Shown: positions 1 through 64,000 of the stretch, piece after piece | Layout: each line of letters starts with the position of its first letter | Numbering within the stretch: the first letter of the stretch is position 1 | DNA from: Methanothermobacter sp. | GTDB taxonomy: Archaea > Methanobacteriota > Methanobacteria > Methanobacteriales > Methanothermobacteraceae | Assembly: GCF_030055435.1 (NCBI RefSeq) | Contig: NZ_JASFYG010000006.1 | Coordinates: forward strand, 62,001 to 126,000 | DNA: 64,000 nt | Reading direction: 5' to 3' | Made by a program: the position numbers and the translations under genes | The notes under the pieces: model-generated | Databases searched by the model: none | Told to the model about the DNA's origin: nothing | Seen by the model: only the letters and a program-made list of their open reading frames with translations

Positions 1-1
1 A

Positions 2-844
2 ATCTATTCAATATTCAAAAGGGGAAGCAAGACATACTTCTACAGCACCCTCTTCTTTCCACCGAAGGTGAGGAGGGACGTTTTCATACTCTACAGTTTC
101 CTGAGAAAGGCAGATGATTATGTTGATAGAATACCCCAGGATACCGAGGGGTTCTACGACTTTGTTGAACGCTACCGGGTGGCATCATCAGGCGAAAAAA
201 CAGGTGATGTGGTTGTTGATTCATTCGTGGAACTTTCAGACAGAAAATCTTTCAATAAAGAGTGGATAGAGGCATTTCTAAGATCAATGGAGATGGACAT
301 AACTGTATCATCCTACAGGACAATGGCTGACCTTGAGGAGTACCTCCTGGGTTCATCTGAGGTTGTGGGCCTCTTCATGGCATCCATCATGGGCCTTGAC
401 ACTGATTCATACCCCCACGCCCGCTACCTGGGGAGGGCCATGCAGTACGTCAACTTCATAAGGGACATAGCAGAGGATGTTGAACTTGGAAGGCTCTACT
501 TCCCGCTGACTGAACTTGAAAGATTTGATCTGGAGTCACTTGATTTAAGTGAGATCAGTGGAAGGGAGGATAATTTCAGGTCCTTCCTCAGGGCTCAGAT
601 TGATATTTACAGGGACTGGCAGAGAAGGGCAGAGGAGGGTTACAGGTACATCCCCTACCGCTACCTGGTACCCATAAAGACCGCCGCCGACATGTACCTC
701 TGGACGTCCAGGATAATCGAAAGGGACCCCCTCATAGTCTACAGGAGGAAGGTGAAGCCCTCAAGGGGCAGGGTGGTCTCAGGAGCCCTCCTGAACATGC
801 TGAGGCTCATCAGACCCAGGTCACCAACTAAGCAGGGTATTTAG
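2..844 (+). CDS. Phytoene/squalene synthase family protein (5' end outside window)
   Basis: The reading frame is open from base 2, so the true start lies upstream; about 280 codons are visible. The family condenses two geranylgeranyl diphosphates head to head to phytoene. Both aspartate-rich substrate motifs are present: RKADDYVD near the visible N-terminus and FIRDIAEDVELGRLYFP in the middle. It ends 11 bases before a UbiA-type prenyltransferase, and a CruF-like gene follows convergently, which favours phytoene synthase (CrtB type) over squalene synthase. The product assignment is inference from context. Confidence 0.85.
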   Translation: MYSIFKRGSKTYFYSTLFFPPKVRRDVFILYSFLRKADDYVDRIPQDTEGFYDFVERYRVASSGEKTGDVVVDSFVELSDRKSFNKEWIEAFLRSMEMDITVSSYRTMADLEEYLLGSSEVVGLFMASIMGLDTDSYPHARYLGRAMQYVNFIRDIAEDVELGRLYFPLTELERFDLESLDLSEISGREDNFRSFLRAQIDIYRDWQRRAEEGYRYIPYRYLVPIKTAADMYLWTSRIIERDPLIVYRRKVKPSRGRVVSGALLNMLRLIRPRSPTKQGI

Positions 845-855
845 GGGACCTTCAA

Positions 856-1749
856 ATGTCTCAGCTGACCTCCAGATCCCTTTTTAATTCCATAAAAGAT
901 TACACGGGCTTTCTGTTCTGCATATCCCGATTCAGGTTCTGGATATACACCGGTGGAACATATGTAATTGGGTACACCCTTGCAGCGAAGGGTTTCACTG
1001 ATTTTCTCTCACCAGCCTATTACATATACCTCCTCTACTTCTTTTTCCCGGCTAACGTGTTCATCTACGGTGTCAACGACTACTGGGATGAGGATACAGA
1101 CAGACTCAACCCCAAGAAGGGCTCAAGGGAGCACATGCTGATGCAGAGTGAGCGGAGGAAACTCAGAAATTCACTGCTTGCAGTTACAGGTATCAGCGTC
1201 GCCCTCATGTTTTCACAGAAACCAGAGGAGGCCCTTCTTTTCCTCGGATTTTTATTCCTATCATATTTCTACAGTGCACCCCCACTCAGATTCAAGGAGA
1301 GGCCCTTCCTGGATTTTTCATCCAATTACCTCTACATAATGCCCGGTTTATTTGCCTACAGCCTCGCATCAGGAAGCCTACCTGAACCCATAATACTCCT
1401 TGCAGGCTACTGCCACATCGCTGCCATGCACATATTTTCCGCCGTACCTGACACAGAGTATGATAGGAGGGCAGGAATCAACACAACACCAGTATTTATG
1501 GGTGAAAGGGTGGCACTTGCACTTTCAGCAGCCTTCTGGCTGATATTATCTTTTATTACAGTCTATCTTACAGATTTACATCCTCTAAGCTTTCTGGTAT
1601 TCGCGTATCCTGCATTTCCCATTTCTGTACTTCTTTTCGAAAGAATAAGGATAGAGAGGATTTACTGGTACCTCCCCTACGTCAACACAGCCCTTGGAGG
1701 TCTGCTCTTCCTTGCGCTCATAAACCACAAGATATTTCACTGGATTTGA
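856..1749 (+). CDS. UbiA-family prenyltransferase, lycopene-elongase-like
   Basis: This is a 297-residue polytopic membrane protein of the UbiA superfamily, which transfers isoprenoid chains. The first Asp-rich motif is NDYWDEDTDR (about residues 73-82) and the second is DTEYDRRAG (about residues 199-207). The gene is probably co-transcribed with the phytoene synthase upstream. In haloarchaea a UbiA protein of this type (LyeJ/Lbt) adds C5 units to both ends of lycopene, next to a CruF hydratase. The same neighbours here suggest a C50 carotenoid elongase. Other UbiA roles, such as archaeal lipid or quinone-like synthesis, cannot be excluded. Confidence 0.75.
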   Translation: MSQLTSRSLFNSIKDYTGFLFCISRFRFWIYTGGTYVIGYTLAAKGFTDFLSPAYYIYLLYFFFPANVFIYGVNDYWDEDTDRLNPKKGSREHMLMQSERRKLRNSLLAVTGISVALMFSQKPEEALLFLGFLFLSYFYSAPPLRFKERPFLDFSSNYLYIMPGLFAYSLASGSLPEPIILLAGYCHIAAMHIFSAVPDTEYDRRAGINTTPVFMGERVALALSAAFWLILSFITVYLTDLHPLSFLVFAYPAFPISVLLFERIRIERIYWYLPYVNTALGGLLFLALINHKIFHWI

Positions 1750-1792
1750 TCTTGAAGATTTTTTGCTGTGGTTTTTCTTTTAACTACAGATC

Positions 1793-2527
1793 CTACCACA
1801 GGTTTGCCCCTGTTTTAATGAGTATGAGTGCCAGGAGGATTAAACCGGTTATGAAGGGGATCTGAAGTCCAAGGAAGAGGCAGGCTGCTGTCCAGAAGCA
1901 CATTATCAGGTAGAGGCTGGAGATGATCCCTGATTTCATTTCCTTCATAGAATCACCCAGAACCACAAGAAGAATAAGGGATGCAATGAAACCTGAGAGT
2001 ACCCACCCAGCGAAGTTCTGCAGGGGCACACCATAGAATATTCCTGGATTGCTCCAGATCCAGAAGTTCAGGGCCACGGCTGCAGGGTCAATCACCACAT
2101 CCGTGAGAACCACAAGGAGAGTTGAGAGACCCAGAAATTTCAGTTTCCCAGCAACAGATTCCTTTGCAAGATAGGCAGACCCCAGGAAGAGGGGCAGCCA
2201 GGCGAATGGGACCGTGAAGGGCGTGTGTCCAAGTATCTTCAGTCCAATGAGTCCGGTGTAGTGGAACTCCGAATAGGGAAAACCCGTTACTATGGCCACA
2301 GTCTCGATTAGAATTGCATAGGCCCCCAGAACAAGTATCAGAATAACACCACGACCCCTGAGGTCCCTTATCACTGAAATAAATGATGGGAGGGCCATGG
2401 ATATGATGAAAACAACTGATACAGCAGAGTAACCCCCTATATCCACGTTGGCTACAAAATATGATGAGAATGCAAGGATGATACCCACGATGAGTATTAT
2501 GATGGATTTCACTGAGGGTTTATTCAT
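1793..2527 (-). CDS. CruF-like carotenoid biosynthesis membrane protein
   Basis: The protein has about 244 residues and roughly seven hydrophobic helices. It has the CruF/DUF422 look: YSEFHYTG, a TPFTVPFAW motif, and DVVIDPAAV in the middle. The family includes bisanhydrobacterioruberin hydratase and the gamma-carotene hydratase CruF. I place the start at 2527 (MNKPSV), directly after a GGAGG site, rather than at an upstream ATG. This gives an 8-base stop/start overlap with the nitrilase gene, pointing to coupled translation. Its convergent position beside phytoene synthase and a UbiA enzyme supports a carotenoid role. Confidence 0.75.
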   Translation of the reverse strand: MNKPSVKSIIILIVGIILAFSSYFVANVDIGGYSAVSVVFIISMALPSFISVIRDLRGRGVILILVLGAYAILIETVAIVTGFPYSEFHYTGLIGLKILGHTPFTVPFAWLPLFLGSAYLAKESVAGKLKFLGLSTLLVVLTDVVIDPAAVALNFWIWSNPGIFYGVPLQNFAGWVLSGFIASLILLVVLGDSMKEMKSGIISSLYLIMCFWTAACLFLGLQIPFITGLILLALILIKTGANLW

Positions 2528-3377
2528 GGTCAGCTCCCTCCATCCAACTGTAAACATCTGGTCTCCGATTCCTTAGAAGTGGAAGCTCCCTTCTCACTTT
2601 CTCCACCATTTCCATATCTAGGTCGACTGTTAGAACACATTCTGAGCTGCCCGCATCAACCATAACCGAACCCCATGGGTCGGCGACAAGTGAGTGGCCG
2701 TATGCAACATAGGATGCACCGGTATTTCTTGCAGGGGACACTGCAACACAGTAGCACTGGTTGTCAAGGGCCCTCGACCGCACAAGTAGCCTCCAGTGGG
2801 CTGGACCGGTTGTCATGTTGAATGCACCGGGAAATACTAGAACCTCCGCACCCCCCAGGACCATCATTCTTGAGAGTTCAGGGAAGCGCATGTCATAGCA
2901 TATACCAACCCCGATCACAGCAGAACCTGTATCAGTAACGGTTACAGAGCTACCCGCAATGAGGGTGTCGGATTCCCTGAAGGTTATCTCACCCTCCACG
3001 TCTATATCGAAGAGGTGAACCTTCCTGTGTCTCGCGGTGATGTCACCACCATCATCAATGATGAAGGAGGTGTTGTATATCCCCTCCGGGGTTCTCTCGG
3101 GAATTGAACCTGCAACCAGATGGACCCCAAGTTCTGCTGCAAGGGATCTCATTGCGGTTATGGTCTCCCCATTCTCATCCTCTGCATATTCAGGGAAGAG
3201 TTCAGAGTCGTAGGGGCATGTGAACATCTCAGGAAGAACCACAAGTTCAGCACCCCTGCTGCACGCTTCCCTTATCATCTCAGAGGCCTTTTTGATGTTT
3301 TCTTCCTTTCTCTCATTTACCTGCATCTGACAGATTCCAACCCTCAGACCGGGCACCCCCATAATATCAGTTAGCAT
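2520..3377 (-). CDS. Carbon-nitrogen hydrolase (nitrilase superfamily)
   Basis: The 285-residue protein has the nitrilase catalytic triad: Glu50 in LPEMF, Lys119 in RHRKVHLFD and Cys160 in GVGICYDMRFPE. The fold hydrolyses non-peptide C-N bonds. Members close to Nit1/Nit2 act as omega-amidases or on deaminated metabolites. The substrate cannot be told from sequence. The start could be either the ATG at 3377 or the one five codons later. It lies between mntP (5-base gap) and the CruF-like gene (8-base overlap), so all three may be one transcript although their functions look unrelated. Confidence 0.85.
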   Translation of the reverse strand: MLTDIMGVPGLRVGICQMQVNERKEENIKKASEMIREACSRGAELVVLPEMFTCPYDSELFPEYAEDENGETITAMRSLAAELGVHLVAGSIPERTPEGIYNTSFIIDDGGDITARHRKVHLFDIDVEGEITFRESDTLIAGSSVTVTDTGSAVIGVGICYDMRFPELSRMMVLGGAEVLVFPGAFNMTTGPAHWRLLVRSRALDNQCYCVAVSPARNTGASYVAYGHSLVADPWGSVMVDAGSSECVLTVDLDMEMVEKVRRELPLLRNRRPDVYSWMEGADHE

Positions 3378-3382
3378 GGTCC

Positions 3383-3934
3383 TCAGAGGACGTTATTCTC
3401 CAGGAGTATCCTTAAACCAATGAGGATGAGGATGACACCACCCAGTGCCTCTATACGGTTCTCAAATATGTGGCCTATCTTCTCTCCAAGGTAGCTTCCC
3501 GCAAGGGAGAGGAAGAATGTGATGACTCCTATGATTATTATGGGCAACCATATGGATATGTTAAGGAGTGCAAAGCTGACACCCACAGCAAAGGCATCTA
3601 TGCTGGTTGCAACGGAGAGCAGAAGGAGTTCACGGTAACTGAATTTGAATTCCTCCTCCTCAAGCATGGTGCTCTCGTATATCATTTTCAGGCCGATGAG
3701 AAGGAGGAGTGTAAATGCAACCCAGGGCGCAAAGGTTGACACGATGCTCTGGATTTCAATGCCGGATATCCATCCAAAGATGGGCATGAACGCCTGGAAT
3801 GCCCCGAATGAGAATGCAGTTATGAGGGCGTAGTTGATTCCTGATTCATGGCTCACAAGGCCCCGGCTCACGGATATGCTGAATGTGTCCATCCCCAGGC
3901 TAACTCCAATGAAAACCATCGATAGAAGATCCAT
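3383..3934 (-). CDS. mntP: MntP-family manganese efflux pump
   Basis: The product is about 183 residues with six predicted membrane helices and two homologous halves. Each half has a membrane-embedded aspartate: SLGMDTFSIS near the N-terminus and ATSIDAFAVG in the second half, as in E. coli MntP. I chose the ATG at 3934 because GGTGAT stands four bases before it and the family usually starts at this point. Upstream in-frame GTG/ATG codons at 3970 and 3946 are less likely. A TATA-like element on the minus strand lies about 45 bases upstream. Confidence 0.85.
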   Translation of the reverse strand: MDLLSMVFIGVSLGMDTFSISVSRGLVSHESGINYALITAFSFGAFQAFMPIFGWISGIEIQSIVSTFAPWVAFTLLLLIGLKMIYESTMLEEEEFKFSYRELLLLSVATSIDAFAVGVSFALLNISIWLPIIIIGVITFFLSLAGSYLGEKIGHIFENRIEALGGVILILIGLRILLENNVL

Positions 3935-3975
3935 GGGTATCACCATTGAGTAACCATATAATTCTCTCACAGGCT

Positions 3976-4014
3976 ACTTATAAAATCATCTGCAGATGCA
4001 AAAACTTTATATAC
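3976..4014. promoter_or_regulatory. Divergent promoter region of mntP and htrA
   Basis: An AT-rich gap separates mntP (minus) from htrA (plus). On the minus strand TTTTATAAGT at 3985-3976 is well placed for mntP. On the plus strand TTTATATAC at 4006-4014 is a good archaeal TATA box for htrA, predicting a leader of about 75 bases. Placement is by eye. Confidence 0.5.
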
Positions 4015-4112
4015 TACAATTTTAATAACTTAAGTTAACTAAATTTCTTAGATTCTGAAAAACACCTAAAAAGATTTTAATATGGGTTTAAAAAATTTCA
4101 GGAAATCTAAAA

Positions 4113-5099
4113 ATGTTTAAAGCCAAAAATAAAAGCATAAATCATGAATTTGAGGAAAAGGAGTTAGAAGAATCAGAGATAATGGATGCATATTCAAGGG
4201 CCGTCATGGATGCTTCCGCGGCGGTGAGCCCCTCGGTTGTCAGGGTAACAACACAGTCAAAATCAGGAAGCAGAGCAGCAGGCGGGGGCTCAGGGGTCAT
4301 CTATACAGAGAGCGGCCATATAATAACCAACAGCCACGTCATCCACGGGGCAGAGAGGATAGACGTGAACCTCCACACAGGTGAGCACCACACAGCAGAG
4401 GTTGTGGGTGATGACCCACACACCGACATTGCAGTCATAAAAATCGATCCTGAAACAGAACTCCAGGTACCTGAATTTGCAGACTCCAGCCGGGTGAGGG
4501 TTGGTCAGCTCGCCCTTGCAATAGGCAACCCCTTTGGCTTCCAGTTCACTGTCACAGCAGGGGTGGTGAGTGCCACAGGAAGATCCCTCCGGACAATGAC
4601 AGGGAGACTTGTTGATGGGGTCATACAGACCGACGCGGCACTCAACCCTGGAAACTCCGGCGGGCCACTGGTGGACTACCGGGGGAGGGTACTCGGAATA
4701 AACACAGCACTCATAAGGCCGGCCCAGGGGCTCTGCTTCGCCATACCATCAAACACAGTCAGGGAGGTTGCGGATAAACTCATAAAGGACGGTAAAATAA
4801 GGAGGGCCTACCTGGGGGTTTCATGTCAGAACATACTCATCAGGGATGAACTGCGGAAAAAACTCGGCTTAAACTCAGAGAGGGGCGTGATGATAGCATC
4901 ACTCCAGGATGGCCCGGCAAGGGACGCTGGAATAATGAGGGGGGATGTGATAGTGGCAATCGATGATGAGCCAGTGGAGACAGTTGACGACATCCACAGG
5001 ATACTCACTGAGGAAAAGATAGACATGGAATGTCACGTGGATATAATAAGGGGATCAGAAGCCTGTAAAGTCCAGGTAAGGCCCTCAGAGCTCCAGTGA
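4113..5099 (+). CDS. HtrA/DegP-like serine protease with PDZ domain
   Basis: This 328-residue trypsin-like protease has the catalytic triad His75 (TNSHVIHG), Asp105 (HTDIAVIK) and Ser182 (NPGNSGGPLV), followed by one PDZ domain at about residues 225-325. Family members degrade or refold damaged proteins. No signal peptide or membrane anchor is visible: the N-terminus is a charged Lys/Glu-rich segment. The protein therefore looks cytoplasmic, unlike bacterial DegP. The ribosome site before 4113 is weak, and a start at the Met24 codon (MDAYSRAV) would remove the charged segment. It is probably a single-gene transcript. Confidence 0.88.
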   Translation: MFKAKNKSINHEFEEKELEESEIMDAYSRAVMDASAAVSPSVVRVTTQSKSGSRAAGGGSGVIYTESGHIITNSHVIHGAERIDVNLHTGEHHTAEVVGDDPHTDIAVIKIDPETELQVPEFADSSRVRVGQLALAIGNPFGFQFTVTAGVVSATGRSLRTMTGRLVDGVIQTDAALNPGNSGGPLVDYRGRVLGINTALIRPAQGLCFAIPSNTVREVADKLIKDGKIRRAYLGVSCQNILIRDELRKKLGLNSERGVMIASLQDGPARDAGIMRGDVIVAIDDEPVETVDDIHRILTEEKIDMECHVDIIRGSEACKVQVRPSELQ

Positions 5100-5152
5100 C
5101 TCCCCACCAAAATTTTTATGGGTGCACAGAACCATAGATTATCCGTGGTAAG

Positions 5153-6010
5153 ATGAAGCCATCAGAAAAACTGGATGAGATTGACTCATCACTGAGAGGT
5201 GTGGGCTACGTACCAGACAGGGAGATCCTGATAACACTCTTCCTGGCACTGGAACTTGGAAAGCCCATCCTTGTGGAGGGTCCCCCAGGCACAGGAAAGA
5301 CAATGCTTGCCAGAAAGGCAGCCGAGGCCCTTGGAAGGGATTTCTTCAGGATACAGTGCTATGAGGGCATAACATTCGAACAGATAGTCGGGGAGTGGAA
5401 CTACCAGAAGCAGCTTCTTAGCCTTGAAAGGTCCCGGATCAGCGGATCCCCAGAGGACGTCTTCAGCGAGGAATACTTCATAAAGAGACCCCTCCTGTCA
5501 GCATTCATCAATGGGAAACCATCACTTCTCCTCATAGATGAAATAGATAAGGCTGATGAGGAGGTTGAGAGTTTCCTGCTTCAGGCACTTGGAGAAAAAC
5601 AGATAACAGTCAATGACCTTGGAACCTTTGACCTCAGAAATGATATACTGGTCTTCCTCACATCCAACTCCCAGCGAAACCTACTGGATGAGACAAGGGA
5701 CAGGTGCCTCTACATACACATCGACTACCCTGACCCTGAACGTGAAATGGAGATTGTGAGGGCACACGTCCCCTCTGCACCTCAGTCTCTGGTTAAGGAG
5801 ACAGTCATGTTCATAAACCGGATAAGGGAACTGGGTGTCATAAAGAAGCCCTCAATAAGGGCAACGGTGGACTGGCTCCGGACCCTCATGGCCCTTGGAA
5901 AGGAACACATTGACAGAGAAACAGCTGAGAAGACCCTAGGTGTCGTTATAAAAAACAGGGCAGACGAGGGCAAGGTCCGGCGACTTGTGGAATCCCTTGA
6001 TGAGAGTTAA
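5153..6010 (+). CDS. MoxR-family AAA+ ATPase
   Basis: The 285-residue AAA+ ATPase has Walker A GPPGTGKT (residues 43-50) and Walker B LLLIDEID (125-132). MoxR proteins act as chaperones that insert cofactors or assemble complexes together with a von Willebrand A (VWA) partner. The partner gene follows 28 bases downstream, as in CoxD/CoxE pairs. No candidate client enzyme is adjacent in this window, so the client is unknown. A TATA-like ATTTTTATGG lies near 5110. Confidence 0.85.
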
Positions 6011-6038
6011 CAGCCAGTGAAACTGGAGCACATGTTTC

Positions 6039-7148
6039 ATGGAGAAAATAATTCTTCTTTCAAACATTTTAAGGGATAAGGGACTTCCCGTTAGCATAAG
6101 GAGCACCAAAGACGCATTTTTAGCCTATAAAATATTCAAAAACAGACCCGAGCTCAGGGAAGCCCTCTTTTCAGTTTATGTTAAGGATATGAGGCACTCT
6201 AAAGCTTTCATGGACGCATACAATGAAGTTTTTGGAGTTCTGGATGAAGAAAGTGATGAATCATCCGGTTCAGGGAAGGGTGAGAGGATTAAGTCTACGG
6301 AGGAACAGATCCCCGGTGAAGTCACTGATGGCATCACTATTGAGGATTTGGCTGAAATTCAACCTGAAATCCCGGATATCTTTGACTCCAGAACTGATGA
6401 GAGCCAGATCCTTGATAGGGATATGTCCACCCTCAACACATTCGACCCCGAGATATTTGAGCTCTGCCGCAGACTGGGAATGAAAATTGCCAATAGAAGA
6501 TCCAGGAGGCTCCGCCGTTCAAAGAAGATGCGACCCGATATAAGGCGGAGCATAAGGAAGAACCTGAAGCACGGGGGCACAATAATTGAACTTATGAGGT
6601 CAGAGCCCAGGGAGAGAAAGAGCCAGCACATATTCCTGAGTGATGTGAGCGGCTCCTGTGACTGGATAAGCAACTGGTTCTTCTGCATAGTCTACGCCGC
6701 CCAGAAGACATTCTACAGGTCACGTTTCTTTGACTTCGACAGCAGGGTCATTGAAACGACCCACCTCCTTGATGAGGATGACCTCTACGATGCCTTCAGG
6801 AACCTCAGGGAGTCCAGGATAAGGAACCTCATGCTCCATGGAACATCAAATATGTACACAGCCTTCAGCGACTTCCTTGAGAATGTTAATTTCACAGGAA
6901 AGTCCTGTATAGTGATCCTCTCAGACTGCAGGGACTGGGCAGGGCCAAGGAAGGATGGTGTCCCTGAAAGCGCTGAACTGGTGGCTGAAATGTCTGAGAG
7001 GGCAAGGAAGGTCCTCATACTGAATCCCGAACCTCAAAAGAAGTGGGATGTTGTTGACAGCTGTGTCTCAATTTACAGGAATGCCGGTGCAGCCGTGAAG
7101 GAGGTCAGAACCTTAAGGCAGCTGGCAGAGGTTATAGAGGGCCTCTGA
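6039..7148 (+). CDS. VWA (CoxE-like) protein, partner of MoxR ATPase
   Basis: The 369-residue protein has a helical N-terminal region, an acidic middle (about residues 68-130), a strongly basic stretch (about 150-175), and a C-terminal von Willebrand A domain. The metal-site (MIDAS) motif DVSGS is at residues 202-206, with HGTSN and ILSDCRDW later in the domain. CoxE-type VWA proteins work with a MoxR ATPase, and the ATPase gene lies directly upstream. The Shine-Dalgarno GGAG is about 10 bases from the ATG. The assembly target is unknown. Confidence 0.8.
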   Translation: MEKIILLSNILRDKGLPVSIRSTKDAFLAYKIFKNRPELREALFSVYVKDMRHSKAFMDAYNEVFGVLDEESDESSGSGKGERIKSTEEQIPGEVTDGITIEDLAEIQPEIPDIFDSRTDESQILDRDMSTLNTFDPEIFELCRRLGMKIANRRSRRLRRSKKMRPDIRRSIRKNLKHGGTIIELMRSEPRERKSQHIFLSDVSGSCDWISNWFFCIVYAAQKTFYRSRFFDFDSRVIETTHLLDEDDLYDAFRNLRESRIRNLMLHGTSNMYTAFSDFLENVNFTGKSCIVILSDCRDWAGPRKDGVPESAELVAEMSERARKVLILNPEPQKKWDVVDSCVSIYRNAGAAVKEVRTLRQLAEVIEGL

Positions 7149-7258
7149 TGGGCATAACTGTTTTTAAGAGGATATAAAAATGCTCTTAAACCTTTATTCT
7201 TTCACCTGTTACCTCAAGAGAAAGGTGACCCGCTGTTTACGTATCAGCTGTCCAGTTT

Positions 7259-7537
7259 TTAAAATCCGCCAGTTGCTCTGTTAACTGCATTCACAAGTTC
7301 CTGGAGATTTTCACCGCCACTTTCAAAAGTGAAAAAGCCAGCAGGAGCCAAAAAATTCATGGTGTAATTTAAAGTCCGGGATTTCCCTTCATCTTTTATT
7401 TCGAGTTTTTTGATCCATATGGGATATTTTTCGTGTTTGAATTTCATGCCAGACCTGAAAAAGAGTTCAAGGAATTTACCATCGAAGGTTATCAGTACTG
7501 GACCCTCTTCGCTCATCATCCCTTTCACTTCGATCAT
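7259..7537 (-). CDS. Hypothetical small protein
   Basis: This 92-residue protein is not recognised. Alternating hydrophobic/charged stretches (for example PVLITFDGKFLELFF) suggest a small beta-rich domain, with a short C-terminal helix (ENLQELVNAVNRA). That pattern resembles a PH-like or barrel fold, but this is only impression. I start it at 7537 because GGGGGTTGA precedes that ATG; an ATG 18 bases upstream lacks a ribosome site. It stands alone, converging with the VWA gene, and is followed on its upstream side by the tandem repeat at 7683-7800. Confidence 0.6.
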   Translation of the reverse strand: MIEVKGMMSEEGPVLITFDGKFLELFFRSGMKFKHEKYPIWIKKLEIKDEGKSRTLNYTMNFLAPAGFFTFESGGENLQELVNAVNRATGGF

Positions 7538-7682
7538 TTCAACCCCCAGAGTCATATTATTAATATGGAATTCAGACTATTTAATATTGCTGAACCTTTA
7601 AAATGAGGTATTCAAATCCGGTTTCATTTTAAAAACAGACTTCTATGGTCTTTATTGCATCCAAATCACTGTTTTTAAGCAA

Positions 7683-7800
7683 TGAATATTTTAAAGATTT
7701 GATAATGAAAACGGAACTTTAAGCAGCTGATAGGTAAGTTTTGAATATTTTAAAGATTTGATAATAAACCTGAACTTTAAGCAACTGATAGGTTAGTTTA
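7683..7800. repeat. Two imperfect tandem copies of a 59-base unit
   Basis: Copy 1 occupies 7683-7741 and copy 2 7742-7800. Both begin TGAATATTTTAAAGATTTGA and contain GAACTTTAAGC and CTGATAGG. Differences are a few substitutions and a one-base shift. The array is non-coding, AT-rich, and ends 16 bases before the stop of the nucS gene. The TTTTAAG-like steps could act as TATA or termination elements. Confidence 0.8.
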
Positions 7801-7816
7801 ATGGATGCAGAAATTT

Positions 7817-8569
7817 TCAGAGGAAGTTATCCAGTGTAACCCCTCTGTTTGATTTGAGTTCCCTGGGGGGCTCGATCTCCCTGAACTCCAGTCCCTCATC
7901 CTCCAGCATCTCCAGGGCATCATGGGTTATTGAGGGGGCCACCAGAATGCCCCTCACACCAACCTGGTCATCCCTGAATTCATCCACGTATCTCCTGAGC
8001 TGCTTAACAGCGCTCACACCAGCCTTTCTACTTTTAAGTTCAATTATCATGAGCGAACCATTCTCATCCTTACCCAGAATATCAATGAAACCGGAACTGG
8101 TGGCATATTCCCGGGCAACGGGTCTGAAGCCAGGCTCGATGAGGTGGGGGTGCATTATTATCATGTCCCCCATGTCGCTTTCATGACCTGATACTGTGAG
8201 CTCATGCATATCCCTTGGAAGGTAGAAGGAGATGAGGTGTACCTCATGGAGCTCAACCTCAAGGCGTTCCTCAGGGGACCTTCTGATACTTTCGAGAAAG
8301 AGGCTTCCATGCTTCATGTAGACCCTGCACCTTGATCTGGGGGGCTGCCAGTTAACAGGGTCCACCTTCCGATCCTGGTGGACCATGAATGTTCCATCTG
8401 GTTTTATAACGATGAGCCTCTCACCGGCACCAAGGCTGCTCCTGGCACGGCCCTCATAGGATGCACTGCAGCAGGCAAGTATCACTATGAGTGCCCTTTT
8501 CCGTATACCCTCATCTAGCAGTTGGTACGCTTCACTTCTGGATGGATTTTCAGATACCCGGCACTTCAT
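7817..8569 (-). CDS. nucS: NucS/EndoMS mismatch-specific endonuclease
   Basis: The 250-residue protein has an N-terminal DNA-binding beta domain and a C-terminal RecB-like nuclease. The catalytic residues are Asp163 (SGFIDILG) and Glu177-Leu-Lys179 (IIELKSRK). The last residues, GVTLDNFL, match a PCNA-interacting peptide, as in archaeal EndoMS/NucS, which cuts both strands at mismatches coupled to the clamp. In many archaea this enzyme replaces MutS/MutL. It is a single gene with divergent neighbour M48 protease. No strong Shine-Dalgarno is seen before the ATG. Confidence 0.9.
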
Positions 8570-8659
8570 GTTTATCAGCGGCCCAATTTTTCACAGTTCT
8601 GACCTTTCCATAGGTAATTTCTGTTCATCTGGCTGTAAGATTTAATATCAATGCTGAAG

Positions 8660-8669
8660 TTATATATAC
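8660..8669 (+). promoter_or_regulatory. TATA box for the M48 protease gene
   Basis: TTATATATAC lies about 45 bases before the ATG at 8712 and predicts a transcript start near 8692 with a leader of about 20 bases. Confidence 0.55.
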
Positions 8670-8711
8670 TCTGCGAGGCAGTGCCACAAGAGAAATGAAA
8701 GTTGGTTGTAT

Positions 8712-10106
8712 ATGATAAAGGAATTTGTTATAGGAACCGAGCTTGCACCTGCATATTATGGGGATCTCCTTGAGTTCATCCGGCGCTACTATCTCATGCC
8801 CGGCGACTTCAATGAAATAAGAAGAGATGGTCTGAGGCTTGTTTTCAGGGCATGGAGGGATGAGGCGATAATATATGGTGAGATAATCGCCGGTGAAAAC
8901 CTCAAACTGATCCTCGAATACCCTGCGGAACTCGGGGGATGGGCAGAGGCCATATATGAGGACATATTCACATCCATCCAGGCATTTGAGGATATGATGA
9001 GGCAGCACACCGTGTACTTTGCCTGGGTGGAGGGGGAGGATATAATCCCTGAAAGGCCCCCGACAGGGAGGGGAATGGCATCAAAGGGCATATTCGGAAG
9101 CAGCATGCTACTCGTCTATGTGCTCTTCTTTGGTGTCAACATAATCCTATTCATCATCCTGGGATTCTATGCAGTTATAGCAATCCTACTAATGCAGCTG
9201 GGCATAATACTCCTCTCGGACCGCATATACGCCAGGATGGGTGAGTGGGTTATAACCCCAGAAAACCCCAGTGTCCACATAATCCAGTTCCAGCTTCCTG
9301 AAGACGAATTCAAATTCTTCATAGACAGGATGGGTAATGAAGCGATCCTGAAAATCAAACGTGAAATTTACAGGGTTTCCCTTGCAGATAAGAGGTCCCC
9401 CACATGTGAGGATGCACGGAGTGTGCTTGAAAGATATGGCTTCAGGTGCAATCCACTCTATGAGAGGTCAAGGACCGTTAACCTTTACTCAATAATCGCG
9501 GATGCTGCAGGGGCATTCGGGATACCGGTACCCAGGATTGTTCTCTCAAACACAATGATAGCAAACGCCGCTGCAACGGGTCCAAGCCCCCGAAGGGGAC
9601 TGGTACTTGTAACAACGGGCCTCCTCGTTCAGTTAACCGACGAGGAGGTGCTTGCGGTTATAGGGCATGAAATGGGGCACCTTGTCGGGCGGGACCCCAT
9701 AATACTCTTCAGCATAGTCTCTGCCGAGTTCATAATGAGACTCACGGTATTACTGCCTGTTGTCCTGCTCTCTCCCCTTCTCTACATAATCATTGCAATG
9801 GGTATAATATTCTTTGTGGCCAAGTTCTTTGAGGCAAGGGCTGACCTCCTCTCTGCAATGGTTATAGGAAAACCTGAGGTCCTTGCGAGGGCCCTCAGGA
9901 AAATAGGTTACCAGAAACTGGCACTTGAGAAGTCCGGCTCCCAGAGGATATCCGGGTGGACGGCCTGGGACCCCCACCCCCCCATATACTTCAGGATAAA
10001 AAGGCTTGAAACTCTGAGAGATTATGAGAACGTGAAAAGTCCCCTCATCAGATCAGCGGTTGATGTGATACGGGGCTTTAGGGACTCTCTAAGGCAGTTT
10101 TTTTAG
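8712..10106 (+). CDS. M48-family membrane zinc metalloprotease (HtpX-like)
   Basis: The protein has about 464 residues. The zinc site is HEMGHLVGRD (about residues 318-327), with the third ligand in FEARADLL about 55 residues later, as in M48/HtpX. Around residues 130-165 there is a strongly hydrophobic hairpin, and another hydrophobic segment follows HExxH. The roughly 130-residue N-terminal region before the first helices is longer than in standard HtpX (about 290 residues in total) and looks like an extra cytosolic domain. I prefer the ATG at 8712 over the TTG at 8706. Probable role: membrane protein quality control. Confidence 0.85.
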   Translation: MIKEFVIGTELAPAYYGDLLEFIRRYYLMPGDFNEIRRDGLRLVFRAWRDEAIIYGEIIAGENLKLILEYPAELGGWAEAIYEDIFTSIQAFEDMMRQHTVYFAWVEGEDIIPERPPTGRGMASKGIFGSSMLLVYVLFFGVNIILFIILGFYAVIAILLMQLGIILLSDRIYARMGEWVITPENPSVHIIQFQLPEDEFKFFIDRMGNEAILKIKREIYRVSLADKRSPTCEDARSVLERYGFRCNPLYERSRTVNLYSIIADAAGAFGIPVPRIVLSNTMIANAAATGPSPRRGLVLVTTGLLVQLTDEEVLAVIGHEMGHLVGRDPIILFSIVSAEFIMRLTVLLPVVLLSPLLYIIIAMGIIFFVAKFFEARADLLSAMVIGKPEVLARALRKIGYQKLALEKSGSQRISGWTAWDPHPPIYFRIKRLETLRDYENVKSPLIRSAVDVIRGFRDSLRQFF

Positions 10107-10144
10107 GTTATGGCTGGTTATCTCAGAAAATTCACAATCTGATT

Positions 10145-10516
10145 TCATTCAAATCTTGAGAGGGCCTCTGCAACATCATCAAGTTTTATCTCATCGGGGC
10201 CCTGGATACCATACCTCATGCATATGGATTCAACGGGTTCACGGTTTACAAGGTAATCAAAGAGGTCCCTGTACTCATCTTCACTGTGATCATGGTCCTC
10301 ACGTGTGAACTCCGCAAGTTCAACTATGGCCTCCCTTAAGAGGTCATCTATTCCCCTTTTACTGGCCAGGTTGTCAAGGAAATCATTTCTTTTAAGGTCC
10401 TCCCCAAAGAATTTTTTAAATGACCTTCTCTGCTGGAGGCCCTTGTAGATGATTATGAGTTTATCCTGCATTTCCCGCGCTTCACTCTTTCTGATAATCT
10501 GAAACCCTCCATTCAA
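10145..10516 (-). CDS. Hypothetical helical protein
   Basis: This protein of up to 123 residues is not recognised. It is rich in charged residues and looks all-helical, with an acidic segment EDHDHSEDEYRD and a C-terminal RYGIQGPDEIKLDDVAEAL. The first codon at 10516 is TTG without a clear ribosome site; the ATG at 10471 (MQDKLIIIYKG) is an alternative start. It converges with the M48 gene and is divergent from the ferredoxin gene. Confidence 0.6.
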   Translation of the reverse strand: MNGGFQIIRKSEAREMQDKLIIIYKGLQQRRSFKKFFGEDLKRNDFLDNLASKRGIDDLLREAIVELAEFTREDHDHSEDEYRDLFDYLVNREPVESICMRYGIQGPDEIKLDDVAEALSRFE

Positions 10517-10579
10517 TCACTAAATATTTTTATCAATTTCACCATACAATAAAACAGTTCTGATTCTCAGGGTGATAAC

Positions 10580-10810
10580 ATGTACAGGCTTGAACTCGAT
10601 AGGACCATGTGTATATCATGCGGAAACTGTATTGAAAACTGCCCGGAACTATTTGAATTCGCGGATGACGGCATTTCATCCATTATGGGTGTTGATTTAT
10701 CTGATATTCAGGTTAAGGAATTTGATGACCCATCATGCAGCGAAAAGGCGGCAGCCAACTGTCCTGTCATGTGCATAAAGCTTTACAGGGATGGTGAGGA
10801 GATTACATAG
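10580..10810 (+). CDS. Single-cluster [4Fe-4S] ferredoxin
   Basis: The 76-residue ferredoxin has a full CxxCxxCxxxCP motif (CISCGNCIENCP). The second motif is degenerate (SCSEKAAANCPVMC), as in monocluster ferredoxins where one remaining Cys-Pro completes the cluster and other cysteines may form a disulfide. A clear GGGTGAT stands four bases before the ATG. It begins a five-gene plus-strand run with a MetX-like hydrolase 24 bases downstream, so it may be a dedicated electron carrier, though no redox enzyme is in the run. Confidence 0.85.
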   Translation: MYRLELDRTMCISCGNCIENCPELFEFADDGISSIMGVDLSDIQVKEFDDPSCSEKAAANCPVMCIKLYRDGEEIT

Positions 10811-10834
10811 TATTGTTGCTTAAGGAGCATTAAA

Positions 10835-11797
10835 ATGGAGGAAGGCAAACCATCATACTTCAATCTCCCTGAATTCAGATTTGAATCAGGAGAAAAACTC
10901 AGAAATGTAAGGGTTGAATACAAAACCATAGGGAGACCCTCCCTGAATGATGAGGGTGAGATAGATAATGCTGTAGTCTATATCCATGGGTGGAGCGGGG
11001 ACTTTTCTTCAGTTAAAAGGATAGCTGACCTCACAGAACCTGGAGGAGCCCTTGACGGGTTCTTTATAATATCCATGAGCTCACTGGGGTCTCCGGGTTC
11101 GGCTTCACCATCCACTACATCACTTGGAGATGAATTTCCCGCCTACACAGTACTCGACATGGTGAACTTCCAGAGACAGTTTCTCAATGAAAAATTTGGC
11201 ATAAAAAAGGTCAGTGGAGTCATAGGGACATCAATGGGGGGATTTCAGGCGCTACAGTGGGCTGCAGAGTACCCTGATGAAATGGAGTTCCTCATGCCCC
11301 TTGTAACCTCCTGGAGAACAAGGGGAGTTAACTATGCACTCTTCAGTTACATGAACCACCTTATTGAGTCAGACCCTGACTTTGCCGCGGGCAGAAAACC
11401 GAGGAGGGCACTGTCACTTTCATCCATGCTCATGTACCTCTATGGACTCTCAAGGGAATACTACAGTGGCCTTGAAAAGCCTGAGCTGGAGTCGGCGATG
11501 AGGGATATGGGGTCAGAGGGGGAACTCATGGACCCCTATGATGTGCTGTGGAGGAACCGGGCCGCCATGAACCATGACCTGGAGGGTAAGCTCAGCAGGA
11601 TAAGGGCAAGGACCCTCATATTTGGGGTGAACCAGGACCAGTACTTCCCACCGGAACTTGACACGATCCCCATGGCCGAACTCATACCTGGCTCCGAGTT
11701 GATTCTATTTGATTCTGAGTGCGGACATCTGGGAGTGAATGAGATAGGTAAATATGGTGAAATCATAGCTTCATTCATTAAAGGTGACAGCGAATAA
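10835..11797 (+). CDS. Alpha/beta hydrolase, homoserine O-acetyltransferase (MetX)-like
   Basis: The 320-residue alpha/beta-hydrolase has nucleophile Ser133 in GTSMGGFQAL, Asp268 in GVNQDQYFPP and His298 in CGHLGVNE. These correspond to the MetX triad. MetX acylates homoserine with acetyl-CoA in methionine synthesis. Here the surrounding oxyanion and substrate loops differ from canonical MetX (GTSMGG instead of GGSMGG; GHLGVNE instead of GHDxFL), and no other methionine gene is near, so a different acyl acceptor or a hydrolase is possible. The ribosome site is GGAG. It overlaps no neighbour, and a 92-residue gene follows 13 bases later. Confidence 0.75.
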   Translation: MEEGKPSYFNLPEFRFESGEKLRNVRVEYKTIGRPSLNDEGEIDNAVVYIHGWSGDFSSVKRIADLTEPGGALDGFFIISMSSLGSPGSASPSTTSLGDEFPAYTVLDMVNFQRQFLNEKFGIKKVSGVIGTSMGGFQALQWAAEYPDEMEFLMPLVTSWRTRGVNYALFSYMNHLIESDPDFAAGRKPRRALSLSSMLMYLYGLSREYYSGLEKPELESAMRDMGSEGELMDPYDVLWRNRAAMNHDLEGKLSRIRARTLIFGVNQDQYFPPELDTIPMAELIPGSELILFDSECGHLGVNEIGKYGEIIASFIKGDSE

Positions 11798-11810
11798 GGA
11801 AGGTGTTTAC

Positions 11811-12089
11811 TTGCAGGTGAAGGTTGAGGATTTTGGCTTCAGTGAGGATAAATGCATGAACTATGTACTCTACAGGGTATCAGACATTGATGATGATGTC
11901 AGAAGGAAACTCATGGAGAGACTCGAGGAGGACACAGAGGAGGATAACGGAGACCTTCTCATAACAGTTTTCTATGCACCGGAGTACTTCCCCTTTGGCT
12001 CAGAGGAGGCAAAGGTGCGCATGGACGACTTCATTGCAAGGGAGGAAATTGAGATGACGGTATTCCTCTCCAGCGTCCTCGAGGACTGA
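11811..12089 (+). CDS. Hypothetical acidic protein
   Basis: This 92-residue acidic protein is not recognised. It has a helical region VRRKLMERLEEDTEED and a beta-like core LLITVFYAPEYFPFG. The start is a TTG at 11811 placed six bases after GGAAGGTG; upstream ATG and GTG codons lie inside the preceding gene's end. It belongs to the ferredoxin/MetX-like run. Confidence 0.65.
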   Translation: MQVKVEDFGFSEDKCMNYVLYRVSDIDDDVRRKLMERLEEDTEEDNGDLLITVFYAPEYFPFGSEEAKVRMDDFIAREEIEMTVFLSSVLED

Positions 12090-12139
12090 AGCCATCCAGA
12101 TAACCATGAGTTGCCGGTTCAGGTGGAGATAGGGGTGAC

Positions 12140-12430
12140 ATGAATTCGGAACCTTCTGTGGAAGTTAAAAAAATCGAAAAATCCGGTGATAAATGGAAGG
12201 TGGTTCTGGAAGTAGGTATTCCAGGACAGGGACTATTAGAGGTTCTGGATGAACTTGAAAGAAGATTCAGGGACTACTCATTTCGTGCAGATGGAAGGAA
12301 TATAACCGTTGAGGCATCATTCAGGATCCTGGAACCATGGGAGGATGAACCGGCGGAGGATGTGGCCGAGTCCATGGCACTGGAACTTCTCTCCTTCATA
12401 ACTGCGGGGGGACATCGGGGTGAAATTTGA
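12140..12430 (+). CDS. Hypothetical protein
   Basis: This 96-residue protein is not recognised. The sequence suggests a compact alpha/beta domain: VEVKKIEKSGDKWKVVLEV as a beta hairpin, a helix LLEVLDELERRF, then beta ITVEASFRIL and a C-terminal helix. GGGGTGA precedes the ATG. Its 3' end overlaps the GTG start of the HIT gene by 11 bases, which suggests coupled expression. Confidence 0.65.
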   Translation: MNSEPSVEVKKIEKSGDKWKVVLEVGIPGQGLLEVLDELERRFRDYSFRADGRNITVEASFRILEPWEDEPAEDVAESMALELLSFITAGGHRGEI

Positions 12431-12860
12431 TGACTACAAGTTTGGCAAATACCTCTATGAGAGGAAGAGGTGGGTTGTGTTTCTCGCACCAAACCAGAGC
12501 AACCTTGGAACCTGTGTAGTAGCCCTTAAAAGGAGGGAAGAGTTTCTTGGAAACCTAAAGAAGGATGAATGGGATGAAATGTTCCTTATAATATCTGAAC
12601 TTGAAAATGCAGTGAGAAAGGCATTTGGGGCCGCCATGTTCAACTGGGGCGTCCTTCTTAACTCCTTTTACCGTGAAAACGCCCCTCCACCACAACTGCA
12701 CTGGCACTTCATCCCCCGCTACAGAGGGGAGGTAATCGTAAATGGGGAGGTCTTTGATGATCCGTTCTTCGGTTACATGAGGCCAAGGCCCCCAAAGAAT
12801 ATCTCAGAGGAGACCTTAAAGGAAATACGGAATAAAATGCTGGCATGGATAGAAAGGTAG
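12420..12860 (+). CDS. HIT-family protein with altered histidine triad
   Basis: The 146-residue HIT-fold protein contains QLHWHFIPRYRG, which aligns with the usual HVHWHVIPRY. The first triad histidine is therefore Gln92, while the presumed nucleophile His94 and His96 remain. HIT proteins hydrolyse or transfer nucleotides, for example dinucleoside polyphosphates or AMP-lysine. The start is GTG at 12420. Its position after a MetX-like enzyme and two small proteins gives no clear substrate. Confidence 0.8.
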   Translation: MKFDDYKFGKYLYERKRWVVFLAPNQSNLGTCVVALKRREEFLGNLKKDEWDEMFLIISELENAVRKAFGAAMFNWGVLLNSFYRENAPPPQLHWHFIPRYRGEVIVNGEVFDDPFFGYMRPRPPKNISEETLKEIRNKMLAWIER

Positions 12861-12933
12861 AATTGCGTGAATGGATACAGAACGTTCGGGTAGAGAAGCT
12901 GGACTTGAAATAATGCTTCGGATGGATGTTTAA

Positions 12934-12957
12934 GATTAAAAAATTTATTTTTTGATC
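12934..12957. terminator. A/T-rich inverted repeat between convergent genes
   Basis: GATTAAAAAA at 12934-12943 is nearly inverted in TTTTTTGATC at 12948-12957. The element lies between the convergent HIT and ferritin-like genes and supplies an oligo-T tract on both strands, fitting a bidirectional archaeal terminator. Confidence 0.45.
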
Positions 12958-12993
12958 TGCGGACAGTGAGCGTACCGAATTTTATACAGAAAA

Positions 12994-13401
12994 TTATCGA
13001 AGACGCTCCAGCCGTTCCCTGAACTCCTTGCGGTGCCTCTTTTCCTCATCAATTATATGCCTTAAAACCCCGGCAACCTCATCATCATCGATTATCTCTA
13101 TCTGCCTCTCGTACTCTTCAATACCCTCTGTCTCCTTCTGGATCTGCCTTTCAAGGCCCTCAATCAGATCTTCACCAATGTACTCCACCTTTCCTATCTC
13201 CATTGAGGGCCTGCCACCCCTCTTTGTTATGAGGTCAGCAAGCCACCACATGTGCCTCATCTCATCTGCCGCGATGCCTTCAGTTAGCCTGCTGAGGTCA
13301 CAGTCCTCTATAACAAACGCGTTGTAGGTATACATCATGGTCGCCTCAAGTTCATGGCGAAAGTCGATATTCAGGAGTTCTATTATCCTTTCAGTGTCCA
13401 T
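12994..13401 (-). CDS. Ferritin-like (rubrerythrin/bacterioferritin-type) di-iron protein
   Basis: The product is about 135 residues, a four-helix bundle with the metal motifs HELEAT near the N-terminus, ADEMRHMWW, KETEGIEEYE and DEEKRHRKEF. It probably binds a di-iron site and acts in iron storage or peroxide defence. No rubredoxin domain is present. I start it at 13401 (MDTERI) because GAGGTGGG precedes this ATG; a longer frame upstream would run through the promoter. A TATA element is at 13445-13435. Confidence 0.8.
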   Translation of the reverse strand: MDTERIIELLNIDFRHELEATMMYTYNAFVIEDCDLSRLTEGIAADEMRHMWWLADLITKRGGRPSMEIGKVEYIGEDLIEGLERQIQKETEGIEEYERQIEIIDDDEVAGVLRHIIDEEKRHRKEFRERLERLR

Positions 13402-13434
13402 AAAAACCCACCTCAACGTAATATCTGTCCATCT

Positions 13435-13445
13435 GGATATATAAG
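13435..13445 (-). promoter_or_regulatory. TATA box for the ferritin-like gene
   Basis: On the minus strand CTTATATATCC lies about 35 bases before the ATG at 13401, predicting a leader of roughly 15 bases. Confidence 0.55.
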
Positions 13446-13507
13446 TGGTTCTCACCGTGAGAAAAAGTCCATATACCCTCTGAAATAAATAGAATAATGG
13501 TGATTGG

Positions 13508-14608
13508 ATGCCAGCGGAGGTTTATTTTTCAGATTTCAGGGCAAGGTCCAGGAACGAGAACAGGGGCATGAAGATACAGAGGATATTTGACGCGGCCTTT
13601 GGCGAACCCTTCTCTGGGGATGACATCGTGGCTGTTAAGGTGCACTTTGGTGAGCGGGGCAACGACTCCTATGTTAGTCCTGTTCTGGTGCGCCACGTAA
13701 TTGAAAGGATAAGGGAGAGCGGGGCATCCCCTTTCCTCACAGATACCAACACCCTCTACTATGGTTCAAGGCACAATTCGGTTGATCACATTGAAACAGC
13801 CATACTCAATGGCTTTGACTATTCTGTTGCCGGGGCACCCGTTATAATTGCAGATGGGCTTCATGGAAACAATGAGGTAACTGTGCCTGTGAAGGGAAGG
13901 CACTTCAGTGAGGTTAAAATAGCAGGTGACATTGCCGCGGCATCAGCAATGGTTGTCATATCACACTTCAAGGGCCACGGGATGAGCGGCTTTGGAGGGG
14001 CCCTCAAGAACCTTGCAATGGGATGCGCCACCATCCAGGGAAAGATTGAACAGCACGAATGCGCAAAACCCGTGGTGATGGGCGAATGCACTGAATGCGG
14101 GGAGTGCATCTCTGAATGTCCGGTGGATGCCATGACCCTAAATGACGGCGTCATGATAGAATACGACAGGTGCATTGCCTGCATGAACTGCCTTGACACC
14201 TGCCCCAGGGGCGTATTTGACCTTGACTGGGAGAGGGACATACCTGAGTTCATTGAGAGAATGATGGAGTACGCTCTCGGGGTAACATCCACCATTGACA
14301 GTATATTCTACCTGAACTTCCTCATGGATATAACCCCTGACTGTGACTGTGTGCCATGGAGTGACAGGAACATAGTTCCCGACATAGGGGTGCTGGCATC
14401 TGAGGACCCTGTTGCAGTAGACACAGCAAGTTACCACCTTGTGAATCAGGAGGAGGGAATCAGGGGGTCAATGCTCGAGGAAAACCATGAGACCGGTGGG
14501 GATAAGTTCAGGGGGGTGTGGGGTGACGTTGATGGAACCCACCAGCTGGTATATGCAGAGAAACTGGGTATGGGGGTGCGTGATTACAGGCTGATTGAAA
14601 TACAATAA
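13508..14608 (+). CDS. DUF362 protein with two [4Fe-4S] ferredoxin motifs
   Basis: The 366-residue protein has an N-terminal DUF362 domain containing VKVHFGERGN, ISHFKGHGMSGFGGALKN and MGCATIQGK. Two ferredoxin motifs are inserted (CTECGECISECPVDA and CIACMNCLDTCPRG), and the DUF362 fold closes with ASEDPVAVDTASY. It is common in methanogens and clostridia, with unproven electron-transfer function. GGTGAT precedes the ATG. It is convergent with nadA. Whether it has a redox role in NadA Fe-S assembly is unknown. Confidence 0.85.
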   Translation: MPAEVYFSDFRARSRNENRGMKIQRIFDAAFGEPFSGDDIVAVKVHFGERGNDSYVSPVLVRHVIERIRESGASPFLTDTNTLYYGSRHNSVDHIETAILNGFDYSVAGAPVIIADGLHGNNEVTVPVKGRHFSEVKIAGDIAAASAMVVISHFKGHGMSGFGGALKNLAMGCATIQGKIEQHECAKPVVMGECTECGECISECPVDAMTLNDGVMIEYDRCIACMNCLDTCPRGVFDLDWERDIPEFIERMMEYALGVTSTIDSIFYLNFLMDITPDCDCVPWSDRNIVPDIGVLASEDPVAVDTASYHLVNQEEGIRGSMLEENHETGGDKFRGVWGDVDGTHQLVYAEKLGMGVRDYRLIEIQ

Positions 14609-14654
14609 TAAGTGCACAGGGAGTATTGAATCGTAACGGAGTGAGGTTTGGCTG

Positions 14655-15572
14655 TTACTGACGGGATACCTCTATCATCCTCTCAACAGCCCTCCTGGCC
14701 CTTTTAGCCACATCATCAGGAACCGTTACAGTGAATTCCTCATTGACCAGTGAATTTTTAACCTTCTCAAGGGTGTGGAGTTTCATGTTCTCACATATGG
14801 CCTCTGCGAGGAGGGGGATTGTTTCCTTGTCTGATTCAAGATCGATACGTGTTTTCATGTCAACCTCTGTACCGATTATGAATTGCTTCCTGTCTGACTC
14901 AAGTACCCTCCGCAGCATTCCTCCGGTGCTCAGGATGTGGTCCGCCAGTTCCTGAACTTCAGGGTCACATTCAGGGTGTATGAGGAGTTCAGCGTCGGGG
15001 TACTCCTCCCTCTTTGCAGCAACATCGGCGACAGTGAACATCTTATGGACGTAGCAGTAGCCGTTCTCCGGGATGGGGATTATCCTCTTGTCGGTGTGCT
15101 GCTGAACATACCATGCAAGGTTTCTGTCGGGACCAAAGAGTATGAGGTCCTCATCCAGACTTTCAACAATCTTAACGGCATTTGCAGATGTGCAGAGAAT
15201 ATCTGCCTCTGCCTTTGCCTCTGCAAGGGTGTTAACGTATAAGACAACTGCAGCATCAGGATATCTTTTTCTTGCCTTCCTTACTTCCTCTGCACTTAGC
15301 ATGTGTGCCATGGGACACTCCGCACCCCTGTCGGGTATCAGGATCTTCTTATCAGGGTTGAGGATGTAGGCTGTCTCGGCCATGAAGTCCACGCCACAGA
15401 AAACAACAATGTCCCTATCATGTATCTCACTTGCCTTTATGCAGAGTTCAAGTGAGTCCCCTTTAAAGTCTGCAATTTCCTGTATCTCCTTTTTCTGGTA
15501 GTTATGGGCAAGTATGATAGCATTTTTTTCCTTCTTCAACTTCAGAATATCCCTTTGCAGTTGATTTAACAT
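14655..15572 (-). CDS. nadA: Quinolinate synthase
   Basis: The 305-residue NadA condenses iminoaspartate with dihydroxyacetone phosphate to quinolinate using a [4Fe-4S] cluster. Cysteines with the expected spacing are in FCGVDFMAET, LCTSANAVK and IHPECDPEV, and the N-terminal AHNYQKKEIQE is typical. Its length agrees with the family. The partner enzyme nadC lies 3.7 kb downstream in this window but is not in the same operon, and no nadB/aspartate dehydrogenase is visible. Confidence 0.93.
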   Translation of the reverse strand: MLNQLQRDILKLKKEKNAIILAHNYQKKEIQEIADFKGDSLELCIKASEIHDRDIVVFCGVDFMAETAYILNPDKKILIPDRGAECPMAHMLSAEEVRKARKRYPDAAVVLYVNTLAEAKAEADILCTSANAVKIVESLDEDLILFGPDRNLAWYVQQHTDKRIIPIPENGYCYVHKMFTVADVAAKREEYPDAELLIHPECDPEVQELADHILSTGGMLRRVLESDRKQFIIGTEVDMKTRIDLESDKETIPLLAEAICENMKLHTLEKVKNSLVNEEFTVTVPDDVAKRARRAVERMIEVSRQ

Positions 15573-15688
15573 AAGCGTCCCTACTGAAAAATTATATTGA
15601 TAGAATCAAGAATTAAGGCAATATATCTATAGGGGTTAATGTTTTATAAATATTTCCATGAAGGAAGCACCCTGCGTGAAATCATCCT

Positions 15689-16860
15689 TTATTCTGGAAC
15701 TTTGGGGTCCTTTAATCCCAGATCTGCCTTAACTCCTGCTGGATGGTATCTGTTATACCACGTTTATCCATGCATCCTGGTAGGCCCTGTAGATGGCTGT
15801 AAACTCGGGCCTTATCATGCCCCTGAATGCACCATATCCCATAACACGCCCTTAATTCTCTGTTATTGATGTGATTATTATTTCTATCTCCCTCTTTATC
15901 TCCTCAAGGCTGTATCCTGCAGCTGATATTTTCCCTCAATTTTTTGAAGTCAACTGATGCATTGCTCAGGACACCAACCCCCTTAAGGGTTATTGGACAT
16001 TCGTCGTGTGGAAGGGATTTGCGGAGCATACCCCCTGCAGGGCCCACACCCCTGATTTTACTGGCCCCCGATTGACATTGCAAGGAGGAGATGCTCATAG
16101 ATAAGAAGCGCTGTTTTCCTCCGGGCTTCGGGGTCAGCTGGGACATCAATGGCTTTGAGTTCCGGGAGGGATAGTGGCGTCCTCAACTCGGGAATGGCCG
16201 GTGACTCCTGGGATCCTTTAACCTTCCCTTCCATCATGGGTTTTTTCTATTTTTTCTTCAAGAGTCTCTGGTTTTCCAATGTCAGGTTTTTTAGTACTTC
16301 TACCTCATTCACCACGTCAGTACTGATACCATGCACGGTTTCCTTTTCCCGCCCAAGGGCTTCAGCTTTCTGTTCTGCAATCGTAACATTGATCTTATCA
16401 CCCAGGATCCCACTGACATGGGAACCCTCAGATTGAGGGGTGGCATCTGCCTCAAGCTCCATGGTTAATTTAATCCTTGCTGCTGATGACTCCTCCTTGA
16501 CATATTCCGGTTCATGAAGTATTTCAGGGTATGAAAGTCTCTCCATGACCCCTTCTTGAAAGAGGATCACCTTGCCAAGGTTTGACCTTTTAGCAGCAAG
16601 CACAAGGAGATGGAGGTCATCGTTGAGCAGAACCATCTTCCCCAGGGAAACTCAATAACGGTAGACTGATAGTCCCCGCCCTTTTGAGGAGTTACCTGAA
16701 GCATCTGCCATTACACTGGCCATGGATCCAAGGTTTCCGCTGGAGATTACCCTGCTGTAGAGGATGCTGCCTGAACTGTCAGTTACGATTACCCCCTCAA
16801 CACCTTCACCCTCCAGGATTTCACCAACTATTGATTTTCAGGTATTCTAAAACCCCCCCA
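15689..16860 (-). pseudogene. Decayed gene: N-terminal roadblock/LC7 domain plus C-terminal domain, many frameshifts
   Basis: Read on the minus strand in shifting frames, coding-quality fragments follow in order. The first are SIVGEILEGEGVEGVIVTDS and DYQSTVIEFPWG, then VLLNDDLHLLVLAAKRSNLG; together they form a roadblock domain. A charged linker follows, then LPELKAIDVPADPEARRKTA and RGVGPAGGMLRKSLPHDECP. The last fragments are AAGYSLEEIKREIEIIITSI, GYGAFRGMIRPEFTAIYRAY and TWYNRYHPAGVKADLGLKD, ending at TAA at 15689. At least five frameshifts and two in-frame stops near the start mean no full product is made. The gene directly follows the sortase gene. The intact protein would be near 390 residues. 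A related intact roadblock domain lies at 22236-22583. Confidence 0.75.
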
Positions 16861-16861
16861 C

Positions 16862-17470
16862 TCAGATGTTCTCTCTACGCACAAGTTTGCAGTGTGTTAT
16901 CCAGGCAGCCTTCTTTTCGCCTGGAGGATAACACGTTATGAGCATGAGCCTGGCCTCCCCACCCTGAGCGAAGCGCACTGGATTGACCTTATAGTCCCAT
17001 CTTATATCATCACCATTGGATGTCACCACATATACGTAGCGCATTGAGGAGAGATGATCCTCTATTATAACCGTGTCCCCCTTCCTGAGGGCACCTATCC
17101 TCCTGAATGGTCCTGAATAGGTGGTTCTATGCCCCAGAATCCCACAGTCGCCTTTAGACCCTGGCATGACACTTTCAGGGTAGTGGTAGACTGATTCATA
17201 GGCATTCACGGTGTCCTCCCTTATCCAGCACCTGACACCTATTGAAGGTATTATGAGCTTACCAATTATCGGTCCGTTTGAACCTGCAGCTGTGGTGGGG
17301 CCTGAAGGGAGGGGGTCAAAAAGTTCTCTGGGTGCATTCCTGTAGTTTTCAAGGTGAATCCTTGACCTTTCCAGCACCTGGTAATCCTCAAAGGCCTTTA
17401 TAATGATGCCTGAACTAACAGATACGAAGAAAAGGCATATGATGACTGCGTAGATGCTGTTTCTTCTCAT
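16862..17470 (-). CDS. Sortase-family transpeptidase-like membrane protein
   Basis: The 202-residue protein has one N-terminal membrane helix (about residues 7-24), a linker, and a sortase barrel. It contains LIIPSIGVRCWI, His114 in GILGHRTTYSGPF and Cys180 in LMLITCYPPG. The usual active-site Arg after the Cys loop (around residue 188-190) appears to be Ala in EKKAAWITHC. Sortases attach secreted proteins to cell-surface acceptors; pseudomurein archaea carry a few. It overlaps mscS by 4 bases and is followed by the decayed roadblock gene. No sorting-signal substrate gene is adjacent. Confidence 0.8.
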   Translation of the reverse strand: MRRNSIYAVIICLFFVSVSSGIIIKAFEDYQVLERSRIHLENYRNAPRELFDPLPSGPTTAAGSNGPIIGKLIIPSIGVRCWIREDTVNAYESVYHYPESVMPGSKGDCGILGHRTTYSGPFRRIGALRKGDTVIIEDHLSSMRYVYVVTSNGDDIRWDYKVNPVRFAQGGEARLMLITCYPPGEKKAAWITHCKLVRRENI

Positions 17471-18231
17471 TCAAAACCCTGCATTTGATCATGTTTAGAA
17501 TAACCTTCAAGGACCTTTTTCACATGAGACGCAATCACGTAACGGTATTTTGTTACCTTTCGCGGATCTGGGATCCAGGCTGTCACCTTTGCCTTTATCC
17601 CTGTATCTGTAAATTCAAGGACAATGAGGCCGGGCGCGGGGTCCTTCAGTATACCTGGAACCCCCATGAGAATATCCTTAACTTCAGATTCAAATTTTTC
17701 AATATCAACATCGTAGTCAAGGCTGACCTTGAGTTCAACCCTCCTCCTTTCCTCTGCACTGTAGTTGACGTAGGCTGTTTTGGAGAAGGTTGAGTTTGGC
17801 ACCGTTACTATTTTGGCGTCAGGGGTTTTTATTGTTGTTGTCCTGAAACCCACCCTTTTAACCTTACCCTTCTGACCGGCAACCTCAATGGTGTCACCCA
17901 CCCTGAAACTCTTATCAGCCAGTATGAAAATCCCGGAAATGAAGTTGGATATGATGTCCCTTGATGCAAAACCCACCGAGACACCTGCTATACCCAGACT
18001 CACGGTTATAGCGGTCACGTCTATTCCAAGTTCCCTCAGGACTATGCTAAGGGCTATGATGTATATGCTGTATTTTATTATGTCGTTGAGGACCTGTATG
18101 AGTGTAAGGTCAAGGTCCCATTTTCTGGTGGACCTTCTGAGGAAATATGAGGCCCACTTAACAAGAAGAACAGCTGTCATCACCGTGACGATTATGATAA
18201 GTATGGTTTCAGGCGCTGGACTTGGAATCAT
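17467..18231 (-). CDS. MscS-family small-conductance mechanosensitive channel
   Basis: The 254-residue protein has three predicted helices, the pore helix signature VSLGIAGVSVGFASRDIISNF, and the cytosolic beta domain FRVGDTIEVAGQKGKVKRVG with PNSTF. It releases solutes on osmotic down-shock. Its first 23 bases overlap the 3' end of the RNase Z gene and its stop overlaps the sortase start, so the three are coupled. Length agrees with short archaeal MscS proteins. Confidence 0.9.
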   Translation of the reverse strand: MIPSPAPETILIIIVTVMTAVLLVKWASYFLRRSTRKWDLDLTLIQVLNDIIKYSIYIIALSIVLRELGIDVTAITVSLGIAGVSVGFASRDIISNFISGIFILADKSFRVGDTIEVAGQKGKVKRVGFRTTTIKTPDAKIVTVPNSTFSKTAYVNYSAEERRRVELKVSLDYDVDIEKFESEVKDILMGVPGILKDPAPGLIVLEFTDTGIKAKVTAWIPDPRKVTKYRYVIASHVKKVLEGYSKHDQMQGFE

Positions 18232-19132
18232 CAGCCTTCACCTCCACGGTCATGAGGTCATCTGCCACATAGGTTTCAGGGAAAACCTCCCTTGCGGCGT
18301 TCAGAATAACCTCGATCCTCTTGTATCTGGTGCTGAGATGTGTGAGTATCAGCCTCCTGACACAGGCAGATGCAGCGACCTCTGCAGCTTCCCTTGCAGT
18401 GGAATGCCCACTTTCAGACGCCTTATCTTCACTTCCAGCCTCAAAGGTTGACTCATGTATCAGAAGGTCCGCTTCACGGGCAAGATTTATAACAGACTCA
18501 CAGGGACGGGTGTCCCCTGAGTAGCATATCTTCACACCCCGCCGTGGGCTTCCAAGGACCTCCTCTGGTTTTATGATCCTGTCACCAACCCTTACGGGTA
18601 TGCCCCTGTGCAGCTTCCCGAAGGCGGGTCCCGGTTTGAGTCCAAGTTCAATGGCCTTCTCCCTGAGGAACCTGGGCCTCTTCTTCTCCTCAAAACAGTA
18701 GGCGAGGTTGAATACCGAATGGGAGGCGGGTGCTGAGGTAATACGGTAATCTTCCTCCTCAATGACGGCGCCGCCCCTCACCTCATTCACATGGATATCA
18801 AAGTCGAGCGTGAAGTAGCCCAGCTTCATGATGGATTCGTGGAGTTCATGGATCCCAGGGGGCCCATATATTTCAAGGGGTTCCTGACGCCCCCTGAAGC
18901 CCATTGACTGTATCATTCCGGGTATTCCAAGGATATGGTCCCCGTGTAGATGTGTTATGAACATCCTTGTAACCTTCATGGGACTGATGCCTGCAAGGGC
19001 CATCTGTCTCTGAGTTCCCTCACCACAGTCAAACAGAAATACCTCACCGGGGATTCGAAGTGCTATTGATGTGTGGTTCCTGTTCTTTGAGGGGACAGCT
19101 GATGATGTACCCAGAAATGTGACTTCCATCAT
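18209..19132 (-). CDS. rnz: Ribonuclease Z (tRNA 3' processing)
   Basis: The 307-residue metallo-beta-lactamase-fold nuclease has FLGTSSAVPSKNRNHTS, the zinc motif HLHGDH, CYSGDTRPC, the HEST motif (IHESTFEAG) and the C-terminal LILTHLSTRY. RNase Z removes tRNA 3' trailers. Length matches the short form. The start is one of two adjacent ATGs (19132 or 19129); GAGTGAT is better spaced for the second. It is the first gene of the RNase Z-MscS-sortase run. Confidence 0.93.
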   Translation of the reverse strand: MMEVTFLGTSSAVPSKNRNHTSIALRIPGEVFLFDCGEGTQRQMALAGISPMKVTRMFITHLHGDHILGIPGMIQSMGFRGRQEPLEIYGPPGIHELHESIMKLGYFTLDFDIHVNEVRGGAVIEEEDYRITSAPASHSVFNLAYCFEEKKRPRFLREKAIELGLKPGPAFGKLHRGIPVRVGDRIIKPEEVLGSPRRGVKICYSGDTRPCESVINLAREADLLIHESTFEAGSEDKASESGHSTAREAAEVAASACVRRLILTHLSTRYKRIEVILNAAREVFPETYVADDLMTVEVKADDSKSSA

Positions 19133-19192
19133 ATCACTCTTTCAACGGTTTTTGGAGGATATCTGCTGGCGATCTGCTCCATGGACATAAAA

Positions 19193-19200
19193 TTTATAAT
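19193..19200 (+). promoter_or_regulatory. TATA box for nadC
   Basis: TTTATAAT lies about 32-39 bases before the nadC ATG at 19232, predicting a very short leader that still contains the GGGGATC ribosome site. Confidence 0.5.
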
Positions 19201-19231
19201 TCTTCCCTTTATATTAATTTAGGGGATCTTC

Positions 19232-20071
19232 ATGATTGACGTTCTCAGGGAAATGATCAGGGCAGACGTGGGATTTGAGGATATAACAACCGAGGCACTT
19301 GTTGAAAGGGGCACAGTGGCAGTGGCGGATGTTATAGCCGGAGAGGATGGCATAATTGCAGGTGTGGACGTTGCAGGGATCATAGCTGCTGAATTCGGAA
19401 TCGAAATAGACAGGCTGAAAATGGATGGTGATTCTGTTAAAGCCGGTGAAAGGGTTATAATTCTTGAGGGGGAAGCTTCGGATATCCTAAAGATTGAAAG
19501 GACAATGCTGAACCTCATGATGAGAATGAGCGGTATAGCCACCCTCACACGAAGTATGCTGGAGCGGGTGAGGGCACTGAACCCCGATATAAGGATAGCA
19601 GCCACCAGAAAGACAACTCCTGGACTGCAGTGGTTTGAAAAGCAGGCAGTTAAAATTGGTGGTGGGGACACCCATCGATTCAGGCTTGATGACTGTGCAA
19701 TGATCAAGGACAACCACATAGCAATAGCTGGAAGTGTGGGGGACGCTGTGAGGCGGGTTAAGGAACATGTGAGCTTCACAAAGAAGGTTGAGGTTGAGGT
19801 TGAAAGGCCAGAGGACGCTGTAATGGCGGCAGATGCAGGGGCCGACATCATCCTGCTTGATAATATGAAGCCAGGGGACGTCAGGAAAGCACTTGAAGAA
19901 CTCGAAAGTGCCGGGATCCGGGACAGGGTGATTGTTGAGGCATCAGGAGGTATAAAACCTGAAAATATAGATAAATATGCTTCCACCGGAGTTGATGTGA
20001 TATCAATGGGCTTTATAACCACATCAGCCAATCCACTTGACCTCAGCCTTGAGATAAGGGAACTAAAATGA
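19232..20071 (+). CDS. nadC: Nicotinate-nucleotide pyrophosphorylase (carboxylating)
   Basis: This 279-residue quinolinate phosphoribosyltransferase converts quinolinate and PRPP to nicotinate mononucleotide. Typical motifs are VGFEDITTEAL at the N-terminus, AATRKTTPGLQWFEKQAV, GGGDTHRFRLDDCAMIKDNH, VEVERPEDA, DIILLDNMKP and EASGGIKPENI. Length agrees with the family. It is a single gene with its own promoter, separate from nadA at 14.7 kb. Confidence 0.95.
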   Translation: MIDVLREMIRADVGFEDITTEALVERGTVAVADVIAGEDGIIAGVDVAGIIAAEFGIEIDRLKMDGDSVKAGERVIILEGEASDILKIERTMLNLMMRMSGIATLTRSMLERVRALNPDIRIAATRKTTPGLQWFEKQAVKIGGGDTHRFRLDDCAMIKDNHIAIAGSVGDAVRRVKEHVSFTKKVEVEVERPEDAVMAADAGADIILLDNMKPGDVRKALEELESAGIRDRVIVEASGGIKPENIDKYASTGVDVISMGFITTSANPLDLSLEIRELK

Positions 20072-20165
20072 CCTTTGTTTCTGGTGATCAGAACCCTTAA
20101 TTATATTGAAGATACTACTGATTTCTGTTGTTATATTCGGTGTTTCTTTGATTATATGGAATACA

Positions 20166-20202
20166 TTTATATACCTTTAGTCTGATATAGTCACATGGAG
20201 GT
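20166..20202 (+). promoter_or_regulatory. TATA box and ribosome site of the histone-fold gene
   Basis: TTTATATAC at 20166-20174 is a strong archaeal TATA box. GGAGGT at 20197-20202 stands eight bases before the ATG at 20211. The predicted transcript start is near 20196, so the leader is minimal. Both signals are close to consensus, which suggests good expression. Confidence 0.6.
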
Positions 20203-20210
20203 AGAAACCT

Positions 20211-20603
20211 ATGGAGAATAATGAAGAGATTCAGAATAACAATGCTGATATGGAAGCTGAAGAGGAAACCGAGGAATTACCCTTTGCCAAGGCAGAGGTT
20301 GTCAGGCTCATGAAACAGCACCTTGACAGTGACAAGATGATACGTGAAAGGGTCAAGATTGAAATGAACAAGTTCCTCGGAGAAATTCTCGCTAAAGTAT
20401 GCCAGCAGCTTAACCAGTACCCCTACGCCACAGTGGAATATGAGATGCTCAAGGAGTGCATCTACCCCTACAAGAACATTGAAAGGATAAACCAGGAAAA
20501 GGAACGCCTCCTGGCACACCTTGAGGCAATAAAGGCCGACTGTGATTCAATGGCTATGGATATCAAACGTACACTCAAACTAAGGGATGTTGATGAGGAC
20601 TAA
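20211..20603 (+). CDS. Histone-fold protein with acidic N-terminus and long C-terminal helix
   Basis: In this 130-residue protein residues 1-22 are acidic and Asn-rich. From about residue 23, [19 protein letters not shown], then [20 protein letters not shown], then [20 protein letters not shown] follow the helix1-helix2-helix3 pattern and hydrophobic spacing of archaeal histones (LPxAxVxRLxK...). A further helix of about 35 residues ([20 protein letters not shown]) has heptad-like spacing and could form a coiled coil. Classical archaeal histones are 66-70 residues without tails. DNA binding is unproven, since the usual lysines/arginines for DNA contact are partly replaced. It converges with a ZPR1 gene. 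Confidence 0.6.
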
Positions 20604-20616
20604 TCCTCCTCATCAA
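20590..20616. terminator. Perfect 10-bp hairpin holding both convergent stop codons
   Basis: TTGATGAGGA (20590-20599) is exactly complementary to TCCTCATCAA (20607-20616) with a 7-base loop. The stop codons of the histone-fold gene (TAA, 20601-20603) and of the ZPR1 gene (TAG, 20602-20600 on the minus strand) are interleaved in the loop. The arms encode the acidic tails of both proteins. It may end or stabilise both transcripts. Confidence 0.6.
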
Positions 20617-21190
20617 TCTCATCTGACTCAAAAACCAAAAATCCCGTCTTGAGGGATTTTATTTCTTCATCTGAGAGCTTTTCCCTAACAGCACGGGGGT
20701 GGCCAACAAAGCTCTGACCGAGTGGATCCTCAATTATAACTGTGACATTTCTTTTTCCCCCGCGAACTTCACGGAGCATTTCCAGGATCTCTGAGGCCTT
20801 TTCCTTTGATTCATCCTCCTCAAAGAGGTTGATGGCTGTTTTGACGGCGGTTTCAAATCGCTCAACAACACCCTCAATGTTGGAAATGTAACCTGTTGAC
20901 CTGGGCCCCGGTTCAACCTTGAGTCCGAGTTCAGGTATCCTTATGGTTGCTGACTGGGACTTAACGACCCTTGCGTTGAGTGTTTTGTCACCCACCTCGA
21001 TCGTGTACCTTGATGGTTCCTTCTGATCAAGGCAAATTATATCTGTGCTTCTGTAGCCACACCTGCTGCAGAGTAGTATGGATTCCATTATCTCTCCAAA
21101 GTAGGGGATCTTCTCAACCCTGGTGATGGCTGTCATACACTTCTCTCCACTGCAGACTGGGCAGTCGATCTTCATATTTTGCTGGTTCAA
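20600..21190 (-). CDS. ZPR1-type zinc finger protein
   Basis: The protein has about 196 residues: one C4 zinc finger (CPVC...[10 protein letters not shown]) followed by the ZPR1 beta domain ([27 protein letters not shown]). Eukaryotic ZPR1, with two such units, binds and helps fold the elongation factor eEF1A; archaea have a single unit. I start it at the TTG at 21190, five bases after GGGGTGAC, because the longer frame upstream is basic and non-conserved in look. Its stop overlaps the stop of the histone-fold gene. Confidence 0.85.
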
Positions 21191-21248
21191 TCTGTCACCC
21201 CTTGCTCTGATTAAAGATCGTGAATTAAGTGATGGATCATCCTGGCGT

Positions 21249-22208
21249 TTAGTTCTCTTCCTGGTAGATGAGTCCACTTTCCTTAAGTTCATTGACTATT
21301 GCCTGAAGACTTTCCGGATCCGGTGCACATATCCTGTGGCTGTGTATGTTATCTGAAAGCGTGTAAAGCCTTTCAAGATCTCTTTTTCGCTTTGGACTCT
21401 CATTTAACCGCTTAAGAAACCTTTCAGCCTCAACGGGATCATATACATTGACCTCACGTTTGAGTGGCTGTGAAAATCCAGGTATTGGATAGGATACGTC
21501 AACGATTCTTCCACCATGTCTCTTAATGATAATGTCTATAACCTCAGCGAGGCGTTCAACAGGGTGCTGAAGCGTCACCTCAGTGCAGTTTTCCCTTATG
21601 AATGACAGCATCCTTTTAATGGTACACTTTATGTCGTCGTTGTTGATCACCGGCACGTCATGCTCCCTCGCCTTCCTCACAAGGTAGTCATGTATGACAC
21701 GGTTCTCACGGAAGTATTCAAGGTGTTTTCCACCCCTCTTAACCTCCATGGCCCTCTTAACGAAACGCTCCTTATGGACATTCTCCTCGGCAGACAGGAC
21801 AAAAAAATGAATTGATGCAATTTCCTCAAATTTCTCAATGTTCAGGAGGCCGGGCAGGAGGTGGACGCCCTCTATGGCCACATCGTCAGAGTCAGCAACA
21901 GCCCTTTCGATAACCTTTTCAACTGCAGGAATAACAAATGAGGCGTGCTCCTCAAAACCCGCACATATAAGTGACTCAATATTGTTATTACGGAAGCGCT
22001 CCTTGTCTCTTAGTGTTGTGTAGGCATCAAATGAGGACTTATGGAGTGCGGGAGCATAATCTGGCCCAATTATGCCCCTTACGATCTCCCTTATGAAATC
22101 TGTTTCTATAAGGTGCTTTATGTTTAGCTCCTTGGCAAGTTCTGATGCAACGGTGGACTTTCCAATTCCTGAAGCACTTCCTATAAGTATCACATAGGGT
22201 TTTCTCAA
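21249..22208 (-). CDS. 2-phosphoglycerate-kinase-like P-loop protein
   Basis: The 319-residue P-loop kinase has Walker [10 protein letters not shown] (residues 10-18). Motifs shared with the 2-phosphoglycerate kinase at 62590 are [30 protein letters not shown] and [10 protein letters not shown]. It lacks the N-terminal ATP-cone domain of that protein and instead has about 110 extra residues at the C-terminus. It may phosphorylate 2-phosphoglycerate or another small substrate. The start is TTG at 22208 after GGCGTGA. It lies 27 bases downstream of the roadblock gene, so the two are likely co-transcribed. Confidence 0.75.
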
Positions 22209-22235
22209 TTTTCACGCCCCATAATTAAAATATGG

Positions 22236-22583
22236 TTATGTAAGGAGATCCTTAACGCGTTCGGCACTTCTCCTCATCTCAATACGAATAAGACCAAGAT
22301 TTATATCAACATCAGTTATCAGTACAAGTATTCCCTCCCCGGCGTCTATCATGAGGGTCTTACCCCTGGTACCCTCAATCATGACCTGTTCAAGGGGCTC
22401 ATGCTTTATCTCCTCGGCGGACCTTTCTGCAGTACCGAAAACTGCTGAAGCCATTGCAGCGACCAGTTCCCCATCTATATCGGATGGAACCTCACTTTCG
22501 ATTACAAGACCATCCTTACCAACAACGAGGGAACCATTTACCCCATTGATCCTACCTAAATCTTTAAGTATTCTTGCTATCAT
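22236..22583 (-). CDS. Roadblock/LC7 domain protein
   Basis: The protein is 115 residues, a single roadblock/LC7 domain: [20 protein letters not shown], then [19 protein letters not shown], then [20 protein letters not shown]. Such proteins (MglB-like) dimerise and bind small GTPases or act in cell polarity. I start it at 22583, six bases after GGAGGC. It is co-directional with the 2-phosphoglycerate-kinase-like gene and divergent from the DUF1611-SepF-MinD run, so it may share regulation with that island. No small GTPase is encoded in the window. Confidence 0.85.
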
Positions 22584-22711
22584 ACTATGCCTCCATAAAC
22601 AGAGTATTCTACCCAAAATATATATGCTTTAAGCATTTATTAATTAAATGAGTATGACTAACTAATTAACAGTTTCTATTTGATTCCAGCAAGTATTAAA
22701 GGAGTGATTAT

Positions 22712-23764
22712 TTGCACATATTATCTTCTGTCGAGGAACTGAGGGAGCTGAATCCGTTTATAATCATTGGATGTGGTGGCGGAGGAGAGAAATTTGCAAA
22801 TTTTGAAGGAGTCGAACCTGTCGGATTTGTTGATGATGACCCCAGAAAGCATGGAAAGGACTTCTGCGGATTTAAGGTTTCATCAAGCCTCCTCAAGCTT
22901 ATACATGAGACTGATGCAAGAAGTGTTGCAATAATGCTCCCCATAGGTGCAGAGGGCACCGCCCTCAAGTATGCTGTGCAGGCGATAAATGAGGGTAAAA
23001 ATGTTGTGACCTCATTCAGATCACTCCCACTGGCAGATAACACTTCCCTCATAAAATTTGCAGAACAGATGAATGTAACGATCAAGGAGATAAGCCCCCG
23101 CCTTGACAACGTAAAGAAAATATTCGGGGTTGCACCCCCTCGCTGCACAGAGGTACTCCCCAAGATAAAATACAGGCACAAATCACCGGTGGTATTTGTC
23201 GGGGGCACCTCACAGGAGTGCGGCAAACGTACAACCACAAGGCTTCTTGGGAAGGAGGCAAAGGAACGGGGCCTTGAGGCGGGAGTTATCTCGACCGATG
23301 AGATGGGTCTTGAACAGCCGGTTGACATAAATTTCCGGGCAGGAAGCCTCTCCGTTATGGATGTTGCTGCAGCTGTCATGGGGGCAGTTAAGTACCTTGA
23401 GGAGGAGAAAGATCCTGATCTGATATTCATCGAGGGTCAGTCAAGCCTCACAGAGAGAAGAAACCCCCATCCAAGGGGTTTATCGGCCTCGATACTTATA
23501 GGGGCGATGCCTGACGTTACGGTCCTATGTCACAGGCCAAACCATCCCTACAGAAAACCAAGGGGGATAAGGGATGAGATAAGGGCCATAGAGGCAATCG
23601 AGCCAACGAAGGTTATAGGAATTTCCTTAAATTTAAGAAACATGAATGACAGATCAATAATGGAAAGGTATGAAGCACGATTTGGGCTTCCTGTTGTTGA
23701 TGTTAAGAATGGGGGGGCTTCAAGATTAATGGATGTGATCATGGAGCATATAGGGGAGATTTAG
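22712..23764 (+). CDS. DUF1611 family P-loop protein
   Basis: The 350-residue protein has an N-terminal Rossmann-like part ([28 protein letters not shown]) and a C-terminal P-loop domain with [16 protein letters not shown] (residues 161-176), STDEMG and FIEGQSSLT. This is the DUF1611_N/DUF1611 arrangement. Some bacterial members (DgcN) act in D-amino-acid metabolism; the archaeal role is not known. The start is TTG at 22712, four bases after GGAGTGATT. The sepF TTG codon follows immediately after its stop, so it is tightly coupled to sepF. Confidence 0.8.
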
Positions 23765-24124
23765 TTGAGGGACATTCTCGAAATGCTGAAGAAAAGTGTG
23801 GGACTTGATGAGGAAATTAAGGAACCTGAGGAAACGGAGACGATAATAGTTCCGGAGCATTCCTTCTATGAGATCATTCTCCTGAAGGCAAAGTCCATTG
23901 GGGATGTTGATGATGCCCTCTCCCAGGTGACCGATGAGAAGAATCCGGTTATACTTGATCTCACTGAGATCCAGAGAGATAATCCATCGGATTTCAAGAC
24001 AGTGGGGGAACGTATAAAGGATCTCAGGGAAAATCATGGTGCAGAGGCGATACTGCTCTGCAATAAGGAGAAGAATGTAGTGATAATAACTCCGCGGGAA
24101 ATTAAACTCATCAGAAAGGGGTAG
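23765..24124 (+). CDS. sepF: SepF-like cell division protein
   Basis: The 119-residue protein has a short N-terminal amphipathic segment (MRDILEMLKKSVGL), a linker, and the SepF core: VPEHSFYEIILLKAKSIGDV, NPVILDLTEI, DFKTVGERIKDL, EAILLCNKEKNVVIITP. In archaea SepF anchors FtsZ to the membrane at the division site, and the N-terminal helix is the expected membrane anchor. The start is a TTG directly following the DUF1611 stop, with GGGGAGAT upstream. FtsZ itself is not in the window. Confidence 0.88.
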   Translation: MRDILEMLKKSVGLDEEIKEPEETETIIVPEHSFYEIILLKAKSIGDVDDALSQVTDEKNPVILDLTEIQRDNPSDFKTVGERIKDLRENHGAEAILLCNKEKNVVIITPREIKLIRKG

Positions 24125-24131
24125 TGAATAT

Positions 24132-25229
24132 ATGGAGCTTCCGATAACTAAGCCATCCAAGATTTCCTACGGCGATGAAATAGATTTCAGTGAACTTCTT
24201 GAAAAACTTGCCTCAGATGAATACAATGGATTCATAAGAATTACTCATGCCTCCGATGAGGGCTACATTCTATTTAGGGATGGGGTACATGTTGCAGCAT
24301 CATACGGCCGATTCATGAAGGAGGAAGCTCTCGAAAAGATAATGGAAGTGGCCGATAAAACAGATACCCTTATAGAACTTTTTGATCTTAAAAGATCACA
24401 GCTCGATTATCTCATGGATATAAACAGGATCTACGCAATAGAGCAAAAAGATGAGGTAACGGAGTCTCAAGTGGCGGAAACGGGAGATTACTTCAATCCA
24501 AAGGAGGCGAGCTACAGACAGCCCATATTAGATGAATATACGCCTGAAACGCCTGAAATATCCGTTGATGTTTCCCCTGACATTGAAGATACTGAATCCA
24601 CAGGCACTCTGGAAGTTGAAGATGCAGAATCAACTGAAACCCAATCAAAGCCTCAGTTTGAGATTAAAGGAGAATTTACTCAAGAAACTCAAACTTCAGA
24701 GACCGAAGAGTCCTCTGAAATTCCCGCTGCTGGTGAATCAGCTGATTCGGGCACTGAAAAGGAAGAGGAACTTGAGATTGAAGCTTCAGAATCTATGGAT
24801 GTGACTGACTCAAAACCCCTCAGCAGAGACGAGCTCATGAAAAAATATGGCCTCAGAGATATAGGTGAAGAAGAGGTCGAAAAGGTCCTTGAAACATACA
24901 AGGGTGGCGCGATCACTGATATAGATCCTGAAAGGGTTGAACTGACCCTTATGAATAAAATAAAGATGTCAATACTTGGAATACCCCGTATAAAGGGTGC
25001 GGAGGTTATCGTATTCCTTGACAACACATATGACCTCAGTGGAAGGATCAAGATAATGGTTGAACATGAGGGTAAGGGTATCTTCTCAAGGATAATGGGG
25101 GATTCAAAGGAGGAGGAAGAGAAACTCAAGTTTCATATAATGGATATTGTGGAGATGGAACTCAGGAAAACCTTCAGGGATTTCCCTGAGATAGTGGATA
25201 ACTTTGAGGTGAGTATTGAGGTGCGGTGA
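24132..25229 (+). CDS. DUF2226 protein: PATAN-like domain, acidic linker, C-terminal domain
   Basis: The 365-residue protein has three parts. Residues 1-100 resemble a PATAN/DUF4388-type module (FSELLEKLASDEYNGFIRIT, EGYILFRDGVHVAASYG). Residues about 110-235 are an acidic Glu/Ser/Thr-rich low-complexity linker. Residues about 235-365 form a conserved C-terminal domain (ELMKKYGLRDIGEEEVEKVL, GAEVIVFLDNTYDLSGRIKI). It is typical of methanogens, with unknown function. It lies 7 bases after sepF and 71 bases before minD, suggesting a role linked to division or polarity. Confidence 0.75.
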   Translation: MELPITKPSKISYGDEIDFSELLEKLASDEYNGFIRITHASDEGYILFRDGVHVAASYGRFMKEEALEKIMEVADKTDTLIELFDLKRSQLDYLMDINRIYAIEQKDEVTESQVAETGDYFNPKEASYRQPILDEYTPETPEISVDVSPDIEDTESTGTLEVEDAESTETQSKPQFEIKGEFTQETQTSETEESSEIPAAGESADSGTEKEEELEIEASESMDVTDSKPLSRDELMKKYGLRDIGEEEVEKVLETYKGGAITDIDPERVELTLMNKIKMSILGIPRIKGAEVIVFLDNTYDLSGRIKIMVEHEGKGIFSRIMGDSKEEEEKLKFHIMDIVEMELRKTFRDFPEIVDNFEVSIEVR

Positions 25230-25257
25230 TCTGCTTTTACTCTACCTAACATCAATA

Positions 25258-25266
25258 TTTATATTA
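25258..25266 (+). promoter_or_regulatory. TATA box for minD
   Basis: TTTATATTA lies about 38 bases before the minD ATG at 25301, so minD probably has its own promoter in addition to read-through from sepF. GGAGGT follows at the expected ribosome-site position. Confidence 0.55.
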
Positions 25267-25300
25267 GGATAACTGTTATTATCTATGTGGAGGTATTGGA

Positions 25301-26080
25301 ATGACAAGAGTGATTACAGTCGCATCAGGTAAGGGAGGTGTGGGGAAAACAACCATCACTGCTAACCTGGGTGTTGCCCTCTCAACCTACGGTGAAAGGG
25401 TTGTTGTGCTTGACGCTGATATAGCAATGGCAAACCTTGAACTCATCCTGGGGATGGAGGGAAAATCCGTCACACTTCATGATGTTCTCGCAGGAAACGC
25501 TTCAATTGAGGAGGCGGTTTATGAGGGTCCCAATGGCGTGAGGGTGGTACCTGCCGGTATATCCCTTGAGGGGCTCAGAAATGTCAAGCTTGACCGCCTT
25601 GAGGATGCACTCGCATACCTCATAGAGGATACCGATATACTCCTTATAGATGCTCCTGCAGGTCTTGAGAAGGACGCAGTTGCCGCACTTGCAGCTGCAG
25701 ATGAACTTCTGCTTGTCACAACACCAGAGGTGCCATCAATAAGTGACGCCCTCAAAACAAAGATCGTCGCAAGTAAACTTGGCATCAACATAATAGGTGT
25801 TGTCATAAACCGTGAGCAGTACGATAAAACCTTCCTGAGTGTTGAGGAAGTTGAGACAATACTTGAGGTCCCTGTTATTGCGGTGATACCTGATGACCCT
25901 GAGGTGAGCAGGGCAGCAGCCTTTGGTGAGCCCATAGTCATTAAGAATCCAAAGTCACCCGCAAGCAATGCCCTCATGAAACTTGCAGCTGACCTCATCG
26001 GTGAGGAGTACCAGCCAATAGAACCAGACAAGCAAGGTGTTATCGCCAAACTCATAAGCGGTTTGATGGGGCGAAGGTGA
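25301..26080 (+). CDS. minD: MinD-like ParA/MinD ATPase
   Basis: The 259-residue protein has the deviant Walker A KGGVGKTT (residues 10-17), [23 protein letters not shown] and a C-terminal amphipathic helix [16 protein letters not shown] that resembles the MinD membrane-targeting sequence. MinD ATPases oscillate or mark positions for division and other surface structures; no MinC or MinE is seen here. It follows sepF and DUF2226 on the same strand. An archaeal MinD may place chemosensory arrays or division proteins rather than run a Min oscillator. Confidence 0.88.
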
Positions 26081-26101
26081 TCACCCCGGTGATTTATTTT
26101 G

Positions 26102-26935
26102 ATGAATGTTGTAAGTGTTGGAACCTGCAACATGGATTTTATTTTTAGGGTGCCCAGATTCGTTGAACCGGACTCCGAGATGAACATAGAAGATTTACAT
26201 GTCATTCCAGGGGGTTCCGCGTTCAACTTTGCCGTGTGGATCTCCCACCTTGGATTTAAGGCGGGAATTGTGTCATCAGTTGGCAGGGACGTTTACGGTG
26301 ACATGATCACGTCCCTTCTGGAATCAAGGGGTGTTGATACATCCTGCATATCGAGGGAGGGTGAAAAAACTGGTATGGCCTTCATATCAGTGGATGATAC
26401 TGGTAGGAGGTCCATTTATTCCTACATGGGTGCAAACGCCACTCTTGAAATTGGTGAGGCAGAATCAGAGTATATAATGGCTGCAGATGCAGTTCATCTC
26501 AGCGGCTGCTACATTGAGGTTGCCAGTGCGGTTTCAAGTATCAGGGATATCTCCTTCAGCCCGGGCACGCTCCTGGCATCATATGGTATTGAAAGGCTTT
26601 CAGGTATTCTTGAGAAAACCAGTATAATATTCCTGAATGATGATGAGCTTAAGATGCTAACCGGCTCCAGGAGGTCAGGGGTTGAAAGACTTCTTGAGGC
26701 CGGGGTCGGGAACGTGGTTGTGACCCATGGACCCCGAGGTGCATCCTTCTTTTCAGGGGACTACTCTGAGGTCATGGAAATTGAGGCTGAAAATGCGCTG
26801 GATACTACTGGGGCCGGGGACGCCTTTGCAGCAGGATTCATGTCAATGTGGCTTAGAGGTTCTGAACCAGTAGATTGTCTGAGAAACGGTCATAGGGTGG
26901 CACGCAGGGTGATTTCAAGGATCGGCGCATTTTAG
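26102..26935 (+). CDS. PfkB-family carbohydrate/nucleoside kinase
   Basis: The roughly 277-residue ribokinase-fold protein has GGSAFNFAVWISHLG near the N-terminus, the anion-hole signature DTTGAGDAFAAGF near the C-terminus and NDDELKMLTG in the middle. The family phosphorylates sugars or nucleosides; the archaeal relative MJ0406 acts on nucleosides. The substrate is not deducible. The ATG at 26102 or the TTG just before it at 26099 is the start, both within reach of GGTGAT. Its stop overlaps the convergent TatD gene by 4 bases. Confidence 0.85.
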   Translation: MNVVSVGTCNMDFIFRVPRFVEPDSEMNIEDLHVIPGGSAFNFAVWISHLGFKAGIVSSVGRDVYGDMITSLLESRGVDTSCISREGEKTGMAFISVDDTGRRSIYSYMGANATLEIGEAESEYIMAADAVHLSGCYIEVASAVSSIRDISFSPGTLLASYGIERLSGILEKTSIIFLNDDELKMLTGSRRSGVERLLEAGVGNVVVTHGPRGASFFSGDYSEVMEIEAENALDTTGAGDAFAAGFMSMWLRGSEPVDCLRNGHRVARRVISRIGAF

Positions 26936-27696
26936 ATTTGGCTGATTTTAAGGAGATCCCTTATGTTTCCATCAGAGACCTGCCTTATGTCCCTGCGGCT
27001 GAAACCCTCCATCTTCATTCTCTGAACAGTTCTTGGAACTGAAAGGGGATCAGATGGCGCTGAACTCATGTCACTGTTAAGAACAAACCTGTCTGTTCCA
27101 TATTCACGCAGAATTTCAACAGCTCCCTCCGGTGTGAGCTTTTCAGGCTGCACAGTCAGTCCCAGCATGCACTCAGTTTCCACAAGCTCCGGGAGAACAT
27201 CCCTGTTAACGTGTTCAATCACAACCATGGACTCATCCATTGTACCATCTATCAGATCCATTATCTGGGAGGTAATCTCCGCCTTTCTTCTACGTGGTGT
27301 ATGGACAATCACAGGGTAACCAAGTTCATCAGCCACTTTTAGCTGGACTTTAAAGACATCCATTTCAATTTCTGAACCAGATTCAAGACCCACCTCACCA
27401 ACAGCAACCACAGACGGATTTCTGAGGAGATCTGGGAGTTTTTCAATCACCCTTTCAGGGTCATGGGGTATTGCCCTGGGGTGTATTCCAAGGGCGATAT
27501 GGAGTTTTAACCCGTTGCGGGCGGCTCTCTCAGGGTCCACTGTTAGCAGCCTCCTGAAATGCGCCATGACAACATCGAATGACGTCATCTCCAGGGGGTC
27601 ATGGGCACAGGTGAGGGCACCCTCTATACCACTCACAGCCATGAGCTCAAAATCTTCGAAGGGTCTTGTATCTGCATGTATATGGCTATCTATCAG
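26932..27696 (-). CDS. TatD-related metal-dependent hydrolase, apparent CTG start
   Basis: The product is about 254 residues, an amidohydrolase/TatD-type TIM barrel: IDSHIHADTRPFEDFEL at the N-terminus, LGIHPRAIP, AVGEVGLESG, PVIVHTPRR, VIEHVN and LNSDMSSA. The metal-binding His-x-His (HIH) is encoded upstream of the first in-frame ATG (27642). The only candidate start between that region and an in-frame TAG is CTG at 27696, placed six bases after GGAGGG. The natural start is therefore likely CTG. The substrate may be a nucleic acid 3' end or a small molecule. Confidence 0.75.
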   Translation of the reverse strand: MIDSHIHADTRPFEDFELMAVSGIEGALTCAHDPLEMTSFDVVMAHFRRLLTVDPERAARNGLKLHIALGIHPRAIPHDPERVIEKLPDLLRNPSVVAVGEVGLESGSEIEMDVFKVQLKVADELGYPVIVHTPRRRKAEITSQIMDLIDGTMDESMVVIEHVNRDVLPELVETECMLGLTVQPEKLTPEGAVEILREYGTDRFVLNSDMSSAPSDPLSVPRTVQRMKMEGFSRRDIRQVSDGNIRDLLKISQI

Positions 27697-27786
27697 TTCA
27701 AACCCTCCTTTAAACCACTACAACTGTAAATTGGTCAATAAAATATTTAAAATCTTATGAATATAAGAATGTAGGGAGGCTTTTGG

Positions 27787-28635
27787 ATGTATAAAGAAAG
27801 GTTCACTGATGTATATGAATATCTCTATGAGGATCTTCAGTTCATCCTCAAATCCACCATAAGGTTCAGGATAATGGTTTCGCTTTTCAGGTCACCAAAA
27901 ACCTTTGATGAGATTAAAGGGGAAATTAATGTGAGCCTTCCAGCACTCTACAGTAACCTAAGGTTACTTCTTGATGAGGGATATATCACCAGGAGGGGGG
28001 ACTCTTACAGCCTTACCTCAGAGGCAACCCTCAAAACTCTTTCAGCCCTGAAATTAATGAACTCTGTGATGGTTATAAATGGATTGGATGAAATGTGGCT
28101 GAATCATGATATTAGCGGAATTCCTGAATACCTCATTGAGGATATTGACTGGCTCATACATTCTGAACTTATCAGATCAGCGCCTGAGGATATATACAGG
28201 CCCCACAACACCTACAGAAAACTTATAGAGGATTCTGAGGAAGTCTATGGCGTATCCCCCATCTCTCACAGGGACCTCATTGATATCTATGAGGGGCTCC
28301 TGGAAAGGGAGGTTCATGTTGAACTTGTCCTCACAGATGGCGTAATACGGGAGATGGTTTTAAATGCAAGTTTCGCGCTTCTCAAAAAGGCAATTATAAA
28401 CAGGAACCTTAAGGTTCTCCGATTTCCAGGGCCATTGAAGATTGCGCTCACGGTGACTGACAGGTTCCTCTCACTGGGTCTTTTTGATAGCAGAGGATTT
28501 TATGACCAGAACAGGGATATCATGAGTACTGACAGGAGAGCCATTGATTGGGGCTTTAGACTCTATGAACATTACCTGGAGCGATCTGAAAAGCTTGGCA
28601 TAAGAAACCTGACTGGAATAATGTTATCCATGTAG
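27787..28635 (+). CDS. FilR1-type transcriptional regulator (ArsR-like winged helix)
   Basis: The 282-residue protein has an N-terminal winged helix (IMVSLFRSPKTFDEIKGEIN, LPALYSNLRLLLDEGYITRR) and the methanogenesis-regulatory (FilR1/DUF1724) sensor domain (APEDIYRPHNTYRKLIEDSE, VHVELVLTDG, KVLRFPGPLKIALTVTDRFL). The family regulates genes in methanogens, including methanogenesis and filament formation. GGGAGG precedes the ATG. A second member follows 10 bases downstream, and the two may act as a heteromer. Target genes are unknown. Confidence 0.85.
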   Translation: MYKERFTDVYEYLYEDLQFILKSTIRFRIMVSLFRSPKTFDEIKGEINVSLPALYSNLRLLLDEGYITRRGDSYSLTSEATLKTLSALKLMNSVMVINGLDEMWLNHDISGIPEYLIEDIDWLIHSELIRSAPEDIYRPHNTYRKLIEDSEEVYGVSPISHRDLIDIYEGLLEREVHVELVLTDGVIREMVLNASFALLKKAIINRNLKVLRFPGPLKIALTVTDRFLSLGLFDSRGFYDQNRDIMSTDRRAIDWGFRLYEHYLERSEKLGIRNLTGIMLSM

Positions 28636-28645
28636 GTGGGTGGGT

Positions 28646-29533
28646 ATGAAGCTTAGCAGTGATTTTAACTTGCTTTCAGGGTTGGCAGATGACATTCATG
28701 GTCTACTTTCTGAGATCAGATTTATAGCAGGATCCCGGGTGCGATCGGGAGTAATACTCAACCTTCTGGATGGAGAAAAGAGGGTTTCTGAGATCAAGGA
28801 CAGCATAATGATTTCAAATTCAGCCACCACACATGCTCTCATGGAGTTAGAGGAAAGAAAGCTGGTTGAAAGATCATCAGAAATATGCAGATTAACTTCA
28901 AAGGGGAAGCTTATGGGGATTGTCCTATCAAAATTTATGAACTCAATGGATGCTGTAAGGCTTCACAGAGAATTCTGGAACAAATATTTAATTGAATCAA
29001 TTCCTGCGCAGTTTCTCATGGACATAAACGTCTTCAGGAACGCTTACATTGTTGAGGCAACATCAACTGACCTACAGAGACCCTACACAACCTATGTTGA
29101 GATGCTGGATAAAGCCACTTACCTGAGGGCAATGCTTTCCTCCTGCCTTCCCAGGCACACGGAATCAATAGCAAGGTTCCTTGAGAGTGGTGGAAGAGTG
29201 GAGCTAATATTGACACCGGTCACATACCACGTTTTTCTTGGGGATTCTGGTTTAATGAATCTCCAGGAATTCATGGATTCAGATTTACTGAGAATTGGTG
29301 TCCTCCCTGAGAACCAGAAGATCTCGTACCTACTATCTGACACATTTTTCTCAATGAGCCTGTTTAAAAGGAATGCTTTTGATTCATCAAAAACGGAAAT
29401 TCTGATGGGTCATGGTGAGGAGATTCTCCAGTGGGGAAACAGGCTATTTGATTACCACTGGAGCCTCTCATCAGTGCTGGACAGCGAGGCTCTGGGAAGT
29501 GTGAGGGAGACTCCGCTTCCTCTGGAGGAATAG
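28646..29533 (+). CDS. FilR1-type transcriptional regulator, second copy
   Basis: The roughly 295-residue paralogue of the preceding gene has a winged helix (SGVILNLLDGEKRVSEIKDS, SATTHALMELEERKLVERSS) and the FilR1 sensor domain (ATSTDLQRPYTTYVEMLDKA, RVELILTPVT). Similarity to the first copy is in layout rather than close identity, so duplication is old. I start it at the ATG 28646 following GGTGGGTGG; a GTG lies two codons upstream. Its stop is two bases from the glyS stop on the other strand. Confidence 0.82.
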   Translation: MKLSSDFNLLSGLADDIHGLLSEIRFIAGSRVRSGVILNLLDGEKRVSEIKDSIMISNSATTHALMELEERKLVERSSEICRLTSKGKLMGIVLSKFMNSMDAVRLHREFWNKYLIESIPAQFLMDINVFRNAYIVEATSTDLQRPYTTYVEMLDKATYLRAMLSSCLPRHTESIARFLESGGRVELILTPVTYHVFLGDSGLMNLQEFMDSDLLRIGVLPENQKISYLLSDTFFSMSLFKRNAFDSSKTEILMGHGEEILQWGNRLFDYHWSLSSVLDSEALGSVRETPLPLEE

Positions 29534-29535
29534 TT

Positions 29536-31227
29536 TCAGGATCCTATGAGATCCTTTAATTTTGAATCAAGTTCCTCAATCTTCAACCTGATCTGGCTGC
29601 AGTCATCCCTCATCCTGAGGGTCACTGTTCCATCCTGAAGGGTTTCATGATCCACTGTAACAGCAAATGGAACCCCTATTTCATCTGAACGGGCATATCT
29701 TCGACCTATGGTGCCTGAGGAGTCAAATTCAGCTATGAAACCTGATTTTCTGAGCTTTCTTTTTATTTCAAGGGCAACCTCAACCATTTCTTTCTTGTTT
29801 ACAAGGGGAAATACGCTGACCTCCACAGGTGCAACATGCGGCGGAAGGCGGAAGTAGGTCCTGTCATCCTCATCCACAAGGGAATGTAAGAGAAGGGTGT
29901 AGATTATTCTGTCAATACCAAATGATGGCTCTATGACATGTGGATAGACCTTTTCACCTGTCACAACCTTCTCAACGTCCTCAAAGCTGACATCATCTGG
30001 CAGTATTTCGAATTCACCTTCAAGGATGAATCTGCCATCATTCTTGAACGCTTTTTCCACTTCATCAGCTTCAATTTCACTGAGGGCCTGGGCTATCCTT
30101 TTGGCGTCCTTCCGGAACCTTGGACCAAGTCTACCCATGTCAGGTTTAACAGTGCGCCTTTTAATCTTCTTCGGCTTGTCGTACTCTATGAAAACCCTTA
30201 AGTCCTCGCCGCTGTACTGGCTGTGGGATCTGAGGTCATAGTCTGTCCTGTCAGCTATACCTATAATCTCTATCCAGCCATAGGAATCTGTGAACGCCTC
30301 AACGTCCCAGCAGTCAATTGCATAGTGGGCCATTTCAGATGGTAGGTGCTGCCTGAACCTCAGGGCATCCTCGGGTATGCCTATATCTGTGAGGAACCTC
30401 TTTGCAAGGCAGAGGTGGTATGTCAGTATTTCACTTGATACAACCCCCTTTTCAACTGCTTCAGCTGCAGTCATCTCAGAGGGCTCTGAACCATCAAGCT
30501 GGGCATCTGCAGAATATAATCTGAGTTTATCCCCTTTGACAGTATCAAACTCTGGGTGTGACTTGTCTTCAGGGTTGACGAATATCTCTGCCTCTGCCTG
30601 TGTGAACTCACGGAGCCTTATAACACCCTGTCTGGGTGATATCTCATTGCGGTATGATTTGCCCAGCTGAACAACACCGAATGGCAAGCGGTTTCTGAAG
30701 AACCTCAGAAGCCTCTTGAAGGGTATGAATATCCCCTGGGCAGTTTCAGGTCTGAGGTACCCTGTTTTTTTTCCTTTAGCCCCTATCAGGGTCTGGAACA
30801 TGAGGTTGTAGCTCCATACATGGGTCAGGTGTCCACCACACCTAGGGCACCTTATAGCCTCATCTGATATGATCTCTGTAAGCTCCTGGTTTTCGAGGCC
30901 CTCAACATCCCTTCCCGTCGCCTCCTCTATGATGTGGTCGGCCCTGTAGACATCCATGCACTCCTTGCACTGGGTCATTGGGTCATTGAAGTGGTCAACG
31001 TGTCCTGATGCCTTGAGGGCCTCCTCTGGCATTATTGTGGGGGACTCTATTTCATAGAAGCCCTCCCTGACCACATAGAATTCACGCCACCTGTTCATTA
31101 TCTTATTCTTGAGTGTTGCTCCAAGCGGTCCGTAATCCACAAAACCTGCCACACCTGAGTAGATCTCAAATGAAGACCACAGGAAACCTCTCTTCCTTGC
31201 AACAGTCATTGTCTTTTCATGATTCAA
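29536..31227 (-). CDS. glyS: Glycyl-tRNA synthetase
   Basis: The roughly 563-residue class II synthetase of the archaeal/eukaryal alpha2 type has motif 1 (GFVDYGPLGATLKNKI), a zinc-like CKEC...CPRC insertion, GYLRPETAQGIF, motif 2 SYRNEISPRQGVIRLREFTQ, motif 3 VIEPSFGIDRI, and a C-terminal anticodon-binding domain (PPHVAPVEVSVFPL). The start is TTG at 31227, four bases after GGAGTGAT. It ends 16... bases short of no other gene: its upstream neighbour dcd lies 19 bases away and its downstream end abuts the FilR1 gene. Confidence 0.95.
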   Translation of the reverse strand: MNHEKTMTVARKRGFLWSSFEIYSGVAGFVDYGPLGATLKNKIMNRWREFYVVREGFYEIESPTIMPEEALKASGHVDHFNDPMTQCKECMDVYRADHIIEEATGRDVEGLENQELTEIISDEAIRCPRCGGHLTHVWSYNLMFQTLIGAKGKKTGYLRPETAQGIFIPFKRLLRFFRNRLPFGVVQLGKSYRNEISPRQGVIRLREFTQAEAEIFVNPEDKSHPEFDTVKGDKLRLYSADAQLDGSEPSEMTAAEAVEKGVVSSEILTYHLCLAKRFLTDIGIPEDALRFRQHLPSEMAHYAIDCWDVEAFTDSYGWIEIIGIADRTDYDLRSHSQYSGEDLRVFIEYDKPKKIKRRTVKPDMGRLGPRFRKDAKRIAQALSEIEADEVEKAFKNDGRFILEGEFEILPDDVSFEDVEKVVTGEKVYPHVIEPSFGIDRIIYTLLLHSLVDEDDRTYFRLPPHVAPVEVSVFPLVNKKEMVEVALEIKRKLRKSGFIAEFDSSGTIGRRYARSDEIGVPFAVTVDHETLQDGTVTLRMRDDCSQIRLKIEELDSKLKDLIGS

Positions 31228-31246
31228 TATGATCACTCCTTTTTCA

Positions 31247-31840
31247 TCAGATCCTTGAGGTTCTTATTTCATAATCATCCTTTATCCTGCTTGTCTGGGG
31301 CCTTGTCTGGCCGATATATTTGCTTTCACGTGATGGGTGACCATATGGTTTTTCCGCAGGACTTGTCATTGTCTCAAAGACTATCTGGCAGACCCTCTGG
31401 CCAGGGTAGAGAGCCACTGGCATCTTACCTATGTTGGATATCTCAAGGGTTATCCTCCCATGGAAGCCGGGGTCCACGTATCCTGCAGTTACATGCATGG
31501 TTATGCCGAGCCTCCCGATGGATGAACGGCCCTCAACCCTTGCAACAAGGTTGTCTGGCAGCCCTATGTATTCATAGGTTGTTGCAAGGGCAAATTCACC
31601 TGGATGTATTATGAATGGACCCTCCTCGACATGAAAGGTCTCCATGTAGGACTCTATATCCGCGGGGTCCTTCGGGTCTATGCAGGGTTTTCTTATGACC
31701 CTGAATCCCCTGAATTCATCGCCTATTCTAAGGTCAACTGATGATGGCTGTATCTGCCTTTCAGGGTCGTCAAGGGGGTCTATGGTTATCAGTCCCTCCT
31801 CAAGGTACCTCTTTATGTCACGGTCGCTGAGTATTGCCAT
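31247..31840 (-). CDS. dcd: dCTP deaminase (possibly bifunctional with dUTPase)
   Basis: The 197-residue trimeric dUTPase-fold enzyme has QPSSVDLRIGDEF, ARVEGRSSIGRLG, VTAGYVDPGFHGRITLEISN and PGQRVCQIVF. The Glu in TLEISN and the Arg-Ser-Ser motif match Dcd. Archaeal relatives can both deaminate dCTP and cleave dUTP to dUMP; this cannot be decided by eye. GGAGAT precedes the ATG. It lies directly upstream of glyS on the minus strand. Confidence 0.92.
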   Translation of the reverse strand: MAILSDRDIKRYLEEGLITIDPLDDPERQIQPSSVDLRIGDEFRGFRVIRKPCIDPKDPADIESYMETFHVEEGPFIIHPGEFALATTYEYIGLPDNLVARVEGRSSIGRLGITMHVTAGYVDPGFHGRITLEISNIGKMPVALYPGQRVCQIVFETMTSPAEKPYGHPSRESKYIGQTRPQTSRIKDDYEIRTSRI

Positions 31841-31867
31841 TAAAACATCTCCTCTCTATTCTCAGGA

Positions 31868-31948
31868 TCATTCTTTTTCCTTCATTTTGCTCTTTCCAAG
31901 CATCTCTTCTTTAGGTTTCGCCATTTTCCTTAAACTTGATCTTCCCAT
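31868..31948 (-). CDS. Possible 26-residue basic peptide
   Basis: A short frame (starts MGRSSLRKMAKPKEEMLG) sits in the gap between the DUF1512 and dcd genes, with GAGGACA seven bases upstream of its ATG. It is rich in Lys/Glu/Met and free of rare codons. It may be a real small protein or a chance frame; conservation in relatives would decide. Confidence 0.3.
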   Translation of the reverse strand: MGRSSLRKMAKPKEEMLGKSKMKEKE

Positions 31949-31960
31949 AACATGTCCTCT

Positions 31961-33043
31961 TCATCCCGGGGTATCATCCTTTTCTTTCACCTTGATCTCC
32001 TTGGGGTTTTCAACGGCGTCAGGGATGCCGCTGCTGTTACCCACACCTATTATGAGGATTGAATCTGCATCTGATCTTGATATTATATCCTCTATCCTTG
32101 AGCGGGCGACGCTGCAGGCGTCAAGTATTTCCCTTGTCATCTGGGACATTGCCTCCTCAGGGGACATCTTTATTATGATGGCGTGGGTTCTGTGTTCAAG
32201 TATCATGTTCTCCATGAACCACTTTTCAACGCCGGGGCCACCTATGGCCACCCCGACACCCTCAGCCACGGCACCCGTTTTTTCACCCTCCAGTTTGGCG
32301 GCAGCATCCACCATTATCACCTCATGGAACTCATCCTCACTGAGGATCTCCTCAAGGGCCTTCACCACCATTCCAAGCCTTGAACCAGGACCATGCGGCT
32401 TCAGAATACCAATATCCTTATCCATGAATCTTTTCCTTACATAGACCATTTCATGGAGGTGTTTTTTACTGTCCTCTTCATCTATGAGCATCCCTGCTGT
32501 GAGGGGACCGGCACCGTCACCCAGGGGGAGGGATGATGAGATTGCCCTGCAGCCCTCCAGGTATGCCCTGGCGGTCCTCATGATCAGCTCAAGGTTCATC
32601 TGAAGGGCAACCAGAATCTGAAGGTTTCCTGTCTTCCTTGAGAGTTCAAGGTTATGCCTCAGAAATTTGAGGATACCTCTGATACCTGCGGTCACCTTTA
32701 TGCACATTATTATGCTGGCCTTTTTTTCACTGTCCGCATCTGGGGAAATTTCTTCAACCATCTCCCTGATACGGAGGTCTCCCATCTCAAGGAGCCTCCT
32801 GAATTTATCTGCAAGTCCTGATGGATCAATATCTGAGGGGGGTACTATGAAGAACTCCAGGCAGTCATCCAGGAGACCCTCATCTGTGATTCCGCTGAGG
32901 TCCATTATGGTCTTCCTAGCTTTCTTCTCCATATCATCCAGTTCCCTTATGGCACCCTCAACCGCGGAGAACATCCTCATCCTGATTATAACAGGCAGAA
33001 AAATTATTAGTACAATGAAGATAATGAGACCCGCCATGTCCAT
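31961..33043 (-). CDS. DUF1512 family membrane-anchored protein
   Basis: The 360-residue protein has one N-terminal membrane helix (GLIIFIVLIIFLPVIIRM), a helical region, then a conserved core with SLPLGDGAGPLTAGMLID, HGPGSRLGMVVKALEEIL, VDAAAKLEGEKTGAVAEGVG and ILIIGVGNSSGIPDAVE. DUF1512 is an archaeal family without a known function; the Gly-rich segments hint at nucleotide or phosphate binding. No ribosome site is obvious at the ATG. It lies in a minus-strand run after tfrB and a SPOUT methylase. Confidence 0.75.
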   Translation of the reverse strand: MDMAGLIIFIVLIIFLPVIIRMRMFSAVEGAIRELDDMEKKARKTIMDLSGITDEGLLDDCLEFFIVPPSDIDPSGLADKFRRLLEMGDLRIREMVEEISPDADSEKKASIIMCIKVTAGIRGILKFLRHNLELSRKTGNLQILVALQMNLELIMRTARAYLEGCRAISSSLPLGDGAGPLTAGMLIDEEDSKKHLHEMVYVRKRFMDKDIGILKPHGPGSRLGMVVKALEEILSEDEFHEVIMVDAAAKLEGEKTGAVAEGVGVAIGGPGVEKWFMENMILEHRTHAIIIKMSPEEAMSQMTREILDACSVARSRIEDIISRSDADSILIIGVGNSSGIPDAVENPKEIKVKEKDDTPG

Positions 33044-33076
33044 TAAACCGAAAAACAGACCAAGACCTCCTGAACC

Positions 33077-33799
33077 TTATTCTTTCATCCTGTTTTTTAT
33101 TCTCCGGAGGACACCCTTAAGTGTATGGGCCTCCCTTGCTGTTATGAAGGCCCTCCCGGTCACATTCCTGAACACCCTCGAGGCAACCCTCTCCTTGTGT
33201 GGAGGAATGTCAATCAATGAGAGTATTTCGTCCATCTCATCAACGAGAAGTTTTTTTTCAACTCCTGAGGCCTCCTCAAGTCCTTCACAGTCAAAATCTC
33301 TTTTTTTGAATATCTCATAAAATATTATTGCTGCGGCGTGGGTTATATTCATTATGGGGTATTCTCTATCTGTGGGTATACTCACCACCATGTCGCATAG
33401 GCCAAGTTCCCTGTTTGATAGCCCGTCACCCTCACGGCCGAAGAGGATGAAGGTCCTTGAGGAGGGGTTGATGGCTGAGGCGAGCTGGGATGGCCTCAGG
33501 GGTATCCTGTCAACGTTGTAGCTCCCTCCAGGTACACCTGTTGTTCCAACAAGAAAGTCAGGTTCAAGTTTTTCTATCATCTCATCAAGGGTCTGGTAGA
33601 TGATCGCATCTTCAACAAGGTCCCTGGCATGCATCGCCTGGTAATAGGCTTCATCCTCAAGGATGCAGGGGTTTATGAGGATGAGATTTTGAAGGCCGAA
33701 GTTCTTCATGGCCCTCGCAAGGAAACCCACGTTTCCAGGGGTTTCAGGTTCCACAAACACGACGCCAATGTTTCTGGAGAGGAGCTCGTAAACTTCCAT
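33077..33799 (-). CDS. SPOUT RNA methyltransferase, TrmJ-like
   Basis: The 240-residue SpoU/TrmH-family protein has FVEPETPGNVGFLARAMKNF, FLVGTTGVPGG, FILFGREGDGLSN and the knot motif VSIPTDREYPIMNITHAAAI. TrmJ methylates the 2'-O of nucleotide 32 in tRNA. The C-terminal extension of about 60 residues is as in TrmJ. It begins 11 bases after the tfrB stop and is likely translated from the same message. Confidence 0.88.
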   Translation of the reverse strand: MEVYELLSRNIGVVFVEPETPGNVGFLARAMKNFGLQNLILINPCILEDEAYYQAMHARDLVEDAIIYQTLDEMIEKLEPDFLVGTTGVPGGSYNVDRIPLRPSQLASAINPSSRTFILFGREGDGLSNRELGLCDMVVSIPTDREYPIMNITHAAAIIFYEIFKKRDFDCEGLEEASGVEKKLLVDEMDEILSLIDIPPHKERVASRVFRNVTGRAFITAREAHTLKGVLRRIKNRMKE

Positions 33800-33810
33800 A
33801 TACAGCCCCC

Positions 33811-35277
33811 TCAGTCGTCAGAATAGGCCATGTCAAGGAGTTCAAGGATGTTCATAACCTTCACGTCCCCAAGACCCTCCTTCTCAAGGGAATCCTTTAT
33901 ATGGAGCTGGCAGAAGGGGCATATTGTTATCACGGCGTCAACATTGAGTTTGCGTATCATCTCAGCCTTCTTCCTTCCCAGGCTTTCGGCTATCTCAGGT
34001 TTACCGGATTTCACACCCCCACCTGATCCACAGCACTGCCCCTGTTTTTCCATTTCAACAAATTCAAGGCCCGGAATGCTGTTAAGTATCTTCCTTGGTT
34101 CCAGTTTAACGCCCTGGCCCCTTAGAAGGTGGCAGGGGTCATGGTAGGTCACCCTCATGTTGACTGGCTTCATTTTAATGTCGTCGATCCGATCTGCCAG
34201 GAATTCGCTGATGTCAAAGACGTTCAGTTCAACGCCATAACGGGGATAGTCCTTCTTGAGGGTGGCTCCGCAGCCAGCACAGACTGTTATTATGGTGTCA
34301 TACCCCTCGAGGGCCCTCCTGTTTTTCTCAACAAGATCCTCAACAATGTCGAGCTGGCCTGTCCTTATCATGGGTGATCCGCAGCACACCTGACCATCAG
34401 GCACATCAACCTCAAAGCCGTGTTCTCTGAGCACCCTTAGAAGTGCCATTCCAACCTCAGGCATCCTGTAGTCGACCAGGCATCCTGTGAAGAACCCTAT
34501 CCTTGAATCTGGTTTCCTCGCCACTGATTCAATGAAACCATCCTTTATGCGGTCAACAGATCTACCTGTCTCTGAAATGAGTTTTTTGATCTTCCTGTGG
34601 GCATCGAGGGGCCCAGCACCCTCTCTGCATGCCATGGCCCTCAGTTTTTCAATTGCATCTCCGGGTACATTGAGTTCCTTGGGGCATACCTCGGCACATT
34701 TACCGCAGGTGGTACAGCAGTAAAGTCCCTCCTTGACAGCCCCGGCAGCTCTTTTGGCCTCATCACGGGGATCGAAGGCAAATTTTGATATGTACCTCAT
34801 GAAGTAGGGCCCTGCATACTCTGTGCTCTCCTTTATAACGGGACATGAACTTATACAGGAGAAACACTCTATGCATCCCCTCAGTTTCTTGGTGTCCTGG
34901 TAGTCCTCTGGTTTGATCCGCTGGATGCCCCTGGTTTCTGACTGGAGGTAGAGGCCCATGGCCCTCACCTTATCCTCTATTTCGCTCCTGTCAACCATGA
35001 GGTCCTTTATAACCGGGAGGTCTACTGGCTCAATAACGGCCCCATCCTCCACTTCTGCCCTGCATGCCAGGACAACCTCTCCGTTCATCTTAACAGCACA
35101 TGAACCACACTGCCCTGCCCTGCATGAGCTTCTGAAGGCAATATTGGCATTATACATCTTATTTATAAGTTGAAGGGCATCAAGAACCTTCATTTTTTCC
35201 TTTGATGGTATATCATAACTTTCAAGGTGTGGTTTTTCATCTACACCCGGTTCAAACCTTAAAACTTTAACAATCAT
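33811..35277 (-). CDS. tfrB: Thiol:fumarate reductase subunit B
   Basis: The 488-residue protein joins a succinate-dehydrogenase-type Fe-S subunit to an HdrB-like subunit. It has a [2Fe-2S] motif (SSCRAGQCGSCAVKMNG...ACRA), two [4Fe-4S] motifs (CIECFSCISSCP and CCTTCGKCAEVCP), then CCG domains (GQVCCGSPMIR, HDPCHLLRGQG, GQCCGSGGGVKSG). TfrB takes electrons from CoM-SH and CoB-SH and passes them to fumarate on TfrA. Layout and length match the Methanothermobacter enzyme. The catalytic TfrA gene is not adjacent, in line with separate loci known for these genes. Confidence 0.93.
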   Translation of the reverse strand: MIVKVLRFEPGVDEKPHLESYDIPSKEKMKVLDALQLINKMYNANIAFRSSCRAGQCGSCAVKMNGEVVLACRAEVEDGAVIEPVDLPVIKDLMVDRSEIEDKVRAMGLYLQSETRGIQRIKPEDYQDTKKLRGCIECFSCISSCPVIKESTEYAGPYFMRYISKFAFDPRDEAKRAAGAVKEGLYCCTTCGKCAEVCPKELNVPGDAIEKLRAMACREGAGPLDAHRKIKKLISETGRSVDRIKDGFIESVARKPDSRIGFFTGCLVDYRMPEVGMALLRVLREHGFEVDVPDGQVCCGSPMIRTGQLDIVEDLVEKNRRALEGYDTIITVCAGCGATLKKDYPRYGVELNVFDISEFLADRIDDIKMKPVNMRVTYHDPCHLLRGQGVKLEPRKILNSIPGLEFVEMEKQGQCCGSGGGVKSGKPEIAESLGRKKAEMIRKLNVDAVITICPFCQLHIKDSLEKEGLGDVKVMNILELLDMAYSDD

Positions 35278-35485
35278 TTTTATCTCCGCACCGAATCATG
35301 TGAAGAAATTATTTAGAATTAACTGAATCCTAATTGTTCATGGTCCATATTAAGGTTTGTGATTCTAATTGATAAATTTTTTATAAAATGTTAATAGATG
35401 TATTCTGAGTACGGTTGCTATGGTGATTGCCTTGCAGGCCATCCAGCGCAGATTAATTGGATATTTTGAACTTTGAGGTGATTTC
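35278..35485. promoter_or_regulatory. Divergent control region between tfrB and iorA
   Basis: This 208-base AT-rich gap has TTTTATAAA at about 35379-35387 as TATA box for iorA, predicting a leader of about 75 bases, and GAGGTGAT just before the iorA ATG. The tfrB promoter is less clear; TAAATAATTT on the minus strand is a candidate. The leader also contains a chance 18-codon frame. Confidence 0.5.
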
Positions 35486-37342
35486 ATGAAACTGGATGAT
35501 ATCCTTGACGCCGAAAGGGGCGATAGGTTATTCTTACTTGGTAACGAGGCAGCGGTGAGGGCTGCAATAGAGTCGGGGGTTGGTGTAGCAAGCACCTACC
35601 CGGGAACACCATCATCAGAGATAGGAAACGTCCTATCAAAGATTGCACAGAGGGCAGGTATCTATTTTGAGTTTTCAATAAATGAGAAGGTGGCACTTGA
35701 AGTCGCCGCGGCAGCCGCTGCCTCAGGAGTCCGCTCATTCGCATTCATGAAGCATGTGGGACTGAATGTTGCATCAGACTCATTCATGAGTATAGCATAC
35801 ACCGGTGTGAGGGCTGGAATGGTTGTACTATCTGCCGATGACCCCTCCATGTTTTCATCACAGAATGAACAGGATAACAGGCACTACGCACGCCTCGCAT
35901 GGGTTCCACTCCTAGAACCCTCAAATCCACAGGAAATCCTTGAATACATGAATCATGCCTTTGAACTCTCTGAGGAATACAGGATACCGGTACTTTTAAG
36001 GACCACAACCAGGGTCTCACACATGAGGGGAGTTGTGGAGGCTGGCGAGAGAAGGGCGGAACCGGTGAAGGGGTTTTTCAGGAAGAATCCAGAGCAGTTT
36101 GTACCTGTACCCGCCACTGCAAGGATGATGCGCAGAGAACTTGTTGAGAAGATGAAGAAACTTAAGAGGGTTGCAGACACCTCAGAACTGAACAGGATAC
36201 TCAATGAGGACTCTGAATCGGATCTGGGAATAATTGCATCTGGGGGGGCTTTCAACTATGTATACGATGCACTCCAGACACTTGGACTTGATGTCCCGGT
36301 CCTGAAACTGGGATTCACCTACCCCTTCCCTGCAGGACTTGTAGCAGAGTTTCTCTCTGGACTTGAAGGGGTGCTTGTTGTTGAGGAGGTGGACCCTGTA
36401 ATGGAGAAGGAGGTCCTTGCAGTCGTGGCATTGGAGGGCCTTGATGTGGGGGTCCATGGAAAACTGGACGGCACACTCCCTGAGATATATGAGTACAGTG
36501 AGGACATAGTGAGAAGGGCCATTTCAGGACTCACAGGAATCAAAATCCATGAAAAGAAAATAGAAGCACCTGATTTACCTGAAAGACCTCCTGCACTCTG
36601 CCCCGGATGTCCCCATAGGGCCATGTACTATTCTGTGAGGAGGGCCGCCTCTGAGCTTGGTATTGAGGGGAAGGATCTCATATTCCCCACAGATATCGGG
36701 TGCTACACCCTTGGGATAGAGCCCCCCTACTCTGCGGCAGATTACCTCCTCAGCATGGGGTCCAGCGTGGGTACCGCCTGCGGGTTTTCGGCTGCAACAT
36801 CCCAGAGGATAGTTTCCTTCATAGGGGATTCCACCTTTTTCCATGCAGGTATACCGCCACTCATAAATGCTGTCCACAACAGGCAGAGGTTTGTTCTGGT
36901 TATACTGGATAACAGGACAACCGCAATGACAGGTGGACAGCCACATCCGGGGCTTCCGGTTGATGGGATGGGGGAGGAGGCCCCAGCCATATCCATAGAG
37001 GATATAGCCAGGGCATGCGGTGTTGAATTTGTGGAGACCGTTAACCCCATGAACATAAGGAGATCCTCTGAAACCATCAGGAGGGCCCTTCAGCACGAAT
37101 CTGTGGCCGTTGTTATATCCAGATATCCATGCATGCTATCTGAGGGCGCTGTCCGCGGAAGGCCGGTGAGGGTTGATGAGGAGAAATGTGACCTCTGTCT
37201 TGAATGCCTCAGTGAACTTGCCTGTCCAGCGATGGTTGAGGAGGATGGAAGGGTCTTCATAGATCCTCTCTACTGCAGGGGCTGTACAGTATGCCTCCAG
37301 ATATGTCCAGCAGGAGCCATAAAACCGGAGGGAAAAAGATGA
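35486..37342 (+). CDS. iorA: Indolepyruvate:ferredoxin oxidoreductase subunit alpha
   Basis: The 618-residue enzyme has a pyrimidine-binding N-terminal part ([32 protein letters not shown]), a thiamine-diphosphate domain ([45 protein letters not shown]), and two C-terminal [4Fe-4S] motifs ([28 protein letters not shown]). It oxidises arylpyruvates to aryl-CoA with ferredoxin, or runs in reverse to make aromatic amino acids from arylacetates. GAGGTGAT precedes the ATG. iorB follows with ATGA overlap. Confidence 0.95.
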
Positions 37343-37929
37343 GCTACAACATTTATGTGTGTGGTGTTGGCGGCCAGGGGATAATAAAGACATCCGTTAT
37401 AATCGGTGAGGCCGCCATGAATGAGGGAATGAATGTTGTCATGAGTGAAATCCATGGGATGGCCCAGAGAGGTGGTGCTGTCTCAACAGAGATAAGGTTC
37501 GGTGATGTGAGGGGTTCCATCATACCTCAGGGGGAGGCTGACCTTGTAATAGCCTTCGAACCCCTTGAGGCCCTGAGGGCACTCCCCAAAATGTCCGAAG
37601 ACGCCTGTGTAATTGTGAATACATCAAAGATACCACCATTCAACCTGATAAAAAGCCCACACCCCTATCCTCCACTGGGAGAGATAATTAAAACTCTTGA
37701 GGAGAATACAGGAAGGGTGAGGAGCTTCAATGGGGAGAAAATCGCTGTTAAGGCCGGTCACATATTATCACTCAACATGGTTATGCTGGGCGCCGCAGCA
37801 GCCACCACTGGGTTTCCACTGGGTAAAGAGACACTTATAGAGTCCATGAAGAATAACCTGCCCCCAAAGTTGATGGAAGTGAACCTGAGGGCATTCCATG
37901 AGGGGTTTGAAGTCGTTAATTGTGAGTGA
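37339..37929 (+). CDS. iorB: Indolepyruvate:ferredoxin oxidoreductase subunit beta
   Basis: The 196-residue gamma-type 2-oxoacid oxidoreductase subunit has [39 protein letters not shown] and [15 protein letters not shown]. It pairs with IorA. I start it at 37339, where GGAGGG precedes ATG and the ATG overlaps the iorA stop by four bases (ATGA), rather than at an upstream ATG inside iorA. Confidence 0.94.
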
Positions 37930-37998
37930 GTTTAAGGATTTAGAGTGGGTGAATAACCTCGGATGTGAGGTCATTGATGGTGAGTCATGGTTAAGGGT

Positions 37999-38430
37999 TT
38001 AGAGGATGTAGATATCCTCAGATGAAAGTACTGGGATCCCTGCATCTTCAAGTGCCCTTATGCCCTCATCAACATCCTCTGTCCTTATAACTACAACTGC
38101 CTTTTCCCCCTTTTTCTCAACGAAGGCGTAGATGTATTCCACGTTTATATCCCTCTCTGTGAGCACACCCAGTATACCGTCAAGTCCTCCAGGTTCATCG
38201 GGCACCTCAACGGCTATAACATCGTTAACCCTTACGACGAAGTTTTTCTTCTCAAGGGCTTTCCTTGCAGCTTCAGGATCTGAAACTATCATTCTCAGTA
38301 TCCCAAATTCGGATGTGTCCGCAATGGAAAGGGCCCTTATGTTTACACCCTCCTCTGAAAGGGCGTGAATGGCATTTTTCAGCCTGCCCTTCCTGTTTTC
38401 AAGAAAGACTGATATCTGCTTCAGTTTCAT
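37999..38430 (-). CDS. Tandem ACT-domain amino-acid-binding protein
   Basis: The 143-residue protein has two ACT domains: one begins [20 protein letters not shown], the other [22 protein letters not shown] domains bind amino acids and control enzymes. It lies between iorB and the phenylacetate-CoA ligase, 14 bases downstream of the latter and co-directional with it. It is a common partner of the ligase and probably senses an aromatic amino acid. GGAGGTG precedes the ATG. Confidence 0.88.
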
Positions 38431-38444
38431 TTAAGGCACCTCCA

Positions 38445-39746
38445 TTAGTCAAATTTCCTCTTATCTATGACCCTTATTGCTTTACCCTCACTTCTTGGAA
38501 GGCTTCCCGGTTCCACAAGTGTGACGTTAACACGCAGACCTATTTCACTGTGTATATGCTTCTCTATCATCCTTCTGGCCTCTTCCACATGTTTGACCTC
38601 ATCTGAGAAGAGTTCAGGGGACGCTTCAACCTGGACCTCAAGCTCATCCAGGAACTCGGGCCTGGTGACGACTATCTGGTAGTGCGGTTCAAGACCCTTT
38701 ATCTTGAGTAGGGCCCTTTCGATCTGTGATGGGAAGACAATGACACCCCTGATCTTGAGCATGTCGTCGCTTCTACCGGTTATCCTGTCCATCCTCACAA
38801 GGGTACGTCCGCAACCGCATTCACCGTTCCTGAGAGCTGTTATATCCTTTGTCCTGAACCTGAGGATTGGCATGCCCTCCCTTGTGAGTGTGGTGAGTAC
38901 CAGCTCCCCCTTTCTGCCATAGGGGAGTTTTTCTTCTGTTTTCGGGTCTATTATCTCAGGGTAGAAGTGGTCCTCAAAGATGTGGAGGCCATTCTTCTCG
39001 GTACACTCCTGGGCGACGCCTGGGCCTATTATCTCTGTGAGGCCATAGATGTTGAGGGCGGTGAGGCCCAGCCTTTCCTCTATGGTATTTCTCATTTCTT
39101 CAGTCCACATCTCGGCACCGAATATGCCTGATTTGAGGTTCAGACTTTCAATGTCGACGCCCTCCTTTTCAAGGACCTCTGCAAGGTAGAGTGCATAGGA
39201 TGGTGTGCATGTTATTATTGTGGTCCCGAAGTCCTGCATTATCTCGATCTGCCTCTTGGTGTTACCCGCTGAGATTGGGATGACGGTGGCCCCTATCTTC
39301 TGGGCACCGTAGTGGACACCAAGGCCCCCTGTGAAAAGGCCGTAGCCATAGCAGTTCTGTATACGGTCCTTCTTTGTTGCCATCCCCATGGTCAGGGATC
39401 TTGCCATTACTTCCGACCATATTTCAAGGTCCCTTCTGGTGTAACCGGAAACCACTGGCTTACCGGTGGTCCCTGATGATGTGTGGACCTCCACTATATC
39501 CTCATCTGGCACTGCAAACATCCCGAAGGGGTATGCTTCCCTGAGGTCATTCTTTGTGGTGAAGGGCAGCTTCTCTATATCATCCAGTGTTTCTATGTCC
39601 TCTGGGAACACCTCTAAATCGTTTAAACGTTTGTTGTAGTATGGCACGTTTTCATAGGACCTTTTAACTGTCTCTTGCAGTCTCCTGAGCTGTAATTCCT
39701 GTTTTTCTTCCTGACTCATGCATTCTGCTTCAGGGTTCCATATCAT
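38445..39746 (-). CDS. paaK: Phenylacetate-CoA ligase (arylacetate-CoA ligase)
   Basis: The 433-residue adenylate-forming enzyme has the P-loop [53 protein letters not shown] and the C-terminal Lys in [12 protein letters not shown]. It activates phenylacetate or indoleacetate to the CoA ester. With IorAB in reverse plus transaminases this makes phenylalanine and related amino acids from arylacetates. It shares a compact control region with the symporter gene transcribed the other way. AGGAGATC precedes the ATG. Confidence 0.9.
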
Positions 39747-39859
39747 TTTGATCTCCTTTGAATGTGATTCTCTCAGTTTTCTTTCTGTAAAGACTTATAT
39801 GTTAATTATCATTATCGTTAATTATAAATTGTAACTGATAAACGTAAGGAGGATGTTGA
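39747..39859. promoter_or_regulatory. Divergent promoter of paaK and symporter, with direct repeats
   Basis: ACTTATATG at 39793-39801 reads as a TATA box in both directions, at proper distance from paaK (minus) and the symporter (plus). GTTAATTAT occurs twice, at 39801-39809 and 39817-39825, next to it. The repeats are a candidate operator for joint control. GGAGG lies seven bases before the symporter ATG. Confidence 0.5.
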
Positions 39860-41440
39860 ATGGATTTTCTGGTACTGGGTATGGTTGTTCTCGTCTACTT
39901 CCTTCTTGTGGGCTATGTTGGTTATGTGGCCTGGAGGAGGACGGAGACCTCAGAGGACTATATGGTGGCCGGTAGGAAGACCCATCCTTACATCATGGCC
40001 ATGAGTTATGGTGCCACGTTTATAAGTACGGCGGCGATTGTGGGTTTTGGTGGTATGGCCGGTGTGTTTGGGATGGGTATACTCTGGCTGGTGTTTCTCA
40101 ACATACTTGTGGGTATTTTCATTGCCTTTGTGTTCTTTGGTAAGCGTACAAGGAAGATGGGTCATAACATGTCTGCCCTAACTTTCCCGGAGTTTCTGGG
40201 GAGGAGGTTCAATAGCAAGTTCCTCCAGTCCTTTGGTGGGGCCATAATATTCCTGGGAATGCCACTCTACGCATCAGTGGTCCTTATAGGGGCCGCAAGG
40301 TTTATTGAAACCACCCTTGGTCTTAACTTCAACATAGCCCTCATCCTGATGGCTTTTATTGTTGCTGTTTATGTCGTCCTGGGTGGTATACGTGGTGTGA
40401 TGTATACTGATGCCCTTCAGGGGACCATAATGTTTCTGGGTATGATTTTCCTTGTTGTGTCAACCTATTATATCCTTGGTGGTGTGGTGGACGCTCATCA
40501 GGCCCTCACCAGCATGTCTTCTCTGGTGCCTGCTAAGGCTAGGGCTCTGGGTGCAACTGGCTGGACCAGCATGCCTGTTTATGGCAGCCCCTACTGGTGG
40601 ACCCTCCTCTCAACCATAATACTCGGTGTGGGTGTGGGTGTCCTTGCCCAGCCACAGCTTGTGGTGAGGTTCATGACGGTGAGGTCCAACAGGGAGCTCA
40701 ACAGGGGTGTTCTAATAGGTGCTCTCTTTATATTTGTGATGACATGGAGCGCCTATGTGGTCGGGGCCCTTTCAAACGTTTACTTCTTCAAAAAGGCCGG
40801 TGTGATTTCACTTAAGGCTGCTGGTGGAAATGCAGATAAGATAATACCTGTTTTCATTAACTCTGCCATGCCTGAGTGGTTCTCCTATCTCTTCATGCTG
40901 ACCCTGCTCTCTGCTGCAATGTCCACACTCAGCGCACAGTTCCATGTGCAGGGTACAGCCATAGGAAGGGATGTTTATGAGACAATAAGAAACAGGAAGG
41001 GTGAAAGGTCAGTCCTCATAGCGAGGGGTGGTATCATAATCGCGGTTCTGATCGCGGTTGTTCTGGGTTACCTGTTGCCTGGAAGTATAATTGCGCAGGG
41101 GACGGCTCTCTTCTTTGGTATTTGTGCTGCTTCCTTCCTTTCGGTTTATGTTGCGGCGATTTTCTGGAGGAGGGCCACCCGTGAGGGTGCGATTGCGGGT
41201 ATGGTTTCAGGTGCAATTGTGAGCCTCTTATGGCTTCTTTTCGAGTATAAGAAGACTGCAGAGGCTCTTGGGATTGCCAAGGCCATCTTTGGAGGCCCTG
41301 TTATTTCTTCGATGCCCTGGCCTGTTGTTGACCCGATACTGATTGGGGTTCCTGTTTCGGCGATCTTCATGGTTGCTGTGAGTCTTCTTACGGAGCCACC
41401 ATCCCGTGAGCATGTTGAGAGATGTTTTGAGGGAGTCTGA
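39860..41440 (+). CDS. Solute:sodium symporter (SSS family)
   Basis: The 526-residue membrane protein has about 13 helices. SSS features include TSEDYMVAGRKTHPYIMAMS, ATFISTAAIVGFGG, GGIRGVMYTDALQG and LSAAMSTLSAQFHVQGTAIG. It is probably sodium-driven uptake of an organic anion or amino acid. Its position divergent from an arylacetate-CoA ligase suggests an aromatic acid as substrate, which is inference. A 63-residue accessory protein follows downstream, as often seen with monocarboxylate-type SSS proteins. Confidence 0.9.
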   Translation: MDFLVLGMVVLVYFLLVGYVGYVAWRRTETSEDYMVAGRKTHPYIMAMSYGATFISTAAIVGFGGMAGVFGMGILWLVFLNILVGIFIAFVFFGKRTRKMGHNMSALTFPEFLGRRFNSKFLQSFGGAIIFLGMPLYASVVLIGAARFIETTLGLNFNIALILMAFIVAVYVVLGGIRGVMYTDALQGTIMFLGMIFLVVSTYYILGGVVDAHQALTSMSSLVPAKARALGATGWTSMPVYGSPYWWTLLSTIILGVGVGVLAQPQLVVRFMTVRSNRELNRGVLIGALFIFVMTWSAYVVGALSNVYFFKKAGVISLKAAGGNADKIIPVFINSAMPEWFSYLFMLTLLSAAMSTLSAQFHVQGTAIGRDVYETIRNRKGERSVLIARGGIIIAVLIAVVLGYLLPGSIIAQGTALFFGICAASFLSVYVAAIFWRRATREGAIAGMVSGAIVSLLWLLFEYKKTAEALGIAKAIFGGPVISSMPWPVVDPILIGVPVSAIFMVAVSLLTEPPSREHVERCFEGV

Positions 41441-41509
41441 TGTGGATGTTGTTTGATGGTTTATGCGAGGAAGCTTCTGTGGAGTCTGATGTGGAGGTTC
41501 TGTGATGGT
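41432..41509 (+). repeat. Direct repeat spanning the symporter stop and the accessory-gene start
   Basis: A 29-base segment at 41432-41460 (starts GGAGTCTGATGTGGA) recurs at 41481-41509 with three mismatches. The first copy includes the symporter stop, the second the ribosome site (GGAGGT) and start of the next gene. This looks like a local duplication of the intergenic junction. Confidence 0.75.
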
Positions 41510-41696
41510 GCTTGGTATACCTGATCCCTGGGTCTGGAGTGCTTACCTCCTCTGCATCCTTGTGACGGTTTTCTGTGTCCTTTATGGTATTGTGAACTGG
41601 AACCGTGGCGGTGAGGATGAGGAGGAGCAGATAATGGAGGAGCTCCAGTGGGAAGAGGAAGAAAGGAAGATGGAAGAGGATGAACTGGGCCTCTAG
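41505..41696 (+). CDS. Symporter small accessory protein
   Basis: This 63-residue protein has one membrane helix (WVWSAYLLCILVTVFCVLYG) and a highly acidic C-terminal tail (DEEEEQIMEELQWEEEER-like composition). Its position directly after an SSS symporter and this layout match the small accessory proteins found with such transporters. GGAGGT lies six bases before the ATG at 41505; a GTG one codon earlier is possible. Confidence 0.8.
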   Translation: MVLGIPDPWVWSAYLLCILVTVFCVLYGIVNWNRGGEDEEEQIMEELQWEEEERKMEEDELGL

Positions 41697-41957
41697 CCCC
41701 CATATTTTATTTATTCGGCGATTAATTTTTTGAAATCATTGTCATGGTTTGCGCATTATCCCTTAAAGACAGCTTTTTCTGTTAAAAATTCTGAAATCCT
41801 GGGATATGTTCAGTAAATTCTCTTAAAAACTCTTTTTAATTCTTTTAAGAATTTCGAAATCATTTACAGAATATGAACTATAAATTTCTTAGAACAACTT
41901 TAATTCTGATAATCAGTGATCAGGCCTATATGGCAAAATAAAAATAAAAAAGTTTAA

Positions 41958-43853
41958 TTAGAAAAGACCGCTTTCTTCAAGTTTGTTCTCCATCCAGTGG
42001 GCCCTCTTATCCATTTTCTCCTTTACAAGTACTGTGATAAGGAAGGTCACCACAGGGAAGAGAGCAAGAAGTGCCATGTTCTTCCAGTAGATACTCCAGA
42101 TAACACCACCGACCACCTCCCTCAGAGCACCTACAGCGTAGGTGAGCGGGAGGTACGGGTGGATTGCCTGGAAAAATGGTGGCAGGAGTTCAACAGGGAA
42201 TATGCCCCCTGTACCTGTGATCTGAAGCACAAGGATTATTATTGAAAGGGCCTTTCCTGCGTTCCCCAGGGCAGATGTGAGGGAATAGATTATGAGCATG
42301 GAACAGATGCTCACATAGATGGCTGTCAGCAGAAACAGCAATGTCCCTGTTATCTGCACCTGGAGGAGCAGGGCGCCGGCTGCAACAACAAGGGCCTGAT
42401 ATATGGCTATTATGAGGAAGAGCCCCATCCTTCCAAAGTACACCTGTATGCTGCTGTATTCACCGTACTTCACCCTCATGCTTATCATTGCAACTGCGAT
42501 AATACCTCCTATCCAGAGGGATATGGGTATGTAGAATGGTGCAAGCGCTGATCCGTAATTCTTAACAGGGTAGATGTGCTCCTTCTCCATCTTCACCGGG
42601 CTTTTGAAGTATTCCCTAACAGCGGAGGGATCGATGTCAGCCAGCCTCACAAGGCTGTCGAGGTCATCTTCACTGATCATGCCAAGCTTCCTGTGGGCGT
42701 CCTGAATCGCTGACCGCATAACTGGCCACTTTGAGTTTGCGATGCCCAGTTTTGATGACGCATCCCTCATGGCAGCATCTATCTGTGACCTGTTATCCAT
42801 GAGCCTGTTCAGTGCACTGTCCATTTTGTTCAGGGATTCTCTGAGCTTCACAAGGCGTTCTGTGGTCCCCTTTGTTTTGAGATCTCTTTCTATACCCTCA
42901 AGTATGCCCAGAACTGAGTTGGCCTTCTGGATATTGGCGTCTATCTGGTCCATCGCTGTTTTTAACTTAGGATCCCCGGTGGCGGAATATAAACTGGCAA
43001 GAACAGCCTTCAGGTATTTCATTGAGGTAATGGCCTCTGAAAGATGGGACTCCATGGACTGGACTGTTGATAGGGCCTTAGCAGGGTCTTTTCCAATGTA
43101 ACTCTCCAGTAAACTGTATTTCTCCTTCACAAAGTTTGCATTTTCCTGAATTTCTGGCAAATCACTCTTCAGCCCTGACCAGAGGTTCTGCCCCTTTTTG
43201 AGATCTGAATTTGCTGTTCTGAGGGTTTCATCGATTTTACCAAGGTTTGCATTTAGTTCGCTGATGAATTTCTTTGTCCTGAGGATATCATCCCTGTTTG
43301 CCCTTGCGAGTTCACCGGCACTGCTTATCTTACCGAATATTATTCCATCAATGGTCTTAACGACTTCACTGTTTATTTTCGCCTGAAGTGCATCTGCCCC
43401 TGCGTTTGTTATTCGTGGAGCCACAGGGTTCAGCTTGTCATTCACTATGTACTCGATGCTGGCCTGCCTGGGGGTGCCGTTCTTGATGGAAAGGAGGTCT
43501 GAGCTGAAGTTTCCGGGTATGATGAGTACGGCGTAGTAGTCCCCCTCCCTGAGTCCACTCATGGCCTCTGACCGATCAACGAACTGCCAGTCGAAGTTCC
43601 TGTTATTTCTGAGTTCATCCACGAATTCAGCACCCACATTGAGCTTTTTACCCTCAAAATTCACTCCCCTGTCCTCATTGACCACCGCAACCTTGATGTT
43701 GGATGTCTTTGAGTAAGGGTCAAGGGTTGCCTGTATGTTAAAAACTGCGTACAGTGCTGGGATACAGATAATCACTGCAATGACGAATAGCACCACGGGA
43801 CTGTTTTTAACGGTCTTGATGTCATTCAGGAATATTTCCAGGGCTTTTTTCAT
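41958..43853 (-). CDS. YhgE/Pip family membrane protein (ABC-2-type transporter fold)
   Basis: The 631-residue protein has a first helix at about residues 20-40 (SPVVLFVIAVIICIPALYAV), a large extracytoplasmic region of about 370 residues with long heptad-rich coiled-coil stretches, and five or six C-terminal helices with GTGGIFPVELLPPFFQAIHP. The family includes phage-infection protein Pip, YhgE and type VII secretion accessory EsaA; the role in methanogens is unknown. I start it at 43853 (MKKALEIF), after GGAGGC. It stands alone; the 261 bases after its stop hold no gene I can see. Confidence 0.85.
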   Translation of the reverse strand: MKKALEIFLNDIKTVKNSPVVLFVIAVIICIPALYAVFNIQATLDPYSKTSNIKVAVVNEDRGVNFEGKKLNVGAEFVDELRNNRNFDWQFVDRSEAMSGLREGDYYAVLIIPGNFSSDLLSIKNGTPRQASIEYIVNDKLNPVAPRITNAGADALQAKINSEVVKTIDGIIFGKISSAGELARANRDDILRTKKFISELNANLGKIDETLRTANSDLKKGQNLWSGLKSDLPEIQENANFVKEKYSLLESYIGKDPAKALSTVQSMESHLSEAITSMKYLKAVLASLYSATGDPKLKTAMDQIDANIQKANSVLGILEGIERDLKTKGTTERLVKLRESLNKMDSALNRLMDNRSQIDAAMRDASSKLGIANSKWPVMRSAIQDAHRKLGMISEDDLDSLVRLADIDPSAVREYFKSPVKMEKEHIYPVKNYGSALAPFYIPISLWIGGIIAVAMISMRVKYGEYSSIQVYFGRMGLFLIIAIYQALVVAAGALLLQVQITGTLLFLLTAIYVSICSMLIIYSLTSALGNAGKALSIIILVLQITGTGGIFPVELLPPFFQAIHPYLPLTYAVGALREVVGGVIWSIYWKNMALLALFPVVTFLITVLVKEKMDKRAHWMENKLEESGLF

Positions 43854-44001
43854 TGGTTTTATGCCTCCAGAGAATAAAGTATATTCATGTAAGAAAAAGA
43901 AGATAATGAATTTCATTATATAAAAAGGTTTTGGTTCAGCGCATTTAAAATTTTAAATACCCATGAGAACAATAATAATACAGTGACTGAATGGTGGTAC
44001 C

Positions 44002-44235
44002 ATGAGGATAGTTGAAGAAATAATCGGTAAAGAGGTTCTTGACAGTTCCGCGACGGTGATAGGTAAGGTAAAGGACGTTGAGGTTGACATAGAATCCCAG
44101 ACAATAGAGGCACTTGTTCTTGGAAAGGGTGGAATATCAGAGGGTCTTGGGCTATCAAAGGGTGAGACAATAGTTCCCTATGAGATGGTTAAAAGGATAG
44201 GTGACAAGATACTCCTAAGGGGCGGCGAGGAATAA
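44002..44235 (+). CDS. PRC-barrel domain protein
   Basis: The 77-residue PRC-barrel protein (EIIGKEVLDSSATVIGKVKD, IVPYEMVKRIGDKILL) is a small beta-barrel fold found in RimM and photosynthetic reaction-centre proteins; in methanogens it is common as a stand-alone protein of unknown role. GGTGGT precedes the ATG. A TATA-like TTTTAAATA lies near 43953. The Cys-rich small gene follows 14 bases downstream. Confidence 0.85.
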   Translation: MRIVEEIIGKEVLDSSATVIGKVKDVEVDIESQTIEALVLGKGGISEGLGLSKGETIVPYEMVKRIGDKILLRGGEE

Positions 44236-44249
44236 CAGGGTGAAGGTCC

Positions 44250-44411
44250 TTGCAGCTTAAGGGGATCTGCAGCCTCTGTGGCAGGGCAGACTTTCTCCAT
44301 ACCTGCAGGCTATGCGGATCAATGGTATGTTCAGATTGCTACAGCGCCGAACTGGGGGTCTGTAAATTATGCAGGTCAAAGATCAGGAGAAACTCAGAGA
44401 GACACTCATAA
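44250..44411 (+). CDS. Small Cys-rich (zinc-finger-like) protein overlapping pyrE
   Basis: This 53-residue protein begins at TTG 44250 with GGTGA about ten bases upstream. Its cysteines occur as CSLC, HTC, LCG, CSDC, CKLC, matching a cross-brace or B-box-like zinc-binding pattern, followed by a basic tail ([12 protein letters not shown]). Eight or more cysteines plus a His within 40 residues make chance unlikely. The 3' end overlaps the pyrE start by 43 bases in another frame. It may have been missed in annotation because it is short and starts with TTG. Confidence 0.65.
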
Positions 44412-44917
44412 AACTTCTTTCAGAGAGAAATGTCATTCAGAGGGGTAAGTTTATTCTCTCGTCAGGAAGGGAAAGTGATTATTACGTTGATATCAAGCGA
44501 GCCATAACCGACCCTGAGGTCCTTGATGTGATAGCAAGGCTCATAAAGGGGGAGGTGGAGGGCACAGACAGGATTGCGGGCCCTGCCCTGGGCGCGGTCC
44601 CCATTGCAACCGCAGTGTCCCTTTACTCCAGAAAGCCTCTCCTCATGATAAGAAAGGAAAAGAAGGGCTATGGAACCTCCAGACTAATTGAAGGTGAACT
44701 GAACACCGGTGAAAGGGTCGCTGTTGTGGAGGACGTCACAACAACTGGAGGATCACTTCTCAGGGCCGTGAGGGCGATTCAGGAAAATGGAGGGGTGGTT
44801 GAGAGGACATTTGTTGTGGTTGACCGTGAGGAGGGGGCGGTCGATGAATTCAAAAAAAGGGGTATTGAACTCATACCGCTGATATCCGTTTCTGATTTTA
44901 AGGATGATAATCAGTGA
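44369..44917 (+). CDS. pyrE: Orotate phosphoribosyltransferase
   Basis: The 182-residue type I phosphoribosyltransferase has [36 protein letters not shown], the Lys-rich loop [16 protein letters not shown] and the PRPP motif [18 protein letters not shown]. It makes OMP from orotate. GGGGGTC stands eight bases before the ATG. It begins inside the end of the Cys-rich gene, so the two are likely coupled. Confidence 0.93.
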
Positions 44918-45052
44918 TTATTAACTTATTAGCTCATTTCAGAAGATCATATCCTATTTGAGAAAATCTGCTTTCACAGTTAATTCTACAATGATTGTCT
45001 CATGATAGCACTCAAATGATTCAGAATCCTGGAAGAATCTTTAAGAACATAT

Positions 45053-45583
45053 TTATTCCCTGAGGTGCTTAACAAGGTGGCCGAGTTCAGGGACAGCAAT
45101 TTGGATTCCAAGTTCCACCGCGTTCGGTGACCCTGGAAGCGCAAATATCAGTGTTTTTCTGTATACACCCGCCGTTGCCCTGCTGAGCATAGCCCCTGCT
45201 CCCAGCTTTTTAAATGAGAGGTGCCTGAATATCTCACCGAAACCATCCAGTTCCTTTTCAAAGATACCCCGGAGGGTCTCCACTGTTATGTCTCTACTTC
45301 CGATTCCCGTGCCACCGGTGGTAAATATAACTTCAGCACCCCTGTCTATCATCTCATCAACTGTAGCTAGAAGTTCATGTCTGTCATCGGGTATTATCCT
45401 GTATTCCTTAACAGAATAACTTTCAGAAAGTGCCTCCATGAGTTTCCTGCCTGATAGGTCACCTTCAGGTATTTCACCAGTTTTTCTGAATTCCTCATAT
45501 TTTGAATCACTGAGGGTGATGACACCACAGATTATGTCCTCTGGAGCCAATCTCCTGTGCTCCTCCATAGTGGAACTTTTCAT
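45053..45583 (-). CDS. moaB: MoaB-like molybdenum/tungsten cofactor protein
   Basis: The 176-residue MogA/MoaB-fold protein has ICGVITLSDSKYEEFRKTGE, LSGRKLMEALSE, IFTTGGTGIGSRDITVE and LIFALPGSPNAVELG. It adenylylates molybdopterin before metal insertion, here probably for tungsten- or molybdenum-dependent formylmethanofuran and formate enzymes. I start it at 45583 after GGTTGAT; a longer frame upstream is not credible. A TATA-like CTTATAAAT on the minus strand lies about 65 bases upstream. Confidence 0.9.
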   Translation of the reverse strand: MKSSTMEEHRRLAPEDIICGVITLSDSKYEEFRKTGEIPEGDLSGRKLMEALSESYSVKEYRIIPDDRHELLATVDEMIDRGAEVIFTTGGTGIGSRDITVETLRGIFEKELDGFGEIFRHLSFKKLGAGAMLSRATAGVYRKTLIFALPGSPNAVELGIQIAVPELGHLVKHLRE

Positions 45584-45736
45584 ATCAATCAACCGGTATC
45601 TTAATAATAAAGTGTGGATGTAACATGTTATTTCTTCTGGGCGTAATTTATAAGTTTTTTGGTTTTTCTGTAAGCGAAAGTGAGTATATTCATGTTTCTG
45701 ACAAGGAGAGAAAAGTAATAAAAATTTATGGCGGTT

Positions 45737-45826
45737 TGGTCTGGGTAGGGTTTGATATTGGATTGGAGGCGGTTTCAATTCCAATTTAAAAGACCAGAAT
45801 AAGTTTAAACGTCCTGGACCCTACCC
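45737..45826. other. Nested inverted repeats with pseudoknot potential
   Basis: Three complementary pairs interlock. GGGTAGGGT (45743-45751) pairs with ACCCTACCC (45818-45826). ATTGGATTG (45757-45765) pairs with CAATTCCAAT (45776-45785) with one bulge. TGGTCT (45737-45742) pairs with AGACCA (45791-45796). The last pair crosses the first, giving an H-type pseudoknot in a transcript of either strand. Function unknown. Confidence 0.4.
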
Positions 45827-45983
45827 GTTTATTATATATTGTCGCCACTATTTATAAAGTTTTCGTTAGATTGCTTCATCCGTTCTCAAGGACTTTTAAG
45901 CGCATTTAAGGGTTTTTAAACCATCTAAACATGAAAATAGCTGTTTTAATGGACTTTACAGAAATTCATGGTAATACTTTTTT

Positions 45984-46074
45984 ACACCTGCCCGATTATT
46001 CACTGGGCAGCTGATGGGGTGTGTCTGAGGTTCCTCCACAGGAAAAGCCCCACCTACTATTCCCCCTGCGAGGG
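45984..46074 (+). ncRNA. Candidate structured RNA (GC-rich hairpin cluster)
   Basis: A GC-rich island in AT-rich intergenic DNA. CTGCCC (45988-45993) pairs with GGGCAG (46005-46010), extended by ACAC/GTGT outside. TGGGG (46015-46019) pairs with CCCCA (46048-46052). TTCCT (46031-46035) pairs with AGGAA (46040-46044). The strand is not certain. It has TGATG and CTGA boxes but no complete C/D or H/ACA layout that I can confirm. Confidence 0.35.
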
Positions 46075-46153
46075 TAAATTTATTACCATGGTTCACCAAA
46101 CCTGAAAAATGGAAACTTATTATATTATAATCCCTGATTAATACGTGGTCTTC

Positions 46154-46651
46154 ATGAAAATTATTCTCGACGCATCTGCATTCATAAATGGATACATACC
46201 TGAGGGCACTGAAAACTACACCGTGAAGTCCGTGACAGATGAAATAAGGGACTTCAAATCGGTTATGGTCCTCGAGAGGGCACTCAGTGATGGCAGACTC
46301 AGAATAATGGAACCTGACCCGGAGAGCATGAGGAAAGTGGATGAGGTCACCACCAGCTCAGGGGATGCCATGAGGCTCTCCAGTACAGACAGGGAGGTTA
46401 TAGGACTTGCCGTTTCACTCAAAAAGAGGGGTAGGGTAACTGTAATCACCGATGACTATACAATACAGAACACCCTCAGAATTCTTGGAATAGAGTTCCG
46501 CAGCGTCCTCACATCAGGTATAAAGGAGACCTATCAGTGGAGAAAGATATGCACCGGATGCAGGAGGGTGTACCCTCAGGACTACCAGTTTGGGGAATGT
46601 GAGATATGTGGCTCAGAGATAAAGAAGAAGAGATACAGATCCCGCCGTTAG
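46154..46651 (+). CDS. Nob1-like endoribonuclease (PIN domain plus zinc ribbon)
   Basis: The 165-residue protein has a PIN domain with Asp in [11 protein letters not shown], acidic residues in [12 protein letters not shown] and VITDDYTIQ, and a C-terminal zinc ribbon (CTGCRRVYP...CEICGSEI) with basic tail KKKRYRSRR. Nob1 cleaves the 3' end of pre-16S rRNA. I start it at the ATG 46154, three codons into a longer GTG frame. It leads the plus-strand run into the methanogenesis-marker genes. Confidence 0.88.
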
Positions 46652-46682
46652 AGGGGATCTTGCAGGAGGCGCAGGTGATCTT

Positions 46683-47804
46683 ATGAGGATAGGCGTGGTT
46701 GTCCATGGACCACAGATAGTTGACTCAGGATACGCAGCAAAACTCATAGATTTTCTAAAAAAATATGGAGAGGTCAGGGCAAGACTTGGGGGCACCATGG
46801 GGCGGACCGCTGTCTATGACGCCCACCTTGAGGATGTTATAGACATATCAGAGAAAAGGCTTCCAAGTGAATCGGTTGACCTATTTGCAGATGAGGGCGC
46901 CGACATTGTTGTCCTCATGAATTACGGTAAGTCCCGTATCACAGGGCACGGATTTGGATACAAGGTTTTCCAGAGATCAGAAAAAAAACCGCCAGTTGTT
47001 CAGATAGAAAGACCAGGTGAACCTGATGGAAGTGTTGTAGCATGGAAGAGGGAAGCCGAGCCATTCGCAGAAAAACTGGCATCTGAACTTGAACTTGAAA
47101 TGGTGGATCCAGAGGAGGTATGCAGGGAGATCTTCCATGGGGAACCATGTGGTGAACAGAAACCTGATAGAGGGGAGTACCGGAGACTCGTGGGTGTCTC
47201 AGAGAATGAGAACATATTCGTAAATGGTATAGTTGTTGGGGTCTCAACGTCAGACGACGTAACCCTCGTCGCAGAGGATGGTGTGATCACTGAGATAATA
47301 GGGGGGAAGATAAAGAAACACGGTGTTGAAAAACTTGGAAGGGTTAACCTGAAGGATGCGGTTGTAAAGACGGGACTTCTCCGCCGCTCCGAGGTAAAAC
47401 CCAGGAAAGTGAAGGTAAGGGAAAACAATAAAAAGAAGTACAGGATTTCCTTCTTAAACCATGCAGCAGAGGATATATACACTCTCCATGACTCTGACCT
47501 TGTTGTCACGGTTGGAGATGACACAACGCTAGTGGCTGCAGATATCCTCTACAGATTCGATGTTCCCATAATAGGGATAACAGACGGGGATATAGATAGG
47601 GTGGTTAAGAAGGGCTTCAAATGCGCAGATTCGATCATAATAGAGTTTGAGGAGGGATGGGACGATATAGTTGGTGAAAGAATCCACAGGGAGCTCTTCC
47701 GCGGTAAAAACACAATTGAAACCCATGATTTGGAAACTTTTAAAAGGAATTTACTACAGATTATAGATAATATAGGTGCAAGCTACACCGTGAGATACAC
47801 CTAA
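46683..47804 (+). CDS. DUF2117 family protein
   Basis: The 373-residue protein is typical of methanogens. The N-terminal third ([37 protein letters not shown]) and the C-terminal third ([39 protein letters not shown]) look like two alpha/beta Rossmann-type domains, with a Lys-rich linker. [12 protein letters not shown] resembles the nucleotide-binding GGDGT-type motif of NAD kinases. Function is unknown, but it is directly upstream of marker 2, so it is likely part of this methanogenesis operon. GGTGATC precedes the ATG. Confidence 0.75.
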
Positions 47805-47826
47805 ACCGATAAAAAGAGGTGTGGAA

Positions 47827-48813
47827 TTGGATTTAGATGATATCATCCATTCCCTTAAAAATTTTGAGGGTATAACAAGAAAAAGGCCGATAGGAAAGAT
47901 AGTTTCCATTCTTAATGATGCATACAGTGTCTCAGGAAAAACACATCTCGGTTACGGTGATGACGCCTCGGCCATCAGGATCGGAAACGGAAAACTTCTT
48001 TTACTGGCAGCGGATGGAATATGGGGGCGTCTGATGGAGGCTGACCCCCACTGGGCCGGTTACTGTTCTGTGCTTGTTAATGTTAATGATATTGCAGCCA
48101 TGGGCGGCAAACCCGTGGGCATGGTTAACGTTCTCTCAATTAACTCAAGGGAGACCTGTTACAGTGTAATGGAGGGTATAAGGGAAGGGGCAGAGAAGTT
48201 CGGGGTCCCGATGGTGGGGGGCCACGTGCACCCTGACACACCCTACGATGCACTTGATGTTTCAATTGCAGGTATAGCATCGGAGGATGCAATCATAACA
48301 AGCTGCGACGCAGAACCCGGCGACAGGGTTATAGTGGGCATAGACCTCGATGGAAAACCACACCCCTCATTCTTCCTGAACTGGGACACAACCACCCATA
48401 AAACACCTGAGGAGGTGCAGTTCCAGATTGAGGTGATGTCCATCATCGCAGAAAGAAAGCTGGTAACTGCAGGTAAGGATATAAGCAACCCTGGGACCCT
48501 TGGAACACTGGGGATGCTACTTGAGGCATCGGATGTGGGTGCACGGGTGGAACTGGAATCAATACCACGTAACAGATCAGTTAAGTGGGAGGACTGGCTT
48601 CGAATGTACCCTGGCTCAGGTTTTGTGCTGACAGCAAGGCCTGAAAATGCTGCTGAATGTATTGAATTACTTGAGTCTGCCGGAATAACCGCATCAGACG
48701 CCGGGGAGATAGTATCCGAAAGAAAACTCCGCTTAATCCATGATAATGAGGAAAGGATCCTCTTTGACTTTGAAAGGGACATCATAACAGGTGTGATAGA
48801 AGAAAAAATATGA
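47827..48813 (+). CDS. Methanogenesis marker protein 2 (AIR synthase-like)
   Basis: This 328-residue protein of the PurM/ThiL (AIR synthase) fold has [70 protein letters not shown] and the C-terminal [13 protein letters not shown]. The family phosphorylates small substrates with ATP. Marker 2 is restricted to methanogens. I start it at the TTG 47827, five bases after GAGGTG; a GTG at 47821 would overlap the ribosome site. It follows DUF2117 closely. Confidence 0.85.
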
Positions 48814-48823
48814 GGGAGATCTG

Positions 48824-50365
48824 ATGTTTGTTAAGGTTAATGGAGTGGAGGTTGAACTCCCGGAGGGGGCCACAGTGAGGGATGCAATCGATGCTACAGG
48901 AGCCCCCTACGTGGAAGGCGCCCTTGTGGGCCTCATAAGTGGCACAAGGGAACTTGAAAGAACAATAGACACATACCGGATCAAAACAACAGCAGGAAGC
49001 ATCCTGATTGAACTGCTCCCTGAGGAAGCACCTGAAATTGTTGAAACATGGCGGAAGGTATACAGTAACCTTGAAAATCTCCGTGTAAGGTGGACAACTC
49101 CATCCGAGATTTCAATGGGACCCCTGAAAACGGAACTGGAGCCGTCAAGGAAGGAATTCTTCTACAACGAGAAAGAGGTTATAATGAGCCTTTCAGGGTT
49201 CAGCCCGGATTCAACCCACATAATAATCTCCAGGGACCCCCATTCAGCAGTATACGGCGCCCCAGCTGAGAACAGGGGCGTTTTTGCAAGGGTAACCGGT
49301 GGAGGAAGAACCATTGAAAGACTGACAGACCGCGACGTGATAAGGTCAGTTGAACCAGTTGTTGAGAGAAAAAGCATAGTTGAGAGCGCCGCAGTGACAG
49401 ACCTTGAAACACCACTCGAGGACGGAAACCAGATATTCACCTACGTTAAGGTAAAACCATCCCACGAGTCCCCCCAGTCTGTTGAACACTTCTTCACAAT
49501 GGTGGAGGAGGGGAAACTGAGGGTCGACTATGAGGCCAACTCATTCATAGGTTTCTACTCCCTCCAGGGAATAAAAAAGGATCCCGAAAAAATAGCAAAA
49601 AGAAACAGGGGCACAGTGACCCTTCGGAACACAGGAAGGGGCGCTGGAAGGGTTTACATATACAGGGAGGACAGGGTTTCAACACCATCCCACAACCTCA
49701 TAGGACAAGTTACAGATGGAATGGAACTGGTTGATATAGCAGGGGAAGGGGACCAGATCACAGTGGAGTGCGAACCCGGCAGGATAATGACAGTCTCCAT
49801 GACCCAGAAGGAAGCAGAGGAATACCTTAAACGGTACGGTGTGGAGCAGATACGGGACGGCATAATGGTTGACGATGCAATCGTTGTGACCCAGGACCCA
49901 CCCTACACCATGGACATTCTTAAGGAGGGAAGGGTCAGAACAGTGGGCATAGAGGCCGATAAAATCCTGGAGGTTGAACTGGACCCTGATGCACCCAGAT
50001 CCTCATGGTACTTCCGCAGACTCACGGGCCTCATCGACACACCCATCGGATCCCTTAAGGTACACTTCGCCTTCCCAGGCATGAAGGTGGTGATGTTTGA
50101 GGGTGACAGATCCCTGGCAAAGGGACTTGTACCGGAGAAAACACCTGAAAACTGCGTTAAAAAGGGCAGCATTGGCATAACAAACATGTCAAGGAGACAC
50201 ATAGGCATGGTTGGTGTTAGACTAGAGGACAACGATGAATACGGCCCAACAGGGGAACCATTCAACGGCACCAACATAATTGGTAGAATCACAGAGGGCC
50301 TTGAAAATGTTGAAAAATTCAAAGAGGGGGACACCGTCTATGTCCGGGAAAGAAAAAAAACATGA
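48824..50365 (+). CDS. Methanogenesis marker protein 3 (Mmp3)
   Basis: The 513-residue methanogen-specific protein has an N-terminal ubiquitin-like/ThiS-type segment ([20 protein letters not shown]), a middle domain, and cyclophilin-like stretches ([40 protein letters not shown]). Mmp3 has been reported in the MCR activation complex with McrC and component A2. GGGAGATC precedes the ATG. The marker 6 start overlaps its last codons. Confidence 0.88.
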
Positions 50366-50786
50366 AGAATCAACAAGGATGATAATACTTGGGCCGTCAT
50401 CAAGGCTGAGCTCATCGGAACTTGTCCAGAGGCTCCACCTCCTTGGACTGCCACTCACCATAAAATCAACATGCTATGGTGCGCTGGTGCATGGTGACAA
50501 AGACACTGTGATGGAGGCTGTCAGGAAAATACGCAGCCTCGACCCGGCTAACATATTCACAAAGGAGAGGGGATTCCCACCAGGGGACCCCAGGCGATGC
50601 AGAGGACACAGAGGGGCAGCAAGGGAGGGTTACCATCAGCTTGAAAAGGAATTCAAACTACTCGGATACGTGGGCGAGGCCCTTGAAAGGCCCCAGAAGG
50701 CCGAACCCGAAAAAAAGGAGAAGGTTTCTGTTGATGAATTCCGCAATGTAGTTGAGAGGAGTCTGAAATCTAGACAGAAAACATAG
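50340..50786 (+). CDS. Methanogenesis marker protein 6 (Mmp6)
   Basis: The 148-residue protein has the core [39 protein letters not shown] and [20 protein letters not shown]. It is found only in methanogens and with MCR-activating proteins. I start it at 50340 ([10 protein letters not shown]), overlapping marker 3 by 26 bases with a GAGGGGG site; a start at 50379 (MIILG) is also possible. Confidence 0.85.
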
Positions 50787-50797
50787 GGCTGATTGAA

Positions 50798-51169
50798 ATG
50801 AAAATAACTTCATCATCCACTGGAGAGGAACTCAAGGAACTTGGAATGTGTATACATGAACTTGTAAGTCGTCTTCCCCTCACAATAAGGAGCCGGGAAG
50901 CAAAGGGTCTTCGAATAGAGGACGGCAAGGTGATCGATGACAGCTACACTGGGCCTGTACTTGAAAAGGTCCTTGAATCAGGAGAGATAGCAAGGGAAAC
51001 ACCCGAGAGGGGACCCTACAAGGGGATACCTGTGGTCGTGGTACCCCTGAAGGAGAAGGGTGAGGTTCTCTGTGCAGTGGGAATCGTTGACGCCACAAAG
51101 GGCCTCTTCACAGACATGGTTGAAATAGCCAGAAGACCCCAGGAGGAAGACAGGGGGGAATTCTATTGA
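50798..51169 (+). CDS. DUF2111 family protein
   Basis: The 123-residue protein carries the DUF2111 pattern: [20 protein letters not shown], then [20 protein letters not shown], then [20 protein letters not shown], resembling a small sensory or regulatory (GAF/PAS-like) fold. It is typical of methanogen marker operons. It sits between markers 6 and 5; the marker 5 TTG overlaps its stop. Confidence 0.8.
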
Positions 51170-51612
51170 AGATAGCGATATTTCCACCAAATTCACTTAT
51201 ACTCGCAGATCTTGTTGAAAGAAGGGGACATGAGCCCCTTGTAATCCAGAAAGAAATCAGAAAGAAGGTCACAGACCCTGAAATTGATTCACCACCCTTC
51301 AATATAACCGAGGAGGACCCGATAAAAGGCCTGAAGTACGCGGCAATTGAGGTTCCCTCAGGTGTGAGGGGGAGAATGGCAATCCTTGGACCCCTCATAG
51401 AGGAGGCGGATGCCGCCATAATAATGGAGGATGCTCCATTTGGCTTTGGATGCATAGGATGCGCAAGGACAAATGAACTCTGCGTATTCCAGCTCAGAAA
51501 GAAGGGCATACCCACACTTGAACTGAAATACCCTAAAACAAGGGAAGAGACAATAGATGTGGTTAACAGGATAAACAAATTCCTGGACGAACTGGAGGCT
51601 CAAAATGGTTAA
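51166..51612 (+). CDS. Methanogenesis marker protein 5 (Mmp5)
   Basis: The 148-residue protein has [60 protein letters not shown] and a Cys pair CIGC before TNELC. The three cysteines may bind a metal or Fe-S cluster. It is restricted to methanogens. The start is TTG at 51166, five bases after GGGGGGAA. Its end overlaps marker 15 by 8 bases. Confidence 0.85.
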
Positions 51613-52843
51613 AATAGCCCAGATTTCATGCGGAACAGAATACAGCGGTGTTCAGAAGGAAATTGAAAAGGCGGCGAGGACTTTCGGGGCCGAAATAGTA
51701 ATCCCCGAGGCTGACCTTGACTACATAGAAGAGGCCTATGAAAAATTTGGGTTCAACTGTGCCAGTTCAAGCCTGAAACTCATGATTGCAAGGGCAATGT
51801 CAATCGTTGAGGGCAAAACAGATGCCGACGCGGTTTTCATAGCAACCTGCTTCAGATGCGCAGAGGGTGCCCTTGTAAGGAATGAGATAAGGAGGTTCAT
51901 ACAGCAGAACACAAGGCTTCCAGTTGTAACCTACTCATTCACAGAGAGAACAAAGGCTGATGAGCTCTTCATACGCATGGAGGCGCTCTCCACAATAGTG
52001 GCAAGGAAGAGCATACTTGCAAGGGAGAAACAGGAGGGCCTCACACTTGGAATCGATTCGGGTTCAACAACCACCAAGGTAGTTCTGATGGAGGATAACG
52101 AGGTCATAGGGACAGGATGGCTTCCCACAACAGATGTCCTTGGCTCGGCAGAGAAGGGCATAGAGGAGGCCCTCGCAGGTACAGGTTACACGCTGAAGGA
52201 CCTTGATGGGATAGGAGTTACAGGTTACGGCAGGTTAACCATAGGAAAACATTACGGGGCCGACCTCGTACAGGAGGAACTCAGCGTAAACTCCAAGGGT
52301 GCAGTGTTCCTTGCAGACCACCAGAAGGGGGAGGCAACGGTCCTTGATATAGGTGGTATGGACAACAAGGTCATAACAGTCAACGATGGAATACCCGACA
52401 ACTTCACCATGGGGGGTATCTGCGCCGGTGCATCAGGACGTTTCCTGGAGATAACAGCCAGAAGGCTTGGAGTGGAGATAGATGAACTTGGAAGCCTGGC
52501 ACTGAAGGGGGACTACCGGAAGGCGATGCTCAACAGTTACTGCATAGTCTTTGGTATACAGGACCTTGTAACCGCACTTGCAGCGGGAGTTTCAAGGGAG
52601 GACGCAGCAGCCGCGGCATGCCATTCGGTGGCCGAACAGGTATATGAGCAGCAGCTCCAGGAAATAGATGTGAGGGAACCCCTCATACAGGTGGGTGGAA
52701 CATCCCTTATAGAGGGCCTTGTTAAGGCGGTAAGTGATATCCTGGGCGGTATCGATGTTATCGTACCCCCATATTCACAGCACATAGGCGCAGTTGGAGC
52801 GGCCCTCCTTGTTTCTGGAATGAAAGACGTCAGTGAGGGTTAA
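51605..52843 (+). CDS. Methanogenesis marker protein 15 (activase-type ASKHA ATPase)
   Basis: The 412-residue protein has an N-terminal domain of about 140 residues with Cys motifs ([27 protein letters not shown]). A C-terminal CoA-enzyme-activase/BcrAD-type ATPase follows: [44 protein letters not shown] and the cluster motif [14 protein letters not shown]. Activases of this fold use ATP to drive low-potential electron transfer from a [4Fe-4S] cluster. In this operon it is a natural candidate for powering MCR reactivation, which is inference. Confidence 0.88.
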
Positions 52844-52844
52844 A

Positions 52845-53402
52845 ATGGGGATAAATGTTGAGTGCTATGACCCCAGGGGTGCAGAGGTCTATGAGATAAT
52901 AGCCCGCCAGGTTCTCCAGGATCTCCAGCTTGCAAGGGCAGTTGATGACCTGAGAATATGGGTTGATCCCAGAGAGCCGGTCTTCATCATAGCGGTTAAG
53001 ACACAGAAGACCTCTGAGCCGATTTACCTTGAGGACATGGCTGAGATGGAGGTTGATAAGGTCACAGGAGCAGTCCACCTGAGGATAAGGGACGAGACGT
53101 ACCTTCCACAGCTACTTGAAAGGCTCTGGGAGACACAGGGACGTGGCAGGGTACGGCAGCCATCCCGCTTTGAGGTGGTGATTGAGGACCCCATCTCGGA
53201 TATCAGTGGAATGACGGTCCACGACCCCTCAATGAACCTGAAGAAGAGGGTCTACGATGCAATATTCCGTATAATACCAGAGGGATTCCGGGTTATAAGG
53301 GACCTTTCAGAGGATAACATAATAGCCCTTGTATGTACCGATGAGGTGCTAAGGGATGAATGGATTTTAAAGGCCAGGGAAATAATAGAGGATATGAGGT
53401 GA
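52845..53402 (+). CDS. Methanogenesis marker protein 17 (Mmp17)
   Basis: The 185-residue protein has INVECYDPRGAEVYEIIARQ, EPVFIIAVKTQKTSEPIYLE, RVRQPSRFEVVIEDPISD and LKKRVYDAIFRIIPEGFRVI. Mmp17 is a member of the MCR activation complex in other methanogens. I start it at the ATG 52845, two bases after the marker 15 stop, with GAGGGTT upstream, rather than at the GTG inside marker 15. nifB follows 6 bases downstream. Confidence 0.88.
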   Translation: MGINVECYDPRGAEVYEIIARQVLQDLQLARAVDDLRIWVDPREPVFIIAVKTQKTSEPIYLEDMAEMEVDKVTGAVHLRIRDETYLPQLLERLWETQGRGRVRQPSRFEVVIEDPISDISGMTVHDPSMNLKKRVYDAIFRIIPEGFRVIRDLSEDNIIALVCTDEVLRDEWILKAREIIEDMR

Positions 53403-53408
53403 AAAAAC

Positions 53409-54275
53409 ATGCCTGAACAGAGACAGACACGCTTCGCCCACATAACAAAGGCCCACCCCTGCTTCAATGAGAAACTGCACGACAGGGTTGGAAGGATACA
53501 CCTGCCCATCGCACCCCGCTGCAATATCCACTGCAAGTTCTGCACAAGGGATATAAGTGAATGCGAAAACCGGCCAGGGGTCACTGCAAGGATAATGACC
53601 GCTGATGATGCAGTAAAACACGTTGAGAGGGTTAAGAACGAGATGCCCATAAGTGTAATTGGGGTTGCAGGGCCCGGCGATGCCCTTGCAAATGAGGAGA
53701 CCTTTGAGTTCTTCAAAAAGGCCAGCAAGAAGTTTCCGGAGCTCCTAAAATGCCTCAGCACCAATGGTCTGCTTCTTCCAGATAAGGCTGATGAACTTGC
53801 AGAAATTGGTGTTAACACAGTCACAGTAACCGTGAACGCCATTGACCCTGACATAGGTGAGAAGATATACTCCTTTGTTATCTACAAGGATAAGGTCTAC
53901 CATGGAAGGGAGGCCTTCGAGGTTCTCTCAAAGAATCAGCTTGAGGGTATAGAGAAACTTGCAGAGAAGGGGATCATTGTTAAGGTCAACAGTGTACTCA
54001 TACCTGGCCTCAATGATGAACACATAGTTGACATTGCAAGGGAGGTTAAAAAGAGGGGAGCCTCCCTCATGAACGTCATACCACTCATACCGATGGGCGA
54101 GATGAAGGACTACCCACGGCCAACCTGTGAGGAGATCGAGAGGGTAAGGAACGAGGTTGAAAAGATAATACCCGTATTCAGGGCATGCACACAGTGCAGG
54201 GCAGACGCCTACGGTATTCCAGGTAAAAAGGGCGCTGACAGGCACCTTGACATGACACCAGCAAGCCACTACTGA
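53409..54275 (+). CDS. nifB: NifB radical SAM protein (nitrogenase-type cofactor maturase)
   Basis: The 288-residue short archaeal NifB lacks the C-terminal NafY-like domain. HPCFNEKLHDRVGRIHLP leads into the radical SAM cysteines Cys38-x3-Cys42-x2-Cys45 (CNIHCKFC). Cys18, and Cys-x2-Cys near the C-terminus (CTQCRADAYG), serve the extra clusters. NifB fuses two [4Fe-4S] clusters into the 8Fe carbide core used for nitrogenase cofactors. GAGGTGA precedes the ATG, 6 bases after marker 17. No nif structural genes are adjacent; the neighbours are all methanogenesis markers. Confidence 0.93.
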   Translation: MPEQRQTRFAHITKAHPCFNEKLHDRVGRIHLPIAPRCNIHCKFCTRDISECENRPGVTARIMTADDAVKHVERVKNEMPISVIGVAGPGDALANEETFEFFKKASKKFPELLKCLSTNGLLLPDKADELAEIGVNTVTVTVNAIDPDIGEKIYSFVIYKDKVYHGREAFEVLSKNQLEGIEKLAEKGIIVKVNSVLIPGLNDEHIVDIAREVKKRGASLMNVIPLIPMGEMKDYPRPTCEEIERVRNEVEKIIPVFRACTQCRADAYGIPGKKGADRHLDMTPASHY

Positions 54276-54291
54276 AAATCCCGTGATAACC

Positions 54292-55221
54292 ATGAAGACA
54301 CTGGAATGGAAGGACAACCGACTCATCCTTATAGATCAGAGAAAACTTCCCGATTCACTGGAGTACTTTGAGTGTGAAAACTACCGGGACGTCATATACG
54401 CAATAAAAAACATGGTTGTAAGGGGCGCACCGGCCATTGGGGTGACAGCAGCATTTGGAGTTGCCCTGGCAGACCTTGCAGGAGAGGACACTGAAAGGGC
54501 TGCAGAGGAGATAAGGTCATCAAGGCCAACCGCAGTGAACCTTTTCTGGGCAGTGGACCGTGTAATGAAATCCGGGTCCCCACTTGACGAGGCCCTGAAG
54601 ATCTACAGGGAGGATATGGAGACCAACAGGGCCATAGGGGCTCACGGGGCCAGCATAATCCAGGATGGCGATACAATCTTAACCCACTGCAATGCAGGCG
54701 CCCTTGCCTGTGTTGACTACGGCACGGCCCTGGGTGTTGTGAGGGCAGCCAGGGATCAGGGAAAGAATATAACCGTTATATGTGATGAGACAAGGCCCGT
54801 GGGACAGGGTGCCCGTTTGAGTGTCTGGGAGATGCAGCAGGAGGGCATACCCGTTAAACTGATAGCGGACGTTGCAGCGGGATACCTAATGCAGAGGGGA
54901 ATGATAGATAAGGTTATAATAGGTGCTGACCGTGTGGCAGAGGGTGGCGTGGCAAACAAGATAGGGTCACTCATGGTTGCACTCTCAGCAAAACGGTTCA
55001 ATGTACCCTTTTACGTTGCAGCACCCCTCAGCACCTTTGACAGGGAAAATTCAATTTATGATGTCGAGATAGAGGAAAGGAGTCCCGAAGAGGTCCTCTA
55101 TTATGGGGGCTGCAGGATAGCCCCGGAAAATACCGAGGCCATCAACCCGGCATTTGACATAGTACCCTCTGATCTTATAGACGGCATCATAACAGAGAAT
55201 GGTATAATGGATCCCCTCTGA
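54292..55221 (+). CDS. mtnA: S-methyl-5-thioribose-1-phosphate isomerase-like (MtnA)
   Basis: The 309-residue member of the eIF2B/MtnA/R15P-isomerase family has VVRGAPAIGVTAAFGVALAD, LTHCNAGALACVDYGTALGV, VICDETRPVGQGARLSVWEM, GADRVAEGGVANKIGS and PFYVAAPLSTFD. The catalytic Cys lies in LTHCNAG and the Asp in GADRV. It probably isomerises 5-methylthioribose-1-phosphate in methylthioadenosine recycling. I start it at 54292 after GTGAT. It follows nifB by 16 bases, so it may be transcribed with the marker operon. Confidence 0.9.
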   Translation: MKTLEWKDNRLILIDQRKLPDSLEYFECENYRDVIYAIKNMVVRGAPAIGVTAAFGVALADLAGEDTERAAEEIRSSRPTAVNLFWAVDRVMKSGSPLDEALKIYREDMETNRAIGAHGASIIQDGDTILTHCNAGALACVDYGTALGVVRAARDQGKNITVICDETRPVGQGARLSVWEMQQEGIPVKLIADVAAGYLMQRGMIDKVIIGADRVAEGGVANKIGSLMVALSAKRFNVPFYVAAPLSTFDRENSIYDVEIEERSPEEVLYYGGCRIAPENTEAINPAFDIVPSDLIDGIITENGIMDPL

Positions 55222-55270
55222 TTTCAGCTATTGTTTTATGATTAATGGGGTATGCTGAATCGTTCTGATC

Positions 55271-56287
55271 TCACAACTTTTTTATTCTTGCATCGATACC
55301 AATATGCCACACACCTGGACTCCTTGACTTCACCCTTCTCCTATCCAGGATCTCCACTTTGAAGGGTGCCGCGGCGTCCCTCAGGCGTTTTACAGGGGTT
55401 TCGAAGTCCCTTGAAAATTCATAGTAGTGTATGATGCCCCCATCCCTGACAGCCCGAATGGCGTCATCAAGAAATTCGCAGGCAGTTGCTGGGAGATTCA
55501 TGATCACATGGTCTGCAAAGCACTCCTTATCCTTCAGGAACTCCCTCACATCACCCTCAACAGGGACTATGATATCCTCTGCCCGGTTCAGACGGGCATT
55601 TTCCCTGATGTAACCGACAGCAGCGGGGTTTATATCAACCGCGTATACCCTGGATGCCTTCCCATGCCTTGCAACTGCAACTGCAAAGGGCCCGGCACCT
55701 GCGAACATGTCAAGGACAACCTCCCCCTCCTTCACCTGTCTGGCAACGATTTCCCTCTCATTTGCAAGCCGGGGGCTGAAGTACACACTCCTTATATCAA
55801 CCTTTATACGGCTTCCGTACTCCCTATGGACGGTTTCAGATACCGGAGAACCTGCAATGAGCTCAAGTTTCCTGGTCCTTGTAACACCCTTCACCCCACT
55901 CCTCTTCATGTACACGGCACTCCGTCCTGTGAATTTAAGGGCGGCCTCACCTATCGCATGCCTGTAGTCATGGAGCTCCTCGGGTATTTCAAGGATAACG
56001 GTATCACCTATTATATCAAAGGACCGCCTGATGGATGCAAGCACGTCCTCAGGGATCCTGGATTTCAGCATATCAGTAAGACTTCTCGGGGAGCGTTTAC
56101 TTCTCTCAAAAACATCATCTATGACCTCAACATCATCAAATTCCCCTGCAACCCCGGCGTCGATCACCGGTATGTAAACATGGCTTTCATCCCTTTTTAT
56201 CCTGTAATCCCTGTTCAGGAGAGACCTCTCACTTAAAATTCTGATTACGTCATTGGCCTTTTTCTTCGGAACCTTTAAACCCTTCAT
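55271..56287 (-). CDS. trm5: tRNA (guanine-37 N1)-methyltransferase Trm5
   Basis: The 338-residue enzyme has an N-terminal recognition domain, then a Rossmann methyltransferase with VYFSPRLANEREIVARQVKE, VVLDMFAGAGPFAVAVA, YAVDINPAAVGYIRENARLN and the catalytic-site motif MNLPATACEFLDDA. It makes m1G37 in tRNA. Its promoter shares a symmetric TATA element with dphB, and the minus-strand leader is predicted to be only a few bases. Confidence 0.92.
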   Translation of the reverse strand: MKGLKVPKKKANDVIRILSERSLLNRDYRIKRDESHVYIPVIDAGVAGEFDDVEVIDDVFERSKRSPRSLTDMLKSRIPEDVLASIRRSFDIIGDTVILEIPEELHDYRHAIGEAALKFTGRSAVYMKRSGVKGVTRTRKLELIAGSPVSETVHREYGSRIKVDIRSVYFSPRLANEREIVARQVKEGEVVLDMFAGAGPFAVAVARHGKASRVYAVDINPAAVGYIRENARLNRAEDIIVPVEGDVREFLKDKECFADHVIMNLPATACEFLDDAIRAVRDGGIIHYYEFSRDFETPVKRLRDAAAPFKVEILDRRRVKSRSPGVWHIGIDARIKKL

Positions 56288-56315
56288 GGTGAACTTCCTG
56301 TTACAGTTTAAGCCA

Positions 56316-56325
56316 CTTATATACT
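56316..56325. promoter_or_regulatory. Shared bidirectional TATA element of trm5 and dphB
   Basis: CTTATATACT on the plus strand reads AGTATATAAG on the minus strand. It lies 52 bases before dphB and 29 bases before trm5, suitable for both. The trm5 message would be almost leaderless. Confidence 0.5.
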
Positions 56326-56377
56326 GGTTTTTTCTGAAACATTATTATAACGTTATGATATTATGAGAGGGTGAGAG

Positions 56378-57172
56378 ATGCTTTACATAATTGGACTTGG
56401 ACTTTACGATGAAAACGATATATCAGTTAAGGGTCTGAAGGCCTTAAAGGCCTGCAGCAGGGTTTACGCCGAATTCTACACCGCAATCCTTCAGGGGGCC
56501 AGTTTATCTGCAATTGAGGAATTAACCGGTAAGGATATAGATATACTGCGCAGGGAGGAAATTGAGGAGGAAAGGATACCACTTGTTGAGGCAGAAAAAT
56601 CCGATGTTGCACTCCTCGTCCCGGGGGACCCCCTCGTTGCAACCACCCACACAGAACTGATCCTTGATGCAAGGAGGAGGGGCATAGAGACAAGGGTCAT
56701 TCATGCATCATCAATAATATCCGCTGCACCCGGCCTTGCAGGGCTGCAGGCCTACAAGTTCGGGAGGATAATCACGGTACCATTCACATCGGAAAATTAC
56801 TTCCCAACATCCCCCTACATTAATATAAAGGATAACCTTGAGAGGGATTCCCATTCACTGGTGCTCCTTGATATAGAGGCCCATAAAAGGAGGTATATGA
56901 CTGCAAATGAGGGCCTTGAATACCTGCTGAGGGCATCAGAGAAACTTGGTGATGAGACAATCAATGAAAAAACCCTGGCAGTTGTAATTGCAAGGGCCGG
57001 CTCTGAAAGGCCCTTAGTGAGGGCCGATGCAATATCCTCACTTCTTAATGAGGACTTTGGGGATCCACTTCACTGCCTTATTGTTCCCGCTGGACTCCAC
57101 TTCATAGAGGCTGAGTACCTTGTTGAGGTTGCAGGCGCGCCCCGCCGCATTGTGGAGGGAATGATAATCTGA
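56378..57172 (+). CDS. dphB: Diphthine synthase
   Basis: The 264-residue SAM-dependent tetrapyrrole-methylase-fold enzyme has MLYIIGLGLYDENDISVKGL, VPGDPLVATTHTELILDARR, VIHASSIISAAPGLAGLQAY and IARAGSERPLVRA. It methylates the modified histidine of elongation factor 2 on the way to diphthamide. GGGTGA precedes the ATG. Its stop abuts the stop of the small gene on the other strand. Confidence 0.93.
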   Translation: MLYIIGLGLYDENDISVKGLKALKACSRVYAEFYTAILQGASLSAIEELTGKDIDILRREEIEEERIPLVEAEKSDVALLVPGDPLVATTHTELILDARRRGIETRVIHASSIISAAPGLAGLQAYKFGRIITVPFTSENYFPTSPYINIKDNLERDSHSLVLLDIEAHKRRYMTANEGLEYLLRASEKLGDETINEKTLAVVIARAGSERPLVRADAISSLLNEDFGDPLHCLIVPAGLHFIEAEYLVEVAGAPRRIVEGMII

Positions 57173-57370
57173 TTACCTTAGGAGGTATTCGCACTTTTCA
57201 ACATTCTGCAGGGGTATTATTATCTCCTTTTTACCGAACTCCCTCTCAGAGAAGCTCACCAGTATAAAGCACTTCTCCTTATCAACCTTTATATTTTCCA
57301 CCCCAAACTCCCCCCTCTTGAAGTGGTGCACCGTGCCATTTGTCATGGTAAGCTCCATCTTTTCTATCAT
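57173..57370 (-). CDS. Hypothetical small protein
   Basis: This 65-residue protein is not recognised. It looks like a small beta-rich domain (MELTMTNGTVHHFKRGEF, CFILVSFSEREFGKKEIIIP), perhaps SH3- or Sm-like. GGTG lies eight bases before the ATG, and a second ATG is at codon 5. It is convergent with dphB without gap. Confidence 0.6.
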   Translation of the reverse strand: MIEKMELTMTNGTVHHFKRGEFGVENIKVDKEKCFILVSFSEREFGKKEIIIPLQNVEKCEYLLR

Positions 57371-57581
57371 ATTAATACACCATTTAATAATTCTCTCCGG
57401 GCGTTTATTTATAGGTGCCCTTGGATCTGAACATCACAAAGCACTGTATGATTTTCATTGGCGATCCGTTTTGATCATGTTTGGTTAAGGCACTTGATGA
57501 TGCACAATCAAGGTTAATGAGATTCGCAGGGAGATCGTGAAAATTTTATCATATAAAAAAAGAGATAAGTATGGTGTTAAC

Positions 57582-58166
57582 ATGCCCCGTAAGATCCATG
57601 TGGGTGGCGGTAAATCGACAAGGGACCTCATAGATGCTAAAAAGCTCATTGAGATGCTTCCATTGAAGGCCGGGGACACATTTCTTGATGCTGGCTGTGG
57701 TGATGGATTTATTTCACTTGAAGCAGCATCCGCTGTTGGTGATGAGGGAAGGGTCATCGCGGTTGATGTATACCCAGAATCAGTTGAGAAACTGAGGTCC
57801 AAAATGGGCAGAGGGAGTAACATACTACCTCTTGTTGCCGATATAACCCATAGACTGCCGGTTCCTGATAGAACAGTTGACGTTTACTTCATGGCCAACG
57901 TTTTCCATGGGATAGTGGTCAACGGCGAGGTTGAACCACTGATGGCCGAGGTCAAAAGACTCCTCAGTGGGACTGGAAGGCTGGTTGTGGTTGATTTTAA
58001 AAAGGTAGCGGGAACACCGGGACCGCACATCGATCTAAGGCTATCTGAGGATGAGGTCATAGAGATTCTTGAAGGCCATGGTTTCACTGTGGAGTCCGTG
58101 GGAGGTGCTGGACCCTACCATTATATTATAATAGCGGTGCCGGGGCACTGGAAACCCCATCAGTAG
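57582..58166 (+). CDS. Class I SAM-dependent methyltransferase
   Basis: The roughly 194-residue protein has a Rossmann methyltransferase fold: FLDAGCGDGFISLEAASAVG (motif I), RVIAVDVYPESVEKLR (motif II), DVYFMANVFHGIV (motif IV), GRLVVVDFKKV (motif V). The substrate is unknown. I start it at the ATG 57582 (MPRKIHVGGG), where GGTGTT is close upstream; a GTG at 57537 would add 15 residues. It overlaps the convergent TGT-like gene by 7 bases. Confidence 0.8.
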   Translation: MPRKIHVGGGKSTRDLIDAKKLIEMLPLKAGDTFLDAGCGDGFISLEAASAVGDEGRVIAVDVYPESVEKLRSKMGRGSNILPLVADITHRLPVPDRTVDVYFMANVFHGIVVNGEVEPLMAEVKRLLSGTGRLVVVDFKKVAGTPGPHIDLRLSEDEVIEILEGHGFTVESVGGAGPYHYIIIAVPGHWKPHQ

Positions 58167-58897
58167 AGGGGGGTGTACTTCTGGAGGAATTCCTGCATTT
58201 CATGGTCCAGTGTTCTGAGTGCAGACATGTTCTGGGGTGAGGAGGCGGCACGCTCCTCGACGAGGTTTCTCAGTGTACCATTCTTTATGTGTTCACGGAC
58301 CTCCCTTAGCACCAGATCCAGTGTCAGCCTGTTCCTTTCAATCAGTTCATCTTTACTGTAACTACCGAGCCGGTAGGTGTCCAGGGGATAGGTATGGGTT
58401 TCGGTGAACAGAACATTGATCATACCATAGAACTCTGCAGCGGCATCTGAGAACACATCCACACCCATATACGCGAGGAGGGGGATGAAGGCTGGAGGGG
58501 AGAATGTTGAACATAGCATGGTTTCGGGTTTTATGGCCTCACGTATTCCAGTCAGAATCCGAACCATCTCCATGGGTCTCCGGAGCAGTTCATCCATATT
58601 TGCCACTATGAGTTTCCTGAAACCGATCTCCTCAAGTTCAAGGGCGCACCTTACTCTGAGGTCAGTGTAGCGGGATCCATGTATGAATGCGTATTCTGAA
58701 TCAGATTCAGAGGCCATCTCCAGGGTTTCAGTGACCCCCCACTCTGCGATTTCCCGGGGTACATTGTGTGGGATGGTTTCGTATGGGGCGATTTCCATCT
58801 TTTCATACTTTACAAGTAGGGGAGTTTCAGAATCTCCGAGAAGACCCAGCCTTGCGGGTCCGTCATGTAATTTTATCTGGTATCCAGTCTTGCTCAT
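58160..58897 (-). CDS. tRNA-guanine-transglycosylase-related protein
   Basis: The 245-residue protein resembles part of the archaeosine tRNA-ribosyltransferase/archaeosine synthase family, with segments such as LKPGP-like IKLHDGPARLGLLGD at the N-terminus and FSPPAFIPLLAYMGVDVFSD. The catalytic aspartates of TGT are not clearly seen, so it may be a non-catalytic or specialised relative. Function uncertain. GGTGT precedes the ATG. The region around its start codon is duplicated at 58948-58983. Confidence 0.6.
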   Translation of the reverse strand: MSKTGYQIKLHDGPARLGLLGDSETPLLVKYEKMEIAPYETIPHNVPREIAEWGVTETLEMASESDSEYAFIHGSRYTDLRVRCALELEEIGFRKLIVANMDELLRRPMEMVRILTGIREAIKPETMLCSTFSPPAFIPLLAYMGVDVFSDAAAEFYGMINVLFTETHTYPLDTYRLGSYSKDELIERNRLTLDLVLREVREHIKNGTLRNLVEERAASSPQNMSALRTLDHEMQEFLQKYTPLY

Positions 58898-58983
58898 TGC
58901 TTACACCGTCTGTTACTTACTTGGAGTCAGGGATTACTTAACCATTACAGTCTTGCTCGTTGCTTGCACCGTCTGTCACTTAC
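58885..58983. repeat. Direct repeat of 36 bases, first copy across a start codon
   Basis: Copy 1 at 58885-58920 and copy 2 at 58948-58983 begin CAGTCTTGCTC and share 33 of 36 positions. Copy 1 covers the start and ribosome site of the TGT-like gene on the minus strand; copy 2 lies upstream and contains the same start-like ATG context with changes. It looks like a partial duplication of a gene start. Confidence 0.75.
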
Positions 58984-59049
58984 CGGTATCTTAGGATACA
59001 ATCCTCAGGTGTCACCTTAAAGGTTACACATCGGCAAATTTTAGGAATC

Positions 59050-59058
59050 TTTATATAC
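59050..59058 (+). promoter_or_regulatory. TATA box for hdrCB
   Basis: TTTATATAC lies about 75-80 bases before the first start codon of the hdrC frame at 59131, predicting transcription from near 59080 and so including the acidic N-terminal codons. Confidence 0.6.
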
Positions 59059-59130
59059 CCATAAAAATCACAGTCTAATAAGAAAATTCTGAGGTTTGCT
59101 AACCAGGGATCTTTCAGGGTGTGAAAAACA

Positions 59131-60084
59131 ATGTCAGTTCTAAAACGCCTAAAAGAAATGTTGATGGGTGAGAAGAAGGAAGAGGACAGTAAAGCAGGGG
59201 AGCCAGAGAAAACGGAGACATCAACAGAGTCCACCAAACAGGAAGAAAAACCTCAACCTCAAGAAAAACCTTCAGATGAACCCTCTGTATCTGCAGAAAC
59301 AGAAAAATCAGAGGAACCTCAAAAGCTTGAAGAACCTTTGGGGGCCTCTGAGGAAGCATCAGCTGAAGAACCTGAAACTGCAGATGTTGAGGAGGGTGAA
59401 TCTGAAGAACCTGCTGAAACCTCCCGGGAGGACGGGGAGGTAGTTGAGGATGAAGACTCTTCGGAGGATTCTGATTCTGAAGAAGAATCAGAGGAGGAAG
59501 AGGAGAAAAGCGAAAGGAGTGATATAATGACTCTACTGCAGAGAGAAGAAAACATAATCAGAAAGGGTAATATTGACAAGGAATTCTCCGAGAAAATAAA
59601 GGCTGCCGGCGGTGAGAGCCTGGAATACTGTTTCCAGTGTGGTACATGCACAGGATCATGCCCATCTGGAAGAAGAACCCCTTACAGGGTAAGACAGATA
59701 ATAAGGAAGGCTAATGTTGGATTAAAGGATGAAATAATCTCAGACCCAACCCTCTGGATGTGCACAACATGCTATGCATGCCAGGAAAGGTGCCCACGTA
59801 AGGTCAGAATCGTGGATGTCGTGAAACTTGCAAGGAACGAAGCAGCCAAAGCAGGCTTCATGGCACCAGCACACAGGGCAGTTGGATCATTCGTTATAAA
59901 AACAGGCCATGGAGTACCAATCAACGACGCAACAATGGAGCTTCGAAAGGCTGTCGGTCTTGGAGAACTACCACCAACAACACACCAGTTCCCTGAAGCA
60001 CTTGAAGAGGTTCAGAAAATCATCAAGGCAACAGGCTTTGACCAGTTAATAGGCTACAACTGGGAAACAGGTGAACTTGAATAA
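59131..60084 (+). CDS. hdrC: Heterodisulfide reductase subunit C with acidic N-terminal extension (or internal start at 59527)
   Basis: The 317-codon frame has residues 133-317 as HdrC, with two [4Fe-4S] motifs YCFQCGTCTGSCPSG and MCTTCYACQERCPRK. HdrC passes electrons from HdrA to HdrB in the Hdr/Mvh complex that reduces CoM-S-S-CoB. Residues 1-132 are a Glu/Ser/Pro-rich acidic low-complexity stretch with a short basic head (MSVLKRLKEMLMGEKKEED). An excellent ribosome site (GGAGTGAT) precedes an internal ATG at 59527, giving the 185-residue, 21-kDa form that matches the purified subunit. The upstream ATG also has GGGTGTGA. hdrB follows 12 bases downstream. Confidence 0.92.
   Translation: MSVLKRLKEMLMGEKKEEDSKAGEPEKTETSTESTKQEEKPQPQEKPSDEPSVSAETEKSEEPQKLEEPLGASEEASAEEPETADVEEGESEEPAETSREDGEVVEDEDSSEDSDSEEESEEEEEKSERSDIMTLLQREENIIRKGNIDKEFSEKIKAAGGESLEYCFQCGTCTGSCPSGRRTPYRVRQIIRKANVGLKDEIISDPTLWMCTTCYACQERCPRKVRIVDVVKLARNEAAKAGFMAPAHRAVGSFVIKTGHGVPINDATMELRKAVGLGELPPTTHQFPEALEEVQKIIKATGFDQLIGYNWETGELE
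59516..59529 (+). promoter_or_regulatory. Internal ribosome site and ATG for the 185-residue HdrC
   Basis: GGAGTGAT at 59516-59523 and ATG at 59527 are at the spacing used by many starts here. They allow HdrC core to be made separately from the acidic extension. Confidence 0.6.
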
Positions 60085-60096
60085 GGAGGAATGCAA

Positions 60097-61005
60097 ATGG
60101 AAATCGCATACTTTTTAGGATGTATCATGAACAACAGGTACCCTGGAATTGAAAAGGCAACAAGGGTTCTATTCGATAAACTCGGTATTGAACTGAAGGA
60201 CATGGAAGGAGCATCCTGCTGTCCAGCACCAGGGGTATTCGGTTCATTTGATAAAACAACATGGGCCGCAATAGCAGCAAGGAACATAACAATTGCTGAG
60301 GACATGGGCGCGGACATCATGACCGAATGTAACGGATGCTTCGGTTCACTCTTCGAGACAAACCACCTCCTCAAGGAAGACGAGGAGATGAAGGCAAAAA
60401 TCAATGAAATCCTCAAGGAGACTGGAAGGGAATACAAGGGAGAAATCAACGTCAGGCACTTTGCTGAAATACTGTACAACGATGTTGGACTTGACAAACT
60501 CTCAGAACTCGTCGAAAAGCCCCTCAACCTCAACGTTGCAGTGCACTACGGATGCCACTTCCTCAAACCAAGTGATGAGATAAACATAGACAACCCTGAA
60601 AGGCCAACGATACTGGATGAAATTGTTGAGGTAACTGGCGCCAAATCAGTTGAATACAAGGACAAGATGATGTGCTGCGGTGCCGGTGGTGGAGTGAGAT
60701 CAAGGGACCTGGACGTTGCACTTGACTTCACAAGGGAAAAACTCACAAACATGAAGGAAGCAGGTGTTGACGCAATAGTAAACGTCTGCCCATTCTGCCA
60801 CCTCCAGTTTGACGTTGGTCAGATGGAGATAAAGGAAAAATTCGGCGAAGAATTTGACATTCCGGTACTTCACCTCGCACAGCTGCTTGGACTTGCGATG
60901 GGTCTTCCAAAAGAGGACCTTGTGGTTGACGCCCACCAGGTATGCGTGGACGAGTGCCTTGAAAAGCTCGAGGAACTCGACCGCCTTGCACCTGGAAGCG
61001 GTTAA
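60097..61005 (+). CDS. hdrB: Heterodisulfide reductase subunit B
   Basis: The 302-residue protein has two CCG domains that hold the non-cubane [4Fe-4S] clusters reducing the CoM-S-S-CoB disulfide: [36 protein letters not shown], then [26 protein letters not shown] and [14 protein letters not shown] is six to seven bases before the ATG at 60097; the ATG at 60091 touches it. It is co-transcribed with hdrC. HdrA is not in the window, as expected for Methanothermobacter, where hdrA and hdrCB are unlinked. Confidence 0.96.
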
Positions 61006-61061
61006 GACCCAATTATTAATTTTTTTCGGGGATTTAGAGTCCCATAAAGTGAGGTGTTTTT

Positions 61062-61328
61062 TTGTTTATAGCTACTTTAAAGGGAATATTCACTTTGAAG
61101 GATCTTCCAGAAGAATTCAGACCCTTTGTGGAGTACAAGGCGGGCCTTGAAAAGAAGGAATTATCTGATGATGACGAGGTGGCCATACTATCCATCCGGG
61201 GCACACAGAGCAATCATGTGCTTATCCTCAGCTCCTACAGTAGTGTTGAGGAGATCCGAAAGGAACTTGAAGAAGCGGGTGCAAAGATAAACCATACAAC
61301 CCTAAAAATTCTGGAAGGACATCTATGA
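61062..61328 (+). CDS. DUF749 family protein
   Basis: The 88-residue protein matches the DUF749 look (LPEEFRPFVEYKAGLEKKEL, VAILSIRGTQSNHVLILSSY, VEEIRKELEEAG), found in methanogens, function unknown. The start is TTG at 61062, after GAGGTG. It lies 56 bases after hdrB and overlaps the next gene by four bases (ATGA), so it may extend the hdrCB transcript. Confidence 0.8.
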   Translation: MFIATLKGIFTLKDLPEEFRPFVEYKAGLEKKELSDDDEVAILSIRGTQSNHVLILSSYSSVEEIRKELEEAGAKINHTTLKILEGHL

Positions 61329-61849
61329 CATTACCTGTTGAACAGACATGGTTCGTGCTTGTTGAACTCCTGACAGACCTTCGAAAGAGGGATGTTGATG
61401 TTCCAGTGGAAATTACAGAGGACATAAGGCTTGTTAGGACGTCAATAAATTTCTATAAATCAGATACAGAGAACCCTGAGATGATCAGGGAGCTTAAGAG
61501 AATAAATGATATGCTCAACTCAATCCAGGAGAAACTCCTTGAACTTGCAGAGTCAGTGGCCCCTGATTACCCTGAGAAATGGATTGAAAAATTAAAGAGG
61601 GCCTCAAGGGGTGAGGAGATTCACAAACCCCCTGAAACAAAGTCAAGGTTCATTGTTGGCGCCCCACCGGGATTTGCAGCTGCAAGAGTGCACCTCAAGG
61701 AACCAATAGCCGAGGATAGGGTTCAGGATATTGCCGAAACCCACAGCCTTATAATTGAATTTGAAGAAGACGATCTTATAGCCGTTTATGGCGATTCAGA
61801 GGATGTAAAAAAGGGTTTAAAGGAAATAGGCTCCTTTTTCAGGGATTAA
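61325..61849 (+). CDS. DUF2096 family protein
   Basis: The 174-residue methanogen-typical protein has a helical N-terminus (VEQTWFVLVELLTDLRKRDV, MIRELKRINDMLNSIQEKLL) and a C-terminal alpha/beta part (SRFIVGAPPGFAAARVHLKE, LIIEFEEDDLIAVYGDSEDV). Function unknown. Its start overlaps the DUF749 stop, and a phosphoesterase follows 16 bases later. Confidence 0.8.
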   Translation: MTLPVEQTWFVLVELLTDLRKRDVDVPVEITEDIRLVRTSINFYKSDTENPEMIRELKRINDMLNSIQEKLLELAESVAPDYPEKWIEKLKRASRGEEIHKPPETKSRFIVGAPPGFAAARVHLKEPIAEDRVQDIAETHSLIIEFEEDDLIAVYGDSEDVKKGLKEIGSFFRD

Positions 61850-61865
61850 TGGAGCGTGGTTTTTT

Positions 61866-62537
61866 ATGAAAATTCTCGCTGTAAGTGATCTTCATGGTTC
61901 AAACATACCTGAACTTCACAAATTTATAGAAGATAACAGGGTTGACCTAATTGTTGTTGCGGGTGACATAACACACTTCGGGCCTGTGGAACTCGTTGAG
62001 GAGCTCCTTAATGACCTGGCATCCCATAACATCCCTGTTATTGCTGTACCCGGTAACTGCGATCCCCATGGGGCTGTAGCTAAAATAGAAAACTCAAAGG
62101 CTGTGAATATTCATGGAAGATCCATTAACATTAAGAATATATCGATATGTGGCCTTGGGGGTTCAAACCCGACACCGTTTAACACACCCCTTGAACTGGA
62201 AGAGGATGAAATAAAAGCAGAACTGAATGATCTCATGAAAAATCCTGGTGAAGGGGATCTCCTCATTCTTGTAACCCATGCACCACCACATGGAACATCA
62301 CTTGATAGGATTCCCTCTGGGGATAATGTTGGAAGCAGGGGAGTGAGAGATGCTATAGAAAGACACCGGCCCTCCCTGCACATCTGTGGCCACATCCATG
62401 AGTCCCCTGGAGTGGACTATATAGGTGAGACCATCGTTGTCAATCCGGGACAGCTTTCAGATGGCAGAGCAGCCCTCATTGAAATTGAAGAGGATGGATC
62501 TATAAATGCTGAAATTTTAAATCTGAGATCCAGTTAA
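61866..62537 (+). CDS. Calcineurin-like metallophosphoesterase
   Basis: The 223-residue protein has the metal motifs DLHGSN, GDITHFG, PGNCD and GHIHESP in the standard order of calcineurin-like phosphoesterases. The closest look is to small archaeal phosphodiesterases of the YfcE/MJ0936 type. The substrate is unknown. GGAGCG precedes the ATG. Confidence 0.88.
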   Translation: MKILAVSDLHGSNIPELHKFIEDNRVDLIVVAGDITHFGPVELVEELLNDLASHNIPVIAVPGNCDPHGAVAKIENSKAVNIHGRSINIKNISICGLGGSNPTPFNTPLELEEDEIKAELNDLMKNPGEGDLLILVTHAPPHGTSLDRIPSGDNVGSRGVRDAIERHRPSLHICGHIHESPGVDYIGETIVVNPGQLSDGRAALIEIEEDGSINAEILNLRSS

Positions 62538-62589
62538 ATATATAAAAACTGGATTTCAGATTATGGCAAGTTCTTTTTGAGGTGAGACC

Positions 62590-63507
62590 ATGATCATGGT
62601 TCAGGGAGAAGTAAGCGGAAAAAAATACACGGAGCCCTTCTCCAAGGGCGTTCTGGCACGTTCACTTACCAGGGCAGAGATGGACCCCAACAAGGCATAT
62701 ACATTTGCTTCTAGAATTGAGGCTCACCTTAAAAAGAATAATGTAGATGTCATAACAATAGAGGAACTCGTTGATGTGGTCTCAGAGCACCTGAAAAGGG
62801 AGGATCCTGAGGTAGCAGAGAAGTACATGCTCTGGAGACGAATAAGGCAGTGCAAGGAGCCCCTGATAATACTCATAGGGGGGGCCTCCGGGGTTGGAAC
62901 ATCATCAATTGCATTTGAGGTTGCAAACCGCCTTGGCATAAGGAACATGATAAGCACCGACATGATAAGGGAGGTAATGCGTAAAATAGTCTCGAGGGAA
63001 CTTCTCCCGTCCATTTATGAATCAAGCTACACAGCTTACCAGTCCCTCAGAATACCCCCACCACCGGAACTTGACGAGGTCCTAATTGGATTCAGGGATC
63101 ACGTGGACACTGTGAGCATCGGTGTGGAGGCTGTAATTGAGAGGGCCCTCACAGAGGGTATAAGCATAGTGATTGAGGGTGTGCATATAGTCCCTGGGTT
63201 TATAAGGGATGACCTCATAAACAAGGAAAATGTTGCAATGTTTGTACTCACGGTTTCAGATGAGAACGTCCATAAGGGAAGGTTTTATTCACGTTGCAGA
63301 CAGATGTGGGCCAGGAGGCCACTTAAAAGGTATATAAGTTACTTCTGGGCAATAAGAAGAATTCACAGATACATTGAAAGCCAGGCAAAAAAACACAACG
63401 TGCCTGTTATTGAGAATATAGATGTTGTAACCACGATAGATTCAATTATAAAATCACTGACAAAAACCAGTGTTAAGGGAGGAGAGAAAGGTGCTGAAAA
63501 AACTTAA
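62590..63507 (+). CDS. 2-phosphoglycerate kinase with ATP-cone domain
   Basis: The 305-residue protein has residues about 15-85 as an ATP-cone-type domain ([38 protein letters not shown]) and residues 90-300 as a P-loop kinase. The Walker A reads [10 protein letters not shown] (97-106), with Thr in place of the usual Lys. Other motifs are [35 protein letters not shown] and [12 protein letters not shown]. 2-phosphoglycerate kinase makes 2,3-bisphosphoglycerate, the precursor of the thermoprotectant cyclic 2,3-diphosphoglycerate. GAGGTGA precedes the ATG. The CBS gene overlaps its end. Confidence 0.85.
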
Positions 63508-63898
63508 TGAAGTTAAGGTTAAGGAAGTAATGACGACGGATGTTATAACAGTTGAACCATCTGAAGACGTGGTTTTTGCATTTGAAAAACTGATGAAGCA
63601 CAGGATAAGCGCTCTCCCCGTCATTGAGGAGGGAAAACTTGTTGGAATTGTAACCGCCTCAGACCTCGGCCACAACCTGATACTTGACAACTATGAGCTC
63701 GGCACAAGAGTGGGAGAGGTCATGGTGAGGGATGTTGCCACTGTGGCCCCGGATGAGACACTTGGTGATGCCATTGAGAAGATGAATGACTACTCATCGG
63801 ATGAGGGAATAATAAATCAGCTTGTTGTCGTGTTTGATGGTGAAATGGTGGGGATAATTGCGGATGGGGATATTATAAGGGCCCTCAAAAGCCTTTAA
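63491..63898 (+). CDS. Tandem CBS-domain protein
   Basis: The 135-residue protein consists of two CBS domains ([40 protein letters not shown]; then [37 protein letters not shown]). Such modules bind adenosine nucleotides or SAM and sense energy state. The start is GTG at 63491 with GGGAGGA upstream, overlapping the kinase gene by 17 bases. It may regulate the kinase or be an unrelated neighbour. Confidence 0.88.
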
Positions 63899-63901
63899 TG
63901 T

Positions 63902-64000
63902 TCATATAAAGGCTGTGATAGTATAAATTGCAGCTGATAGGATGACGCATGTGGGTATCGTAACTATCCAAGTGTATGCTATGTGCCTTATTACGTCATA
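63902..64000 (-). CDS. C-terminal end of a phosphate transporter (PiT family), 5' part outside window
   Basis: The last 32 codons of a minus-strand gene are visible. The sequence IAYTWIVTIPTCVILSAAIY ends in a hydrophobic helix that matches the C-terminal signature of PiT inorganic phosphate transporters (WIxTIP...LSA). The rest lies beyond 64000. Identification rests on this short stretch only. Confidence 0.5.
   Translation of the reverse strand, partial: YDVIRHIAYTWIVTIPTCVILSAAIYTITAFI

What the first reader, a model, noticed from the sequence alone, without database searches (positions are those of the whole stretch)
46683..54275. nifB sits at the end of a methanogenesis-marker operon (markers 2, 3, 6, 5, 15, 17)
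The genes from DUF2117 to nifB run on one strand with overlaps or gaps under 35 bases. Markers 3, 6 and 17 are known parts of the ATP-driven MCR activation system, and marker 15 is an activase-type ATPase. NifB makes the 8Fe carbide cluster of nitrogenase. Its fusion to this run, without nif structural genes, suggests the cluster is used by MCR activation rather than only by nitrogenase. I recall recent structural work reporting nitrogenase-type clusters in that complex, but did not check it. DUF2117, DUF2111 and marker 5 would then be unstudied members of the same pathway.
Basis: partly seen in the sequence, partly recalled or inferred. Interest (0 to 1): 0.75.

Follow-up and report, generated by a model that had tools for sequence, protein, structure and literature searches.

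The report
NifB gene in an MCR-activation operon
In this heat-loving methanogen the gene for the enzyme that builds nitrogenase's iron-sulfur-carbon cluster sits inside the operon that switches on the methane-making enzyme, which fits a published idea that methanogens keep this cluster for making methane.

Summary
The gene run is real: PIN-DUF2117-mmp2-mmp3-mmp6-DUF2111-mmp5-mmp15-mmp17-nifB-mtnA (46145-55221), one strand, overlaps or gaps up to 31 bases. The explanation, NifB making [8Fe-9S-C] clusters for MCR activation, is supported but in print: PMC12176620 describes the clusters, proposes NifB as their maker, and says M. marburgensis marker genes are followed by nifB.

Corrections: this genome has nifH, D, E-type genes on another contig; Mmp6 is not among that paper's listed components; mtnA follows nifB.

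Added: (1) In 151 genomes of the phylum nifB is kept in 120 of 128 without nifD and follows mmp17 in 133 of 142 holding both. (2) In 216 genomes of a second phylum nifB tracks MCR without nif: 92 of 95 MCR+ nifD-, 13 of 90 MCR- nifD-. (3) The linkage is not universal: mmp7 follows mmp17 in 20 loci of other methanogens; in Methanococci nifB and mmp17 are convergent neighbours in 14 of 35. (4) Mmp15 has an activase fold with both cluster cysteines invariant, a candidate ATP-driven electron donor.

Verdict: sound, mainly known.

The parts
46145..46651 (+). PIN-domain protein (NF009145 family), first gene of the run
   Evidence: next to DUF2117 in 19 loci
46683..47804 (+). DUF2117 protein
   Evidence: PF09890 444 bits
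47821..48813 (+). Mmp2, AIR-synthase-like
   Evidence: TIGR03267 530 bits
48824..50365 (+). Mmp3, subunit of the MCR activation complex
   Evidence: TIGR03268 749 bits; matches 8s7v chain J, E 3.6e-102
50379..50786 (+). Mmp6 (DUF2102); ATG at 50340 also possible
   Evidence: TIGR03272 171.5 bits; starts checked
50798..51169 (+). DUF2111 protein
   Evidence: PF09884
51166..51612 (+). Mmp5 (DUF2112), invariant CxxC (C96, C99)
   Evidence: TIGR03271; alignment of 34
51605..52843 (+). Mmp15: N-terminal domain with invariant C9, C82, C85, then activase-type ATPase with invariant C273, C313
   Evidence: TIGR03286 and TIGR00241
52845..53402 (+). Mmp17, subunit of the MCR activation complex
   Evidence: TIGR03291 261 bits; matches 8s7v chain G; start
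53409..54275 (+). NifB, minimal radical-SAM form; CX3CX2C at 38-45, C260/C263
   Evidence: TIGR01290 311 bits; 7bi7 92% identity
54283..55221 (+). mtnA, S-methyl-5-thioribose-1-phosphate isomerase type, 7 bases after nifB
   Evidence: PF01008, TIGR00512 over cut-off; gap

Best explanation
This is the MCR-activation operon of a Methanothermobacter-like methanogen. Mmp3 and Mmp17 are subunits of the activation complex (shown in M. maripaludis by others). NifB makes the [8Fe-9S-C] L-type cluster that is installed in McrC and Mmp7 and carries electrons to F430 (clusters shown by others; NifB as source inferred there and here). Mmp15 is an activase-type ATPase that most likely feeds low-potential electrons into the pathway, perhaps with Mmp5 (inference). 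In this organism the single NifB would also serve the separately encoded nitrogenase (inference).
For: Gene run with tiny gaps. One full NifB in a genome with nifH, D, E-type genes on another contig. nifB in 120 of 128 genomes of the phylum without nifD; of the 8 without nifB, 7 are under 90% complete and the eighth holds masked stretches that read N. nifB follows mmp17 in 133 of 142, including 117 of 119 without nifD. In G001 the run is split by about 90 kb, yet mmp17-nifB stays a pair. Second phylum: nifB in 92 of 95 MCR+ nifD- genomes against 13 of 90 MCR- nifD-. Methanococci: nifB in 35 of 36 genomes, nifD in 2 of the 7 tested. Mmp15 domain: Z 34.4 and 32.1 to activases against at most 21.0 for the first other fold; both cluster cysteines aligned and invariant in 32 sequences. 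L188 has mmp6-DUF2111-5-15-17-7-3 upstream of mcrB, a McrD-like gene, mcrG and mcrA. PMC9584954 (passages) also found Mmp3, 7, 17 and A2 with tagged McrC. A GGAAN6TTCC site (NrpR-type operator as I recall it) lies 21 bases before nifH and none in or just before the nifB run, but one site in that stretch is not beyond chance (72 of 200 shuffles).
Against: nifB is not in the block elsewhere: mmp7 follows mmp17 in 20 of 20 loci outside the Methanobacteriota-type ones that could be scored; 21 of 35 Methanococci show no mmp17 in the fetched flank of nifB; the five genomes of genus g15 that hold both genes, all with nif, have nifB away from mmp17. Three MCR+ genomes of the second phylum lacked nifB (G229, G355, G363) and 2 of 33. 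13 MCR- nifD- genomes have nifB-like genes. No expression, binding or cluster data could be produced here; PMC12176620 itself says the carbide needs validation.
Confidence: 0.85

Rival explanations
1. nifB is a nitrogenase gene that happens to be parked next to markers in this lineage; its position is inherited neutral linkage.
For: This genome has nif genes and may fix nitrogen; as an operon the linkage was seen only in Methanobacteriota-type genomes.
Against: 120 of 128 nifD-lacking genomes of the phylum keep nifB; in the second phylum nifB follows MCR without nifD (92 of 95 against 13 of 90). The one genus with nifB unlinked in every genome that could be scored carries nif.
Confidence: 0.05
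2. NifB feeds another shared iron-sulfur enzyme of methanogens (not MCR activation), and the operon is a general metallocluster or redox operon.
For: 13 MCR- nifD- genomes hold nifB-like genes; I saw no measured function for markers 2, 5, 6, 15, DUF2111 or DUF2117 in the passages read.
Against: Mmp3 and Mmp17 are subunits of the purified activation complex that holds three L-type clusters (PMC12176620); the block sits beside mcr genes in L188; per PMC4153887, 13 core genes including the mcr operon cluster in two Methanomassiliicoccales (passage).
Confidence: 0.08
3. NifB is co-transcribed mainly because of its by-products: mtnA next door recycles 5'-deoxyadenosine or methylthioadenosine, and the marker genes are upstream passengers.
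For: mtnA lies 7 bases after nifB here and downstream in 21 of 25 loci with nifB, 12 of them within about 700 bases; the other 4 contigs end within 3 kb.
Against: mtnA is on the opposite strand, one gene away, in G001 where mmp17-nifB stays a pair, and it is often kilobases away.
Confidence: 0.02

Closest known systems
[quoted passage not shown] also PMC9584954)
   Same: Mmp3 and Mmp17 subunits are encoded here; NifB is proposed there as the source of the [8Fe-9S-C] clusters; the paper names the M. marburgensis locus MTBMA c04360-c04410 followed by nifB.
   Different: In M. maripaludis the extra markers are said to be dispersed; Mmp2, 5, 6, 15 and DUF2111/DUF2117 are not in its list of co-purified proteins.
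NifB of Methanothermobacter thermautotrophicus (7BI7, 7JMA, 7JMB)
   Same: Same 288-residue minimal form without gaps, same radical-SAM and CxxC cysteines.
   Different: 24 of 288 residues differ.
Activases of 2-hydroxyacyl-CoA dehydratases and benzoyl-CoA reductase subunits (1HUX, 4EHT, 9GAI)
   Same: C-terminal domain of Mmp15: fold and both cysteines of the bridging cluster (ligand role recalled).
   Different: Mmp15 has an extra N-terminal domain of about 140 residues with three invariant cysteines; no dehydratase partner gene was recognised in the run.
Marker cluster A2-mmp3-6-5-15-17-7 of other methanogens
   Same: mmp3-6-5-15-17 in the same order; the same order from AtwA to marker 7 can be read from consecutive protein numbers in a table of PMC3226654 (passage).
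   Different: A2 and mmp7 flank the block; nifB is elsewhere.

Membership tests
NifB (minimal archaeal type) | Radical-SAM CX3CX2C and a further CxxC, full-length match to a characterised NifB | tested here: met
NifB (minimal archaeal type) | Synthesis of the [8Fe-9S-C] cluster | not testable with these tools
   needs biochemistry; recalled for close homologues, not measured here
MCR activation complex genes | Orthologues of purified subunits Mmp3 and Mmp17 | tested here: met
   not a computation; the component list in a passage of PMC12176620 lacks Mmp6
Activase (BcrA/D, HgdC) family for Mmp15 | ASKHA fold of activases | tested here: met
Activase (BcrA/D, HgdC) family for Mmp15 | Two cysteines for the bridging [4Fe-4S] cluster | tested here: met
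   aligned, invariant in 32 sequences; ligand role recalled
Activase (BcrA/D, HgdC) family for Mmp15 | Dedicated electron acceptor protein | not testable with these tools
   acceptor unknown; FeSIII of Mmp7 is a guess
2-hydroxyacyl-CoA dehydratase/DCCP fold for Mmp5 | Shared fold with cluster cysteine | tested here: inconclusive
   Foldseek best 8s02_B E 0.031, 7yyl_A E 0.22; VIA 7yyl_A Z 7.3 below TIR-like rows up to 10.6; no PDB profile match at E 10
Nitrogenase gene cluster | nifB next to nifHDK | tested here: not met
   nifH, alpha, beta-type and nifE genes on another contig

The most novel reading that the evidence does not exclude
The operon is a make, load and charge module. NifB makes the L-type cluster; Mmp17 is not just a subunit but the loading factor or gate at the outermost cluster site (FeSIII, which PMC12176620 places at the Mmp7-Mmp17 interface); Mmp15, with its N-terminal cysteine domain and Mmp5, is a second ATP-driven electron pump that charges this cluster. 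This would explain why mmp17 is neighbour to the cluster's maker (nifB) in Methanobacteriota and, on the opposite strand, in 14 of 35 Methanococci, but to the cluster's holder (mmp7) in 20 loci of other methanogens.
Probability: 0.2. Interest if true: 0.7.

Novelty: already known. Interest (0 to 1): 0.35.

Why it matters
If NifB's oldest job is to supply MCR activation, the carbide cluster of nitrogenase was invented for methane metabolism, and methanogens that never fix nitrogen should still need NifB. The gene-neighbour swap at mmp17 and the activase fold of Mmp15 point to which proteins to test for cluster loading and for the missing low-potential electron donor.

Tried and rejected
Absence of nifB, mmp15 and mmp17 in a complete methanogen (G128): looked like a strong counterexample (McrA present), but the genome holds masked stretches that read N, while the PIN, DUF2117, mmp2 and mmp3 genes of the run are there; dropped as uninformative.

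Homology of the Mmp15 N-terminal domain with Mmp5 or with dehydratase subunits: the order of strands and helices and the place of the CxxC look alike in the two models, but profile comparison gave probabilities of 0.6 to 3.6%, Pfam no match over a cut-off, and the PDB sequence search one hit at E 0.005 (a HisF entry with two repeats, taken as chance) and the rest above 0.1; not claimed.

nifB in an operon with markers outside Methanobacteriota: I gave 33 of the 71 loci's genomes to (those without Methanobacteriota-type titles); none of the 30 nifB loci returned shows a same-strand marker neighbour, with flanks of 1.5 kb or less, larger for thirteen of them. The tool's scan behind one search used two short peptide patterns, so the 71 loci are a sample, not a census. 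The group labels were set by gene content (nifB or mmp2 present), so I went back to record titles: 24 of the 25 loci with nifB name Methanobacteriaceae or a genus I place there, one says only Euryarchaeota (L171); none of the 20 with mmp7 names that family, four say only Euryarchaeota. Fisher's test is not quoted as a probability, because the genomes are related.

Paper searches. No paper naming Mmp15 as the electron donor of MCR activation, or Mmp17 as a loading factor, appeared in their listings (several listings were capped and most hits were matrix metalloproteinases or other unrelated papers); subscription papers are mostly not held.
Full report
What is there. Eleven genes lie on the + strand from 46145 to 55221: PIN-domain protein, DUF2117, Mmp2, Mmp3, Mmp6, DUF2111, Mmp5, Mmp15, Mmp17, NifB and MtnA. 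Gaps between neighbours are 31, 16 and 10 bases, then small or overlapping, 6 before nifB and 7 after it (the starts of mmp6 and mmp17 were corrected). A crude scan for TATA-like octamers finds none in a gap of the run, four inside genes, and two about 300 bases before the PIN gene. No promoter was measured.

Where it is. The window is part of a 1.67 Mb genome, 99.7% complete. NifB is 92% identical, without gaps, to the crystallised M. thermautotrophicus protein, so the organism is Methanothermobacter-like (inference). The genome holds one full NifB. On contig C2 lie nifH (over cut-off), a nitrogenase alpha gene (over two subfamily cut-offs), a beta-type gene (below each family's cut-off) and nifE (over cut-off). 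A GGAAN6TTCC site lies 21 bases before nifH. That motif is the NrpR operator as I recall it; one such site in 17 kb is not beyond chance (72 of 200 shuffles). None lies in or just before the nifB run; the two in the window, at 56791 and 59622, are the number chance gives.

Conservation in the phylum. In 151 genomes of the phylum, Mmp17 was found in 145, NifB in 143 (a few only as fragments, such as G054, G073 and G132), Mmp15 in 144 and nifD at E 1e-60 or better in 23. All 23 have NifB, so 120 of the 128 without nifD have it. Of the eight without NifB, seven are less than 90% complete; the eighth, G128, has McrA but holds masked stretches that read N, so it says nothing. Of 142 genomes with both mmp17 and nifB, 133 have nifB downstream of mmp17 on the same strand; 100 within 150 bases, 132 within 1000, one at 3381. 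Split by nifD: 117 of 119 without, 16 of 23 with. Of the nine not linked, four have nifB or mmp17 within 400 bases of the contig end on the relevant side and cannot be judged (G009, G010, G040, G109); five belong to one genus, g15, all with nif, and their fetched nifB flanks (1.6 to 9 kb upstream) hold no marker gene. The sixth g15 genome, G137, is 63% complete and had neither gene. In G001 (its length is that of Methanothermus fervidus as I recall it) the stretch from the PIN gene to mmp15 lies about 90 kb from mmp17-nifB, which stays a pair.

Other methanogens. A scan with an Mmp3 alignment gave 71 loci (two peptide patterns, so a sample), annotated with home-made profiles. Where mmp17 is in the locus, the next profiled gene is nifB in 25, mmp7 in 20, and the contig ends in 3; 23 loci have no mmp17. 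By record title 24 of the 25 are Methanobacteriaceae-type and one unspecified; none of the 20 is, four being unspecified. Family searches on example proteins confirm Mmp7 in two (a third, L188, below its cut-off) and A2 in two. The shared block is mmp3-6-5-15-17, with A2 in front in 18 loci. The same order can be read from consecutive protein numbers in a table of PMC3226654 (passage). In L188 the block, in the order mmp6-DUF2111-5-15-17-7-3, lies upstream of mcrB (246-base gap), a McrD-like gene (below cut-off), mcrG and mcrA. Of the 33 genomes given to the next two calls (33 of 71 loci, those without Methanobacteriota-type titles), 31 have NifB and 4 have nifD at E 1e-40 or better. In Methanococci NifB is in 35 of 36 genomes; in 14 of the 35 its neighbour is mmp17 on the opposite strand, tail to tail, 275 to 1843 bases apart; in 21 no mmp17 was seen in the fetched flank, which is cut short on some contigs. 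These 14 may descend from one event.

Does nifB follow MCR or nif? In 216 genomes drawn from the phylum of a Methanocorpusculum genome (Halobacteriota, as I recall its name; asked for at 90% completeness or more), McrA was found in 119 at E 1e-60, 106 of them over the family's cut-off, NifB in 134 at E 1e-40, nifD in 31 at E 1e-60. MCR+ nifD-: 92 of 95 have NifB. MCR+ nifD+: 24 of 24. MCR- nifD-: 13 of 90. MCR- nifD+: 5 of 7. Related genomes are not independent, so no probability is given. The three exceptions (G229, G355, G363) and the 13 NifB-holders without McrA were not followed up; some may be gaps in assemblies.

Mmp15 and Mmp5. The model of Mmp15 (32 sequences, mean pLDDT 89.8) has an activase domain at 144-410: Z 34.4 (258 residues, rmsd 1.7) to 9gai_D (MbdQ, named) and 32.1 to 1hux_A, against 21.0 for the first row outside the activases (Foldseek E 9.9e-21). 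The two cysteines that hold the cluster in activases (role recalled) align with Mmp15 cysteines at C273 and C313, invariant in 32 sequences; C9, C82 and C85 of the N-terminal domain and C339 are also invariant. Mmp5 has an invariant C96xxC99 and a Rossmann-like model (pLDDT 79.4) without a decisive match. Activases drive electrons uphill with ATP (established knowledge of the family). PMC12176620 says that extra Mmp proteins are presumably needed for physiological activation (section 10); Mmp15 is my candidate. This step is inference.

What is known. PMC12176620 (abstract and sections 6, 8 and 10 read, section 9 as a long passage) reports three L-type clusters in McrC/Mmp7, with the outermost at the Mmp7-Mmp17 interface, proposes NifB as their probable maker, cites its essentiality in methanogens without nitrogenase, and states that in M. 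marburgensis the marker genes MTBMA c04360-c04410 are followed by nifB and that Methanosarcina has an equivalent locus with A2. PMC9584954 (passages) found Mmp3, Mmp7, Mmp17 and A2 with tagged McrC. PMC8809328 (passages) suggested another function for nifB. PMC4153887 (passages) reports 13 marker genes including mcr in about 16 kb in two Methanomassiliicoccales. So both the observation and its reading are in print for a sister species. What I did not see in the listings or in the passages read is the swap of nifB and mmp7 behind mmp17, the convergent pair in Methanococci, or the counts above.

How it most likely works. NifB builds the cluster (established for close homologues, recalled); the cluster ends in McrC and Mmp7 (shown elsewhere); Mmp17 and Mmp3 hold the complex on MCR (shown elsewhere); Mmp15 supplies electrons with ATP (inferred). 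The gene neighbourhood makes Mmp17 the natural link between maker and holder of the cluster; whether it loads clusters is open. It has no invariant cysteine or histidine in the 11 aligned sequences (one of them partial), so it is not an obvious permanent ligand.

Noticed in passing
54283-55221: mtnA follows nifB after 7 bases and lies downstream of it in 21 of 25 loci with nifB, 12 of them within about 700 bases; it could recycle the 5'-deoxyadenosine that radical-SAM enzymes release (inference).
   Followed up: partly
L214, L162, L166: mmp5 is present as two tandem copies in three loci, one titled Methanosphaera and two uncultured Methanobacteriaceae.
   Followed up: no
L144, L145, L146 (G129, G126, G130), G114 and G109: Second nifB copies away from the marker run in four genomes of genus g14, and two adjacent copies in G109; tblastn with the run's proteins finds no marker near the three g14 copies fetched.
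   Followed up: partly
L188:6020-15801: Marker block upstream of mcrB, a McrD-like gene, mcrG and mcrA in a Methanomicrobia MAG.
   Followed up: partly
G000:C2:177686-178015 (L002) and G000:C2:204571-204867 (L003): Two small NifX-like proteins (below the NifX cut-off) match the C-terminal part of the NifB model, the second about 27 kb from the first; possible cluster carriers.
   Followed up: partly
G229, G355, G363: MCR+ genomes without a NifB match at E 1e-40; G355 and G363 have only McrA-type hits below the family cut-off, perhaps alkyl-CoM reductases.
   Followed up: no
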